A stretch of 64,000 nucleotides of DNA from Clavibacter phaseoli (GTDB taxonomy: Bacteria; Actinomycetota; Actinomycetes; Actinomycetales; Microbacteriaceae), in the NCBI RefSeq assembly GCF_021922925.1, contig NZ_CP040786.1:2728001-2792000 (forward strand), in the 5' to 3' direction. The notes below the pieces were generated by a model. That model did not search any database and was not told the origin of the DNA. It was given only the letters and a program-made list of their open reading frames with translations. Made by a program: the position numbers and the translations under genes. Shown in pieces: positions 1-64,000 of the stretch (position 1 is the first letter of the stretch; every line of letters starts with the position of its first letter).

Positions 1-53
1 CCGGCGGCCGTCTCCGCGGCGGGCTGCTGATGCCCGCCCTCCGACCCCCCAGG

Positions 54-75
54 CCGCATCCGCCCCCGGATGCGG
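54..75. terminator. Hairpin near the left edge
   Basis: A perfect 9-bp stem (54-62 with 67-75) closes a CCCC loop. An open frame from base 1 ends in TGA at 28-30, so this may be the terminator of a gene that lies mostly outside the window. There is no clear T-run, as is usual for high-GC actinobacterial hairpins. Confidence 0.4.
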
Positions 76-173
76 CGACCCGCCCCGACCGGCACGCCCA
101 TCACCGCACCAGCAGGAACACCAGCAGCACCCGCGCACACCGCGCACCGCGAGACCCATCGAGAGGAAGCACC

Positions 174-872
174 ATGAGCACCACCACAGCACCCCAGCGT
201 CGTCGCCCCTGGAAGAAGATCGTCGCCACTGGCGCGGTCGTCGCCGTGGGCACGATCATCACCGGCGGCGCGTTCGCCATCTTCACCGACTCCGACACGG
301 CGACCCTCCAGGCCGACGCGGGTCAGCTCGACATCGAGCTGGCCACCGGCGACTACACGGTCGCCGACATCGCGCCGGGCGACACCGTCCAGCGGCCGAT
401 CGTGCTCTCGCTGCCGAACGCGACCAACGACGGGAACCTGGTCACGGCGGTCACCTTCGCGTACGCGGTGAGCGGCCAGACGCTCGGGACCGACGACGCG
501 GCGCTCGACGGGCCGGGCGAGTCGCTCGTGACGGGGACGGACGGGCTGCGCTACACCCTGCAGACCTGCTCCACGGCGTGGACGCCCTCGGCCGCGGACC
601 CCGCGGGCCCGTACACATGCGGCGGCACCACGACCACCACGGGAACCGGCACCCTCGCGTCGCTCACGGGCGCGGGGACGACGTTCACGCCCGCGAACTT
701 CGGCGTGGCGCCGTCGGCCGACGGCACCTTCCCGAGCGACACCGCCGACGTGACGCTCAACACCCTGATGGTCCTGCAGCTGCCCACCACCGCGGACAAC
801 GACTACGAGAACGCGGCCGCGTCGCTGACGTTCACGGCGTCGGCCATCCAGCGCGGCGGCCTGCAGCGCTGA
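174..872 (+). CDS. TasA/camelysin-like secreted surface protein with SipW-type signal
   Basis: A 232-residue exported protein, probably a surface or matrix fibre subunit released by a SipW-type signal peptidase. The N-terminus has basic residues, a hydrophobic core (about 21-38) and then FAIFTDSDTA, the usual form of SipW substrates, followed by a beta-rich body of TasA/camelysin type. The ATG at 174 was chosen because GAGAGGAAG lies just upstream and the signal peptide begins there; a frame open from 30 adds only proline/arginine-rich sequence. It starts a forward cluster with an LPXTG protein, a SipW-like peptidase and a second TasA-like protein. The family call rests on signal-peptide style and context; fibre formation is inference. 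Confidence 0.72.
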   Translation: MSTTTAPQRRRPWKKIVATGAVVAVGTIITGGAFAIFTDSDTATLQADAGQLDIELATGDYTVADIAPGDTVQRPIVLSLPNATNDGNLVTAVTFAYAVSGQTLGTDDAALDGPGESLVTGTDGLRYTLQTCSTAWTPSAADPAGPYTCGGTTTTTGTGTLASLTGAGTTFTPANFGVAPSADGTFPSDTADVTLNTLMVLQLPTTADNDYENAAASLTFTASAIQRGGLQR

Positions 873-880
873 TCGCCTCC

Positions 881-912
881 GACCGGGTCCCGGCACGCGC
901 CGGGGCCCGGTC
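881..912. terminator. Hairpin after the first TasA-like gene
   Basis: A 14-bp stem with one G-T pair (881-894 with 899-912) and a 4-nt loop lies 9 bp after the stop. It probably ends or attenuates transcription between the TasA-like gene and the LPVTG gene, which could set different amounts of the two proteins. Confidence 0.55.
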
Positions 913-996
913 GTCCGGCGTCGCGTCCGCGCGCCGCCCCGCATCACCGCACGACCGCACCACCCCACATCCGTCCCGCCCCCGGAGGACCCGACC

Positions 997-1773
997 ATGC
1001 GCGCACACCGCCGCACCGGCAGCATCGCCGCCGCCGCGCTGTGCCTGGCGCTGGTCGCCGCGGGCCCGGCCGGCCCGGCCGCCGCGGCCGTGGACCCGGC
1101 CGACCTCGAGGTCCGCGAGCTCACCGGCCCCGACATCCCGCTCGACGACCTGGCCCCCGGCGACACCGTCGACTGGGCCGCCGACGTCACCAACGTCTCC
1201 GGAGGGGCGTCGCCGCTCTCCATCCGCCTCGACGCCGTGCGCTCGATGGCCCTCACCGGCGATCCCGAGGGCGGCATCCAGCTGAGCGTCCGACTCTGCG
1301 AGGACGGCTTCGCGACCCTCACGGCGCCCCTGCGGTGCCGCGGACCCGTCGAGCGCCTCGGATCCGGACCCGCCGCGACCCTCGACCGCGTCGTCACGCG
1401 CACCCCGCTCGACGCGGGCCAGACCGTGGGCGTCGCCGTGCGCGTGCGGTTCCCGGCCGGCGCCGACAACGGGATGGAGTCCACCGCCGGAATGGTCCGC
1501 ATCGGCTTCGCCCTCGTCGACGACGCGGGCGCCGGCGCGGATCCGTCCACCGGCGGCGGCACGGGCACGGGGAGCGGCACGGGCACGGGGAGCGGCACGG
1601 GCGCCTCGCCCGCCGGATCCGCCCCCGCCGCCGACGCCCCGCGCGACCTGCTCCCCGTGACCGGCCGCGACATCGCGTCGGCCCTCGCCGGCGCCCTCCT
1701 CGCGCTCCTCGGAGGCGGGATCCTGCTGCTCGCCGGACGCCGTCGACGCCGCACCGCCGAGGCCGCGTCGTGA
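997..1773 (+). CDS. LPXTG (LPVTG) cell-wall-anchored protein
   Basis: A 258-residue secreted protein with a sortase signal. An N-terminal signal peptide (about 1-30, ending near AAAAVDP) is followed by a roughly 150-residue beta-rich body that echoes the TasA-like neighbours (a LAPGDTVDW phrase here, IAPGDTVQR in the first gene). A Gly/Thr/Ser linker (about 188-206) leads to LPVTG (about 220-224), a hydrophobic stretch and an arginine-rich tail, the standard wall-sorting signal. GGAGG precedes the ATG. Its stop overlaps the start of the peptidase gene. Class F sortases prefer LPXTG in studied actinobacteria, so the sortase at 14493-15149 is the likelier partner than the class E enzyme at 54684-55484; that pairing is inference. 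Confidence 0.8.
   Translation: MRAHRRTGSIAAAALCLALVAAGPAGPAAAAVDPADLEVRELTGPDIPLDDLAPGDTVDWAADVTNVSGGASPLSIRLDAVRSMALTGDPEGGIQLSVRLCEDGFATLTAPLRCRGPVERLGSGPAATLDRVVTRTPLDAGQTVGVAVRVRFPAGADNGMESTAGMVRIGFALVDDAGAGADPSTGGGTGTGSGTGTGSGTGASPAGSAPAADAPRDLLPVTGRDIASALAGALLALLGGGILLLAGRRRRRTAEAAS
1558..1602. repeat. 18-bp tandem repeat in the LPVTG protein linker
   Basis: The unit GGCACGGGCACGGGGAGC occurs twice in full with a half copy after it. It encodes a GTGTGS linker between the folded part and the sorting signal. Its length could vary between strains. Confidence 0.8.
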
Positions 1774-2387
1774 CCCGCGTCCGCGCCGCGCGCACCGCCG
1801 ATGCCGGCCCGGCCGGAGCGCAGCCCCGCCGGAGCCACGCCCGCCGCGCGCTCGGCCTCCTCGGCGGGCTCCTCACGGCCGCCGTCGCGCTGGCCGTGAT
1901 CGCCGTCGTCGCGCTCTCCGCGCTCGGCCTCACCCGCTTCGTCCCCGTCCTCTCGAACTCGATGGCGCCCGGCATGCCGGTCGGCTCCCTCGCGATCACC
2001 GCCCCCACGCCCCGCGCGGAGGTGACGACCGGCGACGTCGTCGTCTTCACGGCGCCCATGGGCCCGCGCGTGCGGGTGATCCACCGCGTCACGCACGTCT
2101 TCGGCGCGGAGGACGCCGCGAACCTCGACGGCTGGTCGGCCGACCGCCTCGCGATCCAGACGAAGGGCGACAACAACCCCTCGGGCGATCCGTGGATCGT
2201 CACCATCGGCGACGACGCCGTGTGGGAGCGCACGTCGGTCGTCCCGCTCCTCGGCTGGCCGTTCGTCTGGCTCGGCGACCCCATCACCCGCGCGATCGCG
2301 TTCGCGGTCGTCGGCGCGGCCGGCACCATCTGGCTGCTGACGGTCATCTGGCGTCGCCCGCCGCGACCGACCGAGGGGCCGACCTGA
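1770..2387 (+). CDS. sipW: SipW/ER-type signal peptidase I (S26B)
   Basis: A 205-residue membrane protease expected to cut the signal peptides of the TasA-like proteins beside it. A transmembrane helix (about 28-53) precedes the nucleophile box SNSMAPGM (Ser64) and the RVIHRVTHV box, where His105 sits in place of the Lys of ordinary bacterial LepB; this Ser/His form marks the SipW/archaeal/ER subfamily. A second helix lies near 174-194. The GTG at 1770 overlaps the stop of the LPVTG gene, and the stop overlaps the next ATG, so translation is probably coupled across three genes. The specialised role is inferred from context. Confidence 0.85.
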   Translation: MTRVRAARTADAGPAGAQPRRSHARRALGLLGGLLTAAVALAVIAVVALSALGLTRFVPVLSNSMAPGMPVGSLAITAPTPRAEVTTGDVVVFTAPMGPRVRVIHRVTHVFGAEDAANLDGWSADRLAIQTKGDNNPSGDPWIVTIGDDAVWERTSVVPLLGWPFVWLGDPITRAIAFAVVGAAGTIWLLTVIWRRPPRPTEGPT

Positions 2388-3028
2388 TGCCCCGACATCG
2401 CGCCGCCCCCGTCGCCCCCGCCGCCGCGCCGCACGGCCGCCGCGCCGCCCCTCGGCGGGGCCGCCGTGCCCGGCCCCTGCTCGTGCCCGCCATCGCCGTG
2501 ATCCTGGCGCTGGCGGGCGCCGGCACCGCCTACGCCGTCCTCACCGACCGCGCCACGTCGCGGGTCACCGTGCGCGCCGGCGCCGTGGAGCTCGACTGGG
2601 GCGGGGGCGGAGCGGATCAGCTCGCCGTGCCGATCACCGGGCTGCGGCCGGGCGAGGCCCAGGTGCGGCTCGTGGACCTCGCGAACACCGGCACCGTCGC
2701 GGTGTCGGAGCTCGTCGTCACGCTCGGCGGCACGGCCGTGGCGAGCACGTCCGACGGCCTCCAGGTGGCGTTCGACCGCTGCCCGGTGGCGTGGACCGGC
2801 GCGCCCGGCACCGCGGTCTGCGCGGGCACGACGACCTCCGTCGTGGCCGACCGCCCCGCCGCGGGCCGCGTCGCGCTGCCGGACTCCCCCGCCCGCGCGG
2901 TCGGCGGACGCGACCACCTGCGCATCACGGTGCGCCTGGCCGCGTCGGCGCCCGCGACCGCCCAGGGCGCGACCGGATCCGTGACCCTGCGGGTCGACGG
3001 GAACCAGCGCCCGGGCACGCAGCGCTGA
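2387..3028 (+). CDS. Second TasA-like SipW-dependent secreted protein
   Basis: A 213-residue exported protein. After a basic N-terminus (1-30) comes a hydrophobic segment (about 31-49), then AVLTDRAT, matching the F/V-x-T-D pattern of the first gene in this cluster. The body has beta-rich phrases (ITGLRPGEAQVRL, LANTGTVAVSELVV) typical of TasA/camelysin-like proteins. The ATG overlaps the peptidase stop (ATGA), so enzyme and substrate are coupled. It may be a minor fibre subunit or an anchor-type protein; nothing in the sequence settles which. Last gene of the cluster. Confidence 0.68.
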   Translation: MPRHRAAPVAPAAAPHGRRAAPRRGRRARPLLVPAIAVILALAGAGTAYAVLTDRATSRVTVRAGAVELDWGGGGADQLAVPITGLRPGEAQVRLVDLANTGTVAVSELVVTLGGTAVASTSDGLQVAFDRCPVAWTGAPGTAVCAGTTTSVVADRPAAGRVALPDSPARAVGGRDHLRITVRLAASAPATAQGATGSVTLRVDGNQRPGTQR

Positions 3029-3172
3029 CCCTCCCCGGGACCCATGGGCACCGGATCGGACCCCCAGGGTCACGAAAGCATCACGGGACCCATCGGTCCG
3101 ACGAGGGGCGCCGAAGGACCTTGCGACTCCAACCGGCGACCACGTCGGCCGCCCTGACCAGAAGGATCCATC

Positions 3173-3865
3173 ATGCGCAACCTCACCAAGTCCGTCTTCG
3201 GCCTCGCCACCGCGGGCTTCCTCGTCGTCGGCCTCGCGGCCTGCTCGACCCCCGCCGAGACCCCCTCGTCCTCCGCGTCCTCCGCCCCGTCCGCGACCGC
3301 CACGACCGAGGCCAACCCGACGCCGCTCGCGACGATCCCCACCCTCACCGGCGTCAACACGCAGGTCACCCTCGACTCCGGCTTCACCGGCGCCCTCACG
3401 ACCCTCGGCCTGACCCCCGGCGTCATCGGCGGCGCGACCCTCGACGGCGCCACCGGCACCCTCGCGTTCCCCATCACCGGCGGCAACGTGAAGTACTTCG
3501 ACCCCGAGCAGTCCTACCGCCCCTACGTCCAGGGCGAGATCGACCACGCCGGCTCCGGCATCAGCCTCACCGCCGGCGACACCGTCGTGAAGCTCACCGA
3601 CTTCGTCATCGACCCCGGCACCAGCCGCCTCACCGGCTCCGTCCAGGTCGGCGACGGCGCGGTCATGAACGACGTCTACATCTTCAACCTCGACGGCACG
3701 ACCCTGAAGCCCCTCCAGATGGAGGGCGACAACGCCGTCCTCGAGGGCACCACCGTCAAGGTCAGCCCCGACGCCGCCGCCCTGCTCAACAGCACCTTCG
3801 GCACCGACGCGGTCACCGACGAGCTCGTCGTCGGCATCGCCAAGATCACCGTCAACACCAAGTAG
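3173..3865 (+). CDS. Secreted lipoprotein of unknown function
   Basis: A 230-residue lipoprotein. The signal peptide ends in a VGLAAC lipobox (Cys about 24), followed by a Ser/Ala/Thr-rich linker (25-50) and a beta-rich domain of about 180 residues with no cysteine. AGAAGG upstream of the ATG serves as ribosome-binding site. I recognise no family with confidence. Position directly after the TasA/SipW cluster suggests a role at the same surface. A strong hairpin follows the stop, so the transcript ends here. Confidence 0.65.
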   Translation: MRNLTKSVFGLATAGFLVVGLAACSTPAETPSSSASSAPSATATTEANPTPLATIPTLTGVNTQVTLDSGFTGALTTLGLTPGVIGGATLDGATGTLAFPITGGNVKYFDPEQSYRPYVQGEIDHAGSGISLTAGDTVVKLTDFVIDPGTSRLTGSVQVGDGAVMNDVYIFNLDGTTLKPLQMEGDNAVLEGTTVKVSPDAAALLNSTFGTDAVTDELVVGIAKITVNTK

Positions 3866-4199
3866 CACCCACCCGGGGCTCGACCCCCGGCACAGCACCA
3901 CCGCGAACGGCCCGGCCCACGACGCCGGGCCGTTCGTCGTGCGCGCGGCGGACGCGGCCGATCGGGCTCCCGGACCCGGACGCAGGGAAGCCCCCTCGCA
4001 TGCGCAGCGAGGGGGCCCCTGCCGGGCGACTCGGGTCCCGGTGCATGGCCTTCGGAACGGAGGGGCGATCGGGCGGGCGGGCAGCCGATCGGGTGGACGA
4101 TCGGGTCGGGCCCCGCGCGCGAGCACTACCAGGAAGGCCCGGTGAGCGCCGCATCCATGCACATCGGAGGCTCCCAGCCGCGGGTCGCATCGTACGTGC
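3866..4199. other. Non-coding 334-bp interval with a second hairpin and CGATCGGG repeats
   Basis: Besides the terminator at 3905-3935 it holds a second hairpin (3990-3999 with 4007-4016, 7-nt loop) and four copies of CGATCGGG at 3959, 4066, 4086 and 4098. Three of these lie within 40 bp just upstream of the next lipoprotein gene and could be a regulator site. No credible gene was seen here. Confidence 0.45.
3905..3935. terminator. Intrinsic terminator after the lipoprotein gene
   Basis: A perfect 12-bp stem (3905-3916 with 3924-3935) with a 7-nt loop starts 40 bp after the stop, followed by a short T-containing stretch. Confidence 0.75.
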
Positions 4200-5183
4200 A
4201 TGAGCGTTCAACGAATCCCCGTCTCCCTGCTCGCCCGCTGCACCGCCACCCTCGCCGGCGTGGTCGTGCTCGCCGGATGCTCGACCCCCGGCCAGGCCTC
4301 GCCCGCCTCCGACGGCGCCCCCGACGCGACCACCGCCGTCGCCACGACCGCGCCCGCCGCGTCGGGCGACGGCGGCACCACGGCCGACCGCACCGACTCC
4401 GACGCCGAGGACCGGAACGCGGACACCATCTCGACGCTGTTCACCGCCGCGTTCCCGGATCCCGCCTCCGCCGGAGCGCAGGCCGCCGTGCAGGCGGTCG
4501 TCGCCCCCGACTCCACCGCGGACGGGGTCGGCGCGAAGGCCGGACCCAGCGGGCTCCTCGACGAGTTCGCCGCCGCCCACCAGCGCGTCCCCGGCGCGCA
4601 GGCCGTGATCAAGCACATCGCCGCCGACGGCGACCTCGTGGCCGTGCACTGGCAGGTCGCGGCGGACCCGGACGACGAGCGCACCGGCGAGGCCGCGGTC
4701 GACCTCTTCCGCCTCGCGGACGGCAAGGTCACCGCCCGCTGGTCGTTCGAGCAGGACATCCCCCAGGGGACGCCCGCCAGCGGCAACACGAACACCATGT
4801 TCAGCGACCTCTACCAGGGCGCGCCCGACGCGCCCGAGCTGACCGAGCAGCAGGAGGAGGCGAACCGGCAGCTGGCCGTGGGCGCCTACGACACGCTCTT
4901 CCGGGATCACGACGCGAGCGTGCTCGACCGCTCCTTCGACCCGGCGTACCTGCAGCACAACACGGTCGCCGCGAACGGCACGGCGGCGCTCAAGGTGTTC
5001 TTCTCCGGCGGCGCGCGCTTCCCGGCGCAGCAGTCCGTGATCTCGATCGCCGACGACGACCTCGTCTGGACCTTCTCGCAGCCCGTGGGCGCGAAGGCGG
5101 ACGACCCGTTCCTCGCGGCCGACATCTTCCGGGTCGACGGCGGCCTCATCCGCGAGCACTGGGACGTGGTGCCCGCGAGCTGA
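4200..5183 (+). CDS. Lipoprotein with two tandem SnoaL/NTF2-like domains
   Basis: A 327-residue lipoprotein. The signal peptide ends in VVLAGC (Cys about 26), followed by an acidic Ala/Thr/Asp-rich linker. Two halves then end in similar phrases: DLFRLADGKVTARWSF (about 165-180) and ADIFRVDGGLIREHWD (near the C-terminus). This is the closing strand pattern of SnoaL-like NTF2-fold proteins, so a duplicated domain is likely. Such domains bind small hydrophobic ligands or act as small isomerases/cyclases; the ligand is unknown. Upstream GGAGG is 30 nt from the ATG, so the start is less certain than the domain call. Confidence 0.68.
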   Translation: MSVQRIPVSLLARCTATLAGVVVLAGCSTPGQASPASDGAPDATTAVATTAPAASGDGGTTADRTDSDAEDRNADTISTLFTAAFPDPASAGAQAAVQAVVAPDSTADGVGAKAGPSGLLDEFAAAHQRVPGAQAVIKHIAADGDLVAVHWQVAADPDDERTGEAAVDLFRLADGKVTARWSFEQDIPQGTPASGNTNTMFSDLYQGAPDAPELTEQQEEANRQLAVGAYDTLFRDHDASVLDRSFDPAYLQHNTVAANGTAALKVFFSGGARFPAQQSVISIADDDLVWTFSQPVGAKADDPFLAADIFRVDGGLIREHWDVVPAS

Positions 5184-5198
5184 CCGGGCGCGCGCACG

Positions 5199-5242
5199 GA
5201 CGCGACGACGGGACGGCCACGCGGCCGTCCCGTCGTCGCGTC
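5199..5242. terminator. Bidirectional terminator between convergent genes
   Basis: A perfect 20-bp stem (5199-5218 with 5223-5242) with a 4-nt loop. It ends the forward lipoprotein gene and overlaps the TGA of the reverse LamG-like gene (5241-5243), so it serves both directions. Confidence 0.85.
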
Positions 5243-6149
5243 AGCGGCCGGCGTTGTAGTGGTTCGTCACCTGCGTCGCGGTGAGCGCCGTCTTGTACAC
5301 GGCCGCGAAGCGCATGCTGCCGACGAAGTAGTTGGATCCGGCGTTCGGCCACCCCGACGTGTTGTCGTAGCCGATGCGCCAGTAGCCCGTGTTGCTCTCC
5401 GGCGCCGTGAACGCCGTGTTGCCGGCCACGCGCGCGCCGTCGAGGTAGAGGGTCATGCCCGTGCTGGGCGACATCGTCGCCACGACGTGGTGCCAGGCGC
5501 CGTCGGCCACGTTGGCCGAGCTCGTGATGGTCTGGTACCCGCCGTTGTAGGTGCCGAAGGCCAGCTGGCCCGTCGTCGAGATGTAGGTGTGGCGGTCGTA
5601 GGCCGACGAGGATCCGGACTGCGAGTTGCCGAAGCCGATGAGCTTGCCGCCCTTGACGGTCGTCTTGAACCACACCTCGGTGCTGAACGTCGCCGGGCCC
5701 TGGGCCTGCAGCGCGTTCGTGACGAAGTCGCTGCCGTCGAGGACGTACGCGCCGCCGGCGTCGCGCGCGCAGGCCCGGCTGCTCGTCGTGTCGCTCGTCA
5801 TGCCGCCGCGGTACGTGCCGGGGTAGGAGCCTGTGGCGGCGTCGACGGCGGTCGTGGACCCCGTCGCCTCGTTGAGGGGGTACGCGAAGAGCGCGTTGGC
5901 CTTGTCGGCCGCGAAGGCGCTCGAGCAGGTGAAGAACGCGGCGGACGACGCGGCGGTGTTGTTGGTGTTCTGGATCGCGGCCGTGTACGCGCCGTTCGTG
6001 CCGGGCGCGAGGAGGAGCACGGCGCCGAGGGCGGCCGCGGCGACCGAGGCGGCGATCCCGGCGAGGCGGGGCGCGCGGCGCGCGGCCGCGTCGGCGGCGG
6101 GGGCGGAGGCGCCGGCGCGGCGGCCGAGGAGGCGGGCGACGACGCTCAT
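5241..6149 (-). CDS. Secreted LamG-like jelly-roll protein
   Basis: A 302-residue exported protein. An N-terminal hydrophobic segment (about 27-50) is followed by YTAAIQNTNNTAAS, which matches ITNDTNTAAS in the protein at 7290-7958, so both are probably cut by the peptidase between them. From about residue 85 to the end it has concanavalin/LamG-like features (EVWFKTTVKGGKLIGFG, DGAWHHVVATMSP, TLYLDGARVAG), a fold that usually binds glycans or proteins at the surface. The ATG at 6149 overlaps the stop of the peptidase gene and has AAGGAGGAG upstream; the longer open frame belongs to the peptidase region. Ligand unknown. Confidence 0.8.
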   Translation of the reverse strand: MSVVARLLGRRAGASAPAADAAARRAPRLAGIAASVAAAALGAVLLLAPGTNGAYTAAIQNTNNTAASSAAFFTCSSAFAADKANALFAYPLNEATGSTTAVDAATGSYPGTYRGGMTSDTTSSRACARDAGGAYVLDGSDFVTNALQAQGPATFSTEVWFKTTVKGGKLIGFGNSQSGSSSAYDRHTYISTTGQLAFGTYNGGYQTITSSANVADGAWHHVVATMSPSTGMTLYLDGARVAGNTAFTAPESNTGYWRIGYDNTSGWPNAGSNYFVGSMRFAAVYKTALTATQVTNHYNAGR

Positions 6150-7192
6150 GCGCGGCGCTCCTCCTTCTCGGCGGGCAGGCCGACGACCAGCGTGTAGAGG
6201 AGGGGGACGGCGCAGCAGCCGTAGAAGAGGATCCAGCCCCAGAGCGGCAGGTCCAGCGTGGAGGAGATGTCGTGGAACTGGCCGGCATCGCCCGCGGGGG
6301 CCGTGATCGTGCCGACCTGGCCGGCGGCGAGCGTGACGTGCGTGCCGCCCTCGGCCGCGATGCGGATGGGGAGCATGCCGGTCGAGACGACGGTCGCCTC
6401 CACGTCGCTGCCGCGGGTCACGGCGTCGAGGACGACGAGGCCGACGAAGGGCTTGAGCAGGAAGACCGTGAACGCGGCGACGAGCGCGCCGCCGAGCATG
6501 CGCATGGAGGCGCGGTGCGTGGGCGAGCCGATGAGGCGGGTCAGGATCATGACGATGACGAGGCCGGCGAGCATCAGCGGCACGCCCTTCGCCAGCCAGC
6601 CGAAGCCGGGGAGGATCGTGGTGGCCTGGCCGACGAGGTGCGCCTGGTCGGTCTTCCACGGGTCGACCGCGCCGTTGATGTCGCCCTGGGTGGTGATCCC
6701 ATCCGCGTCGACCGCGATGACGCGGTGCGTGTAGGTCTCGTCCGGGGTGGTGGAGGGGTGGAAGCTGACGACGTCGCCGACGTGCAGGTCCTCGAGGAGG
6801 ACGGGGGTCGTGAGCAGCAGCGTGCCGACGGGGGCCGTGGTGCCCATCGACGGCGTCTGCACGACGAACCAGCGGCCGCCGGACGCCTGGAAGAGGAGCG
6901 TCGCCGCGACGAGGGCGGTGAGGAGGACGGTCGCGGCCCACATGACGACGGTGCGACGGCGGATCGAGCGGGAGGTGCGCGCGGCGCGGCGGCTCGCACC
7001 CCGCGCGGGGAGCGCGGGGAGGACCGGGGCGGCCGGGTCGAGGTGCCGGTCATCCGGGAGGACCTCCAGCTCGGGGAGGAGCTCCAGCTCGAGGTCGAGC
7101 TCGAGGTCGAGCTCGAGGGCGTCGATGGCCGTGGTGGCGATCGTCGTGGCGTCGGCCTTGGGGGCGGTCGAGCGGTCCTGGATGTCGGTCAT
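6146..7192 (-). CDS. Signal peptidase I, SipW-like, with acidic Leu-rich N-terminal extension
   Basis: A 348-residue membrane protease, longer than usual. Residues 26-45 form an alternating Glu/Asp-Leu stretch; a helix (about 83-102) precedes the nucleophile box TPSMGTTAPVG (Ser115) and the TYTHRVIAV box (His156), so it is the Ser/His SipW class. Three further hydrophobic segments lie at about 205-221, 232-250 and 316-340. The ribosome-binding site is GGGAGGTG. It sits between its two likely substrates (7290-7958 upstream, LamG-like downstream) and overlaps the latter by ATGA. The cytoplasmic acidic extension is absent from the paralogue at 1770-2387. Confidence 0.85.
   Translation of the reverse strand: MTDIQDRSTAPKADATTIATTAIDALELDLELDLELELLPELEVLPDDRHLDPAAPVLPALPARGASRRAARTSRSIRRRTVVMWAATVLLTALVAATLLFQASGGRWFVVQTPSMGTTAPVGTLLLTTPVLLEDLHVGDVVSFHPSTTPDETYTHRVIAVDADGITTQGDINGAVDPWKTDQAHLVGQATTILPGFGWLAKGVPLMLAGLVIVMILTRLIGSPTHRASMRMLGGALVAAFTVFLLKPFVGLVVLDAVTRGSDVEATVVSTGMLPIRIAAEGGTHVTLAAGQVGTITAPAGDAGQFHDISSTLDLPLWGWILFYGCCAVPLLYTLVVGLPAEKEERRA
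7091..7114. repeat. 12-bp direct repeat encoding the Glu/Leu stretch
   Basis: GAGGTCGAGCTC is repeated twice head to tail, with part copies on both sides. It encodes alternating Glu/Asp and Leu near residues 26-35 of the signal peptidase, so this acidic segment probably arose by slippage. Confidence 0.7.
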
Positions 7193-7231
7193 GGCGCACC
7201 TCCCGGGTCAGGGGCTTCGAGGGGATGGGGT

Positions 7232-7257
7232 GCGGGGCCGCCTCTCGGCGGCCCCGC
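7232..7257. terminator. Hairpin between the SipW substrate and peptidase genes
   Basis: A perfect 11-bp stem (7232-7242 with 7247-7257) with a TCTC loop follows the reverse gene 7290-7958 by 33 bp and lies ahead of the peptidase ATG at 7192. It probably reduces read-through, giving more substrate than enzyme. Confidence 0.65.
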
Positions 7258-7289
7258 GGGGGATCCAGCGGGGGACTGGAGGGGGAGGA

Positions 7290-7958
7290 CTAGCTGGCGA
7301 AGGTCCAGGTGAGGGGCAGCGAGGCGCCGAGGCCCTGGTACGTGTTGCCGGCGGAGGAGTCGAGCGTGACCGCGAAGGTGAAGTCGGTGCTCGCGTTGGC
7401 GGCGAGGGCCGTCAGCGTCTTGGCGGAGGAGCCGGCGAGGGCGGCGGCGGTGCCGGAGTAGACGGGCGTGGTGCTGCCGGCGGCGGTGATCACGACGTTG
7501 AGCTTGGAGCAGAAGTCCGTGGCCGAGCCGTTGACGGTGCCGTTCTTGCTCTGGGTGCAGGTGGCGCCCGGGGTCAGCGTGAAGGTCGAGGCCTTCGAGG
7601 TGCCGACGTTCTTGATGTTGACGACGCTGGTGACCGTCTGGCCGGGGATCATCGTGGTCGAGCCGCCGAACTTGTTGATCGTGGAGCAGGTGGCGGCGTT
7701 GGAGTCGACCCCGCCGGTCGCGCTCGTGCTGAGGCAGGTGACGGTCGCGGCGCCGTTGGCGCCGGCCTGCGACTCCTGCATGACGAGCGAGCCGGAGGCC
7801 GCCGTGTTCGTGTCGTTGGTGATGGAGGCCACGAAGCCCGACAGCGTGCCGGACATCGAGACGGAGAGGAGGACGGCGGCGGCGACGCCGGTGGCGATCG
7901 CGAGGGGCGCGAAGCGGACGCGCTTGGTCTTGGCGGCGGGGGCGATGTGGTTCGACAT
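7290..7958 (-). CDS. SipW-type secreted beta-rich surface protein
   Basis: A 222-residue exported protein, first gene of the reverse cluster. A basic N-terminus and hydrophobic core (about 18-40) lead into FVASITNDTNTAASG, the pattern shared with the LamG-like protein. The mature part is Ser/Thr-rich and beta-rich with four cysteines that could form disulfides (near VTCLST, AATCST, GATCTQ, DFCSK). The ATG was placed at 7958 because the signal peptide begins there; a frame open to 8543 crosses the promoter and the divergent regulator. Likely a surface-fibre or coat protein, by analogy with TasA/camelysin families; exact family not certain. Confidence 0.72.
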   Translation of the reverse strand: MSNHIAPAAKTKRVRFAPLAIATGVAAAVLLSVSMSGTLSGFVASITNDTNTAASGSLVMQESQAGANGAATVTCLSTSATGGVDSNAATCSTINKFGGSTTMIPGQTVTSVVNIKNVGTSKASTFTLTPGATCTQSKNGTVNGSATDFCSKLNVVITAAGSTTPVYSGTAAALAGSSAKTLTALAANASTDFTFAVTLDSSAGNTYQGLGASLPLTWTFAS

Positions 7959-8036
7959 GATCTGACTCCGGGTGTCTCGGGGAGGAAGGGGCTGGGTGAG
8001 CCCCCTGGGGAGGAAGCTCTGTGACTCGCTTTGCAA

Positions 8037-8075
8037 GTAACTCGAATATACAGCTACTCGGATTGCGCGCAATCC
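8037..8075. promoter_or_regulatory. Operator candidate between SipW cluster and MarR gene
   Basis: A perfect 16-bp palindrome, GGATTGCGCGCAATCC (8060-8075), covers the candidate -35 box of the reverse cluster. Next to it are near-identical direct repeats GTAACTCGAAT (8037) and GCTACTCGGAT (8053), 16 bp apart. A C6/G6 hairpin follows at 8074-8090. MarR proteins usually bind palindromes beside their own gene, so the divergent regulator may act here; that is inference. Confidence 0.5.
8045..8072 (-). promoter_or_regulatory. Candidate promoter of the reverse SipW cluster
   Basis: On the minus strand TTGCGC (8067-8072) is 16 bp from TATATT (8045-8050), giving a leader of about 80 nt before the ATG at 7958. 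The local A+T content stands out from the surroundings. Confidence 0.45.
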
Positions 8076-8196
8076 CCCCACTGCGGGGGGCATGCGTTCG
8101 CCGAGGGGATCGGGGCCCCGGCGGCGCGTTACAGTCGCTGGACCGCCCACGGATCCCGCCGGATCCCCGGGCCCACCGACACAGGGACGCCCGACG

Positions 8197-8688
8197 ATGA
8201 CCCCGGAGAGAACAGCTCCCCGCCGCGACGACACCGCGGTGGAGGCCCTCGCGAACGCGCTGCACATGGTCGAGACCGCGCAGCGCCACCTGCGCACGCG
8301 CATCGCGCAGGACATCGGCGTCAACGTGACCGACCTCACGGTGATCAGCGTGGTCGGCGACCTCGGCCGCATGACCCCCAAGCTGCTCGCCTCCGAGATC
8401 TCGATGGGCACGGGCGCGGTGACCGCCGTGATCGACCGGCTGGTCGGCGCCGGGCACCTCGACCGCGTGCCCAACCCGAAGGACCGTCGCAGCGTCTTCG
8501 TCGAGCTCACGGATGCGGGACGCGCCACGCTCGCGCGCATCACCGCCGACTACCGGACGGCGGCGGCCGTCGCGCTGCGGGCGTCCCCCGCGCTCGGCAC
8601 CGAGGAGACGGCCGAGGACATCGCGCGCGCCGCGATCGCGATGACGGCGCACACCATCGACGGGCCGGACGCGGGCGCATCCGCGTGA
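8197..8688 (+). CDS. MarR-family transcriptional regulator
   Basis: A 163-residue winged-helix protein. Residues about 48-110 carry the MarR pattern: TDLTVISVVGDLGRMTPKLLA (helix), a recognition helix near GTGAVTAVIDRLVGAGHLDRV, and a wing with NPKDRRSVFVELTDAG. Long helices at both ends form the dimer interface. It is divergent from the SipW/LamG cluster with a palindromic operator candidate between, so that cluster is a possible target. The GTG of the Nudix gene overlaps its stop. The ATG at 8197 was chosen over an upstream one because the longer form adds only low-complexity sequence. Confidence 0.82.
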   Translation: MTPERTAPRRDDTAVEALANALHMVETAQRHLRTRIAQDIGVNVTDLTVISVVGDLGRMTPKLLASEISMGTGAVTAVIDRLVGAGHLDRVPNPKDRRSVFVELTDAGRATLARITADYRTAAAVALRASPALGTEETAEDIARAAIAMTAHTIDGPDAGASA

Positions 8689-9125
8689 GCGAGGGCTGCC
8701 AGGTCGTGCTCGTCGACGCGGCCGGGCGGATCCTGCTCCAGCTGCGGGACGACATCCCGACCATCCCCTTCCCCGGCATGTGGGCGATCCCCGGCGGGAT
8801 GCTCGAGCCGGGCGAGACGCCGCTCGCGTGCATCGTGCGGGAGGTCGAGGAGGAGCTGGGCGCGCGGATCCCGCCGGCCGAGGTCGCGCACCTCATGACG
8901 CGCACGCGCTCCTACGGGATCGAGCACACGTTCACCGCGCCGCTCGACGTGGCGGCGGAGGACATCCGGCTCACCGAGGGGCAGCGCGTCGCGTGGTTCC
9001 CGGTGGCCGAGGCGATCGGGATGGGGCTCGCCTACGAGGACGCGGACGTGCTCCGTGAGGTGGCGGGGCGGATCGCGCGCTCGGCGTCGAGGACCCCGCG
9101 GAGGGACGCGGCGTCGGCCGAGTAG
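8685..9125 (+). CDS. Nudix hydrolase
   Basis: A 146-residue protein that should hydrolyse a nucleoside diphosphate linked to another group. The Nudix box is complete: a GX5E part in GGMLEPGE, then REVEEELG (about residues 38-60), which binds the metal and positions water. A conserved PGMWAIPGG phrase precedes it. It starts with GTG overlapping the MarR stop (GTGA), so the two are co-translated. Its 3' end overlaps the convergent kinase-like gene by 94 bp, which is unusual. Substrate cannot be told from the sequence. Confidence 0.85.
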   Translation: MSEGCQVVLVDAAGRILLQLRDDIPTIPFPGMWAIPGGMLEPGETPLACIVREVEEELGARIPPAEVAHLMTRTRSYGIEHTFTAPLDVAAEDIRLTEGQRVAWFPVAEAIGMGLAYEDADVLREVAGRIARSASRTPRRDAASAE

Positions 9126-9808
9126 TGCGCGGCCTCGTCGCGGAGGCGCGGCTTGCCGAGCTCGTCGGCCTTGGCGAGCGAGATCGCGGCGAGGTCGTGC
9201 AGGCGCAGGATCGCGACGCGGAGGACGTCGGCCCAGGTGGCGTCGGATCCGTAGGCGTCGAGGAGCAGCGCGACGCGGCGGCGGGCGTCGTCCATGCCGG
9301 GCGCTCCCTCCGGGGTCGATCCGGTGAGCGGCACCGCGCGCGTGGCGAGGTACGCGATGTCCCAGATGCGCGGGCCGGGCGAGGCCATGTCCATGTCGAT
9401 CACGCCCGTGAGCCGGCCGTCGGCGAAGACGAGGTTGTGCGGCGCGAAGTCGTTGTGGCAGATCACCTCGCTCGGCACCTTGGTCGCCGACTGCCAGACC
9501 GCGTCGGCGAGCGCGAAGCCGACGCTCGCGTCGTGCAGCTCGCGGAGGCGGCGACCGGCCTGCGCGAGCACGTCGTCGGCCCAGACCCAGGGCGGGAGCG
9601 GGTACACGGGCACGTCGCCGTGCATGTACGTCAGCCGCTCGCGGCCGCCCTCGATGCCGAGCGGCCGCGGGATCCCCTCGACGCCGGCGAGCGCGAGGTG
9701 CCGCAGCCAGCGGTGCACGGTGGGCGTCCACGGGCCGGCGTCGCGGGTGACGGTGTCCCCCTCGCGCTCGACGCGGTTCATGTCGCCGCCGTCGAGGGGT
9801 CCGTCCAT
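9032..9808 (-). CDS. Aminoglycoside phosphotransferase (APH)-family kinase-like protein
   Basis: A 258-residue protein with the APH/choline-kinase catalytic core: HNDFAPHN (about 138-145; HxDxxxxN Brenner-like motif) and VIDMDMASPGPRIWDIAYL (metal-binding Asp). The family phosphorylates antibiotics or small hydroxyl metabolites; genomic copies without a resistance context are usually metabolic, so substrate is open. On the minus strand TACGCT lies 6 nt before the ATG, predicting a leaderless mRNA and supporting this start. It is convergent with, and overlaps, the Nudix gene by 94 bp. Divergent from the MFS gene at 9881. Confidence 0.82.
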   Translation of the reverse strand: MDGPLDGGDMNRVEREGDTVTRDAGPWTPTVHRWLRHLALAGVEGIPRPLGIEGGRERLTYMHGDVPVYPLPPWVWADDVLAQAGRRLRELHDASVGFALADAVWQSATKVPSEVICHNDFAPHNLVFADGRLTGVIDMDMASPGPRIWDIAYLATRAVPLTGSTPEGAPGMDDARRRVALLLDAYGSDATWADVLRVAILRLHDLAAISLAKADELGKPRLRDEAAHYSADAASLRGVLDAERAIRPATSRSTSASS

Positions 9809-9880
9809 CGGGCCAGCGTAGGGGCGGGCCCGTCCGCCCGGCGACCCCGCCGCGACACGTCCACCGACTAGGTTGCGAGC

Positions 9881-11269
9881 ATGAGCACCGCCGCGCCCGG
9901 ACGCATCGACGAGCCCGCCGCCCCTCCCCGCCGACGGGTCGCCGCGTGGGCGCTGTGGGACTGGGGATCCGCGGCCTTCAACGCGGTCGTCACCACCTTC
10001 GTCTTCAGCACGTACCTCGCGAGCAGCCTGTTCGTGGATCCCGCGATCGTCGCGGCCGCGGGCGACGACGCGCGGAACCCGGCGCTCGTCGCCGCGAAGG
10101 CCGACACCTCGGGCGTGATCTCGCTCGCGCTCACCATCGCCGGACTCCTGATCGCCGTGCTCGCGCCCGTGCTCGGGCAGCGCTCCGACGGGTCCGGGCG
10201 CCGTCGCCTCTGGCTCGGGATCAACACCGGGATCGTCGTGCTCGCGATGCTCGGCATGGTGTTCGTCGAGCCCGTGCCCTCCTACCTCTGGCTCGGGGCC
10301 GTGCTGCTCGCCACCGGCAACGTGTTCTTCGAGTTCGCGAGCGTGAACTACAACGCGATGCTCGTGCAGGTGAGCACACCGCGGACGGTCGGCCGCGTGT
10401 CGGGCCTCGGCTGGGGCATGGGCTACGTGGGCGGCATCGTGCTGCTGGCCCTGCTGCTCGGCCTGTTCCTCTTCGACTTCGGGACGCCCGGCGCGTCCGG
10501 CCTCCTCGGCTTGCCGTCGGGGGCGGAGGGCGGCGCGCTCGACGTGCGCATCGCGATCCTCGTGGCCGCCATCTGGTGCGCCGTGTTCTCGATCCCCGTG
10601 CTGGTGGGCGTGCCCGAGATCCCCGCCGCGGCCGGGCGCGCGCGGCAGGGCATCGTCGCGTCGTACCGCACGCTGTTCCGCCGGATCGCCGAGCTGTACC
10701 GGGAGTCGCCGCGCGTGCTCGTGTTCCTGCTCGCGAGCGCCGTGTTCCGCGACGGGCTCGCGGCGGTGTTCACCTTCGGGGCGATCATCGCGGCCCAGGT
10801 CTTCGGGTTCTCGACCACCGAGGTGCTGCTGTTCGGGGTCGCGGCGAACGTGGTCGCCGGCATCGGCACCTTCGCGGCCGGCTGGTTCGACGACCGGTTC
10901 GGCGCGAAGCCCGTCATCCTCGTCTCGCTCGTCTGCCTCATCCTCGGCGGATCCGCGGTGCTCGCCGTCGGCGACGCCAAGGCCGGGTTCTGGGCGACGG
11001 GCCTGTTCCTGTGCCTCTTCGTGGGACCCGTGCAGTCGTCGAGCCGCACCTTCCTCGCGCGGATCTCCCCCGCCGGCCGCGAGGGCGAGATGTTCGGGCT
11101 CTACACGACGACGGGCCGCGCGGTGAGCTTCCTCGCGCCGGGCCTCTTCGGGATCGCGGTGGCGATCACGGGCGACACGCGCTTCGGGATCGTCGGGATC
11201 GTGATCGTGCTGCTGGCGGGGCTGCTGCTGATGCTGCGGGTGCGCGGGGCGGACGCGCGGGCGGCCTGA
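9881..11269 (+). CDS. MFS transporter, UMF1 family
   Basis: A 462-residue integral membrane protein with about twelve hydrophobic segments. The opening WALWDWGSAAFNAVVTTFVF and the later LGWGMGYVGGIVLL match the UMF1 (Atg22-like) branch of the major facilitator superfamily, which in bacteria is thought to export amino acids or small metabolites. A cytoplasmic-loop motif DRFGAKP lies in the second half. TAGGTT sits 6 nt before the ATG, so the mRNA is probably leaderless. Single gene, with a hairpin shared with the convergent VOC gene. Substrate unknown. Confidence 0.85.
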   Translation: MSTAAPGRIDEPAAPPRRRVAAWALWDWGSAAFNAVVTTFVFSTYLASSLFVDPAIVAAAGDDARNPALVAAKADTSGVISLALTIAGLLIAVLAPVLGQRSDGSGRRRLWLGINTGIVVLAMLGMVFVEPVPSYLWLGAVLLATGNVFFEFASVNYNAMLVQVSTPRTVGRVSGLGWGMGYVGGIVLLALLLGLFLFDFGTPGASGLLGLPSGAEGGALDVRIAILVAAIWCAVFSIPVLVGVPEIPAAAGRARQGIVASYRTLFRRIAELYRESPRVLVFLLASAVFRDGLAAVFTFGAIIAAQVFGFSTTEVLLFGVAANVVAGIGTFAAGWFDDRFGAKPVILVSLVCLILGGSAVLAVGDAKAGFWATGLFLCLFVGPVQSSSRTFLARISPAGREGEMFGLYTTTGRAVSFLAPGLFGIAVAITGDTRFGIVGIVIVLLAGLLLMLRVRGADARAA

Positions 11270-11297
11270 CCCGGCGACCTGTCCGCGGGCGGGTCAG
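11266..11297. terminator. Weak convergent hairpin
   Basis: An 8-bp stem (11266-11273 with 11290-11297) with a 16-nt loop covers the stop codons of the MFS gene and the reverse VOC gene. The long loop makes it a weaker candidate. Confidence 0.35.
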
Positions 11298-11686
11298 TCG
11301 AGGCAGAACTCGTTGCCCTCCGGGTCCCGCATGACCTGGCAGGACTCGTCCTCGCCGTCGGCGGGGAGGAGGCGCAGCTCCGATGCGCCGAGGGCCACGA
11401 GCCGGGCCGACTCCGCCCGGAGCGCGGCGAGGCGCTCCTCCCCGACACGACCCCTCACCGCGCGCACGTCGAGGTGCACGCGGTTCTTCACGACCTTGCC
11501 CTCCGGCACGCGCTGGAAGAACAGACGCGGGCCGCGGCCCGACGGGTCGACGCACGCCGCCCACGCGGAACCGGGCTCGGCGTCGCCGGGCGGCGACTCG
11601 TAGCCCAGCGCCTCGCACCAGAACGCCGCCAGGCGCACGGGATCCGCGCAGTCGAAGGTGACCTGGACCTCGCGCACCGTGCTCAT
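11294..11686 (-). CDS. VOC-family (glyoxalase-like) protein
   Basis: A 130-residue protein of the vicinal-oxygen-chelate fold: VQVTFDCADPVRLAAFWCEALGY (first beta-alpha unit), NRVHLDV (middle strand with metal-ligand-like His) and CQVMRDPEGNEFCLD at the end. Such single-unit proteins are often glyoxalase-, dioxygenase- or resistance-like; function here is not defined. The ATG at 11686 has TACCGT 6 nt upstream on the minus strand, predicting a leaderless transcript, which favours it over an ATG 33 nt further up. Confidence 0.8.
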   Translation of the reverse strand: MSTVREVQVTFDCADPVRLAAFWCEALGYESPPGDAEPGSAWAACVDPSGRGPRLFFQRVPEGKVVKNRVHLDVRAVRGRVGEERLAALRAESARLVALGASELRLLPADGEDESCQVMRDPEGNEFCLD

Positions 11687-11740
11687 CCGGTCACGGTAGC
11701 CCCGGCCGTGGGGATCCACCAGGCCGGCGTGCCACCGGGA

Positions 11741-12382
11741 TCAGTCGAGCGACCCGCCGCCCACCTTCACGTCCGTCGCGTTCGCGAGGGTCGCCTTCAC
11801 CACGGCCGTGAGGGCCGTCGCCAGCTGGTCCATGCGCATGTAGGGGCGGTCGGTGCCGATCGCCTCCTCCGTCGAGTACGGGATGTGGACGAAGCCGCCG
11901 CGCGTGCCCGGGCGCTCGCGCAGCTCGTGCATCAGCAGGTAGAAGACGTGGTTGCAGGTGTAGGTGCCGGCGGTCTGCGAGACGACCGCGGCGATCCCCT
12001 TCGTGCGCACGGCCGCGACCGCCGCCTTGATCGGCAGGGTGCTGAAGTAGGCAGCCGGGCCGCCGTCGACCACCGGCTCGTCGATGGGCTGGAAGCCGGT
12101 GTTGTCGGGGATGCGGGCGTCGTCGACGTTGATCGCGACGCGCTCCACCTCGAGCGTCTCGATGCCGCCGGCGAGGCCCACGGAGATCACGACATCCGGG
12201 TCCACCTCGGCGAGCGCCGCCCGCAGCGCGTCGTCGACCTTGGCGAAGTCGACCGGCAGCTGCCGCACCTGGATCTCGGCGTCGCCGTCCCAGCGGTCGC
12301 GCACCTCCTGCACGGCCGTCCACGACGGGTTGCTGGTGTCGCCGTCGAAGGGCTCGAATCCGGTGAGGAGGACGGTGGGCAT
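11741..12382 (-). CDS. pcp: Pyrrolidone-carboxylate peptidase (pyroglutamyl peptidase I, C15)
   Basis: A 213-residue cytoplasmic cysteine peptidase that removes N-terminal pyroglutamate from peptides. The start LLTGFEPFDGDTSNPSW is the C15 signature; catalytic residues are visible as Glu80 (in ETLEVERVAIN), Cys143 (in AGTYTCNHVFY) and His166 (in GFVHIPYS). The length matches the family. The ATG at 12382 was chosen because the family begins at this motif; the much longer open frame upstream is in the promoter region. Single gene, flanked by a VOC gene and a divergent secreted protein. Confidence 0.92.
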   Translation of the reverse strand: MPTVLLTGFEPFDGDTSNPSWTAVQEVRDRWDGDAEIQVRQLPVDFAKVDDALRAALAEVDPDVVISVGLAGGIETLEVERVAINVDDARIPDNTGFQPIDEPVVDGGPAAYFSTLPIKAAVAAVRTKGIAAVVSQTAGTYTCNHVFYLLMHELRERPGTRGGFVHIPYSTEEAIGTDRPYMRMDQLATALTAVVKATLANATDVKVGGGSLD

Positions 12383-12526
12383 GCGGGGGCTCCTGTCGGT
12401 GCGATTCGGGGGGCGTGATCCACGGTACGCCCCGCTCGGGGCGGACCCGGACGGGGGGATGCGGCCGCGGCCGCGCCCGGAGGAGCATCGACGCGGGGAC
12501 GAGGACGCCCCAGGAGGAAGGACCGC

Positions 12527-13795
12527 ATGATCCGCACCACCGGGGGACGACGACTCCCGCTCACCGCCCTGGCCGTCGTGGTCGCCGCTGGCACCGCGTT
12601 CGCGGGGGTCGCGCCCGCGCAGGCCGCGACCGCGCCCGCGCCCGCCGCCGACTCGTCGACCGCTGCCGCGATCAGCATCGGCGCCCCCACCTTCCGCGGC
12701 TACGGCTACGACTTCAGCCGCCAGCCGAACTTCCACGGTGTGATCTCGGTGGATGTCGACGACATCGCCGACCGCTCGGGGCTCCGCTACGAGTACCAGC
12801 TCGACGGCGCCGGGCCGTGGCTCTCCGACGGCACGGGCGGCGTCTCGGGCGACGAGGACGAGGTCTACATCCCCGCGGCGGCCGGCTACCACCAGCTGAG
12901 CGTGCGCGTCGCCGGCACCGTGGACGGCGTCCCGGTCGAGGGCGCGGCGTCGGCACCGCAGCAGGTCAGGTCCGTCGGCGGATCCCTGCCCTACACGCCC
13001 GAGGTGGTCGTGGACGGCCCCTCCGTCACCTTCCGCTGGGACGTGCGCGCGGCCCTCAACGGGTTCACGCCCGAGGAGAGCGACATCTTCTACCAGATCG
13101 ACGGCGGCGCCTACGTGGACGCCGGAGGCGTCGGTTCGGTGACCGTCACGCCCGGCTACGGCCAGGTGGTCGCGTTCGACCTGGTCTACGGCTACATCCC
13201 CGACACCTGGGGCTACGCGCACGCGGACGGCGCCACGGCCAGCGCGCCCGGCGCCCTGCCGCTCGTGTCGGCGCCCGTGCCGGCCATCGTCGGGACGGTC
13301 GAGTTCGGATCCACGCTCTCCGTGCGCACCGGTCTGTGGCAGCCCGCGCCCGTGACGCTCGGGTACCAGTGGTTCCGCGACGGCGAGCGCATCGGCGGGG
13401 CGACCGATCCCACGTACACGATCGACGCGTACGACGCCGGGCACCGCATCACGGTCGCCGTGCGCGGATCGCGCGACGGCTACGTCGCCCAGACCCGGAC
13501 CTCGGGGCAGACGAAGAAGGTCGCCGCGCCGGTCATCACCGCCGGCACGCCCCGCATCACCGGCAACCCGGTCGTCGGCCGCACGCTCACCGCGCAGCCC
13601 GGCATCTGGAAGCCCGCGTCGCTCGAGCTCGGGTACCAGTGGAAGCGCGACGGGAAGGCGATCGCCGGCGCGACCGCGAAGACGTACACGCTGACGGCAG
13701 CCGACCGCGGGCACACCGTGACCGTCGTGGTCAGCGGCGTCATCTACCTGTACGACCAGGCCGCCGTGGCGAGCGCGGGCGTGAAGGTGCGCTGA
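12527..13795 (+). CDS. Secreted protein with two C-terminal Ig-like repeats
   Basis: A 422-residue exported protein. The signal peptide (about 1-36) ends near AQAATA. Residues about 45-245 form a beta-rich region with Tyr/Asp/Gly phrases that I cannot assign. Two repeats of about 85 residues follow (about 248-330 and 335-422); each has a GxxxxGxTL strand, W(Q/K)PA, LGYQWxRDG and TYT(I/L)xAxDxGHxITVxV, a bacterial Ig-like unit common in actinobacterial surface proteins. There is no sorting signal or membrane anchor, so it is released or held non-covalently. GGAGGAAGG precedes the ATG; a 14-bp terminator hairpin follows. Confidence 0.75.
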   Translation: MIRTTGGRRLPLTALAVVVAAGTAFAGVAPAQAATAPAPAADSSTAAAISIGAPTFRGYGYDFSRQPNFHGVISVDVDDIADRSGLRYEYQLDGAGPWLSDGTGGVSGDEDEVYIPAAAGYHQLSVRVAGTVDGVPVEGAASAPQQVRSVGGSLPYTPEVVVDGPSVTFRWDVRAALNGFTPEESDIFYQIDGGAYVDAGGVGSVTVTPGYGQVVAFDLVYGYIPDTWGYAHADGATASAPGALPLVSAPVPAIVGTVEFGSTLSVRTGLWQPAPVTLGYQWFRDGERIGGATDPTYTIDAYDAGHRITVAVRGSRDGYVAQTRTSGQTKKVAAPVITAGTPRITGNPVVGRTLTAQPGIWKPASLELGYQWKRDGKAIAGATAKTYTLTAADRGHTVTVVVSGVIYLYDQAAVASAGVKVR

Positions 13796-13811
13796 CCCGC
13801 GCATCCCCCGC

Positions 13812-13850
13812 CCGACGGGCCCGGCTCCTCCACGGGGCCGGGCCCGTCGG
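13812..13850. terminator. Intrinsic terminator after the Ig-like protein
   Basis: A perfect 14-bp stem (13812-13825 with 13837-13850) with an 11-nt loop, 16 bp after the stop. Confidence 0.75.
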
Positions 13851-13912
13851 CGTCCACCCCGGTGCGGGTGGCGCTCCCGACCGGCCGGATCCCCCGCCGC
13901 TAGCGTCGGGGG

Positions 13913-14173
13913 ATGATCTCCTCCCCCGGCGCCAGCATCGGCATCGCCCTCTACATCCTCGTGATCCTCGCGCTCATCGCCCTGGGGGTGCTCGCGCTCG
14001 TGGTGCTCATCCGGCTCGCCCTCACGGCCCGCACGACGCTGCTCGTCACGACCGAGCTGCAGGAGGCGCGGCTCGAGCTCATCCGCGAGCAGACCGCGCG
14101 GCTGCAGGCCGACGACGGGGACGCGAGCGGGCCGTACGCGCCGGGCGCCGGTCCCGTCGGTCCGGCGGCCTGA
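13913..14173 (+). CDS. Small membrane protein, first of a tandem pair
   Basis: An 86-residue protein. One transmembrane helix (about 9-36) is followed by an amphipathic helix rich in Leu, Glu and Arg (ELQEARLELIREQTARLQ, about 48-65) and a Gly/Pro/Ala tail. I do not recognise a family. TAGCGT lies 6 nt before the ATG, predicting a leaderless mRNA and fixing the start. It is followed 2 nt later by a gene with the same architecture and nearly the same helix, so they are tandem paralogues that may pair in the membrane. Confidence 0.62.
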   Translation: MISSPGASIGIALYILVILALIALGVLALVVLIRLALTARTTLLVTTELQEARLELIREQTARLQADDGDASGPYAPGAGPVGPAA

Positions 14174-14175
14174 AC

Positions 14176-14442
14176 GTGGGCGGCACGTCCGACAGCGTCC
14201 TGGTGCCGACCGCCTTCGACGTCGTCTGGTCGATCGCGCTGCTCGCGGCCATCGCGCTCGTCGCCCTCGTGGCGGTGGCGCTCGTCGTGGTGGTGCGGGT
14301 CGCTCTGGCCGGTCGGGGCGCGCTGGCCGCCACCGCCGCGCTCGACGAGGCGCGGCTCGAGCTGGTGCGCGAGCGCACGGCGCGGCTGCGGGCGGGGCTG
14401 CCGGAGGCCGGCGGCATGGACCCCGAGGATCCGGCCGCCTGA
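14176..14442 (+). CDS. Small membrane protein, second of the tandem pair
   Basis: An 88-residue protein starting with GTG, two bases after the stop of its paralogue. A transmembrane helix (about 17-45) is followed by LDEARLELVRERTARLR, nearly the same as ARLELIREQTARLQ in the first copy. No ATG exists in a sensible place, so it is easily missed. Shared layout and helix indicate gene duplication. Function unknown; a one-pass membrane protein with a cytoplasmic coiled-coil-like helix suggests hetero-oligomers. Confidence 0.6.
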   Translation: MGGTSDSVLVPTAFDVVWSIALLAAIALVALVAVALVVVVRVALAGRGALAATAALDEARLELVRERTARLRAGLPEAGGMDPEDPAA

Positions 14443-14450
14443 CGCGTACC

Positions 14451-14485
14451 GGGCGCCGGGCGCCGGGCGCCGGGCGCCGTGCGCC
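14451..14485. repeat. 7-bp tandem repeat GGGCGCC
   Basis: Four perfect copies of GGGCGCC (14451-14478) and a fifth with one change, just after the small membrane gene and before the convergent sortase gene. It can fold back on itself and may act as a terminator or vary by slippage. Confidence 0.7.
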
Positions 14486-14492
14486 GCGCGGA

Positions 14493-15149
14493 TCAGCCCA
14501 CGGGCTCCGCGAACACGACGCGGTTGTCCTCGTAGTGGCCCACGCTGCGGTCGAAGACCCCGCCGCAGGTGATGAGGCGGAGCTGGTCGGTGGGCTGCGC
14601 GCCGAACACGCGCGCGGTCGGGAAGTCGGCCTTGGCGAAGTCCGCGACCTCGGTCACGGCGTAGCGCGTGGTGCCGCCGTCGACGTCCTGCACGGCCACC
14701 TCGTCGCCCACGCCGAGCTCGGCGAGCCGGGCGAACGCGGCCGGTCCCACGCGGGAGTCGACGTGGGCGGCGATCACGGTCGGACCGCGTCCGCCGGGGC
14801 GCCCGCCGCCCGTGAACCAGCCGACGTCGTCGAAGTCGACGGGCACCTCCATGCGGCCGTCGGGGGCGATGCCGAGGTCGATGAGCGGCCGGTCGAGGTC
14901 GATGGCGGGGATGGCCACGCGCGACGGGGTCGCGCCGATCCCCTGCACGACCTGCGGCGAGGTCGTGGGGGCCGGGCTCGCGGTCGGGACCGGGGCGGCG
15001 GACGCGGGCGGCCTCGCGGAGTCGGCGCCCGGCACCGGATCCGCGGGCGCGCATCCCGCGAGGACGGCCAGCGGGATCAGCGCGCCCGCGAGCACCGCGG
15101 CCCGGCGGGCGCGCCGCGCGGGCGACGCGTCCGCCGGGGAGCGGTGCAT
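14493..15149 (-). CDS. Class F sortase, lipoprotein form
   Basis: A 218-residue transpeptidase that should join surface proteins to the cell wall. The catalytic triad is seen as His129 (VIAAHVDSR), Cys195 (RLITCGG) and Arg210 (YEDNRVV); size and the ITCGG form point to class F. Unusually the N-terminal hydrophobic segment ends in AVLAGC (Cys33), a lipobox, followed by a Pro/Ala/Thr-rich linker, so it may be held by a lipid. It lies 5 bp after the CHRD gene in one operon under an ECF-type promoter. Candidate partner for the LPVTG protein at 997-1773 (inference). Confidence 0.85.
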   Translation of the reverse strand: MHRSPADASPARRARRAAVLAGALIPLAVLAGCAPADPVPGADSARPPASAAPVPTASPAPTTSPQVVQGIGATPSRVAIPAIDLDRPLIDLGIAPDGRMEVPVDFDDVGWFTGGGRPGGRGPTVIAAHVDSRVGPAAFARLAELGVGDEVAVQDVDGGTTRYAVTEVADFAKADFPTARVFGAQPTDQLRLITCGGVFDRSVGHYEDNRVVFAEPVG

Positions 15150-15154
15150 GCGGA

Positions 15155-15868
15155 TCAGGACTCCTGCGCGCGGTGGCGGCGCATCAGCACGACGCCGGCC
15201 GCGGCGAGCGCGACGGCACCGCCGCCCGCGACGAGCGGGAGCGCGGACGAGGTGGAGGTGGCGGATCCCCCGGCGCCCGTGTCGACGCCGCCGACCGGCA
15301 CCTGCGTCAGCTGGCCGCGGACGGCGCCCGCGGTGAACGACGCCGTGTGGGTGTCGGCCGCGAAGGCGGACGGGTCGGCCTCGATCTGCGCGACCGTGAA
15401 GCCCGTGCCGGTGTCCTGGTCCTCGGCGCTCATGATCCCGGTGGTGAAGGGTCCCTGCATGCAGCCGGAGCTGGTGCGGGTACCGTTCCCGGCGTCGACC
15501 GGGTTGGGGAACGCGATGCGGGGCGGGCCGGCCTTGCCGACGGCGGCCTGGTGGATGTGCGTGGCCGTCTTCGCCGGGCTCTGGTACTCGCCGGTGACGC
15601 CCGTGAGGGTGATGTCGTAGCAGATGGTGTTCGACGCGGAGTCGAGGCGGAGGTCGAACCGGCCGGTCGCGCCGGGCTCGCCGGGCGTCGCGACGCCGTC
15701 GGCGTTGAGCACCTGGTCGGGCGTCGCCATGACGGTGAACGCGCTCGTGAAGCGCTCCGGCTCGGGGACGGTCGTCTCGGCGGACGCGGGCGTCGCGACG
15801 AGGAGGGTGAGGGCGGCCGCGGCGGCGCCCCCGATGGTCGTGTTCCGGACGAGTCTCGTGTGCGTCAT
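15155..15868 (-). CDS. Secreted CHRD-domain protein with C-terminal membrane anchor
   Basis: A 237-residue exported protein. The signal peptide (about 1-30) ends near ASAETT. A CHRD domain spans about 38-190, with FTVMATPDQV, ICYDITLTGV, ATHIHQA and AVRGQLTQV in the expected order. A Gly/Ser/Thr linker leads to ALPLVAGGG plus a hydrophobic stretch and MRRHRA; this resembles a sorting signal, but the Thr-Gly of LPXTG is missing, so it may be a plain membrane anchor or a variant site for the sortase beside it. The ATG at 15868 was chosen as the start of the signal peptide. First gene of its operon. Confidence 0.78.
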   Translation of the reverse strand: MTHTRLVRNTTIGGAAAAALTLLVATPASAETTVPEPERFTSAFTVMATPDQVLNADGVATPGEPGATGRFDLRLDSASNTICYDITLTGVTGEYQSPAKTATHIHQAAVGKAGPPRIAFPNPVDAGNGTRTSSGCMQGPFTTGIMSAEDQDTGTGFTVAQIEADPSAFAADTHTASFTAGAVRGQLTQVPVGGVDTGAGGSATSTSSALPLVAGGGAVALAAAGVVLMRRHRAQES

Positions 15869-15921
15869 CGCGTGCAGCCTCTCGTGGTGGGGCGCCCGGA
15901 CGGGCACCGCTTCTGACAGGG

Positions 15922-15949
15922 CATACGCACGGCGGGCGGCGGGCGTTCA
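15922..15949 (-). promoter_or_regulatory. ECF-type promoter for the CHRD-sortase operon
   Basis: On the minus strand TGAAC (15945-15949) is followed after 17 bp by CGTATG (15922-15927), a typical ECF sigma promoter. It has the same hexamers and spacing as the promoter at 16004-16030 on the other strand, so both are probably read by the sigma factor encoded at 16077. Confidence 0.7.
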
Positions 15950-16003
15950 TCGGATGCCGGAGATCCATCGGATCCGGTCGCCATCCCTCCGCGGCCCGGT
16001 CGG

Positions 16004-16030
16004 TGAACGCCGCGCCCTCCCCCGACGTAT
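16004..16030 (+). promoter_or_regulatory. ECF-type promoter for the sigma/anti-sigma operon
   Basis: TGAAC (16004-16008), a 17-bp spacer and CGTAT (16026-16030), 46 nt before the sigma-factor ATG. It is a mirror copy of the promoter facing the CHRD gene and implies autoregulation. Confidence 0.7.
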
Positions 16031-16076
16031 CCCCCGGTGAGGGCGCGCACCCGCCGCCTAGGCTGAGGGGATCACG

Positions 16077-16628
16077 ATGGCGCTCGTCCTGACGCGTCCG
16101 GCACCTGCACCCGAGCGGAGCACGATGAGCGCGTCCACGCCCGGCCTCGACGTGCGCGCCGCGTTCGCGGAGCACGGCGGCGCGCTGCTCGGCTTCGCGG
16201 TCAACGCCCTGCAGGATCGCCAGCTCGCCGAGGACTGCGTGCAGGAGACGTTCCTCCGCGCCTGGCGGGCGCGCGACTCCTTCGACGGCGAGCGCGGCAG
16301 CGCGCGCACGTGGCTGTTCGCGATCGAGCGGCGGGTGATCCTCGACGTGCACCGCGCCCGGGCCCGCACGCCGCGCATCGTCGCCGAGGAGGAGGCGCCC
16401 GAGCAGGCGACGCGGGAGGCGGATCCGCTCGAGCGGCTCGGCATCGTCGAGGGCCTCGCGCGCCTGAGCGACGCGCACCGCGAGGCCGTCGTCGCGGTCC
16501 ACCTCACCGGGCTCAGCTACCAGGAGCTCTCCACCGCGACGGGCGTCCCCGTCGCCACCCTGCGCACGCGCGTCTTCCACGCGCTCCGCGCCCTCCGCAC
16601 GCATCTCGACGAAGTGGATCCCGCATGA
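16077..16628 (+). CDS. ECF (extracytoplasmic function) RNA polymerase sigma factor
   Basis: A 183-residue sigma-70-family protein. Region 2 (about 30-90) has ALQDRQLAEDCVQETFLRAWRARDSFDG and ARTWLFAIERRVILDVHRARAR; region 4 (about 128-178) has LSDAHREAVVAVHLTGLSYQELSTATGVPVATLRTRVFHALRALR, the -35 recognition helix-turn-helix. It should read TGAAC-N17-CGTAT, found before its own gene and before the divergent CHRD-sortase operon. GAGGGG lies 7 nt before the chosen ATG; an inner ATG at 16125 is possible. Its stop overlaps the anti-sigma start. The group resembles SigK/SigL-like factors, exact class not certain. Confidence 0.88.
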   Translation: MALVLTRPAPAPERSTMSASTPGLDVRAAFAEHGGALLGFAVNALQDRQLAEDCVQETFLRAWRARDSFDGERGSARTWLFAIERRVILDVHRARARTPRIVAEEEAPEQATREADPLERLGIVEGLARLSDAHREAVVAVHLTGLSYQELSTATGVPVATLRTRVFHALRALRTHLDEVDPA

Positions 16629-17437
16629 CCGACGACCGCATCCCCGATCCGCACGCCGCCGAGCCCGACGACCGCCGCGGCGAGCTCATCGCGGCGGCCC
16701 TGGCCGACGACCTCTCGCCCGCCGAGTCCGCAGAGCTCGCGGCGATGCGCGCCGCCGACCCGACGATCGACGAGGAGATCGCGCTGCTCGGCGGGCTGCC
16801 CGGGGCGATCCGCGGGGTCGGATCCTGGCAGCGGGCCGAGCCGAGCGCGGAGCTGGCGCGGCGGATCGAGCGGATCGCGGACGGCCGCGGCGAGGCGGCC
16901 AGCGCAGCGGATGCCGTGACGCCGACCGACACCGCGCCGCCGGCGGACGCCGACCGGCCCGCCGACCTCGACGCCCACCGCGCGACCCGCGGGACGCCTC
17001 CGCACCGCCGCCGCACGGCCCTGCTCATCGCCGGCGCCGCCGCCTGCCTCGTCCTCGGCGCCGTCGGCGGCGCGTTCCTCGCCACCCCGCGCGCCGACGT
17101 CGCGACCGGCCCGGCCGGCACGCTCGGCGCCGTCGAGGACGTGACCTTCCAGGGCGCGCCGGCGGGCGTCGACGTGGAGGGCGACGTCGTCGCGCACACC
17201 TGGGGCACCGAGACCGTCCTGTCGGTCGACGGCCTCCCCGCGGGCGACTCCTTCTCCGTGGTCGTGGTCGACGCCGCGGGCGGCGAGCACCCCTCCGGCA
17301 CGATGCTCGGGTCCGCCGTGCGCATCGACTGCCGCCTCAACGCCGACGTGCTGCGCCAGGACGCGGCGTCCGTGGAGATCCGCGACGCCGCGGGCGACCG
17401 GGTCGCCGTCGCGGAGCTGCCGCCCGTCACCGCCTGA
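16625..17437 (+). CDS. Membrane anti-sigma factor
   Basis: A 270-residue single-pass protein. An acidic cytoplasmic part (1-85) has the anti-sigma phrase LAAALADDLSPAESAELAAM-like order, but no HxxxCxxC zinc motif. A Pro/Asp-rich linker and arginine cluster lead to the membrane helix (about 131-153); the extracellular part (155-270) resembles RskA-type sensor domains (VEDVTFQGAPAGVDVEG, SFSVVVVDAAGG). ATGA overlap with the sigma gene couples translation, as usual for such pairs. It should hold the sigma factor at the membrane until an envelope signal triggers its release, probably by regulated proteolysis. Confidence 0.8.
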   Translation: MTDDRIPDPHAAEPDDRRGELIAAALADDLSPAESAELAAMRAADPTIDEEIALLGGLPGAIRGVGSWQRAEPSAELARRIERIADGRGEAASAADAVTPTDTAPPADADRPADLDAHRATRGTPPHRRRTALLIAGAAACLVLGAVGGAFLATPRADVATGPAGTLGAVEDVTFQGAPAGVDVEGDVVAHTWGTETVLSVDGLPAGDSFSVVVVDAAGGEHPSGTMLGSAVRIDCRLNADVLRQDAASVEIRDAAGDRVAVAELPPVTA

Positions 17438-17464
17438 TCGGCCTGAGCCACCCGATCCGCGGAT

Positions 17465-17488
17465 CCGCCGGCATCACGACGCCGGCGG
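17465..17488. terminator. Hairpin between anti-sigma and TetR genes
   Basis: An 8-bp stem (17465-17472 with 17481-17488) and 8-nt loop after the anti-sigma stop; the reverse TetR stop codon lies in the loop, so it may serve both genes. Confidence 0.45.
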
Positions 17489-18217
17489 CAGCCCCGCCTG
17501 CTGGCGCACGCCCGCGAGGAGCAGGTCGAGCCCGGAGCGGAACACGTCGAGGTCGTCGTGCGTCGCCATCTCGCCCGCGGCGTCGTGCGCGAACGGGAAC
17601 TCCGCCGGATCGAGCTCCCGCCAGCGGTCGGCGAGCACCCCCAGGAACCCCTCCCGGTCCATCCCGCTGTCCAGGAACTCCTGCGGCGGCGGCTCGGCGA
17701 GGTCGGCCGCGACCCCGACGACGTAGCTGACGATCGACGACACCGCGTGGAAGCGCTGCCGCGGCGTAAGGTCGAGCCCGAGCAGCTGCTGGCCGATCCG
17801 CTCGTACATCGCCATCGAGTTGGGCTGCAGCCCGTTGTTGCGGAGCATGTACTGCCCGAACCACGGCCGGCGCACGAGCTCGTCGAAGAGCGCGAGGGCG
17901 ACGGCGCGCACGTTGCCGATCGGGTCGGATCCGTGGGTCAGCGGCTCGGTGTCCGCCAGCACCCGGCCCATCACCTCCTCGGTCACCTTCTCGAGCAGCT
18001 CGTCGCGGCTCGCGACGTACCAGTAGATGCTCGCGACGCCCCCGCCGAGCCGAGCGGCGAGCGCGCGGAAGGTGAGCGCCCTCTCCCCCGACTCGTCGAG
18101 GATCGCGAGGGCCTCGGCGAGCACCGTGTCGAGCGAGTGCGACGCGCGCTGGCGTCCCCGAGCGCGTGCGGGCGCGGCGGTGCCGCCGCCCTCCTTCGTG
18201 GATCCATCTGCCGCCAT
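17474..18217 (-). CDS. TetR-family regulator of the divergent MFS exporter
   Basis: A 247-residue repressor. The N-terminal helix-turn-helix (about 28-75) reads LAEALAILDESGERALTFRALAARLGGGVASIYWYVASRDELL, the form seen in TetR/TetR_C proteins, followed by an all-helical ligand-binding domain. It is divergent from a DHA2-type exporter with palindromes at 18233-18243 and 18251-18283 between. The start at 18217 was chosen because TAGGAT (18225-18230, minus strand) lies 7 nt upstream as a -10 box; an ATG 9 nt further up would lie inside that box. Likely released by the compound that the pump exports. Confidence 0.84.
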   Translation of the reverse strand: MAADGSTKEGGGTAAPARARGRQRASHSLDTVLAEALAILDESGERALTFRALAARLGGGVASIYWYVASRDELLEKVTEEVMGRVLADTEPLTHGSDPIGNVRAVALALFDELVRRPWFGQYMLRNNGLQPNSMAMYERIGQQLLGLDLTPRQRFHAVSSIVSYVVGVAADLAEPPPQEFLDSGMDREGFLGVLADRWRELDPAEFPFAHDAAGEMATHDDLDVFRSGLDLLLAGVRQQAGLPPAS

Positions 18218-18232
18218 GGCTTGCATCCTACC

Positions 18233-18283
18233 GAACGGCGTTCCATACTATCGAACGTCGTACGGTTCTCGTACGGCGTTCGA
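18233..18283. promoter_or_regulatory. TetR operators between regulator and exporter
   Basis: Two inverted repeats share GAACG/CGTTC arms. The first is GAACGGCGTTC at 18233-18243, next to the reverse -10 box. The second has 14-bp arms (18251-18264 with 18270-18283) matching at 13 of 14 positions, and lies 16 bp before the exporter start. Both promoters could be closed by one regulator. Confidence 0.72.
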
Positions 18284-18299
18284 GAGGAAGAGGATCCCG

Positions 18300-19793
18300 A
18301 TGAGCACCCCCACGATCGCCTCCGCGCCACCCCGCGGCTACCCGTCCCTCCGCGCCGCGGCCATCCCGCTCGCCGCGCTCTGCCTGGCCTTCTTCGTCGA
18401 GATGGTCGACAACACGCTGCTCTCCATCGCCCTGCCGACGATCGGTCGCGCGCTCGACAGCGGCACGACCGGCCTCCAGTGGGTGACGGGCGCCTACTCG
18501 CTCACCTTCGGCGGCCTGCTGCTGACCGCGGGATCCGCCGCCGACCGGTTCGGCCGCCGCCGCGTCCTCCTGATCGGCCTCGCGGCGTTCGGCCTCATCA
18601 GCCTCGCCGTCGTCCTCGTCACCGACATCGGCCAGCTCATCGCCCTGCGCGCGGCGCTCGGAGCCGCCGCCGCGGCCATGGCGCCCGTCACGATGTCGCT
18701 GATCTTCCGCCTCTTCGAGGACGACAAGCTGCGCATGCGCTCGATCACGATCGTCATGGTCGTCGGCATGTCCGGCTTCGTCCTCGGCCCGCTCCTCGGC
18801 GGCTCGATCCTCGGCGCCGTCAGCTGGCAGTGGCTGCTGGTCGTCAACGCGCCCCTCGCGCTGCTCGTCTGGAGCGGCGTGCGCGCCGGGGTCCCCGCCG
18901 ACCGCCGCGACGACCTCACCTCCGAGCGCCTCGACCTGCCCGGCACGGTGCTCACCGTCGCCGCGATCGGGCTCGGCTGCTACACGCTCACGAGCGGCGT
19001 CGAGCGCGGCTGGCTCGCGCCCGTCACGATCGCCTGCGCGCTCGGCGCCGTCGCCGCCGTCGCGGGCTTCATCGCCCGCGAGCGCCGCGCGGCCTCGCCC
19101 ATGATCGACCTCGCGATCTTCCGCGCCGGCCCCGTCCGCGGCGCCGCGCTCACGCAGCTCGGGGCATCGGTCGCGTTCGCCAGCATCCTGTTCGGGCTGA
19201 TCCTGCACTTCCAGTACGCCTACGGCTGGAGCCCGATGCGGGCCGGCCTCGCGAACCTGCCCATCATCGTCACGATGATCGCCGCGAGCCCCATCGCCGA
19301 GCGGCTCGCCACGCGCCTCGGCCACCGCATGGCGTGCCTCGTCGGCACCGGCTTCCTGGTGGGCGGGCTGGTCGGCCTGGCCTGGGCCGTGGACCGCGGC
19401 TACCCCTTCATGATGGCGGCGATGATCCTGTTCACCGTCGGGCTGCGCACGATCATGACCATCTGCGCGGTCGCCCTCGTCGAGTCGATGCCCCGGAACC
19501 GCACCTCGATCGGCGCCGCGCTCAACGACACCGCGCAGGAGCTCGGCACGAGCCTCGGCACCGCGGTCGTCGGCACGCTCATCGCGGCGCTCGTCACGAC
19601 CGCGCTGCCGGCGGGCGCGTGGAGCGCCGACCTGATCCACTCGTTCTTCGCCGGCGAGCGGACCGTCTACCTCGTCGTCGCCGTCCTCACCGGTGTGATC
19701 GCCACCGTCGGCGCGCTCTCGCTCACGGACTCCCGCACGACGGAGGAGCCGGCGGCGGCCGACGAGCCCGAGCCCGACCGCGTCGCGGCGTGA
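18300..19793 (+). CDS. MFS drug-exporter-like transporter (DHA2/EmrB-QacA type)
   Basis: A 497-residue membrane protein with about fourteen hydrophobic segments, the DHA2 number. Early motifs fit: FFVEMVDNTLLSIALPTIG (motif D1 region), LQWVTGAYSLTFGGLLLTAGSAADRFGRRRV (motif A), and GFVLGPLLGG (motif C, proton antiporter). It should export toxic compounds or a metabolite in exchange for protons. GAGAGGAAGAGG precedes the ATG. The divergent TetR regulator and the operators indicate substrate-induced expression. The C-terminal tail is acidic. Specific substrate unknown. Confidence 0.88.
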   Translation: MSTPTIASAPPRGYPSLRAAAIPLAALCLAFFVEMVDNTLLSIALPTIGRALDSGTTGLQWVTGAYSLTFGGLLLTAGSAADRFGRRRVLLIGLAAFGLISLAVVLVTDIGQLIALRAALGAAAAAMAPVTMSLIFRLFEDDKLRMRSITIVMVVGMSGFVLGPLLGGSILGAVSWQWLLVVNAPLALLVWSGVRAGVPADRRDDLTSERLDLPGTVLTVAAIGLGCYTLTSGVERGWLAPVTIACALGAVAAVAGFIARERRAASPMIDLAIFRAGPVRGAALTQLGASVAFASILFGLILHFQYAYGWSPMRAGLANLPIIVTMIAASPIAERLATRLGHRMACLVGTGFLVGGLVGLAWAVDRGYPFMMAAMILFTVGLRTIMTICAVALVESMPRNRTSIGAALNDTAQELGTSLGTAVVGTLIAALVTTALPAGAWSADLIHSFFAGERTVYLVVAVLTGVIATVGALSLTDSRTTEEPAAADEPEPDRVAA

Positions 19794-19802
19794 GCGGGCG
19801 GC

Positions 19803-20393
19803 TCAGCCGAGGCGGGCCAGCAGCTCGAGCGACCGCTCGAGCACGAGCGCGGTGGCGACGGGATCCGACGACGGCAGCGACGCGTCCGTGAACAGGTGCG
19901 CGTCGCCGTCGTAGACGAACACCTCGGCGAGCTCCGGGCCCACGAGGTCGACCAGCTCGCGGGCGCCGTCGAGGTCGCCCTCGCCGGCGAAGAACGGATC
20001 CCGCGCCATGCCGTGCACCTGCGCGGGCACGCCGGCCGGCCACGGCCCGAAGGACCACTCCGCCGAGAGCGACACGAACGACTCGTAGAGGAGCGCGCCT
20101 CGGGCGCCCGGCCGGGTCTGGGCGAGGCGCTGCGCGATGGATCCGCCCCACGAGAAGCCGGCGTAGACGAGCTCGGCGGGCAGCCCGTCGAGGGCGCGGT
20201 CGGTGCGCTCGGCGACCACGTGGTCGGCGAGGCCCGCCATCAGCGCGAGGCCGGCCTCGATGGACTCCGGCAGCGCGCCGTCGAACAGGTCGGGCACGTG
20301 CACGGTGTGCCCGCCGTCCCGCAGCGCGTCGGCGAACGCGTGCACGCCGGGGCTCGCGCCCTGCACGTGGTGGAACAGCACGATCTCGGCCAT
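19803..20393 (-). CDS. Dienelactone-hydrolase-family alpha/beta hydrolase
   Basis: A 196-residue cytoplasmic hydrolase. The nucleophile elbow is GFSWGGS (about 81-87), with Ser where classical dienelactone hydrolases use Cys; the Asp (VYDGDAH) and His of the same phrase near the C-terminus complete the triad. The short length and the opening IVLFHHVQGASPGVHAFADALRDGGHTVHVPDLFDG match this family. The ribosome-binding site AGAGGTG precedes the ATG. Substrate unknown; it stands alone, 9 bp convergent with the MFS gene. Confidence 0.82.
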   Translation of the reverse strand: MAEIVLFHHVQGASPGVHAFADALRDGGHTVHVPDLFDGALPESIEAGLALMAGLADHVVAERTDRALDGLPAELVYAGFSWGGSIAQRLAQTRPGARGALLYESFVSLSAEWSFGPWPAGVPAQVHGMARDPFFAGEGDLDGARELVDLVGPELAEVFVYDGDAHLFTDASLPSSDPVATALVLERSLELLARLG

Positions 20394-20526
20394 GGGCGCA
20401 CCTCTCGTCGTCCGCGCGCGGGCACGGATCCGGGCGCTCCCGTCGCGGGGCGCCGTGCCGCGAACCTACTCGCGGGTCCGCGCCGGGGACAGCCCCGATG
20501 CCCGGATCCGCGGGCCCGCCGACCCC

Positions 20527-21453
20527 TCAGGGAGCCGGCGTCTCGCTCACGTAGGACTCCGCGGCCAGCTCCATGCACCGCAGCCGCGCCGGGGAGAGGT
20601 CGTAGGGCATCCTCGCGATGGCCTCCATCGCGCTCATCGACGGGGCGGGCCGGCGGGAGCCGACCTCGTCCGCGGCGTCGGCGCCCTCGGGGTGCAGCGC
20701 ATCCCAGGCGTCGACGAGCTCGTCGTCGAGGCGCGGGAGGTCGGATCCGTCGATCGCCGCGTGCAGCATCGTCTCGAAGGCGCGTCGCTCGGCCGCGACC
20801 TCCGCTACGCGCGGGTCGTCGACGGCGACCGTGTCGTCGAGCGCCTCCTCGGCGGCCTCGACGCGGTCGGACGCCGCGCGCAGGCCCGGGAGGGTGGCGA
20901 TGGCGATGTGCCGGGTGGCGTTGAGCGCCGCGCCGAGCGGCCCGAGGACGCGCTCCACGACCAGCAGGTCGTCGAGGTCGGCCGGGCGGAGGGATCCGGC
21001 GGGCAGGCCCTCGAGGCGGGTGGCGACGGAGTCGGAGAGCAGGCCCAGGCGGCTGCCCCGGGCGCGCATGCGCCGGACGGCCGCGCGCTGGCGGCGCAGC
21101 TCCGCCTCCTGGGCGTCGAGGGTCGCCTCGAGCCGGGCGAGGATGCCGGCGACGTCCGCGTCGGCGCCCGGGGTCCCGCGATCGTCCGCGTCCGCATCCG
21201 CACCCGCGGGCGCCGGGTCGGCGAAGGCGTCGCGGATGTCGTCGAGGGCGATCCCGGCGTCGGCCATCCGCCGGATCCACAGCAGCCGGATCATCTCCGC
21301 GTAGCCGTACCGGCGGCGGTCGTCGGCGCCCCGTTCGGGCTCGGGGAGCAGGCCGATCTGGTGGTAGTGCCGGATGGCCCGCGGGGTGGTGCCGACGAAC
21401 GCGGCCGCGTCGCCGATCCGGACCTGGCGGGGCGGGATCAGGGACGGGTGCAT
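20527..21453 (-). CDS. MerR-family transcriptional regulator
   Basis: A protein of about 308 residues. The N-terminal MerR winged helix (about 12-80) is clear: VRIGDAAAFVGTTPRAIRHYHQIGLLPEPE and RRRYGYAEMIRLLWIRRMADAGIALDDIRDAF, then a long coiled coil (about 110-145) with QEAELRRQRAAVRRMRARG. The C-terminal part is helical and has no cysteine cluster, so it does not look like a metal sensor. The start was set at 21453 (GAGGAAGG upstream); ATGs at 21483 and 21501 are in frame, but a TAGCGT hexamer at 21503-21508 lies so close that the outermost is unlikely. Ligand and targets unknown. Confidence 0.78.
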   Translation of the reverse strand: MHPSLIPPRQVRIGDAAAFVGTTPRAIRHYHQIGLLPEPERGADDRRRYGYAEMIRLLWIRRMADAGIALDDIRDAFADPAPAGADADADDRGTPGADADVAGILARLEATLDAQEAELRRQRAAVRRMRARGSRLGLLSDSVATRLEGLPAGSLRPADLDDLLVVERVLGPLGAALNATRHIAIATLPGLRAASDRVEAAEEALDDTVAVDDPRVAEVAAERRAFETMLHAAIDGSDLPRLDDELVDAWDALHPEGADAADEVGSRRPAPSMSAMEAIARMPYDLSPARLRCMELAAESYVSETPAP

Positions 21454-21505
21454 GGCGGGGCCTTCCTCGGCGGGGTGGGTCATGGGACCACCCGACCACA
21501 TGACG

Positions 21506-22231
21506 CTACGGGAGGTGCAAGCCCGGCCGGCGGGCGAGGTGCGCGCCGAAGGAGGCGCGCCGGGCCTCGTCCACCGCGTCGTCGAAGCGGAGCTCCGGGT
21601 CGGCGAGCTGGGCGATGACGGCGAGCGCGTGGATCCGCACCCGGGCGTCCGCCGCGCGCCGCGACCGCTCGAGGACCGGCAACGCGGCCCGGCCGACGCT
21701 CGCGAAGGCGCGCGCGAGGCTGGCCTGCGTGTCGCGGCCGCCGCGGCCGAGCTGCGACGCGAGCTGCTGCGAGAGCCAGCGGGCGCCGGCCGGATCGCGG
21801 TCGCCGTCGACGAGGCCCGACGACGTGCGCCACGCGGTGCGGGCGACGTGGTCGTCGGGATCCCGCAGCAGCGCCGGCGTGATGGCGGGCAGGGCGCGCC
21901 GGTCGCCGATCTTGGAGAGCGTGTGCAGCGCCTGGCTGCGCGCCTGCGGGATGGGCGACGTCAGCTCGGCGATGAGCGGCGGGATCGTCAGCTCCGGGTC
22001 GTGCCGGATCAGCGCCCACGTGAGCATCTCGCGCACGTTGAGGTCGGGCTCGACGCGGCAGCGGTGGATGAGGCCCTCGACGAGCGCGGGATCCGGCCGG
22101 GTGCCCGCGGTGAGCGCGGCCTGCAGCCGGGAGGACGCGTCGGGCGCGCGGAGGGCCGCGGCCAGCCGGGCGGCGATCTCGGCGTCGGCGGGGCGCTCCT
22201 GGCGTCCGGGCTCGCGCGGCGCGTCCGTCAC
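21506..22231 (-). CDS. HEAT-repeat protein
   Basis: A 241-residue helical protein. Repeats of about 30 residues carry HEAT-type phrases: VREMLTWALIRHDPELTIPPLIAELTS, ARSQALHTLSKIGDRRALPAITPALL, DDHVARTAWRTSS, QASLARAFASVGRAALPVLE and VRIHALAVIAQLADPE. Such proteins are adaptors or phycobilin-lyase-like enzymes; here no partner is certain. It starts with GTG overlapping the stop of the upstream alpha/beta hydrolase (GTGA), so the two are co-translated. Confidence 0.72.
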   Translation of the reverse strand: MTDAPREPGRQERPADAEIAARLAAALRAPDASSRLQAALTAGTRPDPALVEGLIHRCRVEPDLNVREMLTWALIRHDPELTIPPLIAELTSPIPQARSQALHTLSKIGDRRALPAITPALLRDPDDHVARTAWRTSSGLVDGDRDPAGARWLSQQLASQLGRGGRDTQASLARAFASVGRAALPVLERSRRAADARVRIHALAVIAQLADPELRFDDAVDEARRASFGAHLARRPGLHLP

Positions 22232-22959
22232 AGCAGGTCCTCGATCGCGGCGAGCACCCGGTCGGGGTCCTCGAGCTGCATGTCGTGGTGGATCCCCGGC
22301 AGCCGCCGGACGTCCCACCCGGCGCCCGCGAGCTCGGCCGAGTACGCGTCCGGCAGCACGGCGGGCGCGTCGTCGGAGAGCACGACCGTCGACGGAACGG
22401 CGGGCGCGCTCACCGCGAGCGGGTGGAAGGCCACGTCGCGGAACACGCCGACCGCCATGCCTCGGTCGAACCGCTGCTGCGCCGCGTCGAGCGACGCGCG
22501 GACGGCGGCCGGGTAGGCGGCGCGCACGCGGGCGGCGGCGCGGGCGCGCGGGATCTGCGCGGCGGCGAGCCCCACGAGCGGCGCGGCCCAGAACAGGCGG
22601 CCGCGGATCCCCGTGGTCGGCAGCGCGAGCCGGAACCCGGGGTCGAGGTAGATCGCGCGCGCGGGCTCCAGGCGGGCGACGGCGCGCACCAGCACCGATC
22701 CGCCGAGCGAGTGGCCGACGACCGCGTCGAGGCCGCGCGGCAGGGACGCGACGAGGTCGTCGGCCATGTCCTCGATCCCGTAGGAGCCGGCCCGGTCGCT
22801 CGCGCCGTGCCCACGGAGGTCGACGGTCGTGACGGTGACGCGGCCGGTGGCGACGAGCCGGTCGACGACGGGCGCCCACGTCGCCCCCTCCGCGCCGAGC
22901 CCATGCACGAGGCCGACGTGGCGCGCGCCGGATCCGGTGGTGACGCGATGCAGCTGCAT
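22228..22959 (-). CDS. Alpha/beta hydrolase
   Basis: A 243-residue alpha/beta-hydrolase. VGLVHGLGAEGATWAPVVDRL near the start holds the oxyanion loop (HGLG); the nucleophile is in GHSLGGS (about 83-89) and the C-terminal His in GIHHDMQ. No signal peptide, so cytoplasmic. The ATG at 22959 has GGAGGAG upstream; an ATG at 23013 would add a low-complexity arginine stretch. Downstream it overlaps the HEAT-repeat gene. Esterase, lactonase or epoxide-hydrolase-like activity; substrate unknown. Confidence 0.8.
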   Translation of the reverse strand: MQLHRVTTGSGARHVGLVHGLGAEGATWAPVVDRLVATGRVTVTTVDLRGHGASDRAGSYGIEDMADDLVASLPRGLDAVVGHSLGGSVLVRAVARLEPARAIYLDPGFRLALPTTGIRGRLFWAAPLVGLAAAQIPRARAAARVRAAYPAAVRASLDAAQQRFDRGMAVGVFRDVAFHPLAVSAPAVPSTVVLSDDAPAVLPDAYSAELAGAGWDVRRLPGIHHDMQLEDPDRVLAAIEDLL

Positions 22960-23000
22960 GGGTCCAGTCTCCTCCGCGGGCCGCCGCCTGCCGAGCGCGG

Positions 23001-23036
23001 GACGGCCCCGCATCCGTCACCGGATGCGGGGCCGTC
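23001..23036. terminator. Strong intrinsic terminator
   Basis: A perfect 16-bp stem (23001-23016 with 23021-23036) with a TCAC loop, 20 bp after the stop of the reverse oxidoreductase gene and before the hydrolase gene. Confidence 0.8.
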
Positions 23037-23055
23037 AGGTCGAGCGGATGCGGCG

Positions 23056-24165
23056 CTAGAGCGTCGCGGCCGCCGGGTCCCAGTCCTCCGCGAGCGGCGT
23101 CGGCTTCTCGACGCTCGAGGCGACCTCCACCACGTCGCGGCTGTCGGCCGCGTCGCGGATCGCGAGCAGCACGTCGAGCACGTGCGCCGCGACCTCGCCG
23201 GAGGCGCGCACCGGGTCGCCGCCGCGGATGCTGCGCGCGAGGTCCAGCACGCCGGATCCGCGGCCGTACGTGGACCCGTGAGCCGCCAGCGTCTCCGGCT
23301 CCTGCTGCCCGAAGCGCCACAGCTGACTGTCGCCCTCGAAGGTGTTCGGGTCGGGGAGCACGATGGTGCCCTCGCTGCCCGAGATCTCGACGAAGCCCAT
23401 GCGCGGCAGCGCGTTCTGGAAGCTGAACGTCGACTGCGCCGACTGCCCGCCCGCGAACGAGATGAGCGCCGCGTGGTGCGTCGGCACCTCCACCGGGAAG
23501 TCGGTGCCCGCACGGGGTCCGCTGCCGATGGTGCGCGTCGTGCGCGAGGTCGAGGAGACCGCGCTCACCGTCTCCGCCGCGCCGAACGCGTGCACGAGCG
23601 TGGTGACGTAGTACGGGCCCATGTCGAACAGGGGTCCGGCGCCGCGCGCGAACAGGAACTCGGGGTTCGGGTGCCAGGCGTCGGGGCCGGGCACGTGGAA
23701 GAGCGTCGTCGCGGTGAGCGGCTCGCCGATGTCGCCGCGGGCGATGGCGCGCATGGCCGACTGGATCCCCGCGCCGAGCACGGTGTCGGGCGCGCACGCG
23801 ACCTGCACGCCGGCGGCGCGGGCCGCCTCGAGCAGGTCCTGGCCGGACTCGTGGTCCAGCGCCAGCGGCTTCTCGCTCCACACGTGCTTGCCGGCCGCGA
23901 CGATCCGGCGGCCGACCTCCGCGTGCGTGGCGGGCAGCGTGAGGTTCACGACGATCTCGATCTCGTCCATGGCGAGGAGCTCGTCGACGGTGCCGTGGTT
24001 CGGCACGCCGTGCTCCTCGGCGCGCGAGCGGGCGCGATCGAGGTCGATGTCGGCGACGAACAGGACCTCGAGGTCGGGGAACGCCGTCATGTTCTCCAGG
24101 TAGGTGCCCGAGATGACGCCCGCGCCGATGACGCCGACGCCGACGCGGCCGGTGCCGCCGGTCAC
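23056..24165 (-). CDS. Gfo/Idh/MocA-family oxidoreductase
   Basis: A 369-residue NAD(P)-dependent dehydrogenase. The Rossmann motif GVIGAGVISG (about 11-20) is followed by VLFVADIDLDRARSRAEEHG, then EKPLALD (family EKP motif) and a C-terminal substrate domain with GPLFDMGPYYVTTLVHAFG. It should oxidise or reduce a sugar or inositol-type alcohol. GTG start overlaps the stop of the isomerase/epimerase gene (GTGA), so the two act in one pathway. It is distinct from the second such gene at 39212-40300. Terminator hairpin after the stop. Confidence 0.88.
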   Translation of the reverse strand: MTGGTGRVGVGVIGAGVISGTYLENMTAFPDLEVLFVADIDLDRARSRAEEHGVPNHGTVDELLAMDEIEIVVNLTLPATHAEVGRRIVAAGKHVWSEKPLALDHESGQDLLEAARAAGVQVACAPDTVLGAGIQSAMRAIARGDIGEPLTATTLFHVPGPDAWHPNPEFLFARGAGPLFDMGPYYVTTLVHAFGAAETVSAVSSTSRTTRTIGSGPRAGTDFPVEVPTHHAALISFAGGQSAQSTFSFQNALPRMGFVEISGSEGTIVLPDPNTFEGDSQLWRFGQQEPETLAAHGSTYGRGSGVLDLARSIRGGDPVRASGEVAAHVLDVLLAIRDAADSRDVVEVASSVEKPTPLAEDWDPAAATL

Positions 24166-24968
24166 TTGTCGTTCTCCTGCAGCCAGGCGAAGGACGCCGC
24201 GATGCCGTCGAAGACGTCGCCGGCGTAGTCGTCGAACTCGACGACGCGCAGCGCGTGCGGTGCGGCGGCCAGCACGGCGGCGACGTCGACGTCGCCCTGC
24301 CCGGCGGGCTCCTGCATCTTGAAGGCCTGCGCGAGCTCCGGGGGCACGACGAGCGCGGACTCGGCGCTCGGCAGCACGTTCGCGATGGCGTCGGAGATCT
24401 TGCCGTCCTTCACGTGCAGGAACTGCACGCGGTCGCCGAGCTGGCGGAGGAGGGCGGGCGTGTCCATGCCGCCGACGGTCGACCAGAAGGTGTCGAGCTC
24501 GAGCACGACGTCGGCGTCGAGGCGCTCGACGAAGAGCTCGTAGACGGGGCGCCCGTCGACCTTGTTCGCGAACTCCCACTGGTGGTTGTGGTACCCGAAG
24601 GCGAGCCCGCGCGCGGCGGCCTGCACCTGCAGCTCGTTGACGCGGTCGGCGATGCGGTGCGCGTCGTCGGCGGTCTGCCAGCGCTCCGAGGGGATGAACG
24701 GGTCGATGACCGTCTGGATCCCGAGCTTCGCGGCGGCGTCGAAGGTGCGGGAGGCCTGGTCGTCGTCACCGTCGATGACGGGCGCGTGGCCGGAGGGCGC
24801 GGTGACGCCGGACGCCGCGAACGCGGTGGCGAACTCGTCGGCGCGCTCGACGAACGCGTACGGCTCGACCTGCGTGTAGCCGATCTCGGCGACGCGGGCG
24901 ACGGCGCCCTGCAGGTCCGCGGAGACAGCGTCGCGGACCGTGTAGAGCTGGACGGAGGGGGCGGTCAT
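24162..24968 (-). CDS. Sugar phosphate isomerase/epimerase (AP endonuclease 2 family, IolE/IolI-like)
   Basis: A 268-residue TIM-barrel protein. Metal-site phrases are in the expected order: EPYAFVERADEFATAF, YHNHQWEF (about 137-144), VVLELDTFW (about 165-173), FLHVKDGKI and VVEFDDYAG. The family isomerises or epimerises ketoses or inososes. GAAAGGAGCG precedes the ATG at 24968. Co-translated with the Gfo/Idh/MocA gene, forming a two-gene sugar or inositol catabolic unit. No transporter is adjacent. Confidence 0.85.
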   Translation of the reverse strand: MTAPSVQLYTVRDAVSADLQGAVARVAEIGYTQVEPYAFVERADEFATAFAASGVTAPSGHAPVIDGDDDQASRTFDAAAKLGIQTVIDPFIPSERWQTADDAHRIADRVNELQVQAAARGLAFGYHNHQWEFANKVDGRPVYELFVERLDADVVLELDTFWSTVGGMDTPALLRQLGDRVQFLHVKDGKISDAIANVLPSAESALVVPPELAQAFKMQEPAGQGDVDVAAVLAAAPHALRVVEFDDYAGDVFDGIAASFAWLQENDK

Positions 24969-25154
24969 GGTCGCTCCTTTCAGGAGGGTGACTGGTGGCC
25001 CGACGGCCACCGCACGCTCCCGCCGTCGCGTCTGGACGGCTGAGCCACGATGCCCGCAGGGTTCGACCGGCGCGAGAGGCGCCGTGCCACCAAACCTACC
25101 GTCGGTCGGGGTCCGGATCCCAGGGGCGCGGGCGACGGATCCGCGACCGGGCGA

Positions 25155-25709
25155 TCAGGTCTGCGCGGCGATGAGGAGCGAGGCCGCCCGCCTGGCCTGC
25201 GCGGCGGGCGCGCTCGAGCCGCTGATGGCCGCCGTGGTCTGGGCGCCCTCCGCGAGGATCGCGAGCTGCGCCGCGAGGTCCGGGGTGCCGCCGGCGTCCG
25301 CGACCAGCTCGGCCACGTACTCCTGGAACGACGCCTTGTGAGCGCGGGCGGCGTCCGCGACCCGCGGCGACACGGCCCCGAGCTCGCCGAACGCGTTGAT
25401 GAAGCCGCAGCCGCGGAAGCTGTCGGTGTCGAACCACTCGGAGAGGTAGTCGTACAGCGCGAGCAGGCGCTCGACCGGACCGGACGCCGCGGCGACCTGG
25501 GCCTCGACCCCCGTAGTCCACATCGCGTGCCGGTGCTCGAGCACCGCCAGCACGATGGCCTCCTTCGAGGGGAACAGGGCGTAGAGCCGCTTGAGCGAGA
25601 CGCCGGAGGTCGCACGGAGGTCGTCCATCCCCACGGCCTGGATGCCCCGGGAGTAGTAGAGGCCGTCCGCCGTCCCGATGATGAGGTCCCGCGTCGCGTC
25701 GGCGTCCAT
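25155..25709 (-). CDS. TetR/AcrR-family repressor of the divergent hydrolase
   Basis: A 184-residue regulator. Helix-turn-helix at about 8-54: LIIGTADGLYYSRGIQAVGMDDLRATSGVSLKRLYALFPSKEAIV, typical TetR/AcrR. The C-terminal ligand domain has CGFINAFGELG. It is divergent from the alpha/beta hydrolase at 25802, with two palindromes between. TAGGAT lies 6 nt before its ATG on the minus strand (25716-25721), predicting a leaderless mRNA. Probably self-regulated, with the hydrolase substrate or product as the ligand (inference). Confidence 0.86.
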   Translation of the reverse strand: MDADATRDLIIGTADGLYYSRGIQAVGMDDLRATSGVSLKRLYALFPSKEAIVLAVLEHRHAMWTTGVEAQVAAASGPVERLLALYDYLSEWFDTDSFRGCGFINAFGELGAVSPRVADAARAHKASFQEYVAELVADAGGTPDLAAQLAILAEGAQTTAAISGSSAPAAQARRAASLLIAAQT

Positions 25710-25722
25710 GGACCCATCCTAA

Positions 25723-26635
<913 letters not shown>

Positions 26636-26640
26636 TCCCC

Positions 26641-26668
26641 GGGCGGCCCGACCCGCGTCGGGCCGCCC
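26641..26668. terminator. Intrinsic terminator after the hydrolase gene
   Basis: A perfect 12-bp stem (26641-26652 with 26657-26668) with a CCGC loop, 5 bp after the stop, followed by TCCCCTT. Confidence 0.75.
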
Positions 26669-26717
26669 TCCCCTTCCGCACCGCCCGCCCGCACCACCCG
26701 CACCGGAGAGAACCGCC

Positions 26718-26984
26718 ATGACCACCGCACGCACCGCCGGCTCCTACGTGAGCTCCCCCACCGCCCGCCGCGCGCCCGGCACCTACACCGGCACTGAGCC
26801 CGGGATGCCGCTCCCCGGCTCCTACGCCGGCCGGGCCCCCGCCGCCGCAGGCACGTACACCGCGAGCGCGCTCGCGCCCCTGCGCGCGCACCGCGCCCTC
26901 CGCGCCGGCCGCCGGGCGACGCTCCGAAGCGCCGTCGGCGGACGCCCCGCGACGTCCCCCGTCCGCCTCCCCGTGGCAGGCTGA
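26718..26984 (+). CDS. Small basic protein with GxY repeats, unknown function
   Basis: An 88-residue protein with four spaced copies of a short motif: TAGSYVSS, APGTYTGT, LPGSYAGR and AAGTYTAS (residues about 5-50), each about 13 residues apart, then an Arg/Ala-rich tail (55-88). GGAGAGAACC before the ATG is a fair ribosome-binding site. No signal peptide or membrane helix. I do not recognise a family. The regular spacing and the ribosome-binding site argue for a real gene. It sits between a terminator and a VOC gene. Confidence 0.55.
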   Translation: MTTARTAGSYVSSPTARRAPGTYTGTEPGMPLPGSYAGRAPAAAGTYTASALAPLRAHRALRAGRRATLRSAVGGRPATSPVRLPVAG

Positions 26985-27018
26985 CAGCACCGCTCGACGA
27001 CGAGAGAAGGAGCTGTCC

Positions 27019-27408
27019 ATGAGGATCCGCCGCACCATCACCGTGTTCGACGCACCGGACCTCGCCGCGGAGAGCGCCTTCTGGGCCGGCCTCCTCGGCG
27101 GAGAGGTCGACGCGGAGGACGACTGGCACAGCGTCCGCGTGGACGGCGAGTGGCGCCTCGGGTTCCAGCTCGCGCCCGACTTCGTGCCGCCGGTGTGGCC
27201 GGGCGAGGGCCCGCGCCAGCAGATGCAGCTGCATCTCGACCTCTACGTCGACGACCTCGACGAGGGCCGCGAGCGCGTGCTCGCCCTCGGCGGCCGCCTG
27301 ATCCAGCCCGCGGCGGACCCGACGGCGCCCGACCGCTTCGACGTGTACGCGGATCCGGCGGGCCACCCGTTCTGCCTGTGCATCTCGAGCGAGGACGCGC
27401 GGGCCTGA
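27019..27408 (+). CDS. VOC-family (glyoxalase-like) protein
   Basis: A 129-residue vicinal-oxygen-chelate protein: ITVFDAPDLAAESAFWAGLLGG opens the first unit, MQLHLDLYVDDLDEG holds the metal-type His and the domain link, and DVYADPAGHPFCLC ends the second. AGAAGGAGC precedes the ATG. Compared with the VOC protein at 11294-11686 it is more acidic. Function unknown; such proteins are often annotated as glyoxalase/bleomycin-resistance-like without evidence. A 9-bp hairpin follows. Confidence 0.8.
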   Translation: MRIRRTITVFDAPDLAAESAFWAGLLGGEVDAEDDWHSVRVDGEWRLGFQLAPDFVPPVWPGEGPRQQMQLHLDLYVDDLDEGRERVLALGGRLIQPAADPTAPDRFDVYADPAGHPFCLCISSEDARA

Positions 27409-27410
27409 CC

Positions 27411-27433
27411 GCGCGCCGGGTCGGCCGGCGCGC
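27411..27433. terminator. Hairpin after the VOC gene
   Basis: A perfect 9-bp stem (27411-27419 with 27425-27433) with a 5-nt loop, 2 bp after the stop. Confidence 0.55.
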
Positions 27434-27503
27434 AGGCGCCGTGCCCTAGCGTGGACGCCTCGCGGATCGCGCCCGACGACCCGCCCGCCGCAGGAGGCAC
27501 CGC

Positions 27504-28544
27504 ATGACCGAGCACGGCCGCCCCGCGACGACGGTCCGCGTCACGCGCCTCGTGCACCGCGGCCTCACCGTGCGGATCAGCACCCTCGGCACCCCCGGCG
27601 ACCGCGCGTTCGTGCTCGTGCCCGGCATCGGCGTCTCCTCCGACTACTTCGAGCGCCTCGCGCCGCGCCTCGACGCGCACGGCACCGTGCACGCGCTCGA
27701 CCTCCCGGGGTTCGCGGGCGTGCGGCACCCCGGACGGGCGCTCGAGATCCGCGAGTACGCCGACCTCGTGGGCGCCGCGATCGACGAGCTCGGCCTCGAC
27801 GACCCGGTGCTCGTCGGCCACTCCATGGGCACGCAGGTCGTGGCGGACCTCGCGGCGAGGCGGCCGGGGATCAGCGCGCTCGTGCTCATCGGGCCCGTCG
27901 TCGACCCGTCGGCTCGATCCGTGCCGGTGGCGGCCCTGCGGTTCCTGCGGTCGTCGTGGCACGAGCCCCGGCGGATCCAGGTGCTCGCCGTCCGCGCGTA
28001 CCTCGTGTGCGGCGTGCGCTGGTTCCTCCGCGTGCTGCCGCGCATGATGCGGTACCCGATCGAGGCCCGGCTGCCGGCGATCCGCGCGAGCGCCCTCGTG
28101 ATCCGCGGCGAGCACGACGCCGTCGCCCCGCGCGCGTGGGTCGAGGAGATGGGCCGGCTGCTGCCGCGGGCGCGGCTGTGGGAGATCCCCGGCGCCGCGC
28201 ACTCGGTGATGCACGACCACGCCGACGAGGTCGCCCGCCTCTGCCTCGCGCACCTCGAGCACCCGCCGGGCGAGGACTCGTCGACCGAGGACGCGTCCGC
28301 CGAGCTGCGCCGCTTCCCGGAGGGCGAGGAGCACCCCGACGAGGAGCACGCCGACTTCGCGCCCACGGTCGGCGACTCGATCCGGGCGCTCCGGGCGCAG
28401 GTCGCCGAGGGCGTCGCGATCCTCAGCGGCGACGACGCCGCGATCGGCCGCGCCAAGACCGCCCACGCGGAGGCGATGGCGGACGCGGCGGAGCGGGCCC
28501 GGCGGCGCCGCACCCGTGGCCGCGCCGTACGCTCCCGCGGCTAG
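27504..28544 (+). CDS. Alpha/beta hydrolase with charged C-terminal extension
   Basis: A 346-residue protein. The hydrolase core (about 20-255) has LVPGIGVSSDYFERL, ALDLPGFAG, nucleophile GHSMGTQ (about 110-116), ALVIRGEHDAVAP (Asp) and IPGAAHSVMHDH (His). A further 90 residues are acidic, then basic (EHPDEEHADF to RARRRRTRGR), beyond the usual family length. TAGCGT at 27447-27452 is a likely -10 box; CAGGAGG precedes the ATG. Its stop overlaps the stop of the reverse small membrane gene by 4 bp. Substrate unknown. Confidence 0.8.
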   Translation: MTEHGRPATTVRVTRLVHRGLTVRISTLGTPGDRAFVLVPGIGVSSDYFERLAPRLDAHGTVHALDLPGFAGVRHPGRALEIREYADLVGAAIDELGLDDPVLVGHSMGTQVVADLAARRPGISALVLIGPVVDPSARSVPVAALRFLRSSWHEPRRIQVLAVRAYLVCGVRWFLRVLPRMMRYPIEARLPAIRASALVIRGEHDAVAPRAWVEEMGRLLPRARLWEIPGAAHSVMHDHADEVARLCLAHLEHPPGEDSSTEDASAELRRFPEGEEHPDEEHADFAPTVGDSIRALRAQVAEGVAILSGDDAAIGRAKTAHAEAMADAAERARRRRTRGRAVRSRG

Positions 28545-28777
28545 CGCGGGGTCGCGTCCGGGCGCGCGCCCGTCTCCTCGCGGCCGGCCGTCGACGCGTC
28601 GCGCGACGCATGCTCCAGCGCCTCCAGCCGCCTCTCGATGCGCTGCGTCGCCCGCCGCGTCCGCACGACGGACACCGCGATCACGACGCCGAGCACGACG
28701 TAGACGAGCGGCATCAGCCTCGACAGCAGCGCCGCGAGGAGGAGCGGCCATCCCGCCCCGGGCAGGGTCGGGGCCAC
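28541..28777 (-). CDS. Small single-pass membrane protein
   Basis: A 78-residue protein: hydrophobic N-terminal half (LLLAALLSRLMPLVYVVLGVVIAVSVV, about 11-38, one or two helices), then a basic amphipathic helix RRATQRIERRLEALEHA and a polar tail. The GTG at 28777 has no ribosome-binding site close by. A perfect GGAGGA (28818-28823) instead precedes an in-frame ATC at 28813, so translation may start there with a rare codon, adding 12 residues. Function unknown. Its end overlaps the stop of the convergent hydrolase. Confidence 0.5.
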   Translation of the reverse strand: MAPTLPGAGWPLLLAALLSRLMPLVYVVLGVVIAVSVVRTRRATQRIERRLEALEHASRDASTAGREETGARPDATPR

Positions 28778-28927
28778 GAAGGCCGGGACGGCGATGAGGT
28801 CGAGTGCGGTGATGGGGTCCTCCGGCGGTCGTCGTGCGCGTCCGGGCGACGCTACCCGCGCACCGGCGCAGCCGGAAGGGGCCGGCGGGAGCGCGCGGTC
28901 CGTGCGACGGGACCGGCGACGGATCCG

Positions 28928-29899
28928 TCAGCCGCGCCCGTCCGCGCCGCCGAACGCGTGCAGCCCGAGCTCGTCCGCGAGCTCCTGCGCGAGCCTCGCG
29001 CCGCGCACGCTCGTGCCCTGGTCGTCGAGCGGCGGGCTGAAGACGGCGGCGCCCAGGCGGCCGGGCGCGGAGAGCACGATGGCGCCGGAGACGCTCGACT
29101 TCGCGGGCACGCCGACCCGCCGCATCCACCGGCCGGATCCGTCGTAGACGCCGCACGTGGCCATCACGGAGACGACGTCGCGCGCCACCTCGCGGGAGAC
29201 CACGCGTAACCCCGTCAGAGGGTTACGTCCCCCGGCGGCGAGCGTCGCACCCATCGCCGCGAGGACCTCGGGCGTCACGAGCACCGCGCACGCCCGCGCG
29301 TAGGCGGCCACCGCGTCGTCGGCCGAGACATGCAGCGTGCCCTCGGAACGCATGAGGTGGGCGAGCGCGTGGTTGCGGTCGCCGAGGAGCTGCTCGCACT
29401 CGGCGACGTCCTCGTCGACCTCGAGGTCGCGCCCGGCGAACGCGCCGAGCCCCGCGAGGATCCGGTCGGTGCGCTCCTCGAGGGAGGATCCGCGCACCAG
29501 GCTCGCCGTGAGGATCGCCCCCGCGTTCACCATCGGGTTCGGCGGCCGGCCCGTGCCGCTCTCGAGCTTGATGGCGTCGAAGGCCTCGCCCGTCGGCTCG
29601 ATGCCGACCGCGTCGAGCGCGGCGCCGTCGGTGTCGGCGAGCGCCAGCGCGAAGAGGAACGGCTTCACCGCCGACTGGATGGAGAAGGGGTGCGTGCTGT
29701 CCCCCGCCGCGTGCGTGCGGCCGTCGGGCGTGACGAGCGCGATGCCGGCGAGCGACGGATCCGTCTCCGCGAGCTGCGGGATGCTGTCGTCGACCTGCCC
29801 GCCGCCATCTTCGGCCACGGACGCGAGCAGCCGGTCGAGGTCGAGCGCGTGGGCGGCGTCGTGCGCCGTGTCGTGCGGGGTGGATCCGGGAGCGGTCAT
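28928..29899 (-). CDS. glsA: Glutaminase (serine-dependent, GlsA family)
   Basis: A 323-residue cytoplasmic enzyme that converts glutamine to glutamate and ammonia. The beta-lactamase-like SxxK motif is FSIQSAVKPF (Ser76, Lys79); PNPMVNAGAI and the ...GRNPLTG... region match the family, and length fits. The ATG at 29899 begins a short Ala/His stretch before the conserved IPQLAETDPSLAGIALVTPDG. Glutaminases of this type supply glutamate or aid acid tolerance. Single gene. Within it lies an 8-bp inverted repeat (29205-29227), which I take as chance. Confidence 0.92.
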   Translation of the reverse strand: MTAPGSTPHDTAHDAAHALDLDRLLASVAEDGGGQVDDSIPQLAETDPSLAGIALVTPDGRTHAAGDSTHPFSIQSAVKPFLFALALADTDGAALDAVGIEPTGEAFDAIKLESGTGRPPNPMVNAGAILTASLVRGSSLEERTDRILAGLGAFAGRDLEVDEDVAECEQLLGDRNHALAHLMRSEGTLHVSADDAVAAYARACAVLVTPEVLAAMGATLAAGGRNPLTGLRVVSREVARDVVSVMATCGVYDGSGRWMRRVGVPAKSSVSGAIVLSAPGRLGAAVFSPPLDDQGTSVRGARLAQELADELGLHAFGGADGRG

Positions 29900-29996
29900 C
29901 CCCCGAGCCTGCCAGCGCGGGCGGCGGGCGACCCGAGCGGGCCGTGGACGGTCATCTTGCTGTGCCCGCGACGCCGCGGAAGGGGGTGTGGCCCGG

Positions 29997-30012
29997 CCTC
30001 CGTGCACGGAGG
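29997..30012. promoter_or_regulatory. 16-bp perfect palindrome upstream of glutaminase
   Basis: CCTCCGTGCACGGAGG is a perfect palindrome about 100 bp before the glutaminase ATG, flanked by GCCCGG and ACCGGGC that extend the pairing imperfectly. It may be an operator or an RNA hairpin. The rest of 29900-30154 holds no gene; TTGACA occurs at 30090-30095 without a clear partner. Confidence 0.35.
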
Positions 30013-30154
30013 ACCGGGCGGTCGGGACGTCTCCCCCGAGACGCCGACCCGACGCGAGGACTGCCCACCCGAAGGGCTCATCCCGCTGGTTGACACGTAG
30101 GCCCCGCCCCCGGTCCATGCATGTGCATCGACGTTCCGCGGCTAGTCCACCCGG

Positions 30155-30964
30155 TCAGCCGACGGTGTCGCGCGGATCCGTGCCCTCGCCGTCCGGTAGC
30201 GCCCCGCGCCGTACGCGCCCGCCCGCCTCGCGCGCCGCCGCGACCGCAGCCGCGACGACCTCCCCGTCGGCCACGTCGTGCGCCGCCTCGCCGCCACCCG
30301 GACCCACGCGCGTCGCGACCACGCGCCGCCGCGCCGATAGGTGGATCGCGTCGACGCCCGCGCGCACGAGCCCCGGGATCGCCTCGACCGTCACTCCCCC
30401 GCCGGCCTGGATCTCGAGCCGCCCGTCCGCGCTCGCCACCAGCTCCGCGAGCGCCGCCACCCCGTCGCCCGCGCGCGCGGCGCCGCCGGACGTGAGCACG
30501 CGCCCGACCCCGGCGGCGAGCAGCGCGTCGAGCGCGGCGAGCCGGTCGTCGACGGCGTCGATCGCCCGGTGGAAGGTGAAGACGGCGTCGCCGGTCGCGT
30601 CGACGAGCCGGGCGAGGAGGTCCTGATCCACCCGCCCGTCCTCCGTGAGGCCGCCGGAGACGACGCCCGCGGCTCCCGCGGCGAGCGCCGCCCGCACGTC
30701 GCGGAGCATGACCGCGCGCTCGTCGGCGTCGTGCACGAACCCGCCCGGACGCGGCCGGATCAGCACGTGCACGGGTAGCCCCACGGCGACCACGGCCTCC
30801 ACGAGCCCGACGCTCGGGGTCACCCCGCCCGTCGCGGCGAGCGCGGAGCACAGCTCGACGCGGTCGGCGCCGGAGGCCCGGGCGGTGCGCGCGGAGGCCG
30901 CGTCCTGCACGGCGATCTCCACGGCCACGCGTCGATCGGGGGACGGTTCGGCGGGGCGCGTCAT
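30155..30964 (-). CDS. cutC: CutC-family copper homeostasis protein
   Basis: A 269-residue TIM-barrel protein of the CutC family. Characteristic phrases: VAVEIAVQDAASARTARASGADRVELCSALAATGGVTPS, VHVLIRPRPGGFVH, TFHRAIDAVDD, RVLTSGGAARAGDG and LEIQAGGGV. CutC proteins have been linked to copper handling, but the enzyme activity is not established. The ATG at 30964 starts the shared core; an upstream ATG at 31078 would read through the divergent promoter region. Upstream is the ABC transporter operon, divergent. Confidence 0.9.
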   Translation of the reverse strand: MTRPAEPSPDRRVAVEIAVQDAASARTARASGADRVELCSALAATGGVTPSVGLVEAVVAVGLPVHVLIRPRPGGFVHDADERAVMLRDVRAALAAGAAGVVSGGLTEDGRVDQDLLARLVDATGDAVFTFHRAIDAVDDRLAALDALLAAGVGRVLTSGGAARAGDGVAALAELVASADGRLEIQAGGGVTVEAIPGLVRAGVDAIHLSARRRVVATRVGPGGGEAAHDVADGEVVAAAVAAAREAGGRVRRGALPDGEGTDPRDTVG

Positions 30965-31014
30965 GGCCCCATGGAAGCACCCCCACCCGGATCCGCCCGC
31001 GCCGCAGATGAAGA

Positions 31015-31042
31015 ACATGTTTATGCAGGCGCGATTTAACAC
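31015..31042. promoter_or_regulatory. AT-rich control region of the sugar island
   Basis: This short stretch (AACATGTTTATG then GATTTAACACG) is strikingly A+T-rich for the window and lies in the 158-bp gap between cutC and the ABC binding-protein gene. It likely holds the promoter and operator of the ABC operon. TTTATG and TTTAAC spaced as here are compatible with a ROK-type site, but this is weak evidence. Confidence 0.4.
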
Positions 31043-31122
31043 GCCGCGTGCCTGCGCGGGCCCCGGCGCTCGGAGCATGGGTGCCAGCCGCCACCCGCAC
31101 CGCGAGACCAGGAGACACCGTC

Positions 31123-32409
31123 ATGGCCGACATCACCCGCCGCACCGCCATCGGGCTGGGAGGGGCCTTCGGCCTCACCGCGCTCCTCGCCGCCTGCGCC
31201 TCCGGATCCAGCGGCGGCGGCGGCCCCGCCACCGCCGACCTCCGCGTCTGGATGATGACCGACTCGGTCTCGCAGGAGGCGCGCGACTGGCTGAAGAAGA
31301 CGTTCGAGGAGCAGCACCCCGGATCCACCCTCACGATCGAGCTGCAGGTGTGGGACGGCATCGTCTCCAAGCTGCAGACCTCGCTCGCGAGCGCCGACTC
31401 CACCCCCGACATCATCGAGCTCGGCAACACGCAGGCCCCCACGTTCTGCGCGGTCGGGGCGCTCACCAGCCTCGAGGACATGAAGGAGGAGCTCGGCGGA
31501 TCCAGCCTCACGCAGTCGCTCGTGGAGCTCGGCTCGCACGACGGCCAGATGTACGCCGCCCCGTTCTACGCGGGCAGCCGCCTCTTCTTCTACCGCAAGG
31601 ACATGTTCCAGGAGGCGGGCGTCGAGATCCCGACGAGCGTCGACGAGCTCACCGCCGCCGCCGCGAAGCTGCAGGCCGCGCACGCCGGCGACCCCTCGTT
31701 CTCGGGCCTCTACCTCCCCGGCATCTCGTGGCAGTCGGCGCTCGCGTGGCAGTTCACCGAGGGCGGCCTCCTCGCCGAGCAGGACGGCGACACCTGGAAG
31801 GGCACGCTCTCCAGCCCCGAGAGCCAGAAGGCGTTCCAGGCGCTGCAGGAGATCTGGACGACCGGATCCACCGCGGGCGGCGTCACCGACAGCGAGGTCG
31901 CCGAGAAGCCGTGGGTGCCGTTCAACGCGGGCGAGACCGCGATGTTCTTCGGCTTCAACTGGCACCTGGCCAACATCGACCAGGCGCTCGTCGACGCCGG
32001 CAACGTCGGCTACTTCGGCTTCCCGGCCGCCGCGGGCGGCGACGCCGGCCACCCGTTCGCCGGCGGGTCCAACGTCGCCATCTCGGGCCGCTCGAAGAAC
32101 CAGGACCTCGCCAAGGAGGCCATGAAGCTGATCTTCTCGCAGCCCTTCCAGGAGTACTTCGCCACGGTGGGCGGCTGGGTCCCCGGCAACCTCGACTACG
32201 CCGCCGCGCTCGGCAGCGACGAGCTCGCGACCCTCACCACGGAGGCCGTGCGCAACTCGGTCGGCACCCCGGCGGCGCAGAACTGGGCGCTCGTGGAGGG
32301 CGCGCGCGTGATCGACGACTTCTACGTCGCGATCGCGGCCGGCGGCGACCCCGTCGCGCTGGCGTCCGCCGCCGACGCCAAGCTCACGAGCCTGCTCGGC
32401 CCGTCGTGA
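31123..32409 (+). CDS. ABC transporter sugar-binding lipoprotein
   Basis: A 428-residue extracellular solute-binding protein of family 1. The signal peptide starts with TRR and ends in the lipobox LLAAC (Cys25), then a Gly/Ser linker; the body has the usual LRVWMMTDSVSQEARDWLKKTFEEQ, GQMYAAPFYAGSRLFFYRKDMF, and a C-terminal ISGRSKNQDLAKEAMKLI. It should capture a carbohydrate-type solute and deliver it to the two permeases downstream. AGGAGACACC precedes the ATG. First gene of a five-gene unit to the ROK repressor. No ATPase gene is adjacent, so a shared MsiK-type ATPase is probable. Confidence 0.9.
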   Translation: MADITRRTAIGLGGAFGLTALLAACASGSSGGGGPATADLRVWMMTDSVSQEARDWLKKTFEEQHPGSTLTIELQVWDGIVSKLQTSLASADSTPDIIELGNTQAPTFCAVGALTSLEDMKEELGGSSLTQSLVELGSHDGQMYAAPFYAGSRLFFYRKDMFQEAGVEIPTSVDELTAAAAKLQAAHAGDPSFSGLYLPGISWQSALAWQFTEGGLLAEQDGDTWKGTLSSPESQKAFQALQEIWTTGSTAGGVTDSEVAEKPWVPFNAGETAMFFGFNWHLANIDQALVDAGNVGYFGFPAAAGGDAGHPFAGGSNVAISGRSKNQDLAKEAMKLIFSQPFQEYFATVGGWVPGNLDYAAALGSDELATLTTEAVRNSVGTPAAQNWALVEGARVIDDFYVAIAAGGDPVALASAADAKLTSLLGPS

Positions 32410-32416
32410 TCCGCCG

Positions 32417-33379
32417 ATGAGCGCCGTCCTCAGCACGTCCACCTCGACGCCGTCGCCCGCGCCGGCGCTCGAGGCGCCGCGGAGCCCGAGGGCCGAGCGC
32501 CGCCTCGCGCTGGTGCTGGTCCTGCCGGCCGTCGCGATCGTCGCGGTCGGCCTCGGCTACCCGCTGGCGCGGCAGGTGATCATGTCGTTCCAGCGCTTCG
32601 GCCTCGCCCAGCAGTTCGGGCAGGCGCCGGAGCTCGTGTGGTTCGACAACTACGCGCAGGTGCTCGGCGACCCGGCCTTCTGGGCGTCGCTCGGCCGGTC
32701 GGTGGGCTTCTGCCTGGCGTGCGCGGCGGCGACCGTGGTGGTCGGCACGGCGGGCGCGATGCTCCTGACGCAGGTGCGCCGGTCCATCGCGGTGGCCGTG
32801 CAGATCGTGATGCTCGTGGCGTGGGCGATGCCCGTGCTCAGCTCGCTGCAGGTGTTCCAGCTGCTGTTCGACCCGCGCAGCGGCGTGGTCGGCTGGACCC
32901 TCGGCCAGCTCGGCGCCGAGGGGATGGTCGGCTACAACTGGCTGTCGGATCCGCTCACGTTCTTCGCGGTGGCCGGCCTCCTCATCACGTGGATGAGCGT
33001 GCCGCTCGTGGTCTTCATGGTCTACGCGTCGGTGACGCAGCTCGACGAGTCGATGATGGAGGCGGCCCAGCTCGACGGCGCCGACGCCCGGCAGCGCTTC
33101 GTGCACATCGTGGCGCCGTCGGTCGCCCCGGTGCTCCTGCTCGTGAGCCTGCTGCAGGTGATCTGGGACCTGCGGGTCTTCACGCAGATCCACATCCTGC
33201 AGCAGAGCAGCGGCATCACCGACCAGACCAACGTGCTCGGCACGTTCGTCTACCAGATCGGGCTCTCCGGCGGGAACTACGGCGTCGCCTCGGCGGCCGC
33301 CATGGTGATGCTCGCGGTCAGCCTGGTGCTCACCTGGCGCTACATCCGGGCGCTCCTGACCGAGGGGGACGGCCGATGA
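32417..33379 (+). CDS. ABC sugar permease, MalF/UgpA-type
   Basis: A 320-residue permease with six main hydrophobic segments. The EAA loop that binds the ATPase is EAAQLDGADARQRFVHIVAP (about 215-234). The opening LALVLVLPAVAIVAVGLGYPLARQVIMSF is the usual first helix. It forms a heterodimer with the next permease. It starts 7 bp after the binding-protein stop. An unusual glycine-poor long N-terminus is rich in Ser/Pro/Thr (1-28). Confidence 0.9.
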   Translation: MSAVLSTSTSTPSPAPALEAPRSPRAERRLALVLVLPAVAIVAVGLGYPLARQVIMSFQRFGLAQQFGQAPELVWFDNYAQVLGDPAFWASLGRSVGFCLACAAATVVVGTAGAMLLTQVRRSIAVAVQIVMLVAWAMPVLSSLQVFQLLFDPRSGVVGWTLGQLGAEGMVGYNWLSDPLTFFAVAGLLITWMSVPLVVFMVYASVTQLDESMMEAAQLDGADARQRFVHIVAPSVAPVLLLVSLLQVIWDLRVFTQIHILQQSSGITDQTNVLGTFVYQIGLSGGNYGVASAAAMVMLAVSLVLTWRYIRALLTEGDGR

Positions 33380-34323
33380 CCGCGACCATCGCACGCTCCG
33401 CGACGACGCCCGCGTCCGGCTCCGCCCCGGCCCCCGGTTCGCCCGCCACGGCGCCGGGCGACGCGCGCCCCGCCGCCCGCGCGCCCCGCGCCCGCCGCCG
33501 CCGCTCGCCCGGGCGCATCGCGCTCGACCTGGTGGCGATCGCGTTCGGCCTCGTCTGGCTCTTCCCCGTCTACTGGATGGTGGACGCCGCGTTCCTCACC
33601 TCCGACCAGCTGTCGTCGCGCACGCCCACGTGGTTCCCCGTCGGCGGCACCGTCGAGCACTTCGCGCGCGTCCTAGGCGACGCCGGGTTCTGGTCGGCGC
33701 TGCGCATGAGCACGCTCATCGCGCTCGTCGTGGTGGCCGGGTCGCTCGCGTTCGGCGTCGTCGCCGCCTTCGCGCTCAGCCGGTTCCGGTTCCGAGGGCG
33801 CACGTCGATGATCGTGGCCGTGCTCGTGATCCAGATGATCCCGGCCGAGGCCCTCTTCATCTCGCAGTACCGCATGCTCGACGGCTGGGGCCTGCTCAAC
33901 TCCGTGCTCGGTCTGAGCGTGCTGTACCTGGCCGCCAACGTGCCGTTCACGATCTGGGTGCTCAAGGGCTTCGTCGACGGGATCCCCGTGGAGCTCGAGG
34001 AGGCCGCCATGCTCGACGGCTGCAGCCGCGTCGGCGCGTTCCGCCGGGTGACCCTGCCGCTGCTCGGATCCGGCCTCGTCGCGTCCAGCATCTTCAGCTT
34101 CCTGGCCGCCTGGAACGAGTACACGCTCGCGCTCGTGACCCTCTCCGCCGACGGCAGCAGCACGCTCCCGCTCTGGCTGCAGGGGTTCCGCGGCCAGATG
34201 CAGGAGACCGACTGGGGCGGCATCATGGCAGGATCGACGCTCATGGCGCTCCCCGTGGTGATCCTCTTCCTCATCGTGCAGAAGCGCATGGCGACGGGCC
34301 TCACCGCGGGCGCGGTCAAGTGA
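33376..34323 (+). CDS. ABC sugar permease, MalG/UgpE-type
   Basis: A 315-residue permease. After a Pro/Ala/Arg-rich start (1-48) comes the first helix with LFPVYWMVDAAF, then the EAA loop EEAAMLDGCSRVGAFRRVTLPLL (about 222-244) and FLAAWNEYTLAL, typical of MalG-type proteins. ATGA overlap with the first permease couples translation. Works with the permease at 32417 and the binding protein at 31123; the ATPase must come from elsewhere in the genome. Confidence 0.9.
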   Translation: MTATIARSATTPASGSAPAPGSPATAPGDARPAARAPRARRRRSPGRIALDLVAIAFGLVWLFPVYWMVDAAFLTSDQLSSRTPTWFPVGGTVEHFARVLGDAGFWSALRMSTLIALVVVAGSLAFGVVAAFALSRFRFRGRTSMIVAVLVIQMIPAEALFISQYRMLDGWGLLNSVLGLSVLYLAANVPFTIWVLKGFVDGIPVELEEAAMLDGCSRVGAFRRVTLPLLGSGLVASSIFSFLAAWNEYTLALVTLSADGSSTLPLWLQGFRGQMQETDWGGIMAGSTLMALPVVILFLIVQKRMATGLTAGAVK

Positions 34324-35327
34324 CGGACCTCCCGCGGCTCGAGCTGCGGGTCCCGCGGCCGGTCATCGCGTTCGACATCGGCGGCACGGACGTCAAGATC
34401 GCCGTCGTGGACGCGCGCGGCGAGGTCGTCGAGGCCCGCTCGATGCCGACGCCCACCCACGACGCCGTCGCCTTGGTCGCCGCGCTCGCCTCCGCCGTCG
34501 CGGACGCCGCGCGCGACCACCCGCACGCCGCGCCCGAGGCCGTCGGCGTGCACGTGGCCGGCGTCGTCGACGACGACCGCGGCGTGGTCGTGCTGGCCGA
34601 GCACGTGGGCCTCCGCGACGTGCCCATGCGCGACCTGCTGGCCGAGGCCACCGGGCTGCCCGTCGCGTTCGGCAACGACGCGCGCGGCGCCGGGGTCGCC
34701 GAGTTCGAGATGGGCGCCGCCCGCGGCGCCCGCGACGCGGTCGTGGTCACCATCGGCACGGGCATCGGCGCGGCCGTCTTCGTGGACGGCCGCCTCTACA
34801 CCGCGGGCGGGCGCGGCGCCGAGCTCGGGCACCTTCGCACGACGCCCGTGGGATCCGATGCCGGCGTCCGCTGCGCGTGCGGCGGATCCGGCTGCCTCGA
34901 GACCGTCGCGTCGGCCCAGGGTGTGGCCGACGCCTACGCCCGGGCGACCGGGAGCCCGAGCGCCGAGGGCGGATCCGCGCGCGTGTTCCGGGCCGCGGCC
35001 GCCGGGGATCCGGTCGCGCAGCGGGTCGTCGACGCGTGCATCGACGCGCTGGCGCTCGCCTTCGCGCAGCTGACGGCGATCCTCTCCCCCGAGGTCGTGG
35101 TGGTCGCCGGCGGGCTGTCCCGCGCGGGCGAGCAGCTCCTCGGGCCGCTGCGCGAGCGCCTCGACTCCCTCCTCACCTTCCAGCGCCGTCCGCTCGTGGT
35201 GGCGGCGCGCTTCGGCGGGCAGGCCGGGGTGATCGCGTCGGCGCTCATCGCCGGGCGCCTGCCGGAGGCGGACCGGCCCGCCGCCGTCGATCCCGCGCGG
35301 TCCACCGCCGGGGCCGTGGGCGCGTGA
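34320..35327 (+). CDS. ROK-family sugar kinase
   Basis: A 335-residue kinase-like protein. The ATP-binding start VIAFDIGGTDVKIAVVD, the catalytic-type FGNDARGAG (about 119-127), TIGTGIGAAVF and the ROK zinc cluster CACGGSGCLET (about 184-194) are all present. It should phosphorylate the imported sugar or its derivative. GTG overlaps the permease stop (GTGA). The next gene is a ROK repressor, so sensing and phosphorylation of the same ligand are likely. Which sugar is not evident. Confidence 0.88.
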   Translation: MTDLPRLELRVPRPVIAFDIGGTDVKIAVVDARGEVVEARSMPTPTHDAVALVAALASAVADAARDHPHAAPEAVGVHVAGVVDDDRGVVVLAEHVGLRDVPMRDLLAEATGLPVAFGNDARGAGVAEFEMGAARGARDAVVVTIGTGIGAAVFVDGRLYTAGGRGAELGHLRTTPVGSDAGVRCACGGSGCLETVASAQGVADAYARATGSPSAEGGSARVFRAAAAGDPVAQRVVDACIDALALAFAQLTAILSPEVVVVAGGLSRAGEQLLGPLRERLDSLLTFQRRPLVVAARFGGQAGVIASALIAGRLPEADRPAAVDPARSTAGAVGA

Positions 35328-36601
35328 CCGTCCTCCCGCCGGCGGGTCCGCCCGGCCCGCCCGCGGCGCGCCCGCCCGAGCGCCTGCTCGGCGGGGGCCG
35401 CCTGCCCCCGCCGACCCCGCGGATCCGCCGCCAGGTCCCCGACAGCGAGATCGCCGGCGAGACCGCGTCGGCGCTGCTGTACATGATCGCCACGGGCTCG
35501 GCCACGAACCGCGCCGACCTCGCCCGCACGCTCGGCCTGCCGCCGTCGACCATCACGGGCAAGATCACGCAGCTGCTGCACGCCGGCCTCGTCGAGGAGC
35601 GCGGGTCCGGCGACCCGACGGGCGGCCGCCGCCCGCGCGTGCTGCACCTCCGCGACGACGCGGGCGTGATGCTCGCGGCCGACCTCGGGCGCAGCCACGC
35701 CCGGCTCGCGCTCCTCAGCATGTCCGGCACCATCGTCGACGCGCGCACCATCCCCATCGACATCGGCGCTGGGCCGCTCGGCGTGCTCGCGCTGGTCGCC
35801 ACGGCGCTGCGGACGCTCGTCGCGGAGTCCGGGGATCCCGTCGTCCGCGGCGTGGGCATGTGCCTGCCCGGCCCGGTCGACACCGCGCGCGGCATGGTCG
35901 AGTCGCCCGCGTCGATGCCCGGCTGGCACCGCTTCGACGTCGTCGGCTGGCTCGCGGACGAGTTCGACGCCGTCGCCGTGGTCGACAACGACGCCAACAT
36001 GATGGGCCTCGGCGAGCACGCCACGCTCGACCGCCGGGCGGCCGGATCACGCGTGCGGGTCGGCAGCATGCTCTTCCTCAAGGCGGGCGCGTCCGTCGGC
36101 TGCGGCATCGTCATCAACGGGCACGTGTACCGCGGCGCCACCGCGCTGGCGGGCGACATCGCGCACGTCCGGGTCGCGGCGGCCGCGGGGATCCCGTGCA
36201 ACTGCGGCAACAGCGGCTGCCTGGAGACGGTGGTCGGCGCCACCGGCATCGTCGCCGGCCTGCGCGCCGCCGGTGCCCCCGTGCGCGACCTGCCGGACGC
36301 CGTGCGGCTCGCCCACGACGGCGACGCGCGCGCCACCACGCAGCTCCGCCAAGCGGGGCGCACGGTCGGCGACACGCTCGCGGCCGTCGTCAACTTCTTC
36401 AACCCGGAGGTCGTGGTCATCGGCGGGATGCTCTCGACGGTCGAGCCGTTCGTCGCCGCCATCCGCTCGCAGCTCTACGAGAGCTGCCACCCGCTCGCGA
36501 CGACGACGCTGCGGATCCAGCAGACCGAGGCGGGCGTCGACGCGGGCGTGCTCGGCATCGGGCAGCTGTGCCTGCGGCGGGCGCTGGCGCGGCTGTACTG
36601 A
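35324..36601 (+). CDS. ROK-family transcriptional repressor (NagC/XylR type)
   Basis: A 425-residue regulator. A Pro-rich start (1-35) leads to a winged helix (about 45-105) with NRADLARTLGLPPSTITGKITQLLHAGLVEERGSGDPTGGRRPR. The ROK domain follows with ADLGRSHARLALLS, VVDNDANMMGLGEH, KAGASVGCGIVINGHVYRGATALAGDIAH and the zinc cluster CNCGNSGCLET. It should control the ABC operon and perhaps the divergent mlrC/isomerase genes, with the sugar or sugar phosphate as ligand. GTGA overlap with the kinase gene. 35 bp convergent with the peptidase gene. Confidence 0.88.
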   Translation: MTVLPPAGPPGPPAARPPERLLGGGRLPPPTPRIRRQVPDSEIAGETASALLYMIATGSATNRADLARTLGLPPSTITGKITQLLHAGLVEERGSGDPTGGRRPRVLHLRDDAGVMLAADLGRSHARLALLSMSGTIVDARTIPIDIGAGPLGVLALVATALRTLVAESGDPVVRGVGMCLPGPVDTARGMVESPASMPGWHRFDVVGWLADEFDAVAVVDNDANMMGLGEHATLDRRAAGSRVRVGSMLFLKAGASVGCGIVINGHVYRGATALAGDIAHVRVAAAAGIPCNCGNSGCLETVVGATGIVAGLRAAGAPVRDLPDAVRLAHDGDARATTQLRQAGRTVGDTLAAVVNFFNPEVVVIGGMLSTVEPFVAAIRSQLYESCHPLATTTLRIQQTEAGVDAGVLGIGQLCLRRALARLY

Positions 36602-36635
36602 GCGGACGCGCGCGCGCTCCCGGCCGGCGCCGCCC

Positions 36636-38132
36636 TCAGGACTCGCGCGTCATCATGCGGGCCGACAGGTCGGGCGTCTCCGTCACCTCGTCGAACGGCA
36701 CCATCGGCCGGATGATCCGGTGGTGCGGCAGCCGCGCGAGGTCCTGGTCGACCCCGCCCGGCGTGAGCGCCATCATCCAGTCCGCCGCCATCGCGTGCAG
36801 CTCGGGCTCGAGGTAGCCGATCTTCACCACCACGATGTCGGCGGCCCGCGCGTCGATGCCGTTCCGCTGGAAGTCCCGCTCCAGGTGGTACGGCTTCCGG
36901 CGGGCCGTGAGGATCACGCGCAGCCCGCCCACGCGCACGACCGCCTCGACGTCGGCGGCGGGATCCCCGTGCGCGATGTGCTCGACCGTGCCGCGGATCT
37001 CCGCCGGCGGCGCGACCGTGTCGTCCACGAGCGCGCCGGCCCGCACGTCGACCTCGCCGCCCACGCCCGCCGCGACGCACGCGGCGACGGCGCCCGGATC
37101 CGGGATCGACGCGTACACGGCCTCGACGGCGCCCGACGCGATCTCGGGCCGCGCGAGCAGCGCGCGCAGGGTGCCCGTGGCGTCGCCCGCGCCGCCGGCC
37201 GTGGGGTTGTCGCCCGAGTCGCTGAGGAAGAAGGGCCGCGCGTCGCTCGCGACCGCGCGGTCCAGGCACTCGTCGAGCGTGCCCACGGGCGCCACGAACG
37301 CGAAGTCGTCGCGCACCCGCCAGAGCTCGGCGGCCAGCTCCTCGGCCGACCCCGCGACCACGGCCGCGTCGTCGCCCGTGACGACGACGGCCGCGTGGTT
37401 GCGCGGCTCGTCGGCCCAGGCGTAGCCGATCCAGATCCCGGCGTCGATCACGCCGTCGCGCGCCGTGATCCCCGGGATGCGGCCGTACAGGCCCTTCGCC
37501 GGCTCGTCGCGCGTGCTCGTCTTCTCGCCCGGCAGCAGGATCGGCACGGGCACCCACGCGGTCGCCACCGGATCCCGGCGCCGCGGCCCCGTGAGCCGGT
37601 CGACGAGATTCTGCACCGCGCGCTCGACGGTCTCGAGCGCGTCCTCGTGCGGGGCGAGGCGGTAGCAGGTGATGAGGTCGACGGACGTCGCGAGCAGCGG
37701 CGTGACGTTGCCGTGCAGGTCCATGGTCGCCGAGACGATCGCGTCGGGGCCGACGAGCTCGCGGATGCGGGCGGCGAGCGCGCCCTCGGGGTCGTCCGTG
37801 CCGATGACGCTCATGGCGCCGTGCACGTCGTACAGCACGCCGTCGACCGGGCCGCCCTCCGCGAGCGCGCGCTCGAGCGCGCCCAGCATGTCGTCGACGA
37901 TCGCGCGGTGGTCGTCGGCCGGGACGGGCCCGCCGGGGATCGCGCGGAAGTGCGGCAGCGCGGTCCACTCCGTGCGCTCCCGCAGCGGCGAGCCGGGCGC
38001 GAGGAACGGGCGGCCGGCGAGGTAGGCGTCGCCCTCGGTGCGCACGAACTGGTCGACGCGGGTCACGGCGGGCGAGTACACGCTCGCCTCGAGCGACATG
38101 CCGAGCGAGACGATCCGGGGGCGGTGCGGCAT
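36636..38132 (-). CDS. M81-family metallopeptidase (MlrC/microcystinase C-like)
   Basis: A 498-residue protein of the MlrC family. Zinc-type motifs are visible in LYDVHGAM (Asp102, His104) and TMDLHGN (Asp138, His140); the second part holds DSGDNPTAGGAGD and a C-terminal domain ending near LARLPHHRIIRPMVP. MlrC cleaves linear microcystin, but most relatives have unknown natural substrates. GGAAGG precedes the ATG at 38132. It sits between the sugar ABC/ROK unit and the isomerase/oxidoreductase pair. A peptidase inside a sugar island suggests a sugar- or lactam-linked peptide substrate, or an amidohydrolase role (inference). Confidence 0.86.
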   Translation of the reverse strand: MPHRPRIVSLGMSLEASVYSPAVTRVDQFVRTEGDAYLAGRPFLAPGSPLRERTEWTALPHFRAIPGGPVPADDHRAIVDDMLGALERALAEGGPVDGVLYDVHGAMSVIGTDDPEGALAARIRELVGPDAIVSATMDLHGNVTPLLATSVDLITCYRLAPHEDALETVERAVQNLVDRLTGPRRRDPVATAWVPVPILLPGEKTSTRDEPAKGLYGRIPGITARDGVIDAGIWIGYAWADEPRNHAAVVVTGDDAAVVAGSAEELAAELWRVRDDFAFVAPVGTLDECLDRAVASDARPFFLSDSGDNPTAGGAGDATGTLRALLARPEIASGAVEAVYASIPDPGAVAACVAAGVGGEVDVRAGALVDDTVAPPAEIRGTVEHIAHGDPAADVEAVVRVGGLRVILTARRKPYHLERDFQRNGIDARAADIVVVKIGYLEPELHAMAADWMMALTPGGVDQDLARLPHHRIIRPMVPFDEVTETPDLSARMMTRES

Positions 38133-38235
38133 GGGATCCCTTCCGTCCGGCGCGGGTCGGGTCGGGTCGGCGAGCGCCGCCCTCCTGCCGGGTGCTCCCA
38201 CCATATGGACGCGCCCGACGCGTCCCGCCGGCGGG

Positions 38236-38308
38236 CCGTTACGGCTCCGTTAAACCGGTCGCGTCCGAACCGCGGCCCCGGGACGCCGACGCGCGCCGCG
38301 CCTAGCGT
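38236..38308. promoter_or_regulatory. Control region between peptidase and isomerase genes
   Basis: Direct repeats CCGTTA at 38236 and 38247, 11 bp apart (one helix turn), the second inside CCGTTAAACC. A TAGCGT hexamer at 38303-38308 fits as a -10 box for the isomerase gene at 38355. TTTAAC on the opposite strand (38249-38254) resembles TTTAAC at 31034-31039 ahead of the ABC operon, so one regulator may bind both; evidence is thin. Confidence 0.4.
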
Positions 38309-38354
38309 GGGGTCACGGCCGACCGCGCGGCCGCCGGATCCGGAAAGGCCGCCC

Positions 38355-39215
38355 ATGCGCATCGGCGTCAGCTCCTACACGTTCGCCCCGGCCCTCGAGG
38401 CCGGCACCCTGACCGTCCCCGACGTGGTCGACCTCGTGGCCGACTCCGACGCCACCCACCTGGAGATCTCGATCGCCGGCCTCGGCAGCGAGCTCGTCGA
38501 CGACCCCGACCTGGTCGACGCGATCCGCGCCCGCGCCGACGCGCGCGGCGTCGGGCTCGCCAACTACGCGGTCGGCGCCGACCTCCTCGACCCCGACCTC
38601 GACGGCCAGGTCGCCCGGCTGCACGAGCACATCCGGGTCGCGCACGAGCTCGGGATCCCGCTGCTCCGGCACGACGTGTTCGCCTGGCCCTGGCGCGAGG
38701 CCGACGACGACGCGTTCGAGCGCGCCTTCGCGACGATCGTGCCCGTCTGCCGTGACCTCGCCGACCACGCCGCGACCCTCGGCATCGCCACCACGGTCGA
38801 GAACCACGGCATGAGCATGAACGCGAGCGACCGGATCCTGCGCCTCGTCGAGGCCGTCGACCGGCCCGCCTTCCGCGTCACGCTCGACGTGGGCAACTCC
38901 TTGTGCGTCGACGAGGATCCGCTCGCCGCCGTGCCGCGCCTCCTCCCCCACGCCGCCGTGGTGCACCTCAAGGACTTCGACGTGCGCGACGTGCCGCCGG
39001 ACGGCACGTGGATGACGACGCTCGGCGGGCGCGGGATCCGCGGCGCCGTCGTCGGCTCCGGCGACCTGCCCATCGGCCGCCTCCTCGCGCTCGTGGCGGA
39101 CTCGGGCTTCGACGGCCCGGTGTCCATCGAGTTCGAGGGGCTCGAGGATCCGATCACGGGCTTCACGCAGGGCCTCGCCGCCGCCCGCCGCCTCGCCGCG
39201 GAGGCCACCCGATGA
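38355..39215 (+). CDS. Sugar phosphate isomerase/epimerase (AP endonuclease 2 family)
   Basis: A 286-residue TIM-barrel protein with metal-site phrases in order: THLEISIAGL, TTVENHGMSM (about 153-162), RVTLDVGNSL, AVVHLKDFDV and GPVSIEFEGLEDP. Relatives act on ketoses or inososes. GGAAAGG precedes the ATG. The next gene, an oxidoreductase, overlaps by ATGA, so both belong to one pathway, presumably catabolism of the compound imported by the ABC system. Only weakly like the isomerase at 24162-24968. Confidence 0.86.
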   Translation: MRIGVSSYTFAPALEAGTLTVPDVVDLVADSDATHLEISIAGLGSELVDDPDLVDAIRARADARGVGLANYAVGADLLDPDLDGQVARLHEHIRVAHELGIPLLRHDVFAWPWREADDDAFERAFATIVPVCRDLADHAATLGIATTVENHGMSMNASDRILRLVEAVDRPAFRVTLDVGNSLCVDEDPLAAVPRLLPHAAVVHLKDFDVRDVPPDGTWMTTLGGRGIRGAVVGSGDLPIGRLLALVADSGFDGPVSIEFEGLEDPITGFTQGLAAARRLAAEATR

Positions 39216-40300
39216 GCGAGATCACCGCGCCCGCCGCCCCCGCCGCGCCCGTCCGCATCGGCGTCGTCGGCGCCGGCACCATCGCCGGCCTCCACCTCGC
39301 CGCCTACGCCCAGAACCCCGACGTGGTCGTCTCCGGCATCTGCGACATCGACGGCGAGCGCGCCGCGTCGCGCGCGGCCGAGCACGGCGCCGGCATCGTC
39401 TCGACCGACTTCCGCGCCTTCGTCGCCGATCCCGGCATCGACGCCGTGAGCGTATGCACCCGCAACGACACGCACGCGGAGGTCGCGATCGCCGCGCTCG
39501 AGGCGGGCAAGAGCGTCCTGCTCGAGAAGCCCATGGCCGTCACGGTCGCGCAGGCCGAGGCCATCGTGGCGGCCGAGGCGGCGAGCGCCGGATCCGTGCA
39601 GGTCGGCTACGTGCGCCGCCACTCCTCGAACGCGGTCACCCTCAAGCGCTTCGTGGACGCGGGCGACCTCGGTCCCCTCTACTACGCGAAGGCCGTGTTC
39701 CTCCGCCAGGCGGGGGATCCGGGCGGCTGGTTCTCGAACCGCTCGGTCTCGGGCGGCGGCCCGCTCATCGACCTCGGCGTGCACTTCCTCGACATGGCGC
39801 TCTGGCTCATGGACTTCCCCGAGCCCGTCGCGGTCACGGGCTACACGTTCTCGCGCCTCGGCAGCCGCACGAACCTCCGCGGCCTCACCCGCTACCTCAG
39901 CGCCGACCAGACGCCGTCGGACGACCCGGTCGAGGACCTCGCGGGCGCGGTGGTGCGCTTCGCCTCCGGCGCCGTGCTCGCGATCGAGACCTCGTACTCC
40001 CTGCACGGCCGCGACAGCCAGTCGTTCGAGGTGTTCGGCGAGAAGGGCGGCGCGACGCTGGAGCCCGCGCTGCGGATCACGACGGAGCTGCACGACACGG
40101 CGGTCGAGATCACGCCGAACATCGACGCCCTGTCCTTCGACCTCGCGGAGGGCTTCCAGGTGGAGATCGACACCTTCGTGCGCATGGTGCGCGGCGAGGT
40201 CGAACCCGTCGCGCCCGCGGCCCACGGGCTGCACCTCGCCCGGATCCTCGAGGCCGTCTACGCGTCGGCCGCGAGCGGGCGCGAGGTGCGGCTGGACTGA
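39212..40300 (+). CDS. Gfo/Idh/MocA-family oxidoreductase
   Basis: A 362-residue NAD(P)-dependent dehydrogenase. Rossmann start IGVVGAGTIAGLHLAAY (about 17-33), CDIDGERAASRAAEHG, family motif LLEKPMAVT and substrate-side phrase GGGPLIDLGVHFLDMALWLMDFP. It should oxidise a hydroxyl of a cyclic polyol or sugar, paired with the isomerase before it. Start overlaps the isomerase stop. Last gene of the island; no strong terminator seen in the 55 bp before the convergent recQ. Confidence 0.9.
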   Translation: MSEITAPAAPAAPVRIGVVGAGTIAGLHLAAYAQNPDVVVSGICDIDGERAASRAAEHGAGIVSTDFRAFVADPGIDAVSVCTRNDTHAEVAIAALEAGKSVLLEKPMAVTVAQAEAIVAAEAASAGSVQVGYVRRHSSNAVTLKRFVDAGDLGPLYYAKAVFLRQAGDPGGWFSNRSVSGGGPLIDLGVHFLDMALWLMDFPEPVAVTGYTFSRLGSRTNLRGLTRYLSADQTPSDDPVEDLAGAVVRFASGAVLAIETSYSLHGRDSQSFEVFGEKGGATLEPALRITTELHDTAVEITPNIDALSFDLAEGFQVEIDTFVRMVRGEVEPVAPAAHGLHLARILEAVYASAASGREVRLD

Positions 40301-40355
40301 GGCGACGGGCGCCCGGGCGGGTGGCGCGACGCATGTCCGCGCCGCCGCCCGCGAC

Positions 40356-42170
40356 TCACGCCGGCTGCAGCAGCGACCCCTCCTCCACGAGCTTCCGCGA
40401 CAGCACGCGGTACCCCTCCTTCTCGAAGAAGACGGTGATCCGGTCCTCCTCCGTGCTCATCACGGTGCCCGGCCCCCACTCGGCGTGGGTGACCTGCGAC
40501 TGCGCGGGGAACATCTCGTCGGACGCGGCAGCGGTCGCGTCGCCGTCGTCCGTCGCGCCCATCGCCTCGTCGTGCGCATCGTCCTGGTCGAGCCGGTCGC
40601 ACGCGTCGCAGTTGCCGCAGCGCTCCGGCGACTCCTCGCCGAAGTAGCCGAGCAGGTACTGGCGGCGGCACTGCTGCGTCTCGGCGTAGCCGCGCATCAT
40701 GTCGAGCCGCGACACCTCGATGCGCTCGCGCTCCTGCGCGACCTCCTTCGCGCGGGACGCGGCCTCGCGCGGATCCAGCTCCTCGCGCACGAAGGCGCCG
40801 TCGCGATCGGATCCGAGCACGCCCGCGTCCACGAGCAGGTTGAGCACGCCGCCCACCGTGCGCGCCGACATCCCGGCGCGCTCGGCGACCGCGGCGGGCC
40901 GCACGGGTCCGTCGACGCCCGCCACCGCGACCGCCGCGTACACGTCGCGGAGGCTCGCCGGCCGGGGCGTGCGCGCCGCGAAGAAGCGGCGGAGGCCGAG
41001 GTCCTCGGCGCGGTAGTGCAGGATCCCGACCGCCGGCTCCCCGTCGCGCCCCGCGCGCCCGACCTCCTGGTAGTACGCGTCGACCGACTCGGGCGGCGCC
41101 GCGTGGATCACGTAGCGCACGGTCGGCTTGTCGATGCCCATGCCGAACGCGCTCGTCGCGACGACCACGTCCACGTCGTCCTCGTGGAACGCGGTCTGCA
41201 CGCGCTCGCGCTCGGCCGCCGGCAGGCCCGCGTGGTAGGCGTCGACGCGGAGGCCGGCCGCGCGGATCTCGTCGGCGTAGTCCTCGGCGTCCTTGCGCGT
41301 CGCGACGTAGACGAGGCCCGGCTGCGTCTGCTCCACCACGTGCGCGACGATCGCGCGACGCTTCTCGGACTCCTCGGTGTGCCGGCGCACCTCGAGCCGG
41401 ATGTTCGGCCGGTCGAAGCCCGAGGACAGCACGAACGGGTCGCGCAGCCCCAGCCGCTCCTCGATCTCGACGCGGATGGGCGTGGATCCCGTCGCCGTCA
41501 TCGCGACGGTCGGCGGGTGCCCGAGCGCGTCGATCACGCCGCCGAGCCCCAGGTAGTCGGGCCGGAAGTCGTGGCCCCACGATGCGACGCAGTGCGCCTC
41601 GTCGATCACCACGAGCGACACCCCGCGCGCCACGAGCCGCTCGACGACCGCGTCGCGGGCCAGCTGCTCGGGCGTGAGGAACACGATCCGCGCGCCCGGC
41701 TCCTCCACGGTCGCCCACGCCTCGTCGAGCGCCTTCCCGCGGATCGTGCTGTTGATGACGCGCGCGGGCGGCGCGGCGGGCGCGTCCTCGAGGTTCTGCA
41801 CCTGGTCGGCCTGCAGCGCGATGAGCGGGGACACGACGACGGTGAGGCCCTCCATCAGCACGGTCGCGACCTGGTAGATGGCGGACTTGCCGTAGCCCGT
41901 GGGCATCACGACGAGCGCGTCGCGCCCGCGGACGAGCGGGCCGATCGTGCGTACCTGGCCGTCGTGCAGCTCGTCCCAGCCGAAGGACTCGCGGGCGACG
42001 CGGAGCGCGTCCTCGGGCTCCGGGCCCGGCGCGGGCTCCGGGACGATGGCCGGATCCTCGGCGGCGGGCCGCTCCTCGACGGGCCGGTCCTCGGCCGTGC
42101 GGTCGTGCGCTGTGCGGGTGGTCGTGCGGGTGGTGCGGGTCGTTCCCGCCGCGGTGCGGTTCTGCTTCAC
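40356..42170 (-). CDS. recQ: RecQ-family ATP-dependent DNA helicase
   Basis: A 604-residue 3'-5' helicase. Walker A is MPTGYGKSAIYQ (about 89-100), Walker B box DEAHC, then SWGHDFRPDY, TGSTPIRVEIEERL, FGMGIDKP and YYQEVGRAGRDG (motif VI). The RecQ zinc cluster CRRQYLLGYFG...CGNCDACD is intact. The C-terminus has a short TVMSTEEDRITVFFEKEGYRVLS module in place of the HRDC domain, as in several actinobacteria. The N-terminal 55 residues are Thr/Arg then Pro/Glu-rich and probably disordered. The start is GTG with the ribosome-binding site GGGGAG touching it, so a start further in is possible. Confidence 0.88.
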   Translation of the reverse strand: MKQNRTAAGTTRTTRTTTRTAHDRTAEDRPVEERPAAEDPAIVPEPAPGPEPEDALRVARESFGWDELHDGQVRTIGPLVRGRDALVVMPTGYGKSAIYQVATVLMEGLTVVVSPLIALQADQVQNLEDAPAAPPARVINSTIRGKALDEAWATVEEPGARIVFLTPEQLARDAVVERLVARGVSLVVIDEAHCVASWGHDFRPDYLGLGGVIDALGHPPTVAMTATGSTPIRVEIEERLGLRDPFVLSSGFDRPNIRLEVRRHTEESEKRRAIVAHVVEQTQPGLVYVATRKDAEDYADEIRAAGLRVDAYHAGLPAAERERVQTAFHEDDVDVVVATSAFGMGIDKPTVRYVIHAAPPESVDAYYQEVGRAGRDGEPAVGILHYRAEDLGLRRFFAARTPRPASLRDVYAAVAVAGVDGPVRPAAVAERAGMSARTVGGVLNLLVDAGVLGSDRDGAFVREELDPREAASRAKEVAQERERIEVSRLDMMRGYAETQQCRRQYLLGYFGEESPERCGNCDACDRLDQDDAHDEAMGATDDGDATAAASDEMFPAQSQVTHAEWGPGTVMSTEEDRITVFFEKEGYRVLSRKLVEEGSLLQPA

Positions 42171-42308
42171 CTCCCCACTGAACGCCGGGCGCCGAGCAGT
42201 GACCAGGCGCGCGCATCCCCTCTCGGCGGACCGTCACCCTCCCCGGCCGCCGGGCGCGCCGCGCGCGCGCCGGCCTGACGCCGGCCCGCCGCCCGCCGCC
42301 CTGACCCG

Positions 42309-43382
42309 TCAGTCCGCGTCCACCCGGGGGAACGGATCCGCGTACCCGGCCCACGCCGCCGGCCCCGCCGCGAGCTCCGCGCCCGTCAGCACGGCCCGCC
42401 CGATCGCCCGCCGCAGCACGGCCGGCCGGAGCCCCACGCCGAAGAAGACGATCTCCGTGCCGTGCGGAGCGCCCTCCTCCCACGGGTCGATCCCGGTCGG
42501 CTGCAGCGTCAGCATGGATCCCACGCTCGACCACCCGCCCACCTCGCCGGGCCGCGACGCGAGCGACACGAACCCCTTGGAGCGCAGCACGAGCCCCGCG
42601 CGGTCGGGCCGCAGCTCCTCCTCCACGACCCGCGCGAGCCGCTCGGGGTGCAGCGGCCGCGGATCGCCCACGACGACGGATCCCACCGGCCCGTCCAGCC
42701 GGTCGACGTCCGCGGGCCGTGACGCGACGCCGGCCGCCGTGAGCTCGCGCATCCACCCGGCCGAGGCCGCGAGGCCCGCCACGTCGCCCCAGCGCGGCAG
42801 CCGGTCGAGCGCGAGGGGCCGGCGGGCGTCGAGCACGGCCGCGCGCGGCGCGAGCCGGCGCACGAGCGCGAGCAGCGTGCCGCGCGACTCGAGCGGCACG
42901 CGCGCCATCCCGGTCAGCACCACCACGGTCGCGTACTCGACGAGGTCGGCCAGCGTCTCGGCCTCGTCGAAGGCGTCCTCCACGCGCCCGAAGGCGATCG
43001 CGTGCAGCCGGTCGGCGGCCACCACCGAGACGACGTGGCGGAGCCCGAAGCCGGATCCCGTCCCGCCGAAGGCGCGCTGCAGCTCGTGCTCGCGGCGCAG
43101 CAGCAGGTCGAGCTGCATCCCGGTCGCGCGCGCGTCGGCGGTCGCGGGGATCCCCACCACGGCCTCGGCGCCCGGCCCGCGCGCCGCGAGCTCGTCGAGG
43201 AACCGCGCGATGGGCTCGACCGGATCCGCCTCCTCGGGCGGCACCACGAGCACGCTCGCCGCCACGTCGTCGACGGCGTCGCGCAGCACGGCGCGGAGAC
43301 CGGATCCCCCGCCCACCACGAGGACGACGCCCGACGGCGGCTGCGGGTACGCGGGCAGGGGCAGGTGGTCGCGAGCGGGCAT
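42309..43382 (-). CDS. CobW-family protein with degenerate nucleotide-binding site
   Basis: A 357-residue protein. The C-terminal half has clear CobW C-terminal features (RAGLVLRSKGFVSLASRPGEVGGWSSVG, GTEIVFFGVGL). The N-terminal GTPase half is degenerate: VVLVVGGGSGLRAVL replaces GxxGxGKT with no Lys, and the metal-binding CxCC is gone (the protein has no cysteine). It lies divergent from the zinc-free L36 gene, sharing a Zur-like box, so it is probably made in zinc shortage. TAGACT is 6 nt before the ATG, predicting a leaderless transcript. Function as a metallochaperone needs caution given the missing residues. Confidence 0.78.
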   Translation of the reverse strand: MPARDHLPLPAYPQPPSGVVLVVGGGSGLRAVLRDAVDDVAASVLVVPPEEADPVEPIARFLDELAARGPGAEAVVGIPATADARATGMQLDLLLRREHELQRAFGGTGSGFGLRHVVSVVAADRLHAIAFGRVEDAFDEAETLADLVEYATVVVLTGMARVPLESRGTLLALVRRLAPRAAVLDARRPLALDRLPRWGDVAGLAASAGWMRELTAAGVASRPADVDRLDGPVGSVVVGDPRPLHPERLARVVEEELRPDRAGLVLRSKGFVSLASRPGEVGGWSSVGSMLTLQPTGIDPWEEGAPHGTEIVFFGVGLRPAVLRRAIGRAVLTGAELAAGPAAWAGYADPFPRVDAD

Positions 43383-43395
43383 GGGCCTAGTCTAT

Positions 43396-43410
43396 TGAGA
43401 ACTGTTCTCA
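43396..43410. promoter_or_regulatory. Zur-like operator
   Basis: A perfect 15-bp palindrome, TGAGAAC-T-GTTCTCA, in the 44-bp gap between the CobW-family gene and the L36 gene. It adjoins divergent -10 candidates TAGACT (minus, 43389-43394) and TAGTCT (plus, 43388-43393). Position and the two zinc-linked genes fit Zur; a different Fur-family member is possible. Confidence 0.72.
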
Positions 43411-43426
43411 CGAAAGGACCATCCCC

Positions 43427-43549
43427 ATGAAGGTGCGCAACTCGATCAAGGCCCTGAAGAAGCTGCCCGGCGCGCAGGTCGTGCGCCGCCGCGGCCGCGT
43501 CTTCGTCATCAACAAGCAGAACCCGCGGAACAAGGCGCGGCAGGGCTGA
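43427..43549 (+). CDS. rpmJ: Ribosomal protein L36, zinc-free (C-minus) paralogue
   Basis: A 40-residue protein beginning [19 protein letters not shown], with [20 protein letters not shown] after it (split here for length). It is L36 without the Cys/His zinc ribbon, the form that replaces the zinc-binding L36 when zinc is scarce, so zinc can be released from ribosomes. GAAAGGA precedes the ATG. It shares a Zur-like box with the divergent CobW-family gene. Too short for many gene finders. Confidence 0.92.
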
Positions 43550-43574
43550 GCCGCGGCGCCGGCCGGCCTGTCCG

Positions 43575-43594
43575 GCGCCCCTCATCTGGGGCGC
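43575..43594. terminator. Hairpin after rpmJ
   Basis: A perfect 7-bp stem (43575-43581 with 43588-43594) with a 6-nt loop, 25 bp after the L36 stop. Confidence 0.45.
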
Positions 43595-43652
43595 GGGCTC
43601 CGGCCGGCCAATAGATACCGTGGAGACCAGCCGAGCGTCGGGGGGTCGCCGC

Positions 43653-44234
43653 ATGATCGTCGCCGTCATCATCGCCTGCGAGATCGGCTTCTGGGCCGTG
43701 CTCGCCGCCGGCCTCGCCGTCCGCTACGCCCTCCGCCGCCCGCGCATCGGCGCCGTGCTGCTCGCGTGCGTGCCCCTCGTGGATCTCGTGCTCCTCGTCG
43801 CCGTGACCATCGACCTCCGCGGCGGGGCCACCGCGGACTGGACCCACGGCCTCGCCGCCGCCTACCTCGGAGGATCCGTTGCGTTCGGCCACTCGATGGT
43901 GCGCTGGCTCGACGTGCGCTTCGCCCACCGGTTCGCCGGCGGCCCCGCGCCCGTGCGCCCGCCCCGGTCCGGCCGCGCCAGGGTGCGCCACGAGTGGCGG
44001 CTCTGGGTCCTCACGGTCGTCGCCTACGCGATCGCCTGCGCCCTGCTCCTCGCCGCCATCGCGTCCGTCGGCGACGCCGCGCGCACCCAGGCGCTCGAGG
44101 ACTGGATCGCCCGCCTCACGGTGCTCCTCGGCATCTGCACGATCTGGGCGATCGCGTGGACCACATGGCCCGGCCCGGAGCCCACGGCCGGCGCCGAGCC
44201 GGCCACGGTCCCCTCCTCGGCGGCCGGCCGCTGA
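43653..44234 (+). CDS. Integral membrane protein of unknown function
   Basis: A 193-residue protein with about five hydrophobic segments (near 1-22, 31-53, 66-83, 117-140 and 155-173) and a basic loop at 90-115. The ATG at 43653 begins the first helix; an in-frame GTG at 43620 adds 11 polar residues. No catalytic motif or family recognised. Single gene, ended by the strong hairpin before tRNA-Leu. Confidence 0.6.
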   Translation: MIVAVIIACEIGFWAVLAAGLAVRYALRRPRIGAVLLACVPLVDLVLLVAVTIDLRGGATADWTHGLAAAYLGGSVAFGHSMVRWLDVRFAHRFAGGPAPVRPPRSGRARVRHEWRLWVLTVVAYAIACALLLAAIASVGDAARTQALEDWIARLTVLLGICTIWAIAWTTWPGPEPTAGAEPATVPSSAAGR

Positions 44235-44274
44235 ACCGCGCGCCGAGCGGCGGGCCGCGCCACCCGGACATGCG

Positions 44275-44305
44275 AGAAGGCCCCCGGATCATCCGGGGGC
44301 CTTCT
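44275..44305. terminator. Bidirectional terminator between membrane gene and tRNA-Leu
   Basis: A perfect 14-bp stem (44275-44288 with 44292-44305) with a TCA loop. Its arms AGAAGG/CCTTCT supply a T-rich 3' side in both directions, ending the forward gene and the reverse tRNA. Confidence 0.8.
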
Positions 44306-44312
44306 GCTCTGC

Positions 44313-44399
44313 TGGTGCGCGAGGGGGGACTTGAACCCCCACGTCCTCACGGACACACGGACCTGAACCGTGCGCGTCTACCAATTCCGCCACTCGCGC
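44313..44399 (-). tRNA. tRNA-Leu (anticodon CAG)
   Basis: The minus strand folds as a class II tRNA: acceptor GCGCGAG/CTCGCGC, D-arm with GGTAGACGCG, anticodon loop TTCAGGT (CAG), a long variable arm (TGTCCGTGAGGACGT) and T-arm GGGGGTTCAAGTCCCCC. The CCA end is encoded (44313-44315). Confidence 0.95.
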
Positions 44400-44525
44400 C
44401 AACCGGACGACATTATCACGCCGCGGAGCCGATCCCGCGCCGCGGGGGCCCGCATCGGCGCCTCCCCGCGGGCGATCCGCACCCGCCGCCGGGGCCGTGT
44501 CCAGGGCGCCGCCCCGCGAGTTGGC

Positions 44526-44531
44526 TAACAT
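44526..44531 (+). promoter_or_regulatory. Candidate -10 box of the fha-pst-rod-pbp-pkn operon
   Basis: TAACAT in an A+T-rich patch (TTGGCTAACATCGCACTATT) 45 nt before the FhaA start. No convincing -35 box was found, so this is tentative. Confidence 0.35.
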
Positions 44532-44575
44532 CGCACTATTCATCCGCGGAAGGACCGCGCGAGGACGGATCACAC

Positions 44576-45307
44576 GTGGGAATCCTGGACAACTTCGAGA
44601 AGGGCCTCGAGCGCGCCGTCAACGGCGCCTTCGTGAAGACCTTCAAGTCCGGCCTGCAGCCCGTGGAGATCGTCGCGCAGCTGCGCCGCGAGCTCGACAC
44701 GCACGCCGCCATCGTCGACCGCGACCTCATCCTCGTCCCCAACTCCTTCACCCTCCGCGTCTCCCGCGCCGACCACGAGCGCATGGAGTCCATCGGGTCC
44801 ACGCTCACCGACGAGCTGCGCCAGGCCGTCGAGCGCCACGCGTCCACGCAGGGCTACCAGTTCGCCGGCGTCGTGCAGGTCGGGTTCCGCCGCGACGACC
44901 AGCTGTCCGAGGGCGTGCTCGAGATCGACAGCCGCACGGTCGAGGGCAGCGTCACGTGGATGCCCGTGGTCGACGTCGCGGGCACCCGCCACCCGCTCGC
45001 GGTCGGCCGCACGGTCATCGGCCGCGGCAGCGACGCCGACATCACGGTCGACGACCCGGGCACGTCCCGCCGCCACGTCGAGATCGCGTGGGACGGATCC
45101 CGCGCCCAGGTCCGCGACCTCGGCTCCACGAACGGCTCCGAGTTGAACGGGGCGCCCGTCACCAAGGCGCCGCTCCCGCCCGAGTCCGTCATCCGCATCG
45201 GCCGCACCACCATCACCTTCCGCGTCGTGCCGCACGCCACCGAGGAGCGCGGCGGGCGCGACGCCCGGAGCCCGCGCCACGACGACGGGTTCTGGGGAGC
45301 GTCGTGA
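44576..45307 (+). CDS. fhaA: FhaA: DUF3662/FHA domain protein
   Basis: A 243-residue protein. The N-terminal domain (about 1-125, DUF3662: GILDNFEKGLERAVNGAFVKTFKSGLQPVEI) is followed by an FHA domain (about 140-225) with VIGRGSDADITVDDPGTSRRHVEI and DLGSTNGSELNG, which binds phosphothreonine. In mycobacteria FhaA is a substrate and partner of PknB that acts on peptidoglycan synthesis with MviN. The long low-complexity linker of mycobacterial FhaA is absent here. GTG start; its end overlaps fhaB (GTGA). First gene of the operon. Confidence 0.9.
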   Translation: MGILDNFEKGLERAVNGAFVKTFKSGLQPVEIVAQLRRELDTHAAIVDRDLILVPNSFTLRVSRADHERMESIGSTLTDELRQAVERHASTQGYQFAGVVQVGFRRDDQLSEGVLEIDSRTVEGSVTWMPVVDVAGTRHPLAVGRTVIGRGSDADITVDDPGTSRRHVEIAWDGSRAQVRDLGSTNGSELNGAPVTKAPLPPESVIRIGRTTITFRVVPHATEERGGRDARSPRHDDGFWGAS

Positions 45308-45888
45308 CCGAGCTGACCCTCCTCGTCCTCCGCCTCGCGTTCCTCGCGGTGCTGTGGCTGTTCATCTTCGGCATCGTCTACGCGCTGCGCTCCGACCTCT
45401 TCGGCCAGCGCGTGCGGAAGCTGCGCGAGGAGACGGGCTCGGCCGGTGGATCCCCGTTCCCGCAGTCCCCCTACTCCGCGTCGGCGGCGGCTCCGCCCAG
45501 GTCCCCGCAGCCGAACGTGCAGCCGCCGCCCATCTCGACGATGCCGTCCGGAGCCAACTCGGGCGCCGTCCCGTCCCGCGCGAAGGCCACCACGTCCACC
45601 GCGCGGCACCTCGTCATCACGTCGGGCGCCAAGGCCGGCACCGAGATACCGCTCGGCACCGAGCCGCTCACGATCGGGCGCTCGAGCGAGTCGGGCCTCA
45701 TGATCCGCGACGACTACACGTCCACCCACCACGCGCGCCTGCTGCTCTGGAACGACGAGTGGATGATCCAGGACCTCGACTCGACCAACGGCACCTTCCT
45801 CGACGGCAAGCGCGTGAGCGTGCCGACGCAGGTGCCGCTCGACACGCCGATCCGCATCGGCGCGACCAGCTTCGAGCTCAGGCGGTAG
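45304..45888 (+). CDS. fhaB: FhaB (FipA-interacting) FHA protein
   Basis: A 194-residue membrane protein. A transmembrane helix (about 4-28) is followed by a Pro/Ser-rich linker (45-95) and a C-terminal FHA domain (about 100-190) with TIGRSSESGLMIRDDYTSTHHARL and DLDSTNGTFLDGKRV. It reads phosphothreonine marks set by PknA/PknB, linking kinase signals to division and wall synthesis. GTGA overlap with fhaA, 4 bp before pstP. Confidence 0.9.
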   Translation: MTELTLLVLRLAFLAVLWLFIFGIVYALRSDLFGQRVRKLREETGSAGGSPFPQSPYSASAAAPPRSPQPNVQPPPISTMPSGANSGAVPSRAKATTSTARHLVITSGAKAGTEIPLGTEPLTIGRSSESGLMIRDDYTSTHHARLLLWNDEWMIQDLDSTNGTFLDGKRVSVPTQVPLDTPIRIGATSFELRR

Positions 45889-45892
45889 CGGC

Positions 45893-47155
45893 GTGGCGAC
45901 AGTGACGCAGGCCGCTGCCGTCTCCCACGTGGGCAAGGTCCGGTCGAACAACCAGGACTCGGGCTACGCGGGGCGGAACCTCTTCGTCGTCGCCGACGGC
46001 ATGGGCGGGCACGCGGGCGGCGACGTCGCCTCCGCGGTCGCCCTCACCCGTATCGTCGAGGCCGACAAGCCGTACGCCTCCGCCCACGACGCCGAGTTCG
46101 CGCTCCAGGCCGGCCTCGTCGCCGCCAACCAGCTCCTCGCCGAGACCGTGTTCGAGCACTCCGAGCTCACCGGGATGGGCACCACCGTCAGCGCGCTCGC
46201 CCGCGTCGACCGCCACGTCGCCATCGCCCACATCGGCGACTCGCGCATCTACCTCTTCCGCCGCGGGGAGCTCAGCCAGATCTCCGCCGACCACACCTTC
46301 GTGCAGCGCCTCGTCGACAGCGGCCGCATCACCCCGGAGGAGGCGCTCGTCCACCCGCGCCGCTCCGTGCTGATGCGCGTGCTCGGCGACGTCGACGCCG
46401 CGCCCGAGGTCGACACGCAGGTGCTCGACACGCACACGGGCGACCGCTGGCTGCTCTGCTCGGACGGCCTCAGCAGCTACGTGTCCGAGGAGCGGATCAC
46501 CGAGATCCTCGCGACCGCGGGCACGCCCGACACCGTCGCCGACGCCCTCGTGAAGGAGTCGCTCGACCACGGCGCCCCCGACAACGTCACGGTCGTGGTG
46601 GTCGACGTGCTCGACGAGGACGACGCCACCGCCGCCTCCCGGCCCGAGCCGGAGCCGGTGCTGGTCGGATCCGCGTCGCAGCCCCTCGCGTTCGGCGACG
46701 AGCCCGCGAAGCGCGCCGTCCGCATCCCCTCGCTCCTGCTGCACCCGCTGCGCGCCACGACGGCCGCGCGCGACGCGCAGTTCGAGCCGGAGTCGGACCA
46801 GTACCTCGAGGCCCTCATCGCCGAGGACAAACGTCGCGCCCTCCGCCGCCGCGTCACCTGGCTGGTCGGCGTCGCGCTGATCCTCGCGGGCCTCGTGCTC
46901 GCGTGCTTCCTCGGCTACCGCTGGACCCAGTCGCGCTACTACGTGGGCGAGTCCGAGGGCACGGTCGCGGTCTACAACGGCGTGCAGCAGACCATCGGCC
47001 CGATCGAGCTCTCGCACGTCTACGCGCGCACCGAGGTGCGGGTCGACGACCTCCAGCCCTTCTACCGGCAGCAGGTGGAGCAGACCATCAACGCCGACTC
47101 GCTCGCGGGTGCCCAGGAGATCGTCAACCGGCTGCAGGAGGCCGCGCGTGGCTAG
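45893..47155 (+). CDS. pstP: PstP: PP2C Ser/Thr phosphatase
   Basis: A 420-residue phosphatase that reverses PknA/PknB phosphorylation. PP2C motifs are in order: VRSNNQDSGY, VVADGMGGHAGGDVAS (metal Asp), GMGTTVSAL, AHIGDSRIYLFRRGEL, ISADHTFVQRLVDSG, WLLCSDGLSSYV and DNVTVVVVD (residues about 12-240). A membrane helix lies at about 322-345; the extracellular tail (about 75 residues) has no known domain. GTG start. Its last codons overlap the rodA start by 8 bp. Confidence 0.92.
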   Translation: MATVTQAAAVSHVGKVRSNNQDSGYAGRNLFVVADGMGGHAGGDVASAVALTRIVEADKPYASAHDAEFALQAGLVAANQLLAETVFEHSELTGMGTTVSALARVDRHVAIAHIGDSRIYLFRRGELSQISADHTFVQRLVDSGRITPEEALVHPRRSVLMRVLGDVDAAPEVDTQVLDTHTGDRWLLCSDGLSSYVSEERITEILATAGTPDTVADALVKESLDHGAPDNVTVVVVDVLDEDDATAASRPEPEPVLVGSASQPLAFGDEPAKRAVRIPSLLLHPLRATTAARDAQFEPESDQYLEALIAEDKRRALRRRVTWLVGVALILAGLVLACFLGYRWTQSRYYVGESEGTVAVYNGVQQTIGPIELSHVYARTEVRVDDLQPFYRQQVEQTINADSLAGAQEIVNRLQEAARG

Positions 47156-48545
47156 CGCCGGCGTGACGGCCGCCCCCGCGCGCGGCCGCGAGCGCGCGCC
47201 CAAGGTGCCGCGGATCCGCGTGCCCCGCCGGCTCCGCGACCTCGAGCTCGCGCTCGTCGTGCTGGCCTCCGTCATCAACGGCGGTGCCCTGTACCTCGTG
47301 CAGCTCGGCGCGCTCGGCGCGTTCGACCGGAGCTTCTTCCTCCCCGCCACCGGCCTCGCGGTCCTGGTGCTCGGCATGCACGTGGCGCTGCGGTGGCTCG
47401 CGCCCGACGCGGATCCGTTCATCCTCCCCATCGCCACCGTGCTCAACGGCCTGGGGATCGCCGCCATCTACCGCCTCGACCTCGCCGGCGGGTACTCCGG
47501 CTGGGACAGCGTGGCCGTCCGGCAGATCGTCTGGTCGGGCCTCGCCATCGTGTGCGCGCTCGCGGTCATCGTGCTGCTGAAGAACCACCGCGTGCTGCAG
47601 CGCTACCGCTACATCGCCATGTTCGTCGGCCTCATCCTGCTGCTCCTGCCGATGCTCCCCGTCATCGGCCAGAACATCAACGGCGCGCGCGTCTGGATCC
47701 ACATCGGCGGCTTCTCGTTCCAGCCCGGCGAGATCGCGAAGATCTGCCTCGCGGTCTTCTTCGCGGGCTACCTCGTCACCGCGCGCGACAGCCTCTCCAT
47801 GGTGGGCGTGAAGGTGCTCGGGATGCGCTTCCCGCGCGTCCGCGACCTCGGCCCGATCCTCCTGGTGTGGGCGGTCTCGATGAGCGTGCTCGTCTTCCAG
47901 CGCGACCTCGGCACGTCGCTCCTCTACTTCGGCCTCTTCATCGTCATGACCTACGTGAGCACGGGCCGCATCGGCTGGGTCGTGCTCGGCCTCGTCCTGT
48001 TCCTCGGCGGCGCGTACGGCGCGAGCACCCTCGGCTACGTCGGCGGCCGCGTCGACGCGTGGCTGAAGCCGTTCGACCCGGCCGTGTACGACGCGCAGGG
48101 CGGCAGCTACCAGCTCGTCACGGGCCTGTTCGGCATGGCCGACGGCGGCCTGTTCGGTCGGGGGCTCGGCAGCGGCATGCCCAACCTCACGCCGCTCGCC
48201 AACAGCGACTTCATCCTCGCGAGCCTCGGCGAGGAGCTCGGCCTCACGGGCGTCTTCGCGATCCTCGCGCTCTACCTGCTCCTCGTCTCGCGCGGCTTCC
48301 GCATCGGCTTCGCCGGGCAGGACGACTTCGGCAAGCTCCTCGGCATCGGTCTGTCGTTCGTCATCGCGCTGCAGGTCTTCATCGTCATCGGCGGCGTCAC
48401 GCGCGTCATCCCGCTCACGGGCCTCACGACGCCGTTCATGGCGGCGGGCGGATCCTCGCTGCTGGCCAACTGGATCATCGCGGCCCTGCTCCTCCGCCTC
48501 TCCGACACCGTCCGCAACCAGCCCCGATTGGTGGTCGAGTCGTGA
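47148..48545 (+). CDS. rodA: RodA/FtsW-family peptidoglycan glycosyltransferase
   Basis: A 465-residue SEDS protein that polymerises lipid II into glycan chains, with a class B PBP as partner. About eleven membrane helices; SEDS signatures are GQNINGARVWIHIGGFSFQPGEIAKI, FQRDLGTSLLYF (catalytic Asp region) and GLTGVFAILALY, plus GLTTPFMAAGGSSLLAN. The PbpA gene follows by GTGA overlap, the usual pairing. Start is GTG within the end of pstP; a basic cytoplasmic N-terminus (1-30) is typical. Confidence 0.92.
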   Translation: MASAGVTAAPARGRERAPKVPRIRVPRRLRDLELALVVLASVINGGALYLVQLGALGAFDRSFFLPATGLAVLVLGMHVALRWLAPDADPFILPIATVLNGLGIAAIYRLDLAGGYSGWDSVAVRQIVWSGLAIVCALAVIVLLKNHRVLQRYRYIAMFVGLILLLLPMLPVIGQNINGARVWIHIGGFSFQPGEIAKICLAVFFAGYLVTARDSLSMVGVKVLGMRFPRVRDLGPILLVWAVSMSVLVFQRDLGTSLLYFGLFIVMTYVSTGRIGWVVLGLVLFLGGAYGASTLGYVGGRVDAWLKPFDPAVYDAQGGSYQLVTGLFGMADGGLFGRGLGSGMPNLTPLANSDFILASLGEELGLTGVFAILALYLLLVSRGFRIGFAGQDDFGKLLGIGLSFVIALQVFIVIGGVTRVIPLTGLTTPFMAAGGSSLLANWIIAALLLRLSDTVRNQPRLVVES

Positions 48546-49993
48546 ACCGCGAGCTGAAGCGCGTCTCCGTGTTCGTCCTGGCCATGTTCGTGGCCCTGTT
48601 CGTCGCGGCATCGGTCATCCAGGTCATCCAGGCGCCCACGCTGCAGGCGGATCCGCGCAACAGCCGCACCATCATCGCGAGCTACTCGGCCGAGCGCGGC
48701 TCGATCCTCGTCGACGGCACGCCCATCGCCTCCTCCGTCCCGGTCGACGACCGCTACAAGTTCCTCCGCACCTACGCGCAGCCCGACCTCTACAGCGCGG
48801 TCACCGGCTACTACACGCTCGGCCAGGGATCCACGGGCCTCGAGGACTCCATGAACGACGTCCTGAGCGGCACGAGCGGGACGCAGTTCTTCGACAGCCT
48901 CACGCGCACCTTCACCGGGCAGGACCCGAAGGGCGCGTCGGTCGAGCTGACGATCGACCCGGCGGTGCAGCAGGCGGCGTACGACGCGCTCGGGTCCCTG
49001 CAGGGCTCCGTGGTCGCGATCGAGCCGTCCACCGGCCGCATCCTCGCGATGGTCTCCAAGCCCGGCTACGACCCCAACGCGCTGGCGTCGCACGACCGCG
49101 AGGCCGTGCAGCAGAGCTACTCGTCGCTCCTCGCCGACCCGTCGAACCCGCTCATCAACCGCGCGGTCAACAGCCTCAACCCGCCCGGATCCACGTTCAA
49201 GCTCATCACCGCGGCCGCCGCCATCGAGTCGGGCCAGTACACGCCCGACTCCCTGCTGCCGAACCCCGCGACCTTCACGCTGCCCGGCACGGGCACGGTC
49301 ATCACCAACGCCGGCGAGGGCGCGTGCGGCTCCGAGCCCGAGGTGTCCATCGCGACCGCGCTGCGCCTCAGCTGCAACATCCCGTTCGCGCAGCTGGGCA
49401 TCGCGCTCGGCTCCGAGCGGATCGCGGCGATGGCCGACGCCTTCGGCTACGGGAAGTCGATCGACGTCCCCATGGCCAGCGCCAAGAGCGTCTTCTCCCC
49501 CGACCTCGACGACGCCCAGACCGCCCAGTCCGCGTTCGGGCAGCTCGACGTGCGCGCCACGCCGCTGCAGACCGCCATGGTCACGGCCGGCATCGCGAAC
49601 GGCGGCGAGGTCATGAAGCCGACCGTCGTCGACAGCGTGCTCAACCCCGACCTGAGCGAGCTCTCCGGCTTCTCGGCCAGCCGCTTCGCCGACCCGATCT
49701 CGAAGGAGACCGCCGACACCATGACCCGGATGATGATCGACGACGTCCAGAGCGGCGTCGCGTCGAATGCGAGAATCAGTGGCGTCGACGTGGCCGGGAA
49801 GACGGGCACCGCCCAGAACGGCGCCGACGACCCGTACACGCTGTGGTTCACCGGCTTCGCGCCGGCGGAGTCGCCGAAGGTGGCGGTCGCGGTCCTGGTC
49901 GAGGACGGCGGCGGACGAGGACGATCGGGCTCGGGGAACACCCTCGCCGCCCCCGTGGCGAAGAAAGTGATTGAGGCGGTGCTGGACAGATGA
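48542..49993 (+). CDS. pbpA: PbpA: class B penicillin-binding protein
   Basis: A 483-residue transpeptidase that crosslinks peptidoglycan. A membrane anchor (about 8-28) is followed by a dimerisation domain and the penicillin-binding domain with SxxK (Ser217-Thr-Phe-Lys220), SxN (Ser277-Cys-Asn279) and KTG (Lys420-Thr-Gly). It works with RodA upstream. GTGA overlap with rodA and ATGA overlap with pknA show tight coupling. In mycobacteria PbpA is a PknB substrate. Confidence 0.93.
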
Positions 49994-51888
49994 GACCCAC
50001 GAGCGGACTGACCTTCGGAGGGCGTTACCAGCTGGGCGATCGCATCGCCATCGGCGGCATGGGCGAGGTGTGGGAGGCCACCGACCTCGTCATCGGACGC
50101 AAGGTCGCCATCAAGATCCTCAAGGACGAGTACCTCGGCGACCCCGGATTCCTGGAGCGCTTCCGCGCCGAGGCCCGCCACGCCGCGCTCGTCAACCACG
50201 AGGGCATTGCCAACGTCTTCGACTACGGCGAGGAGGACGGCAGCGCCTTCCTCGTGATGGAGCTCGTGCCCGGCGAGGCGCTCTCCACCATCCTCGAGCG
50301 CGAGCGCGTGCTGTCCACCGACAAGGTGCTCGACATCATCGCCCAGACCGCGCTGGCCCTCCACGCCGCGCACCAGGCCGGGCTCGTCCACCGCGACATC
50401 AAGCCCGGCAACCTGCTCATCACGCCCGACGGCCGCGTGAAGATCACCGACTTCGGCATCGCGCGCATCGCCGACCAGGTGCCGCTCACCGCCACCGGCC
50501 AGGTGATGGGCACCGTGCAGTACCTCTCGCCCGAGCAGGCGAGCGGCCACCCCGCGTCGCCCTCCACCGACGTCTACTCGATGGGCATCGTGGCGTACGA
50601 ATGCCTGGCGGGCCGTCGCCCCTTCACGGGCGAGTCGCAGGTCGCCATCGCCATGGCCCAGATCAACGAGCAGCCGCCCGAGCTCCCCGTCACGGTCGCC
50701 GAGCCCGTGCGCAACCTCGTCATGTCGTGCATCGCGAAGAAGCCGGCCGACCGTCCGCAGAGCGCCGCGCACCTCGCGCGCGCCGCGCAGGCGCTCCGCC
50801 GTGGCGACGTCGCCACCGCAACCATCGCGGTCGCGGCCGTCGCCGGTGCCGCCGCGCTGGCGGATCCCGCGCCCACGCAGGCCACCCAGCTCATGCCGTC
50901 CGGCCGCCGCGCCGCCGACACGGGCGCGACCACGGTCCTCGCCTCCGCCGCGCCGCGCGCCGGCGCGGCGGATCCCTTCCTGCTCGACGGCGCGGACGAC
51001 GACGAGCCCGAGGAGCCGCGCGCCCGCAAGCGCGCCATCTGGATCTTCGTCGTCGTCGCGCTCCTGGTGGTCGGCGCCATCGTGGCGGGCGTCATCGCCC
51101 TCACGGCGGGCCAGCGCAACGACGACGCCGCACCGGCACCCACCGAGACGAGCGCGTCCCCCTCTCCGAGCGCGTCGCCGTCCCCGTCCCCCACCCCGTC
51201 GCCCACCGCCAGCACCGTGGACGTCAACCGCGACGACTACCTCGGCCGCGACCAGAAGACGGTCACGGAGGAGCTCACCGCCCTCGGCCTCAAGGTCACC
51301 GTCATCACGGGCAGCGCCGCGCCGTCCGGCGAGGAGGAGGGCAACGTCACGGCCATCACCCCGACCGGCAGCGTCGCCAAGGGCGCCACCATCCAGATCA
51401 CGGCCTTCGGGGCGCCCACCCTGCCCACGACGGCGCCGGGCACGCCCACCGTCGACCCCACGAGCGTCCGCGTCGGCCAGTCGGTCGACATCTCCTGGCC
51501 CGCGTACTCCTGCCCCGCCGGCCAGACGCTGAACGGGTACCAGATCCAGACGGATACCGTCTCGCAGGGCGCCACCGGAACCTGGAGCGGCAGCACGAAC
51601 CCGACGAACGCGCAGACCACGTCGGGCGAGATCAAGGCGGGCACGAACCCGGGCACGTTCACCGTCAAGTACCTGGCCATCTGCGGCACCAACGAGTCGC
51701 CCTACAGCAGCACGGTCACCGTCACCGTCGAGGCCGCTCCCGGCGGAGCCGGCACCGGCGGCGGCACCGGCGGGGACACGGGCACGGGCGGAGGAGCCGG
51801 CGGCGGCACGACCGGCATGGCGCCGACCCCCGCGCCGGGCCGCGCCGACGAGCGCTCGCTCGTCTCCAGCTCCCGCCGGAACCCCTGA
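49990..51888 (+). CDS. pknA: PknA-type Ser/Thr kinase with extracellular PASTA-like and Fn3-like domains
   Basis: A 632-residue receptor kinase. The kinase domain (about 12-270) has Lys42, catalytic HRDIKPGN (Asp136), DFG at 154 and an activation loop with Thr168 and Thr175. A membrane helix spans about 349-373. Outside are a Ser/Pro-rich linker, one PASTA-like domain (about 410-474), an Fn3-like segment (about 485-585) with two cysteines, and a Gly/Thr-rich tail. Mycobacterial PknA has almost no outer domain, so this form may sense something itself. It phosphorylates division and wall proteins. Overlaps pbpA by ATGA. Confidence 0.9.
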
Positions 51889-52022
51889 CCGGAGCCTTCC
51901 GAGGGGGCGGACGAGGACGCGTCGCCCGCCCCCGTCCACGCCTCGCGGAGCCGCCCGGATCCCCAGCCGACCCCCGGTAAGCTCGTCCCCGTCCGAATCC
52001 CGATCCCGACGAGAGGCAGTCC

Positions 52023-53765
<1,743 letters not shown>

Positions 53766-53887
53766 TCCGCAGCCTCCCGCCCGGGTCACGGTAGCGGGGA
53801 CGGCCTTCACCCCCGGCCGGTGGGAGGCCTCGGCGGAGGGCGCGACCGAGAGCGCGACGAGCCGACGGCCCGGGCCACGCGGCTGGC

Positions 53888-54526
53888 TCAGGCCACGCGC
53901 ACCAGGGGCGAGAGCCGCGAGGACGTGTCGCGCGCTCCGGTGAGCCCGGCCCCCTCGAGCCAGTTGCCCAGCATGCGGTAGCCGCCCTCCGTCAGGACGG
54001 ACTCCGGGTGGAACTGCACGCCGACGATGGGCGCCGCCTCGTGACGCAGGCCCATGATGACCCCGCCCTCGGTGCGGGACGTGACCACCAGGTCCGACGG
54101 GACGGTGCCGTCGACGACGGCCAGCGAGTGGTACCGCGTGGCCGTGAACGGCTGCGGCACACCCAGGTAGAACTCCCCGTCGTCGTGCGTGACCAGCGAG
54201 GTCTTGCCGTGCATGAGCTCCTCGGCGTTCGTGACCGTGGCGCCGAACGCCTCCGCGATGGCCTGGTGCCCCAGGCAGACGCCGAGCAAAGGGGTGCCGG
54301 ATGCGAGGGCAGCTGTCACCGTGGGGATCGAGACGCCCGCCTCCGACGGCTTGCCCGGTCCCGGGGACACGAGCACCGCGTCGTAATCCGAGATGACCCC
54401 GGCCATGTCGGAGTCGGCGTGGTCGTCGTTGCGCATGACCACGGTCTCGGCGCCCAGCTGCTGCAGGTAGCCGTTCAGCGTGTAGACGAAGCTGTCGTAG
54501 TTGTCGATGACGAGGACGCGTGTCAC
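53888..54526 (-). CDS. pabA: Glutamine amidotransferase subunit, PabA/TrpG type
   Basis: A 212-residue class I amidotransferase that supplies ammonia to an anthranilate or aminodeoxychorismate synthase. VLVIDNYDSFVYTLNGYLQQLG starts the fold, the nucleophile Cys is in GVCLGHQAIAEAFG (about 84), with VGVQFHPES supplying His/Glu. Neither partner gene is beside it. In this actinobacterial gene order it is often called trpG; PabA is more likely, but the two cannot be told apart here. GTG start overlaps the stop of the small membrane gene. Confidence 0.88.
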   Translation of the reverse strand: MTRVLVIDNYDSFVYTLNGYLQQLGAETVVMRNDDHADSDMAGVISDYDAVLVSPGPGKPSEAGVSIPTVTAALASGTPLLGVCLGHQAIAEAFGATVTNAEELMHGKTSLVTHDDGEFYLGVPQPFTATRYHSLAVVDGTVPSDLVVTSRTEGGVIMGLRHEAAPIVGVQFHPESVLTEGGYRMLGNWLEGAGLTGARDTSSRLSPLVRVA

Positions 54527-54681
54527 TGATGCACCGTGACTTCCTGGGTGTTGACGATGGAGTCGACCCAGGGGAAGACCCAGACGACGAGGCAGAAGAG
54601 GATCGCCGCGAGCAGCACGAGCACGATGATCAGCCGAACCCACACCGGCCCGGGGAGGACGCGCCAGAAGGCCGCGTACAC
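54523..54681 (-). CDS. Small single-pass membrane protein between sortase E and pabA
   Basis: A 52-residue protein with GTG start, two bases after the sortase E stop and overlapping the pabA start (GTGA). After VYAAFWRVLPGPVWVR it has one hydrophobic helix (about 17-38: LIIVLVLLAAILFCLVVWVF) and a polar end with DSIVNTQEVTVHQ. Tight packing on both sides and codon use that fits the neighbours support a real gene. No known family; it may assist the sortase in the membrane. Confidence 0.7.
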   Translation of the reverse strand: MYAAFWRVLPGPVWVRLIIVLVLLAAILFCLVVWVFPWVDSIVNTQEVTVHQ

Positions 54682-54683
54682 GC

Positions 54684-55484
54684 TCAGCCCGCCTTCGCGA
54701 ACGACGTGCCGGCCAATGCGGCGGGCGTGGACGCATCGGAGCGGGGCTGCCAGGACTCGAAGACGCTGTACGCGATGACGCGCTCGGCGGCGGAGAAGAG
54801 CGGGTTGCAGCTCGTCATCGTGAGGATGCGGTCACCGGGCTGCGCGTCCGGTGCCTGGGGCACCTCGTCGAGCACGTCGACTCCGGTGGGCTTCACGTAC
54901 TCGAGTGTACGGAAGCGGTACGTGTACCAGCCGTCCTGCGTCTCGACCACGATGGCGTCGCCCACCCGCAGGTCGGTGATCTGGTTGAAGGGCTTGCCGT
55001 AGGTGGTGCGGTGCGCCGCGACGGCGAAGTTCCCGACCTGCCCGGGCATCTGCGTCTCGCGGTAGTGGCCGATCTTGCCGTGGTTGAGCACGCTCGAGAG
55101 GCCGACCCCCGTCGCGACCGGCACGACGTAGTCGGGCCCGAATCGCGGGATGTAGATGTTGCCGAAGTCCGTGGCATCGGTGAAGGGCGCCTGGGTGATG
55201 ACCGGATCCCCCGGCGCCGCGGGCGACGCGGACGGGTCGGGGGTGGTCGCCGCGTCCGGCGCGGCCGTGGCCCAGCTCCGGCTGTTCTCCAGGGCCTGGT
55301 CGCGCTGGCCGCTGCTGACCACGATGTCGTTGAACCACAGCTGCCACCCCAGGAACAGCATGATCAGCACGCCGGCCGTGAGGAGCAGCTCGCCGAGGAC
55401 GCCGACTGTGCCGAGCAGCGCATCCCCCCGCCTGCCGCGGCGCCGCGTCGCGCGGCGAGAGGGGGCGGGATCCTGAGCGCTCAT
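54684..55484 (-). CDS. Class E sortase
   Basis: A 266-residue transpeptidase. A basic N-terminus and membrane helix (about 25-50) precede a Pro/Ala/Ser/Asp-rich linker and the sortase barrel with His158 (VAAHRTTYG), Cys226 (TMTSCNP) and Arg235. The TxTxCNP form and the operon position beside crgA/pabA are typical of class E, which prefers LAXTG motifs and is the housekeeping sortase of many actinobacteria. Divergent from crgA; a 52-residue membrane gene follows. Confidence 0.92.
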   Translation of the reverse strand: MSAQDPAPSRRATRRRGRRGDALLGTVGVLGELLLTAGVLIMLFLGWQLWFNDIVVSSGQRDQALENSRSWATAAPDAATTPDPSASPAAPGDPVITQAPFTDATDFGNIYIPRFGPDYVVPVATGVGLSSVLNHGKIGHYRETQMPGQVGNFAVAAHRTTYGKPFNQITDLRVGDAIVVETQDGWYTYRFRTLEYVKPTGVDVLDEVPQAPDAQPGDRILTMTSCNPLFSAAERVIAYSVFESWQPRSDASTPAALAGTSFAKAG

Positions 55485-55578
55485 GTGCCGATTGTAGGCG
55501 GCGCGCCTGCAGGGGACGCCCGCCAGGAGCGCGCCGTGGGCCGGGGCATCCTCCCGGCCCGGTGGAGGAGGGTACGGC

Positions 55579-55584
55579 TAGAAT
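55579..55584 (+). promoter_or_regulatory. -10 box of crgA
   Basis: TAGAAT ends 6 nt before the crgA ATG, so transcription should start at or next to the ATG and give a leaderless mRNA. Confidence 0.6.
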
Positions 55585-55590
55585 CGCCGC

Positions 55591-55830
55591 ATGGCCCGCG
55601 ACAAGACGACGAGACCCTCCCGCCAGGAACGCGTGCGCGACGAGGACGCCCCGAACCCCGTGTGGTTCAAGCCCATCATGTTCGGCTTCATGCTCGTCGG
55701 CCTCGCGTGGCTCATCGTGTACTACGTCAGCCTCAACGCCTTCCCCATCCCGGACCTCGGCGTCGGCAACATCCTCATCGGATTCGGCCTCATCCTGGTC
55801 GGCTTCCTGATGACCACCAGGTGGCGCTGA
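55591..55830 (+). CDS. crgA: Cell division protein CrgA
   Basis: A 79-residue membrane protein with two helices (about 29-48 and 57-75) and the family phrases NPVWFKPIMFGFMLVGLAWLIVYY and LGVGNILIGFGLILVGFLMTTRWR (each part of the known CrgA fold). In streptomycetes and mycobacteria it links FtsZ, FtsI and other division proteins. Place next to pknB, pabA and sortase E is conserved. Followed by an 18-bp stem terminator. Confidence 0.95.
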   Translation: MARDKTTRPSRQERVRDEDAPNPVWFKPIMFGFMLVGLAWLIVYYVSLNAFPIPDLGVGNILIGFGLILVGFLMTTRWR

Positions 55831-55842
55831 CCCCAGCGCCGA

Positions 55843-55883
55843 CAGGAGAGCCCGTCACCACTCGCTGGTGACGGGCTCTCCTG
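55843..55883. terminator. Strong intrinsic terminator after crgA
   Basis: A perfect 18-bp stem (55843-55860 with 55866-55883) with a CTCGC loop, 12 bp after the stop. Confidence 0.88.
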
Positions 55884-56225
55884 CATCTCCGGCAGTGCCC
55901 GCCCCGAGGTTCGACGTTGTCCACAGAGGTCCTGTGCACAACCCTCCACACATGTGGAGAACCGCGCTGAGCGTTCCGCCGGATCCCGCCAGCACGGCGG
56001 GTTACCCGCGGAAGCCCACGTGCGTGGCGATCTGGTCGTGCTCGACACCGTCCCACGCCCTCGGGGGCACTCCCCCGTCGGGCGCTAATCACACGCGTGT
56101 AACTATCCCCACTGTGGAGTGGCCTGTGGATAACCTCGCCATGCCCATCGCGCACGCGGATCGATCGCCTCGGGTACGACGAACGCGCCGCCCCCGAGAG
56201 GACGGCGCGTGCACGTGCGGATCGG
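55884..56225. other. Non-coding region with a cluster of DnaA-box-like sites
   Basis: 342 bp without a credible gene. It holds TTGTCCACA (55917-55925), TGTGCACAA (55933-55941), an inverted CTCCACA-CA-TGTGGAG (55944-55959), TGTGGA (56113-56118) and a perfect box TGTGGATAA (56125-56133, i.e. TTATCCACA on the minus strand). Five TCCACA cores in 220 bp is well above chance at this G+C. DnaA binding here, about 8 kb from gyrB, could titrate DnaA or control nearby genes; the main origin is expected next to dnaA outside the window. Confidence 0.55.
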
Positions 56226-57089
56226 TCAGAGGGTGACGGGGAAGACGGCGGCCGCGATCAGGATCGCCGCCGCGAGGCCCACGAGCGAGCCGATCTGCGC
56301 GCCGCGCTGGCGGGCGTCCCGCGTCCGAAGGAGCACGAGGGCCACGAGGGCGCCGGTGACGAGGCCGCCGACATGGGCCTGCCAGGAGACGCCCTGCACG
56401 ACGAAGCCGAGCAGCAGGTTGAGCACGATGATGCCGAGGAGCGGGCCGACGTTCCCGCCGAGCTTGCGGGCGAGGACGAAGTAGCCGCCCATGAGCCCGA
56501 AGATCGCGCCGGATGCGCCGACCACGGCCTGCAGGGGCTCGCCCATGGCGGCGCCGATGAGCTCGACGCCGAGGGATCCGCCGAGCGCCGAGATCAGGAA
56601 CAGGGCGAGGAAGCGGGCGCGTCCGAGCATGGGCTCGAGCACGCGGCCGAAGACGAAGACCGACAGCATGTTGAGCAGGATGTGGAAGATGCTCGACGGC
56701 GAGTGCGTGAACGCGCTCGTGAGCATCCGCCACGGCTCGTAGTCACCGGAAGCGACGCTGCCGTAGACGGGTGCGAACCACAGCGACGTGGTCACGTAGT
56801 CCCCGACGACGGGCAGCACCTGCAGGATCCATACCACGGCGCAGACAGCCATGATCGCGTACGTCACGACGGGCGCGGAGCTCCGCGTCATCCGCGTGAC
56901 GAACGGGGCTCGGGAACGGGGAGCGGTACGACGCTGCTCCTTCATGTCCTCCGGGCAGATCACCCCGACGGCGGCCGGCGTCTGGCACTCGGGGCAGATG
57001 GTCCGCCCGCATCGCTGGCACAGCACGAAGCTCTGCCGGTCGGGGTGCCGGTAGCAGCGGTCGGCCGCCGTACGGGGTGAGTCGGTCAT
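56226..57089 (-). CDS. Rhomboid-family intramembrane serine protease with N-terminal zinc finger
   Basis: A 287-residue membrane protein. The N-terminus (about 11-48) has a B-box-like cluster CYRHPD...CQRC...CPEC...CPED, then a basic linker and six hydrophobic segments. Catalytic motifs are GASGAIFG (Ser, about 193) and QAHVGGLVTG (His, about 245); HILLNMLSVFVFG is also typical. Rhomboids cut membrane proteins in the bilayer. Its ATG overlaps the cyclophilin stop by one base (TGATG). Confidence 0.9.
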   Translation of the reverse strand: MTDSPRTAADRCYRHPDRQSFVLCQRCGRTICPECQTPAAVGVICPEDMKEQRRTAPRSRAPFVTRMTRSSAPVVTYAIMAVCAVVWILQVLPVVGDYVTTSLWFAPVYGSVASGDYEPWRMLTSAFTHSPSSIFHILLNMLSVFVFGRVLEPMLGRARFLALFLISALGGSLGVELIGAAMGEPLQAVVGASGAIFGLMGGYFVLARKLGGNVGPLLGIIVLNLLLGFVVQGVSWQAHVGGLVTGALVALVLLRTRDARQRGAQIGSLVGLAAAILIAAAVFPVTL

Positions 57090-57628
57090 CAGACCTTCTC
57101 GACGGTGACGCTCTCGATCACGACGTCCTCGCGGGGACGGTCGCGGCCGTCGGTCGGGACGGCGTTGAGCGCGTCGACGACCTTCTTGGACGCGTCGTCG
57201 GCGACCTCGCCGAAGATCGTGTGCTTGCCCTGGAGCCAGGTGGTGGGTGCCGTGGTGATGAAGAACTGCGAGCCGTTCGTGCCGCGGCCGCCCTGGGTGC
57301 CGGCGTTCGCCATGGCGAGGATGTAGGGCTTCGAGAAGTCGAGGTCGCGGCTGATCTCGTCGTCGAACTGGTAGCCCGGGCCGCCGGTGCCCTGGCCGAG
57401 CGGGTCGCCGCCCTGGAGCATGAAGTCCTTGATGATGCGGTGGAAGACGACGCCGTCGTAGAGCGGGTCGGTCGACTTCTTGCCGGTCTGGGGGTGGGTC
57501 CACTCCTTCTCGCCGGTGGCGAGGCCGACGAAGTTCTCGACGGTCTGGGGCGCGTGCGACCCGAAGAGGTTGAGGACGATGGTGCCGTGGTTGGTCGTCA
57601 TGGTGGCGACGTGAGTGTGCGCAGACAT
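57089..57628 (-). CDS. ppiA: Peptidyl-prolyl cis-trans isomerase, cyclophilin type (PpiA)
   Basis: A 179-residue cytoplasmic cyclophilin. Signature residues: VVFHRIIKDFMLQGGDP (catalytic Arg), GGPGYQFDDE, MANAGTQGGRGTNGSQFFITTA and LQGKHTIFGEV. It speeds proline isomerisation in folding proteins. No signal peptide. This gene lies between crgA and the gyrase region in many actinobacteria. Overlaps the rhomboid start. Confidence 0.95.
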   Translation of the reverse strand: MSAHTHVATMTTNHGTIVLNLFGSHAPQTVENFVGLATGEKEWTHPQTGKKSTDPLYDGVVFHRIIKDFMLQGGDPLGQGTGGPGYQFDDEISRDLDFSKPYILAMANAGTQGGRGTNGSQFFITTAPTTWLQGKHTIFGEVADDASKKVVDALNAVPTDGRDRPREDVVIESVTVEKV

Positions 57629-57749
57629 GGAGCAATGGTCTCACGGCGGAGCTGGGACTCGGCGGACGCACAGGGTCCGTCGTGTTTGCCCGCAGAGGCA
57701 CCCGTGCCAGACTGAAGATCCTGGCGAAATCACACCGATGGAGGTCCCC

Positions 57750-58376
57750 TTGGGTCTGTCACGCAAGAACAAGAAGGAGTTGGCGAAGCTCCGCACCCAC
57801 GCGGCCGCCGTCCTCAAGGAGCAGCGCGAGGTCCTCGACCGGGCCAACGTCGTCGTGGCCGAGGCCGCGCACACCGCGCGCAAGCTCTCCGACCAGCACG
57901 TCGTCCCCGCCGTTAAGCGCGGCGTCGACGACCACATCCGTCCTGGCTACGAGGCCGGCGCCGAGCGCGTCCGCACCGCGGCCGACTCCGCCTACAAGGG
58001 CTTCACGCACACGGTCCTCCCGGCCGTCGCCGGCGCAGCGGGGTCCGCTGTCGCCGCGACCGAGGGCATCCGCAACAGCAAGCAGGTCAAGGACGCGGTC
58101 AAGAAGGCCGGCAAGGTCTCCTCCAAGGCGCAGGAGTTCGGCAAGCACTACGTCGACAACGGCCGCTCCTACGTGGGCCGCTACGTCCCGCAGGTCGCTC
58201 CGGCGAAGAAGGGCCTCGGCTTCGGCGGCGTCGCCCTCATCGCGCTCGGCGTCGTGGTGGTCGGCGGCGTCGGCTACGCGCTGTACCAGACGTTCCGCGC
58301 GGACGACGACCTGTGGATCGCCGACGACGAGCCCGAGGCCGTCGACGCGACCACGAAGGACCAGCCCGCGAGCTGA
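57750..58376 (+). CDS. Helical single-pass membrane protein, unknown
   Basis: A protein of about 208 residues. A highly charged helical N-terminus (SRKNKKELAKLRTHAAAVLKEQREVLDRANVVVAEAAHTARKL, split by short turns) and an Ala/Lys-rich middle end in a membrane helix (about 165-185) and an acidic tail ending PAS. TTG at 57750 is the best start because GGAGGT lies 5 nt upstream; the in-frame ATG at 57738 has no such site. Similar unnamed proteins are found beside ppiA in Microbacteriaceae. Function unknown. Strong hairpin after the stop. Confidence 0.7.
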   Translation: MGLSRKNKKELAKLRTHAAAVLKEQREVLDRANVVVAEAAHTARKLSDQHVVPAVKRGVDDHIRPGYEAGAERVRTAADSAYKGFTHTVLPAVAGAAGSAVAATEGIRNSKQVKDAVKKAGKVSSKAQEFGKHYVDNGRSYVGRYVPQVAPAKKGLGFGGVALIALGVVVVGGVGYALYQTFRADDDLWIADDEPEAVDATTKDQPAS

Positions 58377-58396
58377 TCCCCGTCTCGCTCTGACAG

Positions 58397-58426
58397 AGGC
58401 CCGGACACCGACAGGTGTCCGGGCCT
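58397..58426. terminator. Intrinsic terminator
   Basis: A perfect 13-bp stem (58397-58409 with 58414-58426) with a GACA loop, 20 bp after the membrane-protein stop, followed by TCGTC. Confidence 0.78.
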
Positions 58427-58536
58427 TCGTCATGCGACGGTCGGGATGATGCCGAAGGCGGGTGGACGTGCATCCGCGGCGATCCGGCACCACAGGATGC
58501 CGGCGAGCGAAGAGGAGCCCGAGGGCGGGCGGGATG

Positions 58537-58609
58537 TGGAGTCACGGGGAATCGAACCCCGGACCTCCTGCTTGCAAAGCAGGCGCTCTACCAATTGAGC
58601 TATGACCCC
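58537..58609 (-). tRNA. tRNA-Ala (anticodon TGC)
   Basis: Minus strand: acceptor GGGGTCA with TGACTCC (one G-T pair), D-arm AGCTCAATTGGTAGAGC, anticodon loop TTTGCAA (TGC), T-arm CCGGGGTTCGATTCCCCG. The 3' CCA is not encoded (ACA follows the discriminator region). Confidence 0.95.
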
Positions 58610-58689
58610 GATCGGCGAGCCTCGGATCGCGCTGCGATCGACCGACTCGGTGCCCGCCATGCCCCCGGATCATGCGGATCCGGGGGTGT

Positions 58690-58766
58690 TGGTGGGGATA
58701 CCAGGATTTGAACCTGGGACCTCTTCATTATCAGTGAAGCGCTCTAACCAACTGAGCTATATCCCC
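58690..58766 (-). tRNA. tRNA-Ile (anticodon GAT)
   Basis: Minus strand: acceptor GGGGATA with TATCCCC, D-arm with GGTTAGAGCG, anticodon loop CTGATAA (GAT), T-arm CCAGGTTCAAATCCTGG, CCA encoded (58690-58692). The pair tRNA-Ile, tRNA-Ala after gyrA is conserved in actinobacteria. Confidence 0.95.
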
Positions 58767-58814
58767 ATCGGGCAGGTACACGTTACCGTACGCCTGCCCG
58801 TTTCTCCCAATCGG

Positions 58815-59214
58815 CTACGCGTTGGTGAAGCCGACGAGGACGCCGCCCGTGATGCGCACGCTCAGGTTGTAGAGCAGCGCGGCCACGGCGCCGAGCACGG
58901 TGCCGACGACGATGTTGAGGACGGCGACGACGATCGCGAACCCGAGGACCTGGCCCAGGCCGAAGACGTCCTGGAGGGAGAAGTCCGCGGATCCGGAGAC
59001 CTCCTGGAACAGCTGGTCGACGGTGCCGAACACGTTCGTGGTCTGCAGGACGACGTAGATGAGGAACGTCGCCACCACGGTGATGATGCCGAGCACCACG
59101 GAGAAGAGGAACGCGAGCTTCAGAGCCGACCAGAAGTCGACGTACACGAGCTTGAGACGCACCTGCTTGGTGGTGGTGGCTCGCGACGACTTCTTCGCGA
59201 GCTTCTCGGCGACA

Positions 59215-59222
<8 letters not shown>
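58815..59222 (-). CDS. DUF3566 transmembrane protein
   Basis: A 135-residue membrane protein. A basic start is followed by a helix pair: about 36-63 ([23 protein letters not shown]) and about 90-118 ([28 protein letters not shown]), ending [15 protein letters not shown]. Homologues always follow gyrA in actinobacteria; function unknown, perhaps linked to division or the envelope. The start at 59222 overlaps the end of gyrA by 8 bp, so it is probably co-translated with gyrase. Confidence 0.9.
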
Positions 59223-61902
<2,680 letters not shown>

Positions 61903-61984
61903 GGAGGTCCCGTTCAGAGGTCGGTGGATCGTGGGGTCGGCGTGGGGCGGCGGTCGGCATCGGGCCGTGCCACCGCCCGGTCGA

Positions 61985-64000
<2,016 letters not shown>

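Follow-up and report, generated by a model that had tools for sequence, protein, structure and literature searches.

This genome carries two independent, adjoining gene sets, each of which most likely produces a TasA-like surface fibre. TasA-type donor-strand fibres have been worked out in Bacillus and are known from archaea, and TasA, SipW, TapA and the camelysins are already known. We give a probability of roughly 0.6 to the specific reading that the two sets are independent export-and-assembly cassettes for TasA-type donor-strand fibres, with a LamG protein as a donor-only and an LPVTG protein as an acceptor-only component. The observations behind this reading are the genes themselves, their order and conservation, the fold match of the subunit Sub2, a segment that Sub2 shares with the LamG protein, and a gene fusion. 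The donor-strand pattern, whereby each subunit would be completed by an N-terminal strand from its neighbour, is predicted from the protein sequences. The subunits Sub1, Sub1b and Sub2 would each be synthesised with a SipW-type signal and cleaved by the peptidase of the adjoining gene, and the cut would liberate an N-terminal strand that fills the groove of the neighbouring subunit, as in TasA. The model likewise proposes that fibres form, that they have a polarity, that they are linked to the wall and that glycans are bound; the plant attachment put forward by the sequence-only reading would be a possible role.

Layout of the two gene sets and their genomic setting

The window, that is, the whole stretch of 64,000 nucleotides analysed, spans C1:2728001-2792000 of a 3.23 Mb genome. 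All seven genes described by the sequence-only reading were found, by their translations, as open reading frames within 174-7958. The forward cluster encodes, in this order, Sub1, a TasA/camelysin-type subunit of 232 aa (174..872, plus strand; PF12389 match), the LPVTG protein (997..1773, plus strand; translation and hhalign), Sip1, a SipW/archaeal-type signal peptidase (1770..2387, plus strand; TIGR02228), and Sub1b, a second TasA/camelysin-type subunit (2387..3028, plus strand; PF12389 and hhalign). The reverse cluster, read on the minus strand, runs from the TasA-fold subunit Sub2 (7290..7958; fold match of the predicted model) through the signal peptidase Sip2 (6146..7192; PF10502) to the LamG protein (5241..6149; PF13385). 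With the starts used here, the LPVTG protein and Sip1 genes overlap by 4 bases, as do those of Sip2 and the LamG protein, and those of Sip1 and Sub1b by 1 base. A divergent MarR-type regulator adjoins the reverse cassette (8197..8688, plus strand; PF01047, 39.0 bits, cut-off 24.6). The two cassettes are separated by two lipoprotein-like genes (3173-3865 and 4200-5183), one without a known family and one SnoaL-like, and this pair also occurs in the other Clavibacter maps examined.

The earlier description of a pair of SipW systems holds for the two clusters seen here, but a third SipW-type peptidase locus lies elsewhere in the genome, away from both window clusters, and the forward unit begins outside the window. 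The third locus (G000:C1:1515770-1518769, equal to 5771-8770 of L004) encodes a TIGR04089 protein (184.4 bits, cut-off 60), a camelysin-type protein (PF12389, 22.8 bits, cut-off 22.5), a peptidase and a 298-aa protein whose N-terminus looks similar. Sortase matches in the whole genome number two, both within the window. One (PF04203, 75.4 bits) adjoins a CHRD-domain protein at 14493-15868 on the minus strand, the reverse cassette being some 6.5 kb away, and the other lies at 54765-55157 on the minus strand. Further LamG-type stretches were seen in large open frames at G000:C2:54055-54567, on a small contig, and at G000:C1:2003087-2003356.

The forward unit and its candidate wall base

Sub1 matched the camelysin family PF12389 at 31.3 bits and Sub1b at 22.8 bits (Pfam, cut-off 22.5), in agreement with the claim of two TasA/camelysin-like proteins in this cluster; the family was also matched by all eight rows of the Sub1 alignment A3, and the profiles of Sub1b and Sub1 aligned at E 2e-8 (hhalign). 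The predicted donor segment of Sub1, IFTDSDTATLQADAG, lies at 279..323 (plus strand) directly after the predicted cut, and its FTDS motif is invariant in 8/8 aligned rows. From alignment A5, the predicted donor segment of Sub1b was placed at 2537..2581 (plus strand), likewise by a putative cleavage site. Both subunits share a QR-G-QR-like C-terminal ending that is largely conserved among aligned relatives. Against the SipW-dependent signal model TIGR04088, which has a cut-off of 19, Sub1 and Sub1b remained below threshold at 15.2 and 14.0 bits. Sip1 exceeded the cut-offs of PF10502 (26.9 bits against 22.9, Pfam) and of the archaeal-type family TIGR02228 (63.7 bits against 51.85, NCBIfam), and NSM and HRV were read from its sequence as predicted active-site motifs. 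It is not a member of NF046067, the SipW of Bacillus (28.5 bits against a cut-off of 190, NCBIfam).

The unit starts beyond the window edge with a 1134-aa lectin-like/DUF7507 protein, in which Pfam found four DUF7507 stretches (301.8 bits) and an L-type-lectin-like part at 36.6 bits, below its cut-off of 78.3. The five-gene order of lectin-like protein, Sub1, LPVTG protein, Sip1 and Sub1b was matched in five Clavibacter loci (L162, L165, L166, L167 and L168), the lectin-like gene being called as two pieces in L165 and cut by the end of the stretch in L162. The same five genes with other flanks were found at L157, whose genus label is common with a Rathayibacter genome, which makes this a second genus. 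L043, L044 and L164 have the same order, with the large upstream gene recognised by eye only. Sub1 was matched in 8 of 150 sampled genomes of the family, its own included; three of these matches were weak and were rejected as unrelated cytochrome-like genes from their local gene maps.

The LPVTG protein is composed of an ordinary-looking signal peptide, a TasA-like core and a wall-sorting signal, and lacks the donor motif. Its C-terminal end reads as the LPVTG motif (1651..1665, plus strand, from the translation), a hydrophobic stretch and arginines, so that the wall-anchored partner proposed earlier is retained as a candidate, but the scores fell below the formal anchor cut-offs (PF00746, 14.6 against 20 bits; TIGR01167, 13.9 against 15.9 bits). 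VTGRD is invariant over eight aligned rows, one of which carries LAVTG instead of LPVTG. Profile comparison related the protein to Sub1 (E 2.9e-6) and to Sub1b (E 4.5e-5), in both cases with a match that begins past the donor segment (hhalign). In three control comparisons the E values were 0.056, 0.25 and 0.21, those at 0.056 and 0.21 with the LPVTG-protein profile, and Sub1 against Sub2 gave E 0.088; a Pfam scan of the LPVTG protein returned no PF12389 row at E <= 1. Since its TasA-like core lacks the strand, the LPVTG protein would receive a strand and could not give one. It would bind the strand left free at the end of the forward-cassette fibre and link that fibre to the wall via sortase. 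When 297 genomes of the order were searched with its profile, 16 places matched, spread over 12 genomes including its own. Among the 15 non-self places, nine were inspected, in five genomes: a TasA-like protein was found at eight, a SipW-type peptidase was called beside it at five of these eight, and at the ninth (L198) a SipW-type peptidase adjoins an anchor-like protein. The other six places match mainly the C-terminal half including the sorting signal, and may mean only that.

The proposal that both clusters contribute to one wall-linked, lectin-tipped fibre was not upheld, as matches to Sub1 and Sub2 occur in different genomes of other genera: G021, G024 and G033 match Sub2 and not Sub1, and G154 matches Sub1 and is absent among the Sub2 matches. 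This split indicates that the LPVTG base and the LamG partner most likely belong to different fibres. Because the two proteins are encoded in different cassettes, each fibre would obtain one specialised end from this set. The forward cluster possesses its own lectin-like neighbour, apart from the LamG protein of the reverse cassette.

The reverse cassette and the segment shared by Sub2 and the LamG protein

Sub2 had nothing above cut-off in Pfam or NCBIfam, with no PF12389 row at E <= 1 and no TIGR04088 row. Structures were predicted for two proteins, Sub2 and Sip2, and the best structural matches of the Sub2 model were TasA structures, which agrees with the TasA-like fold that the sequence-only reading had expected. 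The link between Sub2 and TasA is one of fold, since a search of the PDB with the Sub2 sequence profile did not find TasA. The products could form an amorphous or wall-bound coat instead of fibres, the TasA-like fold being an ordinary Ig-like adhesin domain, but TasA entries rank above all other Sub2 fold matches listed, and the donor-type N-terminus and the adjoining peptidase are conserved across genera; we regard such a coat as quite improbable. The predicted donor segment of Sub2, GFVASITNDTNTAAS, was placed at 7794..7838 (minus strand) behind a putative cleavage site, and its second residue is aromatic in 69/69 anchored Sub2 rows.

Sip2 matched PF10502 at 32.5 bits (Pfam, cut-off 22.9), and its predicted active-site residues, Ser115 and His156, do not vary among 10 aligned relatives, so that, together with the 26.9 bits of Sip1, a Ser/His peptidase in each cluster was confirmed. 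It scored narrowly under TIGR02228 (48.6 bits against 51.85) and gave no row with NF046067 (NCBIfam). Its model, with a mean pLDDT of 57.6, shows four helices predicted to lie in the membrane and, between helices 3 and 4, an additional Ig-like beta domain on the outer side (residues 249-315; 6248..6448, minus strand). This domain took up the listing of fold matches, and its matches there were generic only.

The LamG protein combines a SipW-type signal, a donor-like segment and a LamG domain (PF13385, 79 bits, cut-off 27.6, Pfam); it gave no TIGR04088 row in NCBIfam. Its profile aligned with that of Sub2 at E 6e-7, best across the N-terminal part (hhalign), and the segment common to both was located as the 15 residues AYTAAIQNTNNTAAS at 5946..5990 (minus strand). 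The motif noted earlier as (N)TxNTAAS is truly common to the two proteins, but its letters were slightly off: Sub2 has NDTNTAAS and the LamG protein NTNNTAAS. Across the 67 loci with both proteins anchored, which represent 62 different pairs, an aromatic residue occupies the second position past the predicted cut in 67/67 Sub2 and 67/67 LamG proteins. Identity over the 15 residues averaged 7.8, against 2.2 in position shuffles (n=2000, highest 5.4), bearing out the earlier tie between the LamG protein and the substrate; from position 16 onwards identity was found in just 0-12 of the 67 pairs per position. As the register had been chosen by the aromatic residue, 17 alternative registers were compared, with mean identities of at most 3.7, and best-of-register shuffles reached a maximum of 5.1 (n=500); these shuffle and register controls leave kinship among the loci in place. 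The shared motif is real and far above chance across the 67 loci. Locus-specific co-evolution of the donor segments was rejected, the difference between own pairs (7.8 of 15) and mixed pairs (7.3) being too small.

The same 15 residues could instead be a recognition site, with the LamG protein a second secreted client of Sip2 that is released or held near the surface and not incorporated in a fibre. A phenylalanine at P2' is, according to PMC10269814, part of a TasA site that is poorly cut by E. coli LepB and cut by SipW. The shared stretch also starts at the predicted cut, and there is little locus-specific co-variation between donor pairs, both of which suit a recognition site. However, the conservation extends 15 residues beyond the cut and then drops sharply, a length beyond what signal peptidases are known to require. 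In addition, TasA uses the same stretch as its donor strand, which covers residues 28-38 and has F29 at the interface between subunits, and the N-terminus of the helper TapA is similar (PMC9674648 and PMC10151520). We consider the client-only explanation unlikely and favour a strand donor. Carrying the same strand without a TasA core, the LamG protein would only be able to give a strand. It would initiate the reverse-cassette fibre and be retained at the end formed first, as a lectin-like distal tip or a TapA-like membrane-side primer.

Distribution of the reverse cassette and fusion of Sip2 with LamG

Sip2 is present in all 18 genomes of the genus that were examined, its own included, one of them having only a fragment where a contig ends. 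Sub2 was matched in 15 of 150 sampled genomes of the family, again with its own, 12 matches being strong and three weak; one match was rejected from its gene map as an unrelated membrane protein. Named genomes were also scanned with the Sip2 profile, and the best 80 of 94 relatives were taken as a locus sample, which is thus selected on Sip2 and rich in Curtobacterium; the closest named loci are those of Clavibacter. A script found Sub2, Sip2 and a separate LamG gene in 60/80 loci, Sip2 and LamG with the 5' side cut off by the contig in 6/80, and Sub2 followed by Sip2 and LamG in a single frame in a further 6/80. LamG before Sip2 was flagged in three loci, truly in L137 and L156; the third, L080, was judged an artefact that comes from using stop-to-stop frames: Sip2 matches there at 6001-6950, and in L165, on the same contig, LamG was called downstream of Sip2. 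Five loci had no LamG match, two at a contig end (L117 and L146) and three with another third gene (L122, L144 and L152). The cassette is present across several actinobacterial families, often with a divergent MarR gene; an opposite-strand MarR-like gene was called beside Sub2 in 49/74 loci (46 by a narrower count), and genome G013 has the whole cassette, MarR included, in two copies.

Several variants were observed. In Curtobacterium L122 (6819-8114) and L152 (6762-8096), a third gene with PF06439-type domains replaces LamG and keeps the donor-like start. The LamG-type proteins that precede Sip2 in L137 (878-2338) and L156 (930-2276) seem, by eye, to have LamG inserted between the halves of a pilin-like domain, Pfam finding LamG in L156 only. 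L117 (544-3571) carries a tandem of two Sub2-Sip2 pairs on one short contig. At L164 (genome G016), Sip2 and LamG were found with no Sub2 called before them; the cassette may be broken in that strain, since a transposase-like gene stands where Sub2 would be.

A single frame running from Sip2 through LamG was found in L143, L148 and L150 (Actinomycetospora), L149 and L153 (Sinomonas) and L155 (a metagenome-assembled actinomycete). Five of the frames were re-read and contain no stop, and the sixth, that of L153, is open from 5908 to 7695. By reading, all six fused proteins retain the TPSMG and THR motifs, and all have a hydrophobic stretch ahead of the inner segment and an aromatic second residue within it; the alanine at position four is kept in five, with glycine in L143. 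A Pfam scan of five fused proteins found LamG and no signal peptidase row, and the L148 protein scored 40.1 bits against TIGR02228, below its cut-off of 51.85. Separate internal translation starts in the fused genes are possible; the part scanned yielded none preceded by a clear ribosome site. The best tree requires three label changes (70 of 79 rows, near-copies removed), and a single origin of the fusion was not rejected (p-AU 0.265, 30 chosen rows). A search of 396 genomes of the phylum with the fused protein, three candidates being scored per genome, matched nine genomes at all and none across both halves.

The fusion bears on which end of the fibre the LamG protein holds. It might act as a TapA-like primer or chaperone on the base side, at the membrane near Sip2, and not as a distal tip, a reading that departs from the best one only in this end. 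The fused form can be taken as a sign that LamG works at the peptidase, and fusion to Sip2 in 6/80 loci implies one LamG per peptidase, a dose suited to a primer; PMC10151520 describes TapA as donating its N-terminus to TasA and co-localising with the membrane. On the other hand, the inner aromatic second residue is kept in 6/6 fusions, so fused LamG may still be freed, and a lectin-type fold would be unusual in a pure chaperone. We hold a base-side primer to be possible but do not favour it over the reading adopted here. A more tentative and rather doubtful extension is a TasA-type fibre system whose direction comes from split parts, a lectin initiator that only donates and a wall base that only accepts; in the fused form, the signal peptidase would release its own C-terminal LamG half to start the fibre.

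Comparison with known systems and significance

The reverse cassette resembles tapA-sipW-tasA of Bacillus subtilis in that a SipW-type peptidase adjoins a TasA-fold subunit, genes overlap, and a minor partner, here LamG, has an N-terminus resembling the donor strand of the subunit (mean 7.8/15), as in TapA. Unlike TapA, which has a V-set Ig body, this partner has a LamG body (PF13385, 79 bits), and the cassette departs from the B. subtilis operon in the additional predicted helices and the outer beta domain of Sip2 and in its order, which is subunit-peptidase-LamG, often with an opposite MarR gene. The forward unit is like sipW-calY1-bc_1280-calY2 of Bacillus cereus (TasA, CalY and CapP) in having one peptidase with two camelysins (Sip1, Sub1 and Sub1b), but adds the LPVTG protein with its TasA-like core and the lectin-like/DUF7507 protein. 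Archaeal bundling pili (Pyrobaculum, 7ueg) are among the closest known systems. The SipW-associated family TIGR04089 (exp_by_SipW_III, alternate-type signal peptide proteins), present at the third SipW-type locus of the genome, had no match at E <= 1 among the nine window proteins scanned. The C-terminal part of the TafC family fimbrial protein NF052521 weakly resembles the LamG part, but identity with TafC was rejected, as the match covers only the LamG part at 25.3 bits against a cut-off of 410. NF052521 serves here as a LamG marker, since 34 of 60 relatives gave some match and none reached the cut-off, and a literature search on Taf names found nothing relevant. In the open-licence literature, we found no study of TasA-type fibres in actinobacteria, no description of a LamG partner, an LPVTG acceptor or a peptidase-client fusion, and no paper on SipW together with LamG.

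The cassette bears on how TasA-type fibres are initiated, terminated and anchored to the wall. It would offer a starter that can only donate, a wall base that can only accept, tip domains that can be exchanged and a naturally occurring fusion of peptidase and client. Much of this variety is found in free-living relatives that are safe to handle; the genus Clavibacter includes crop pathogens. If the proposed release from the fused form is true, Actinomycetospora, Sinomonas and one metagenome-assembled actinomycete would possess a self-releasing peptidase-adhesin.
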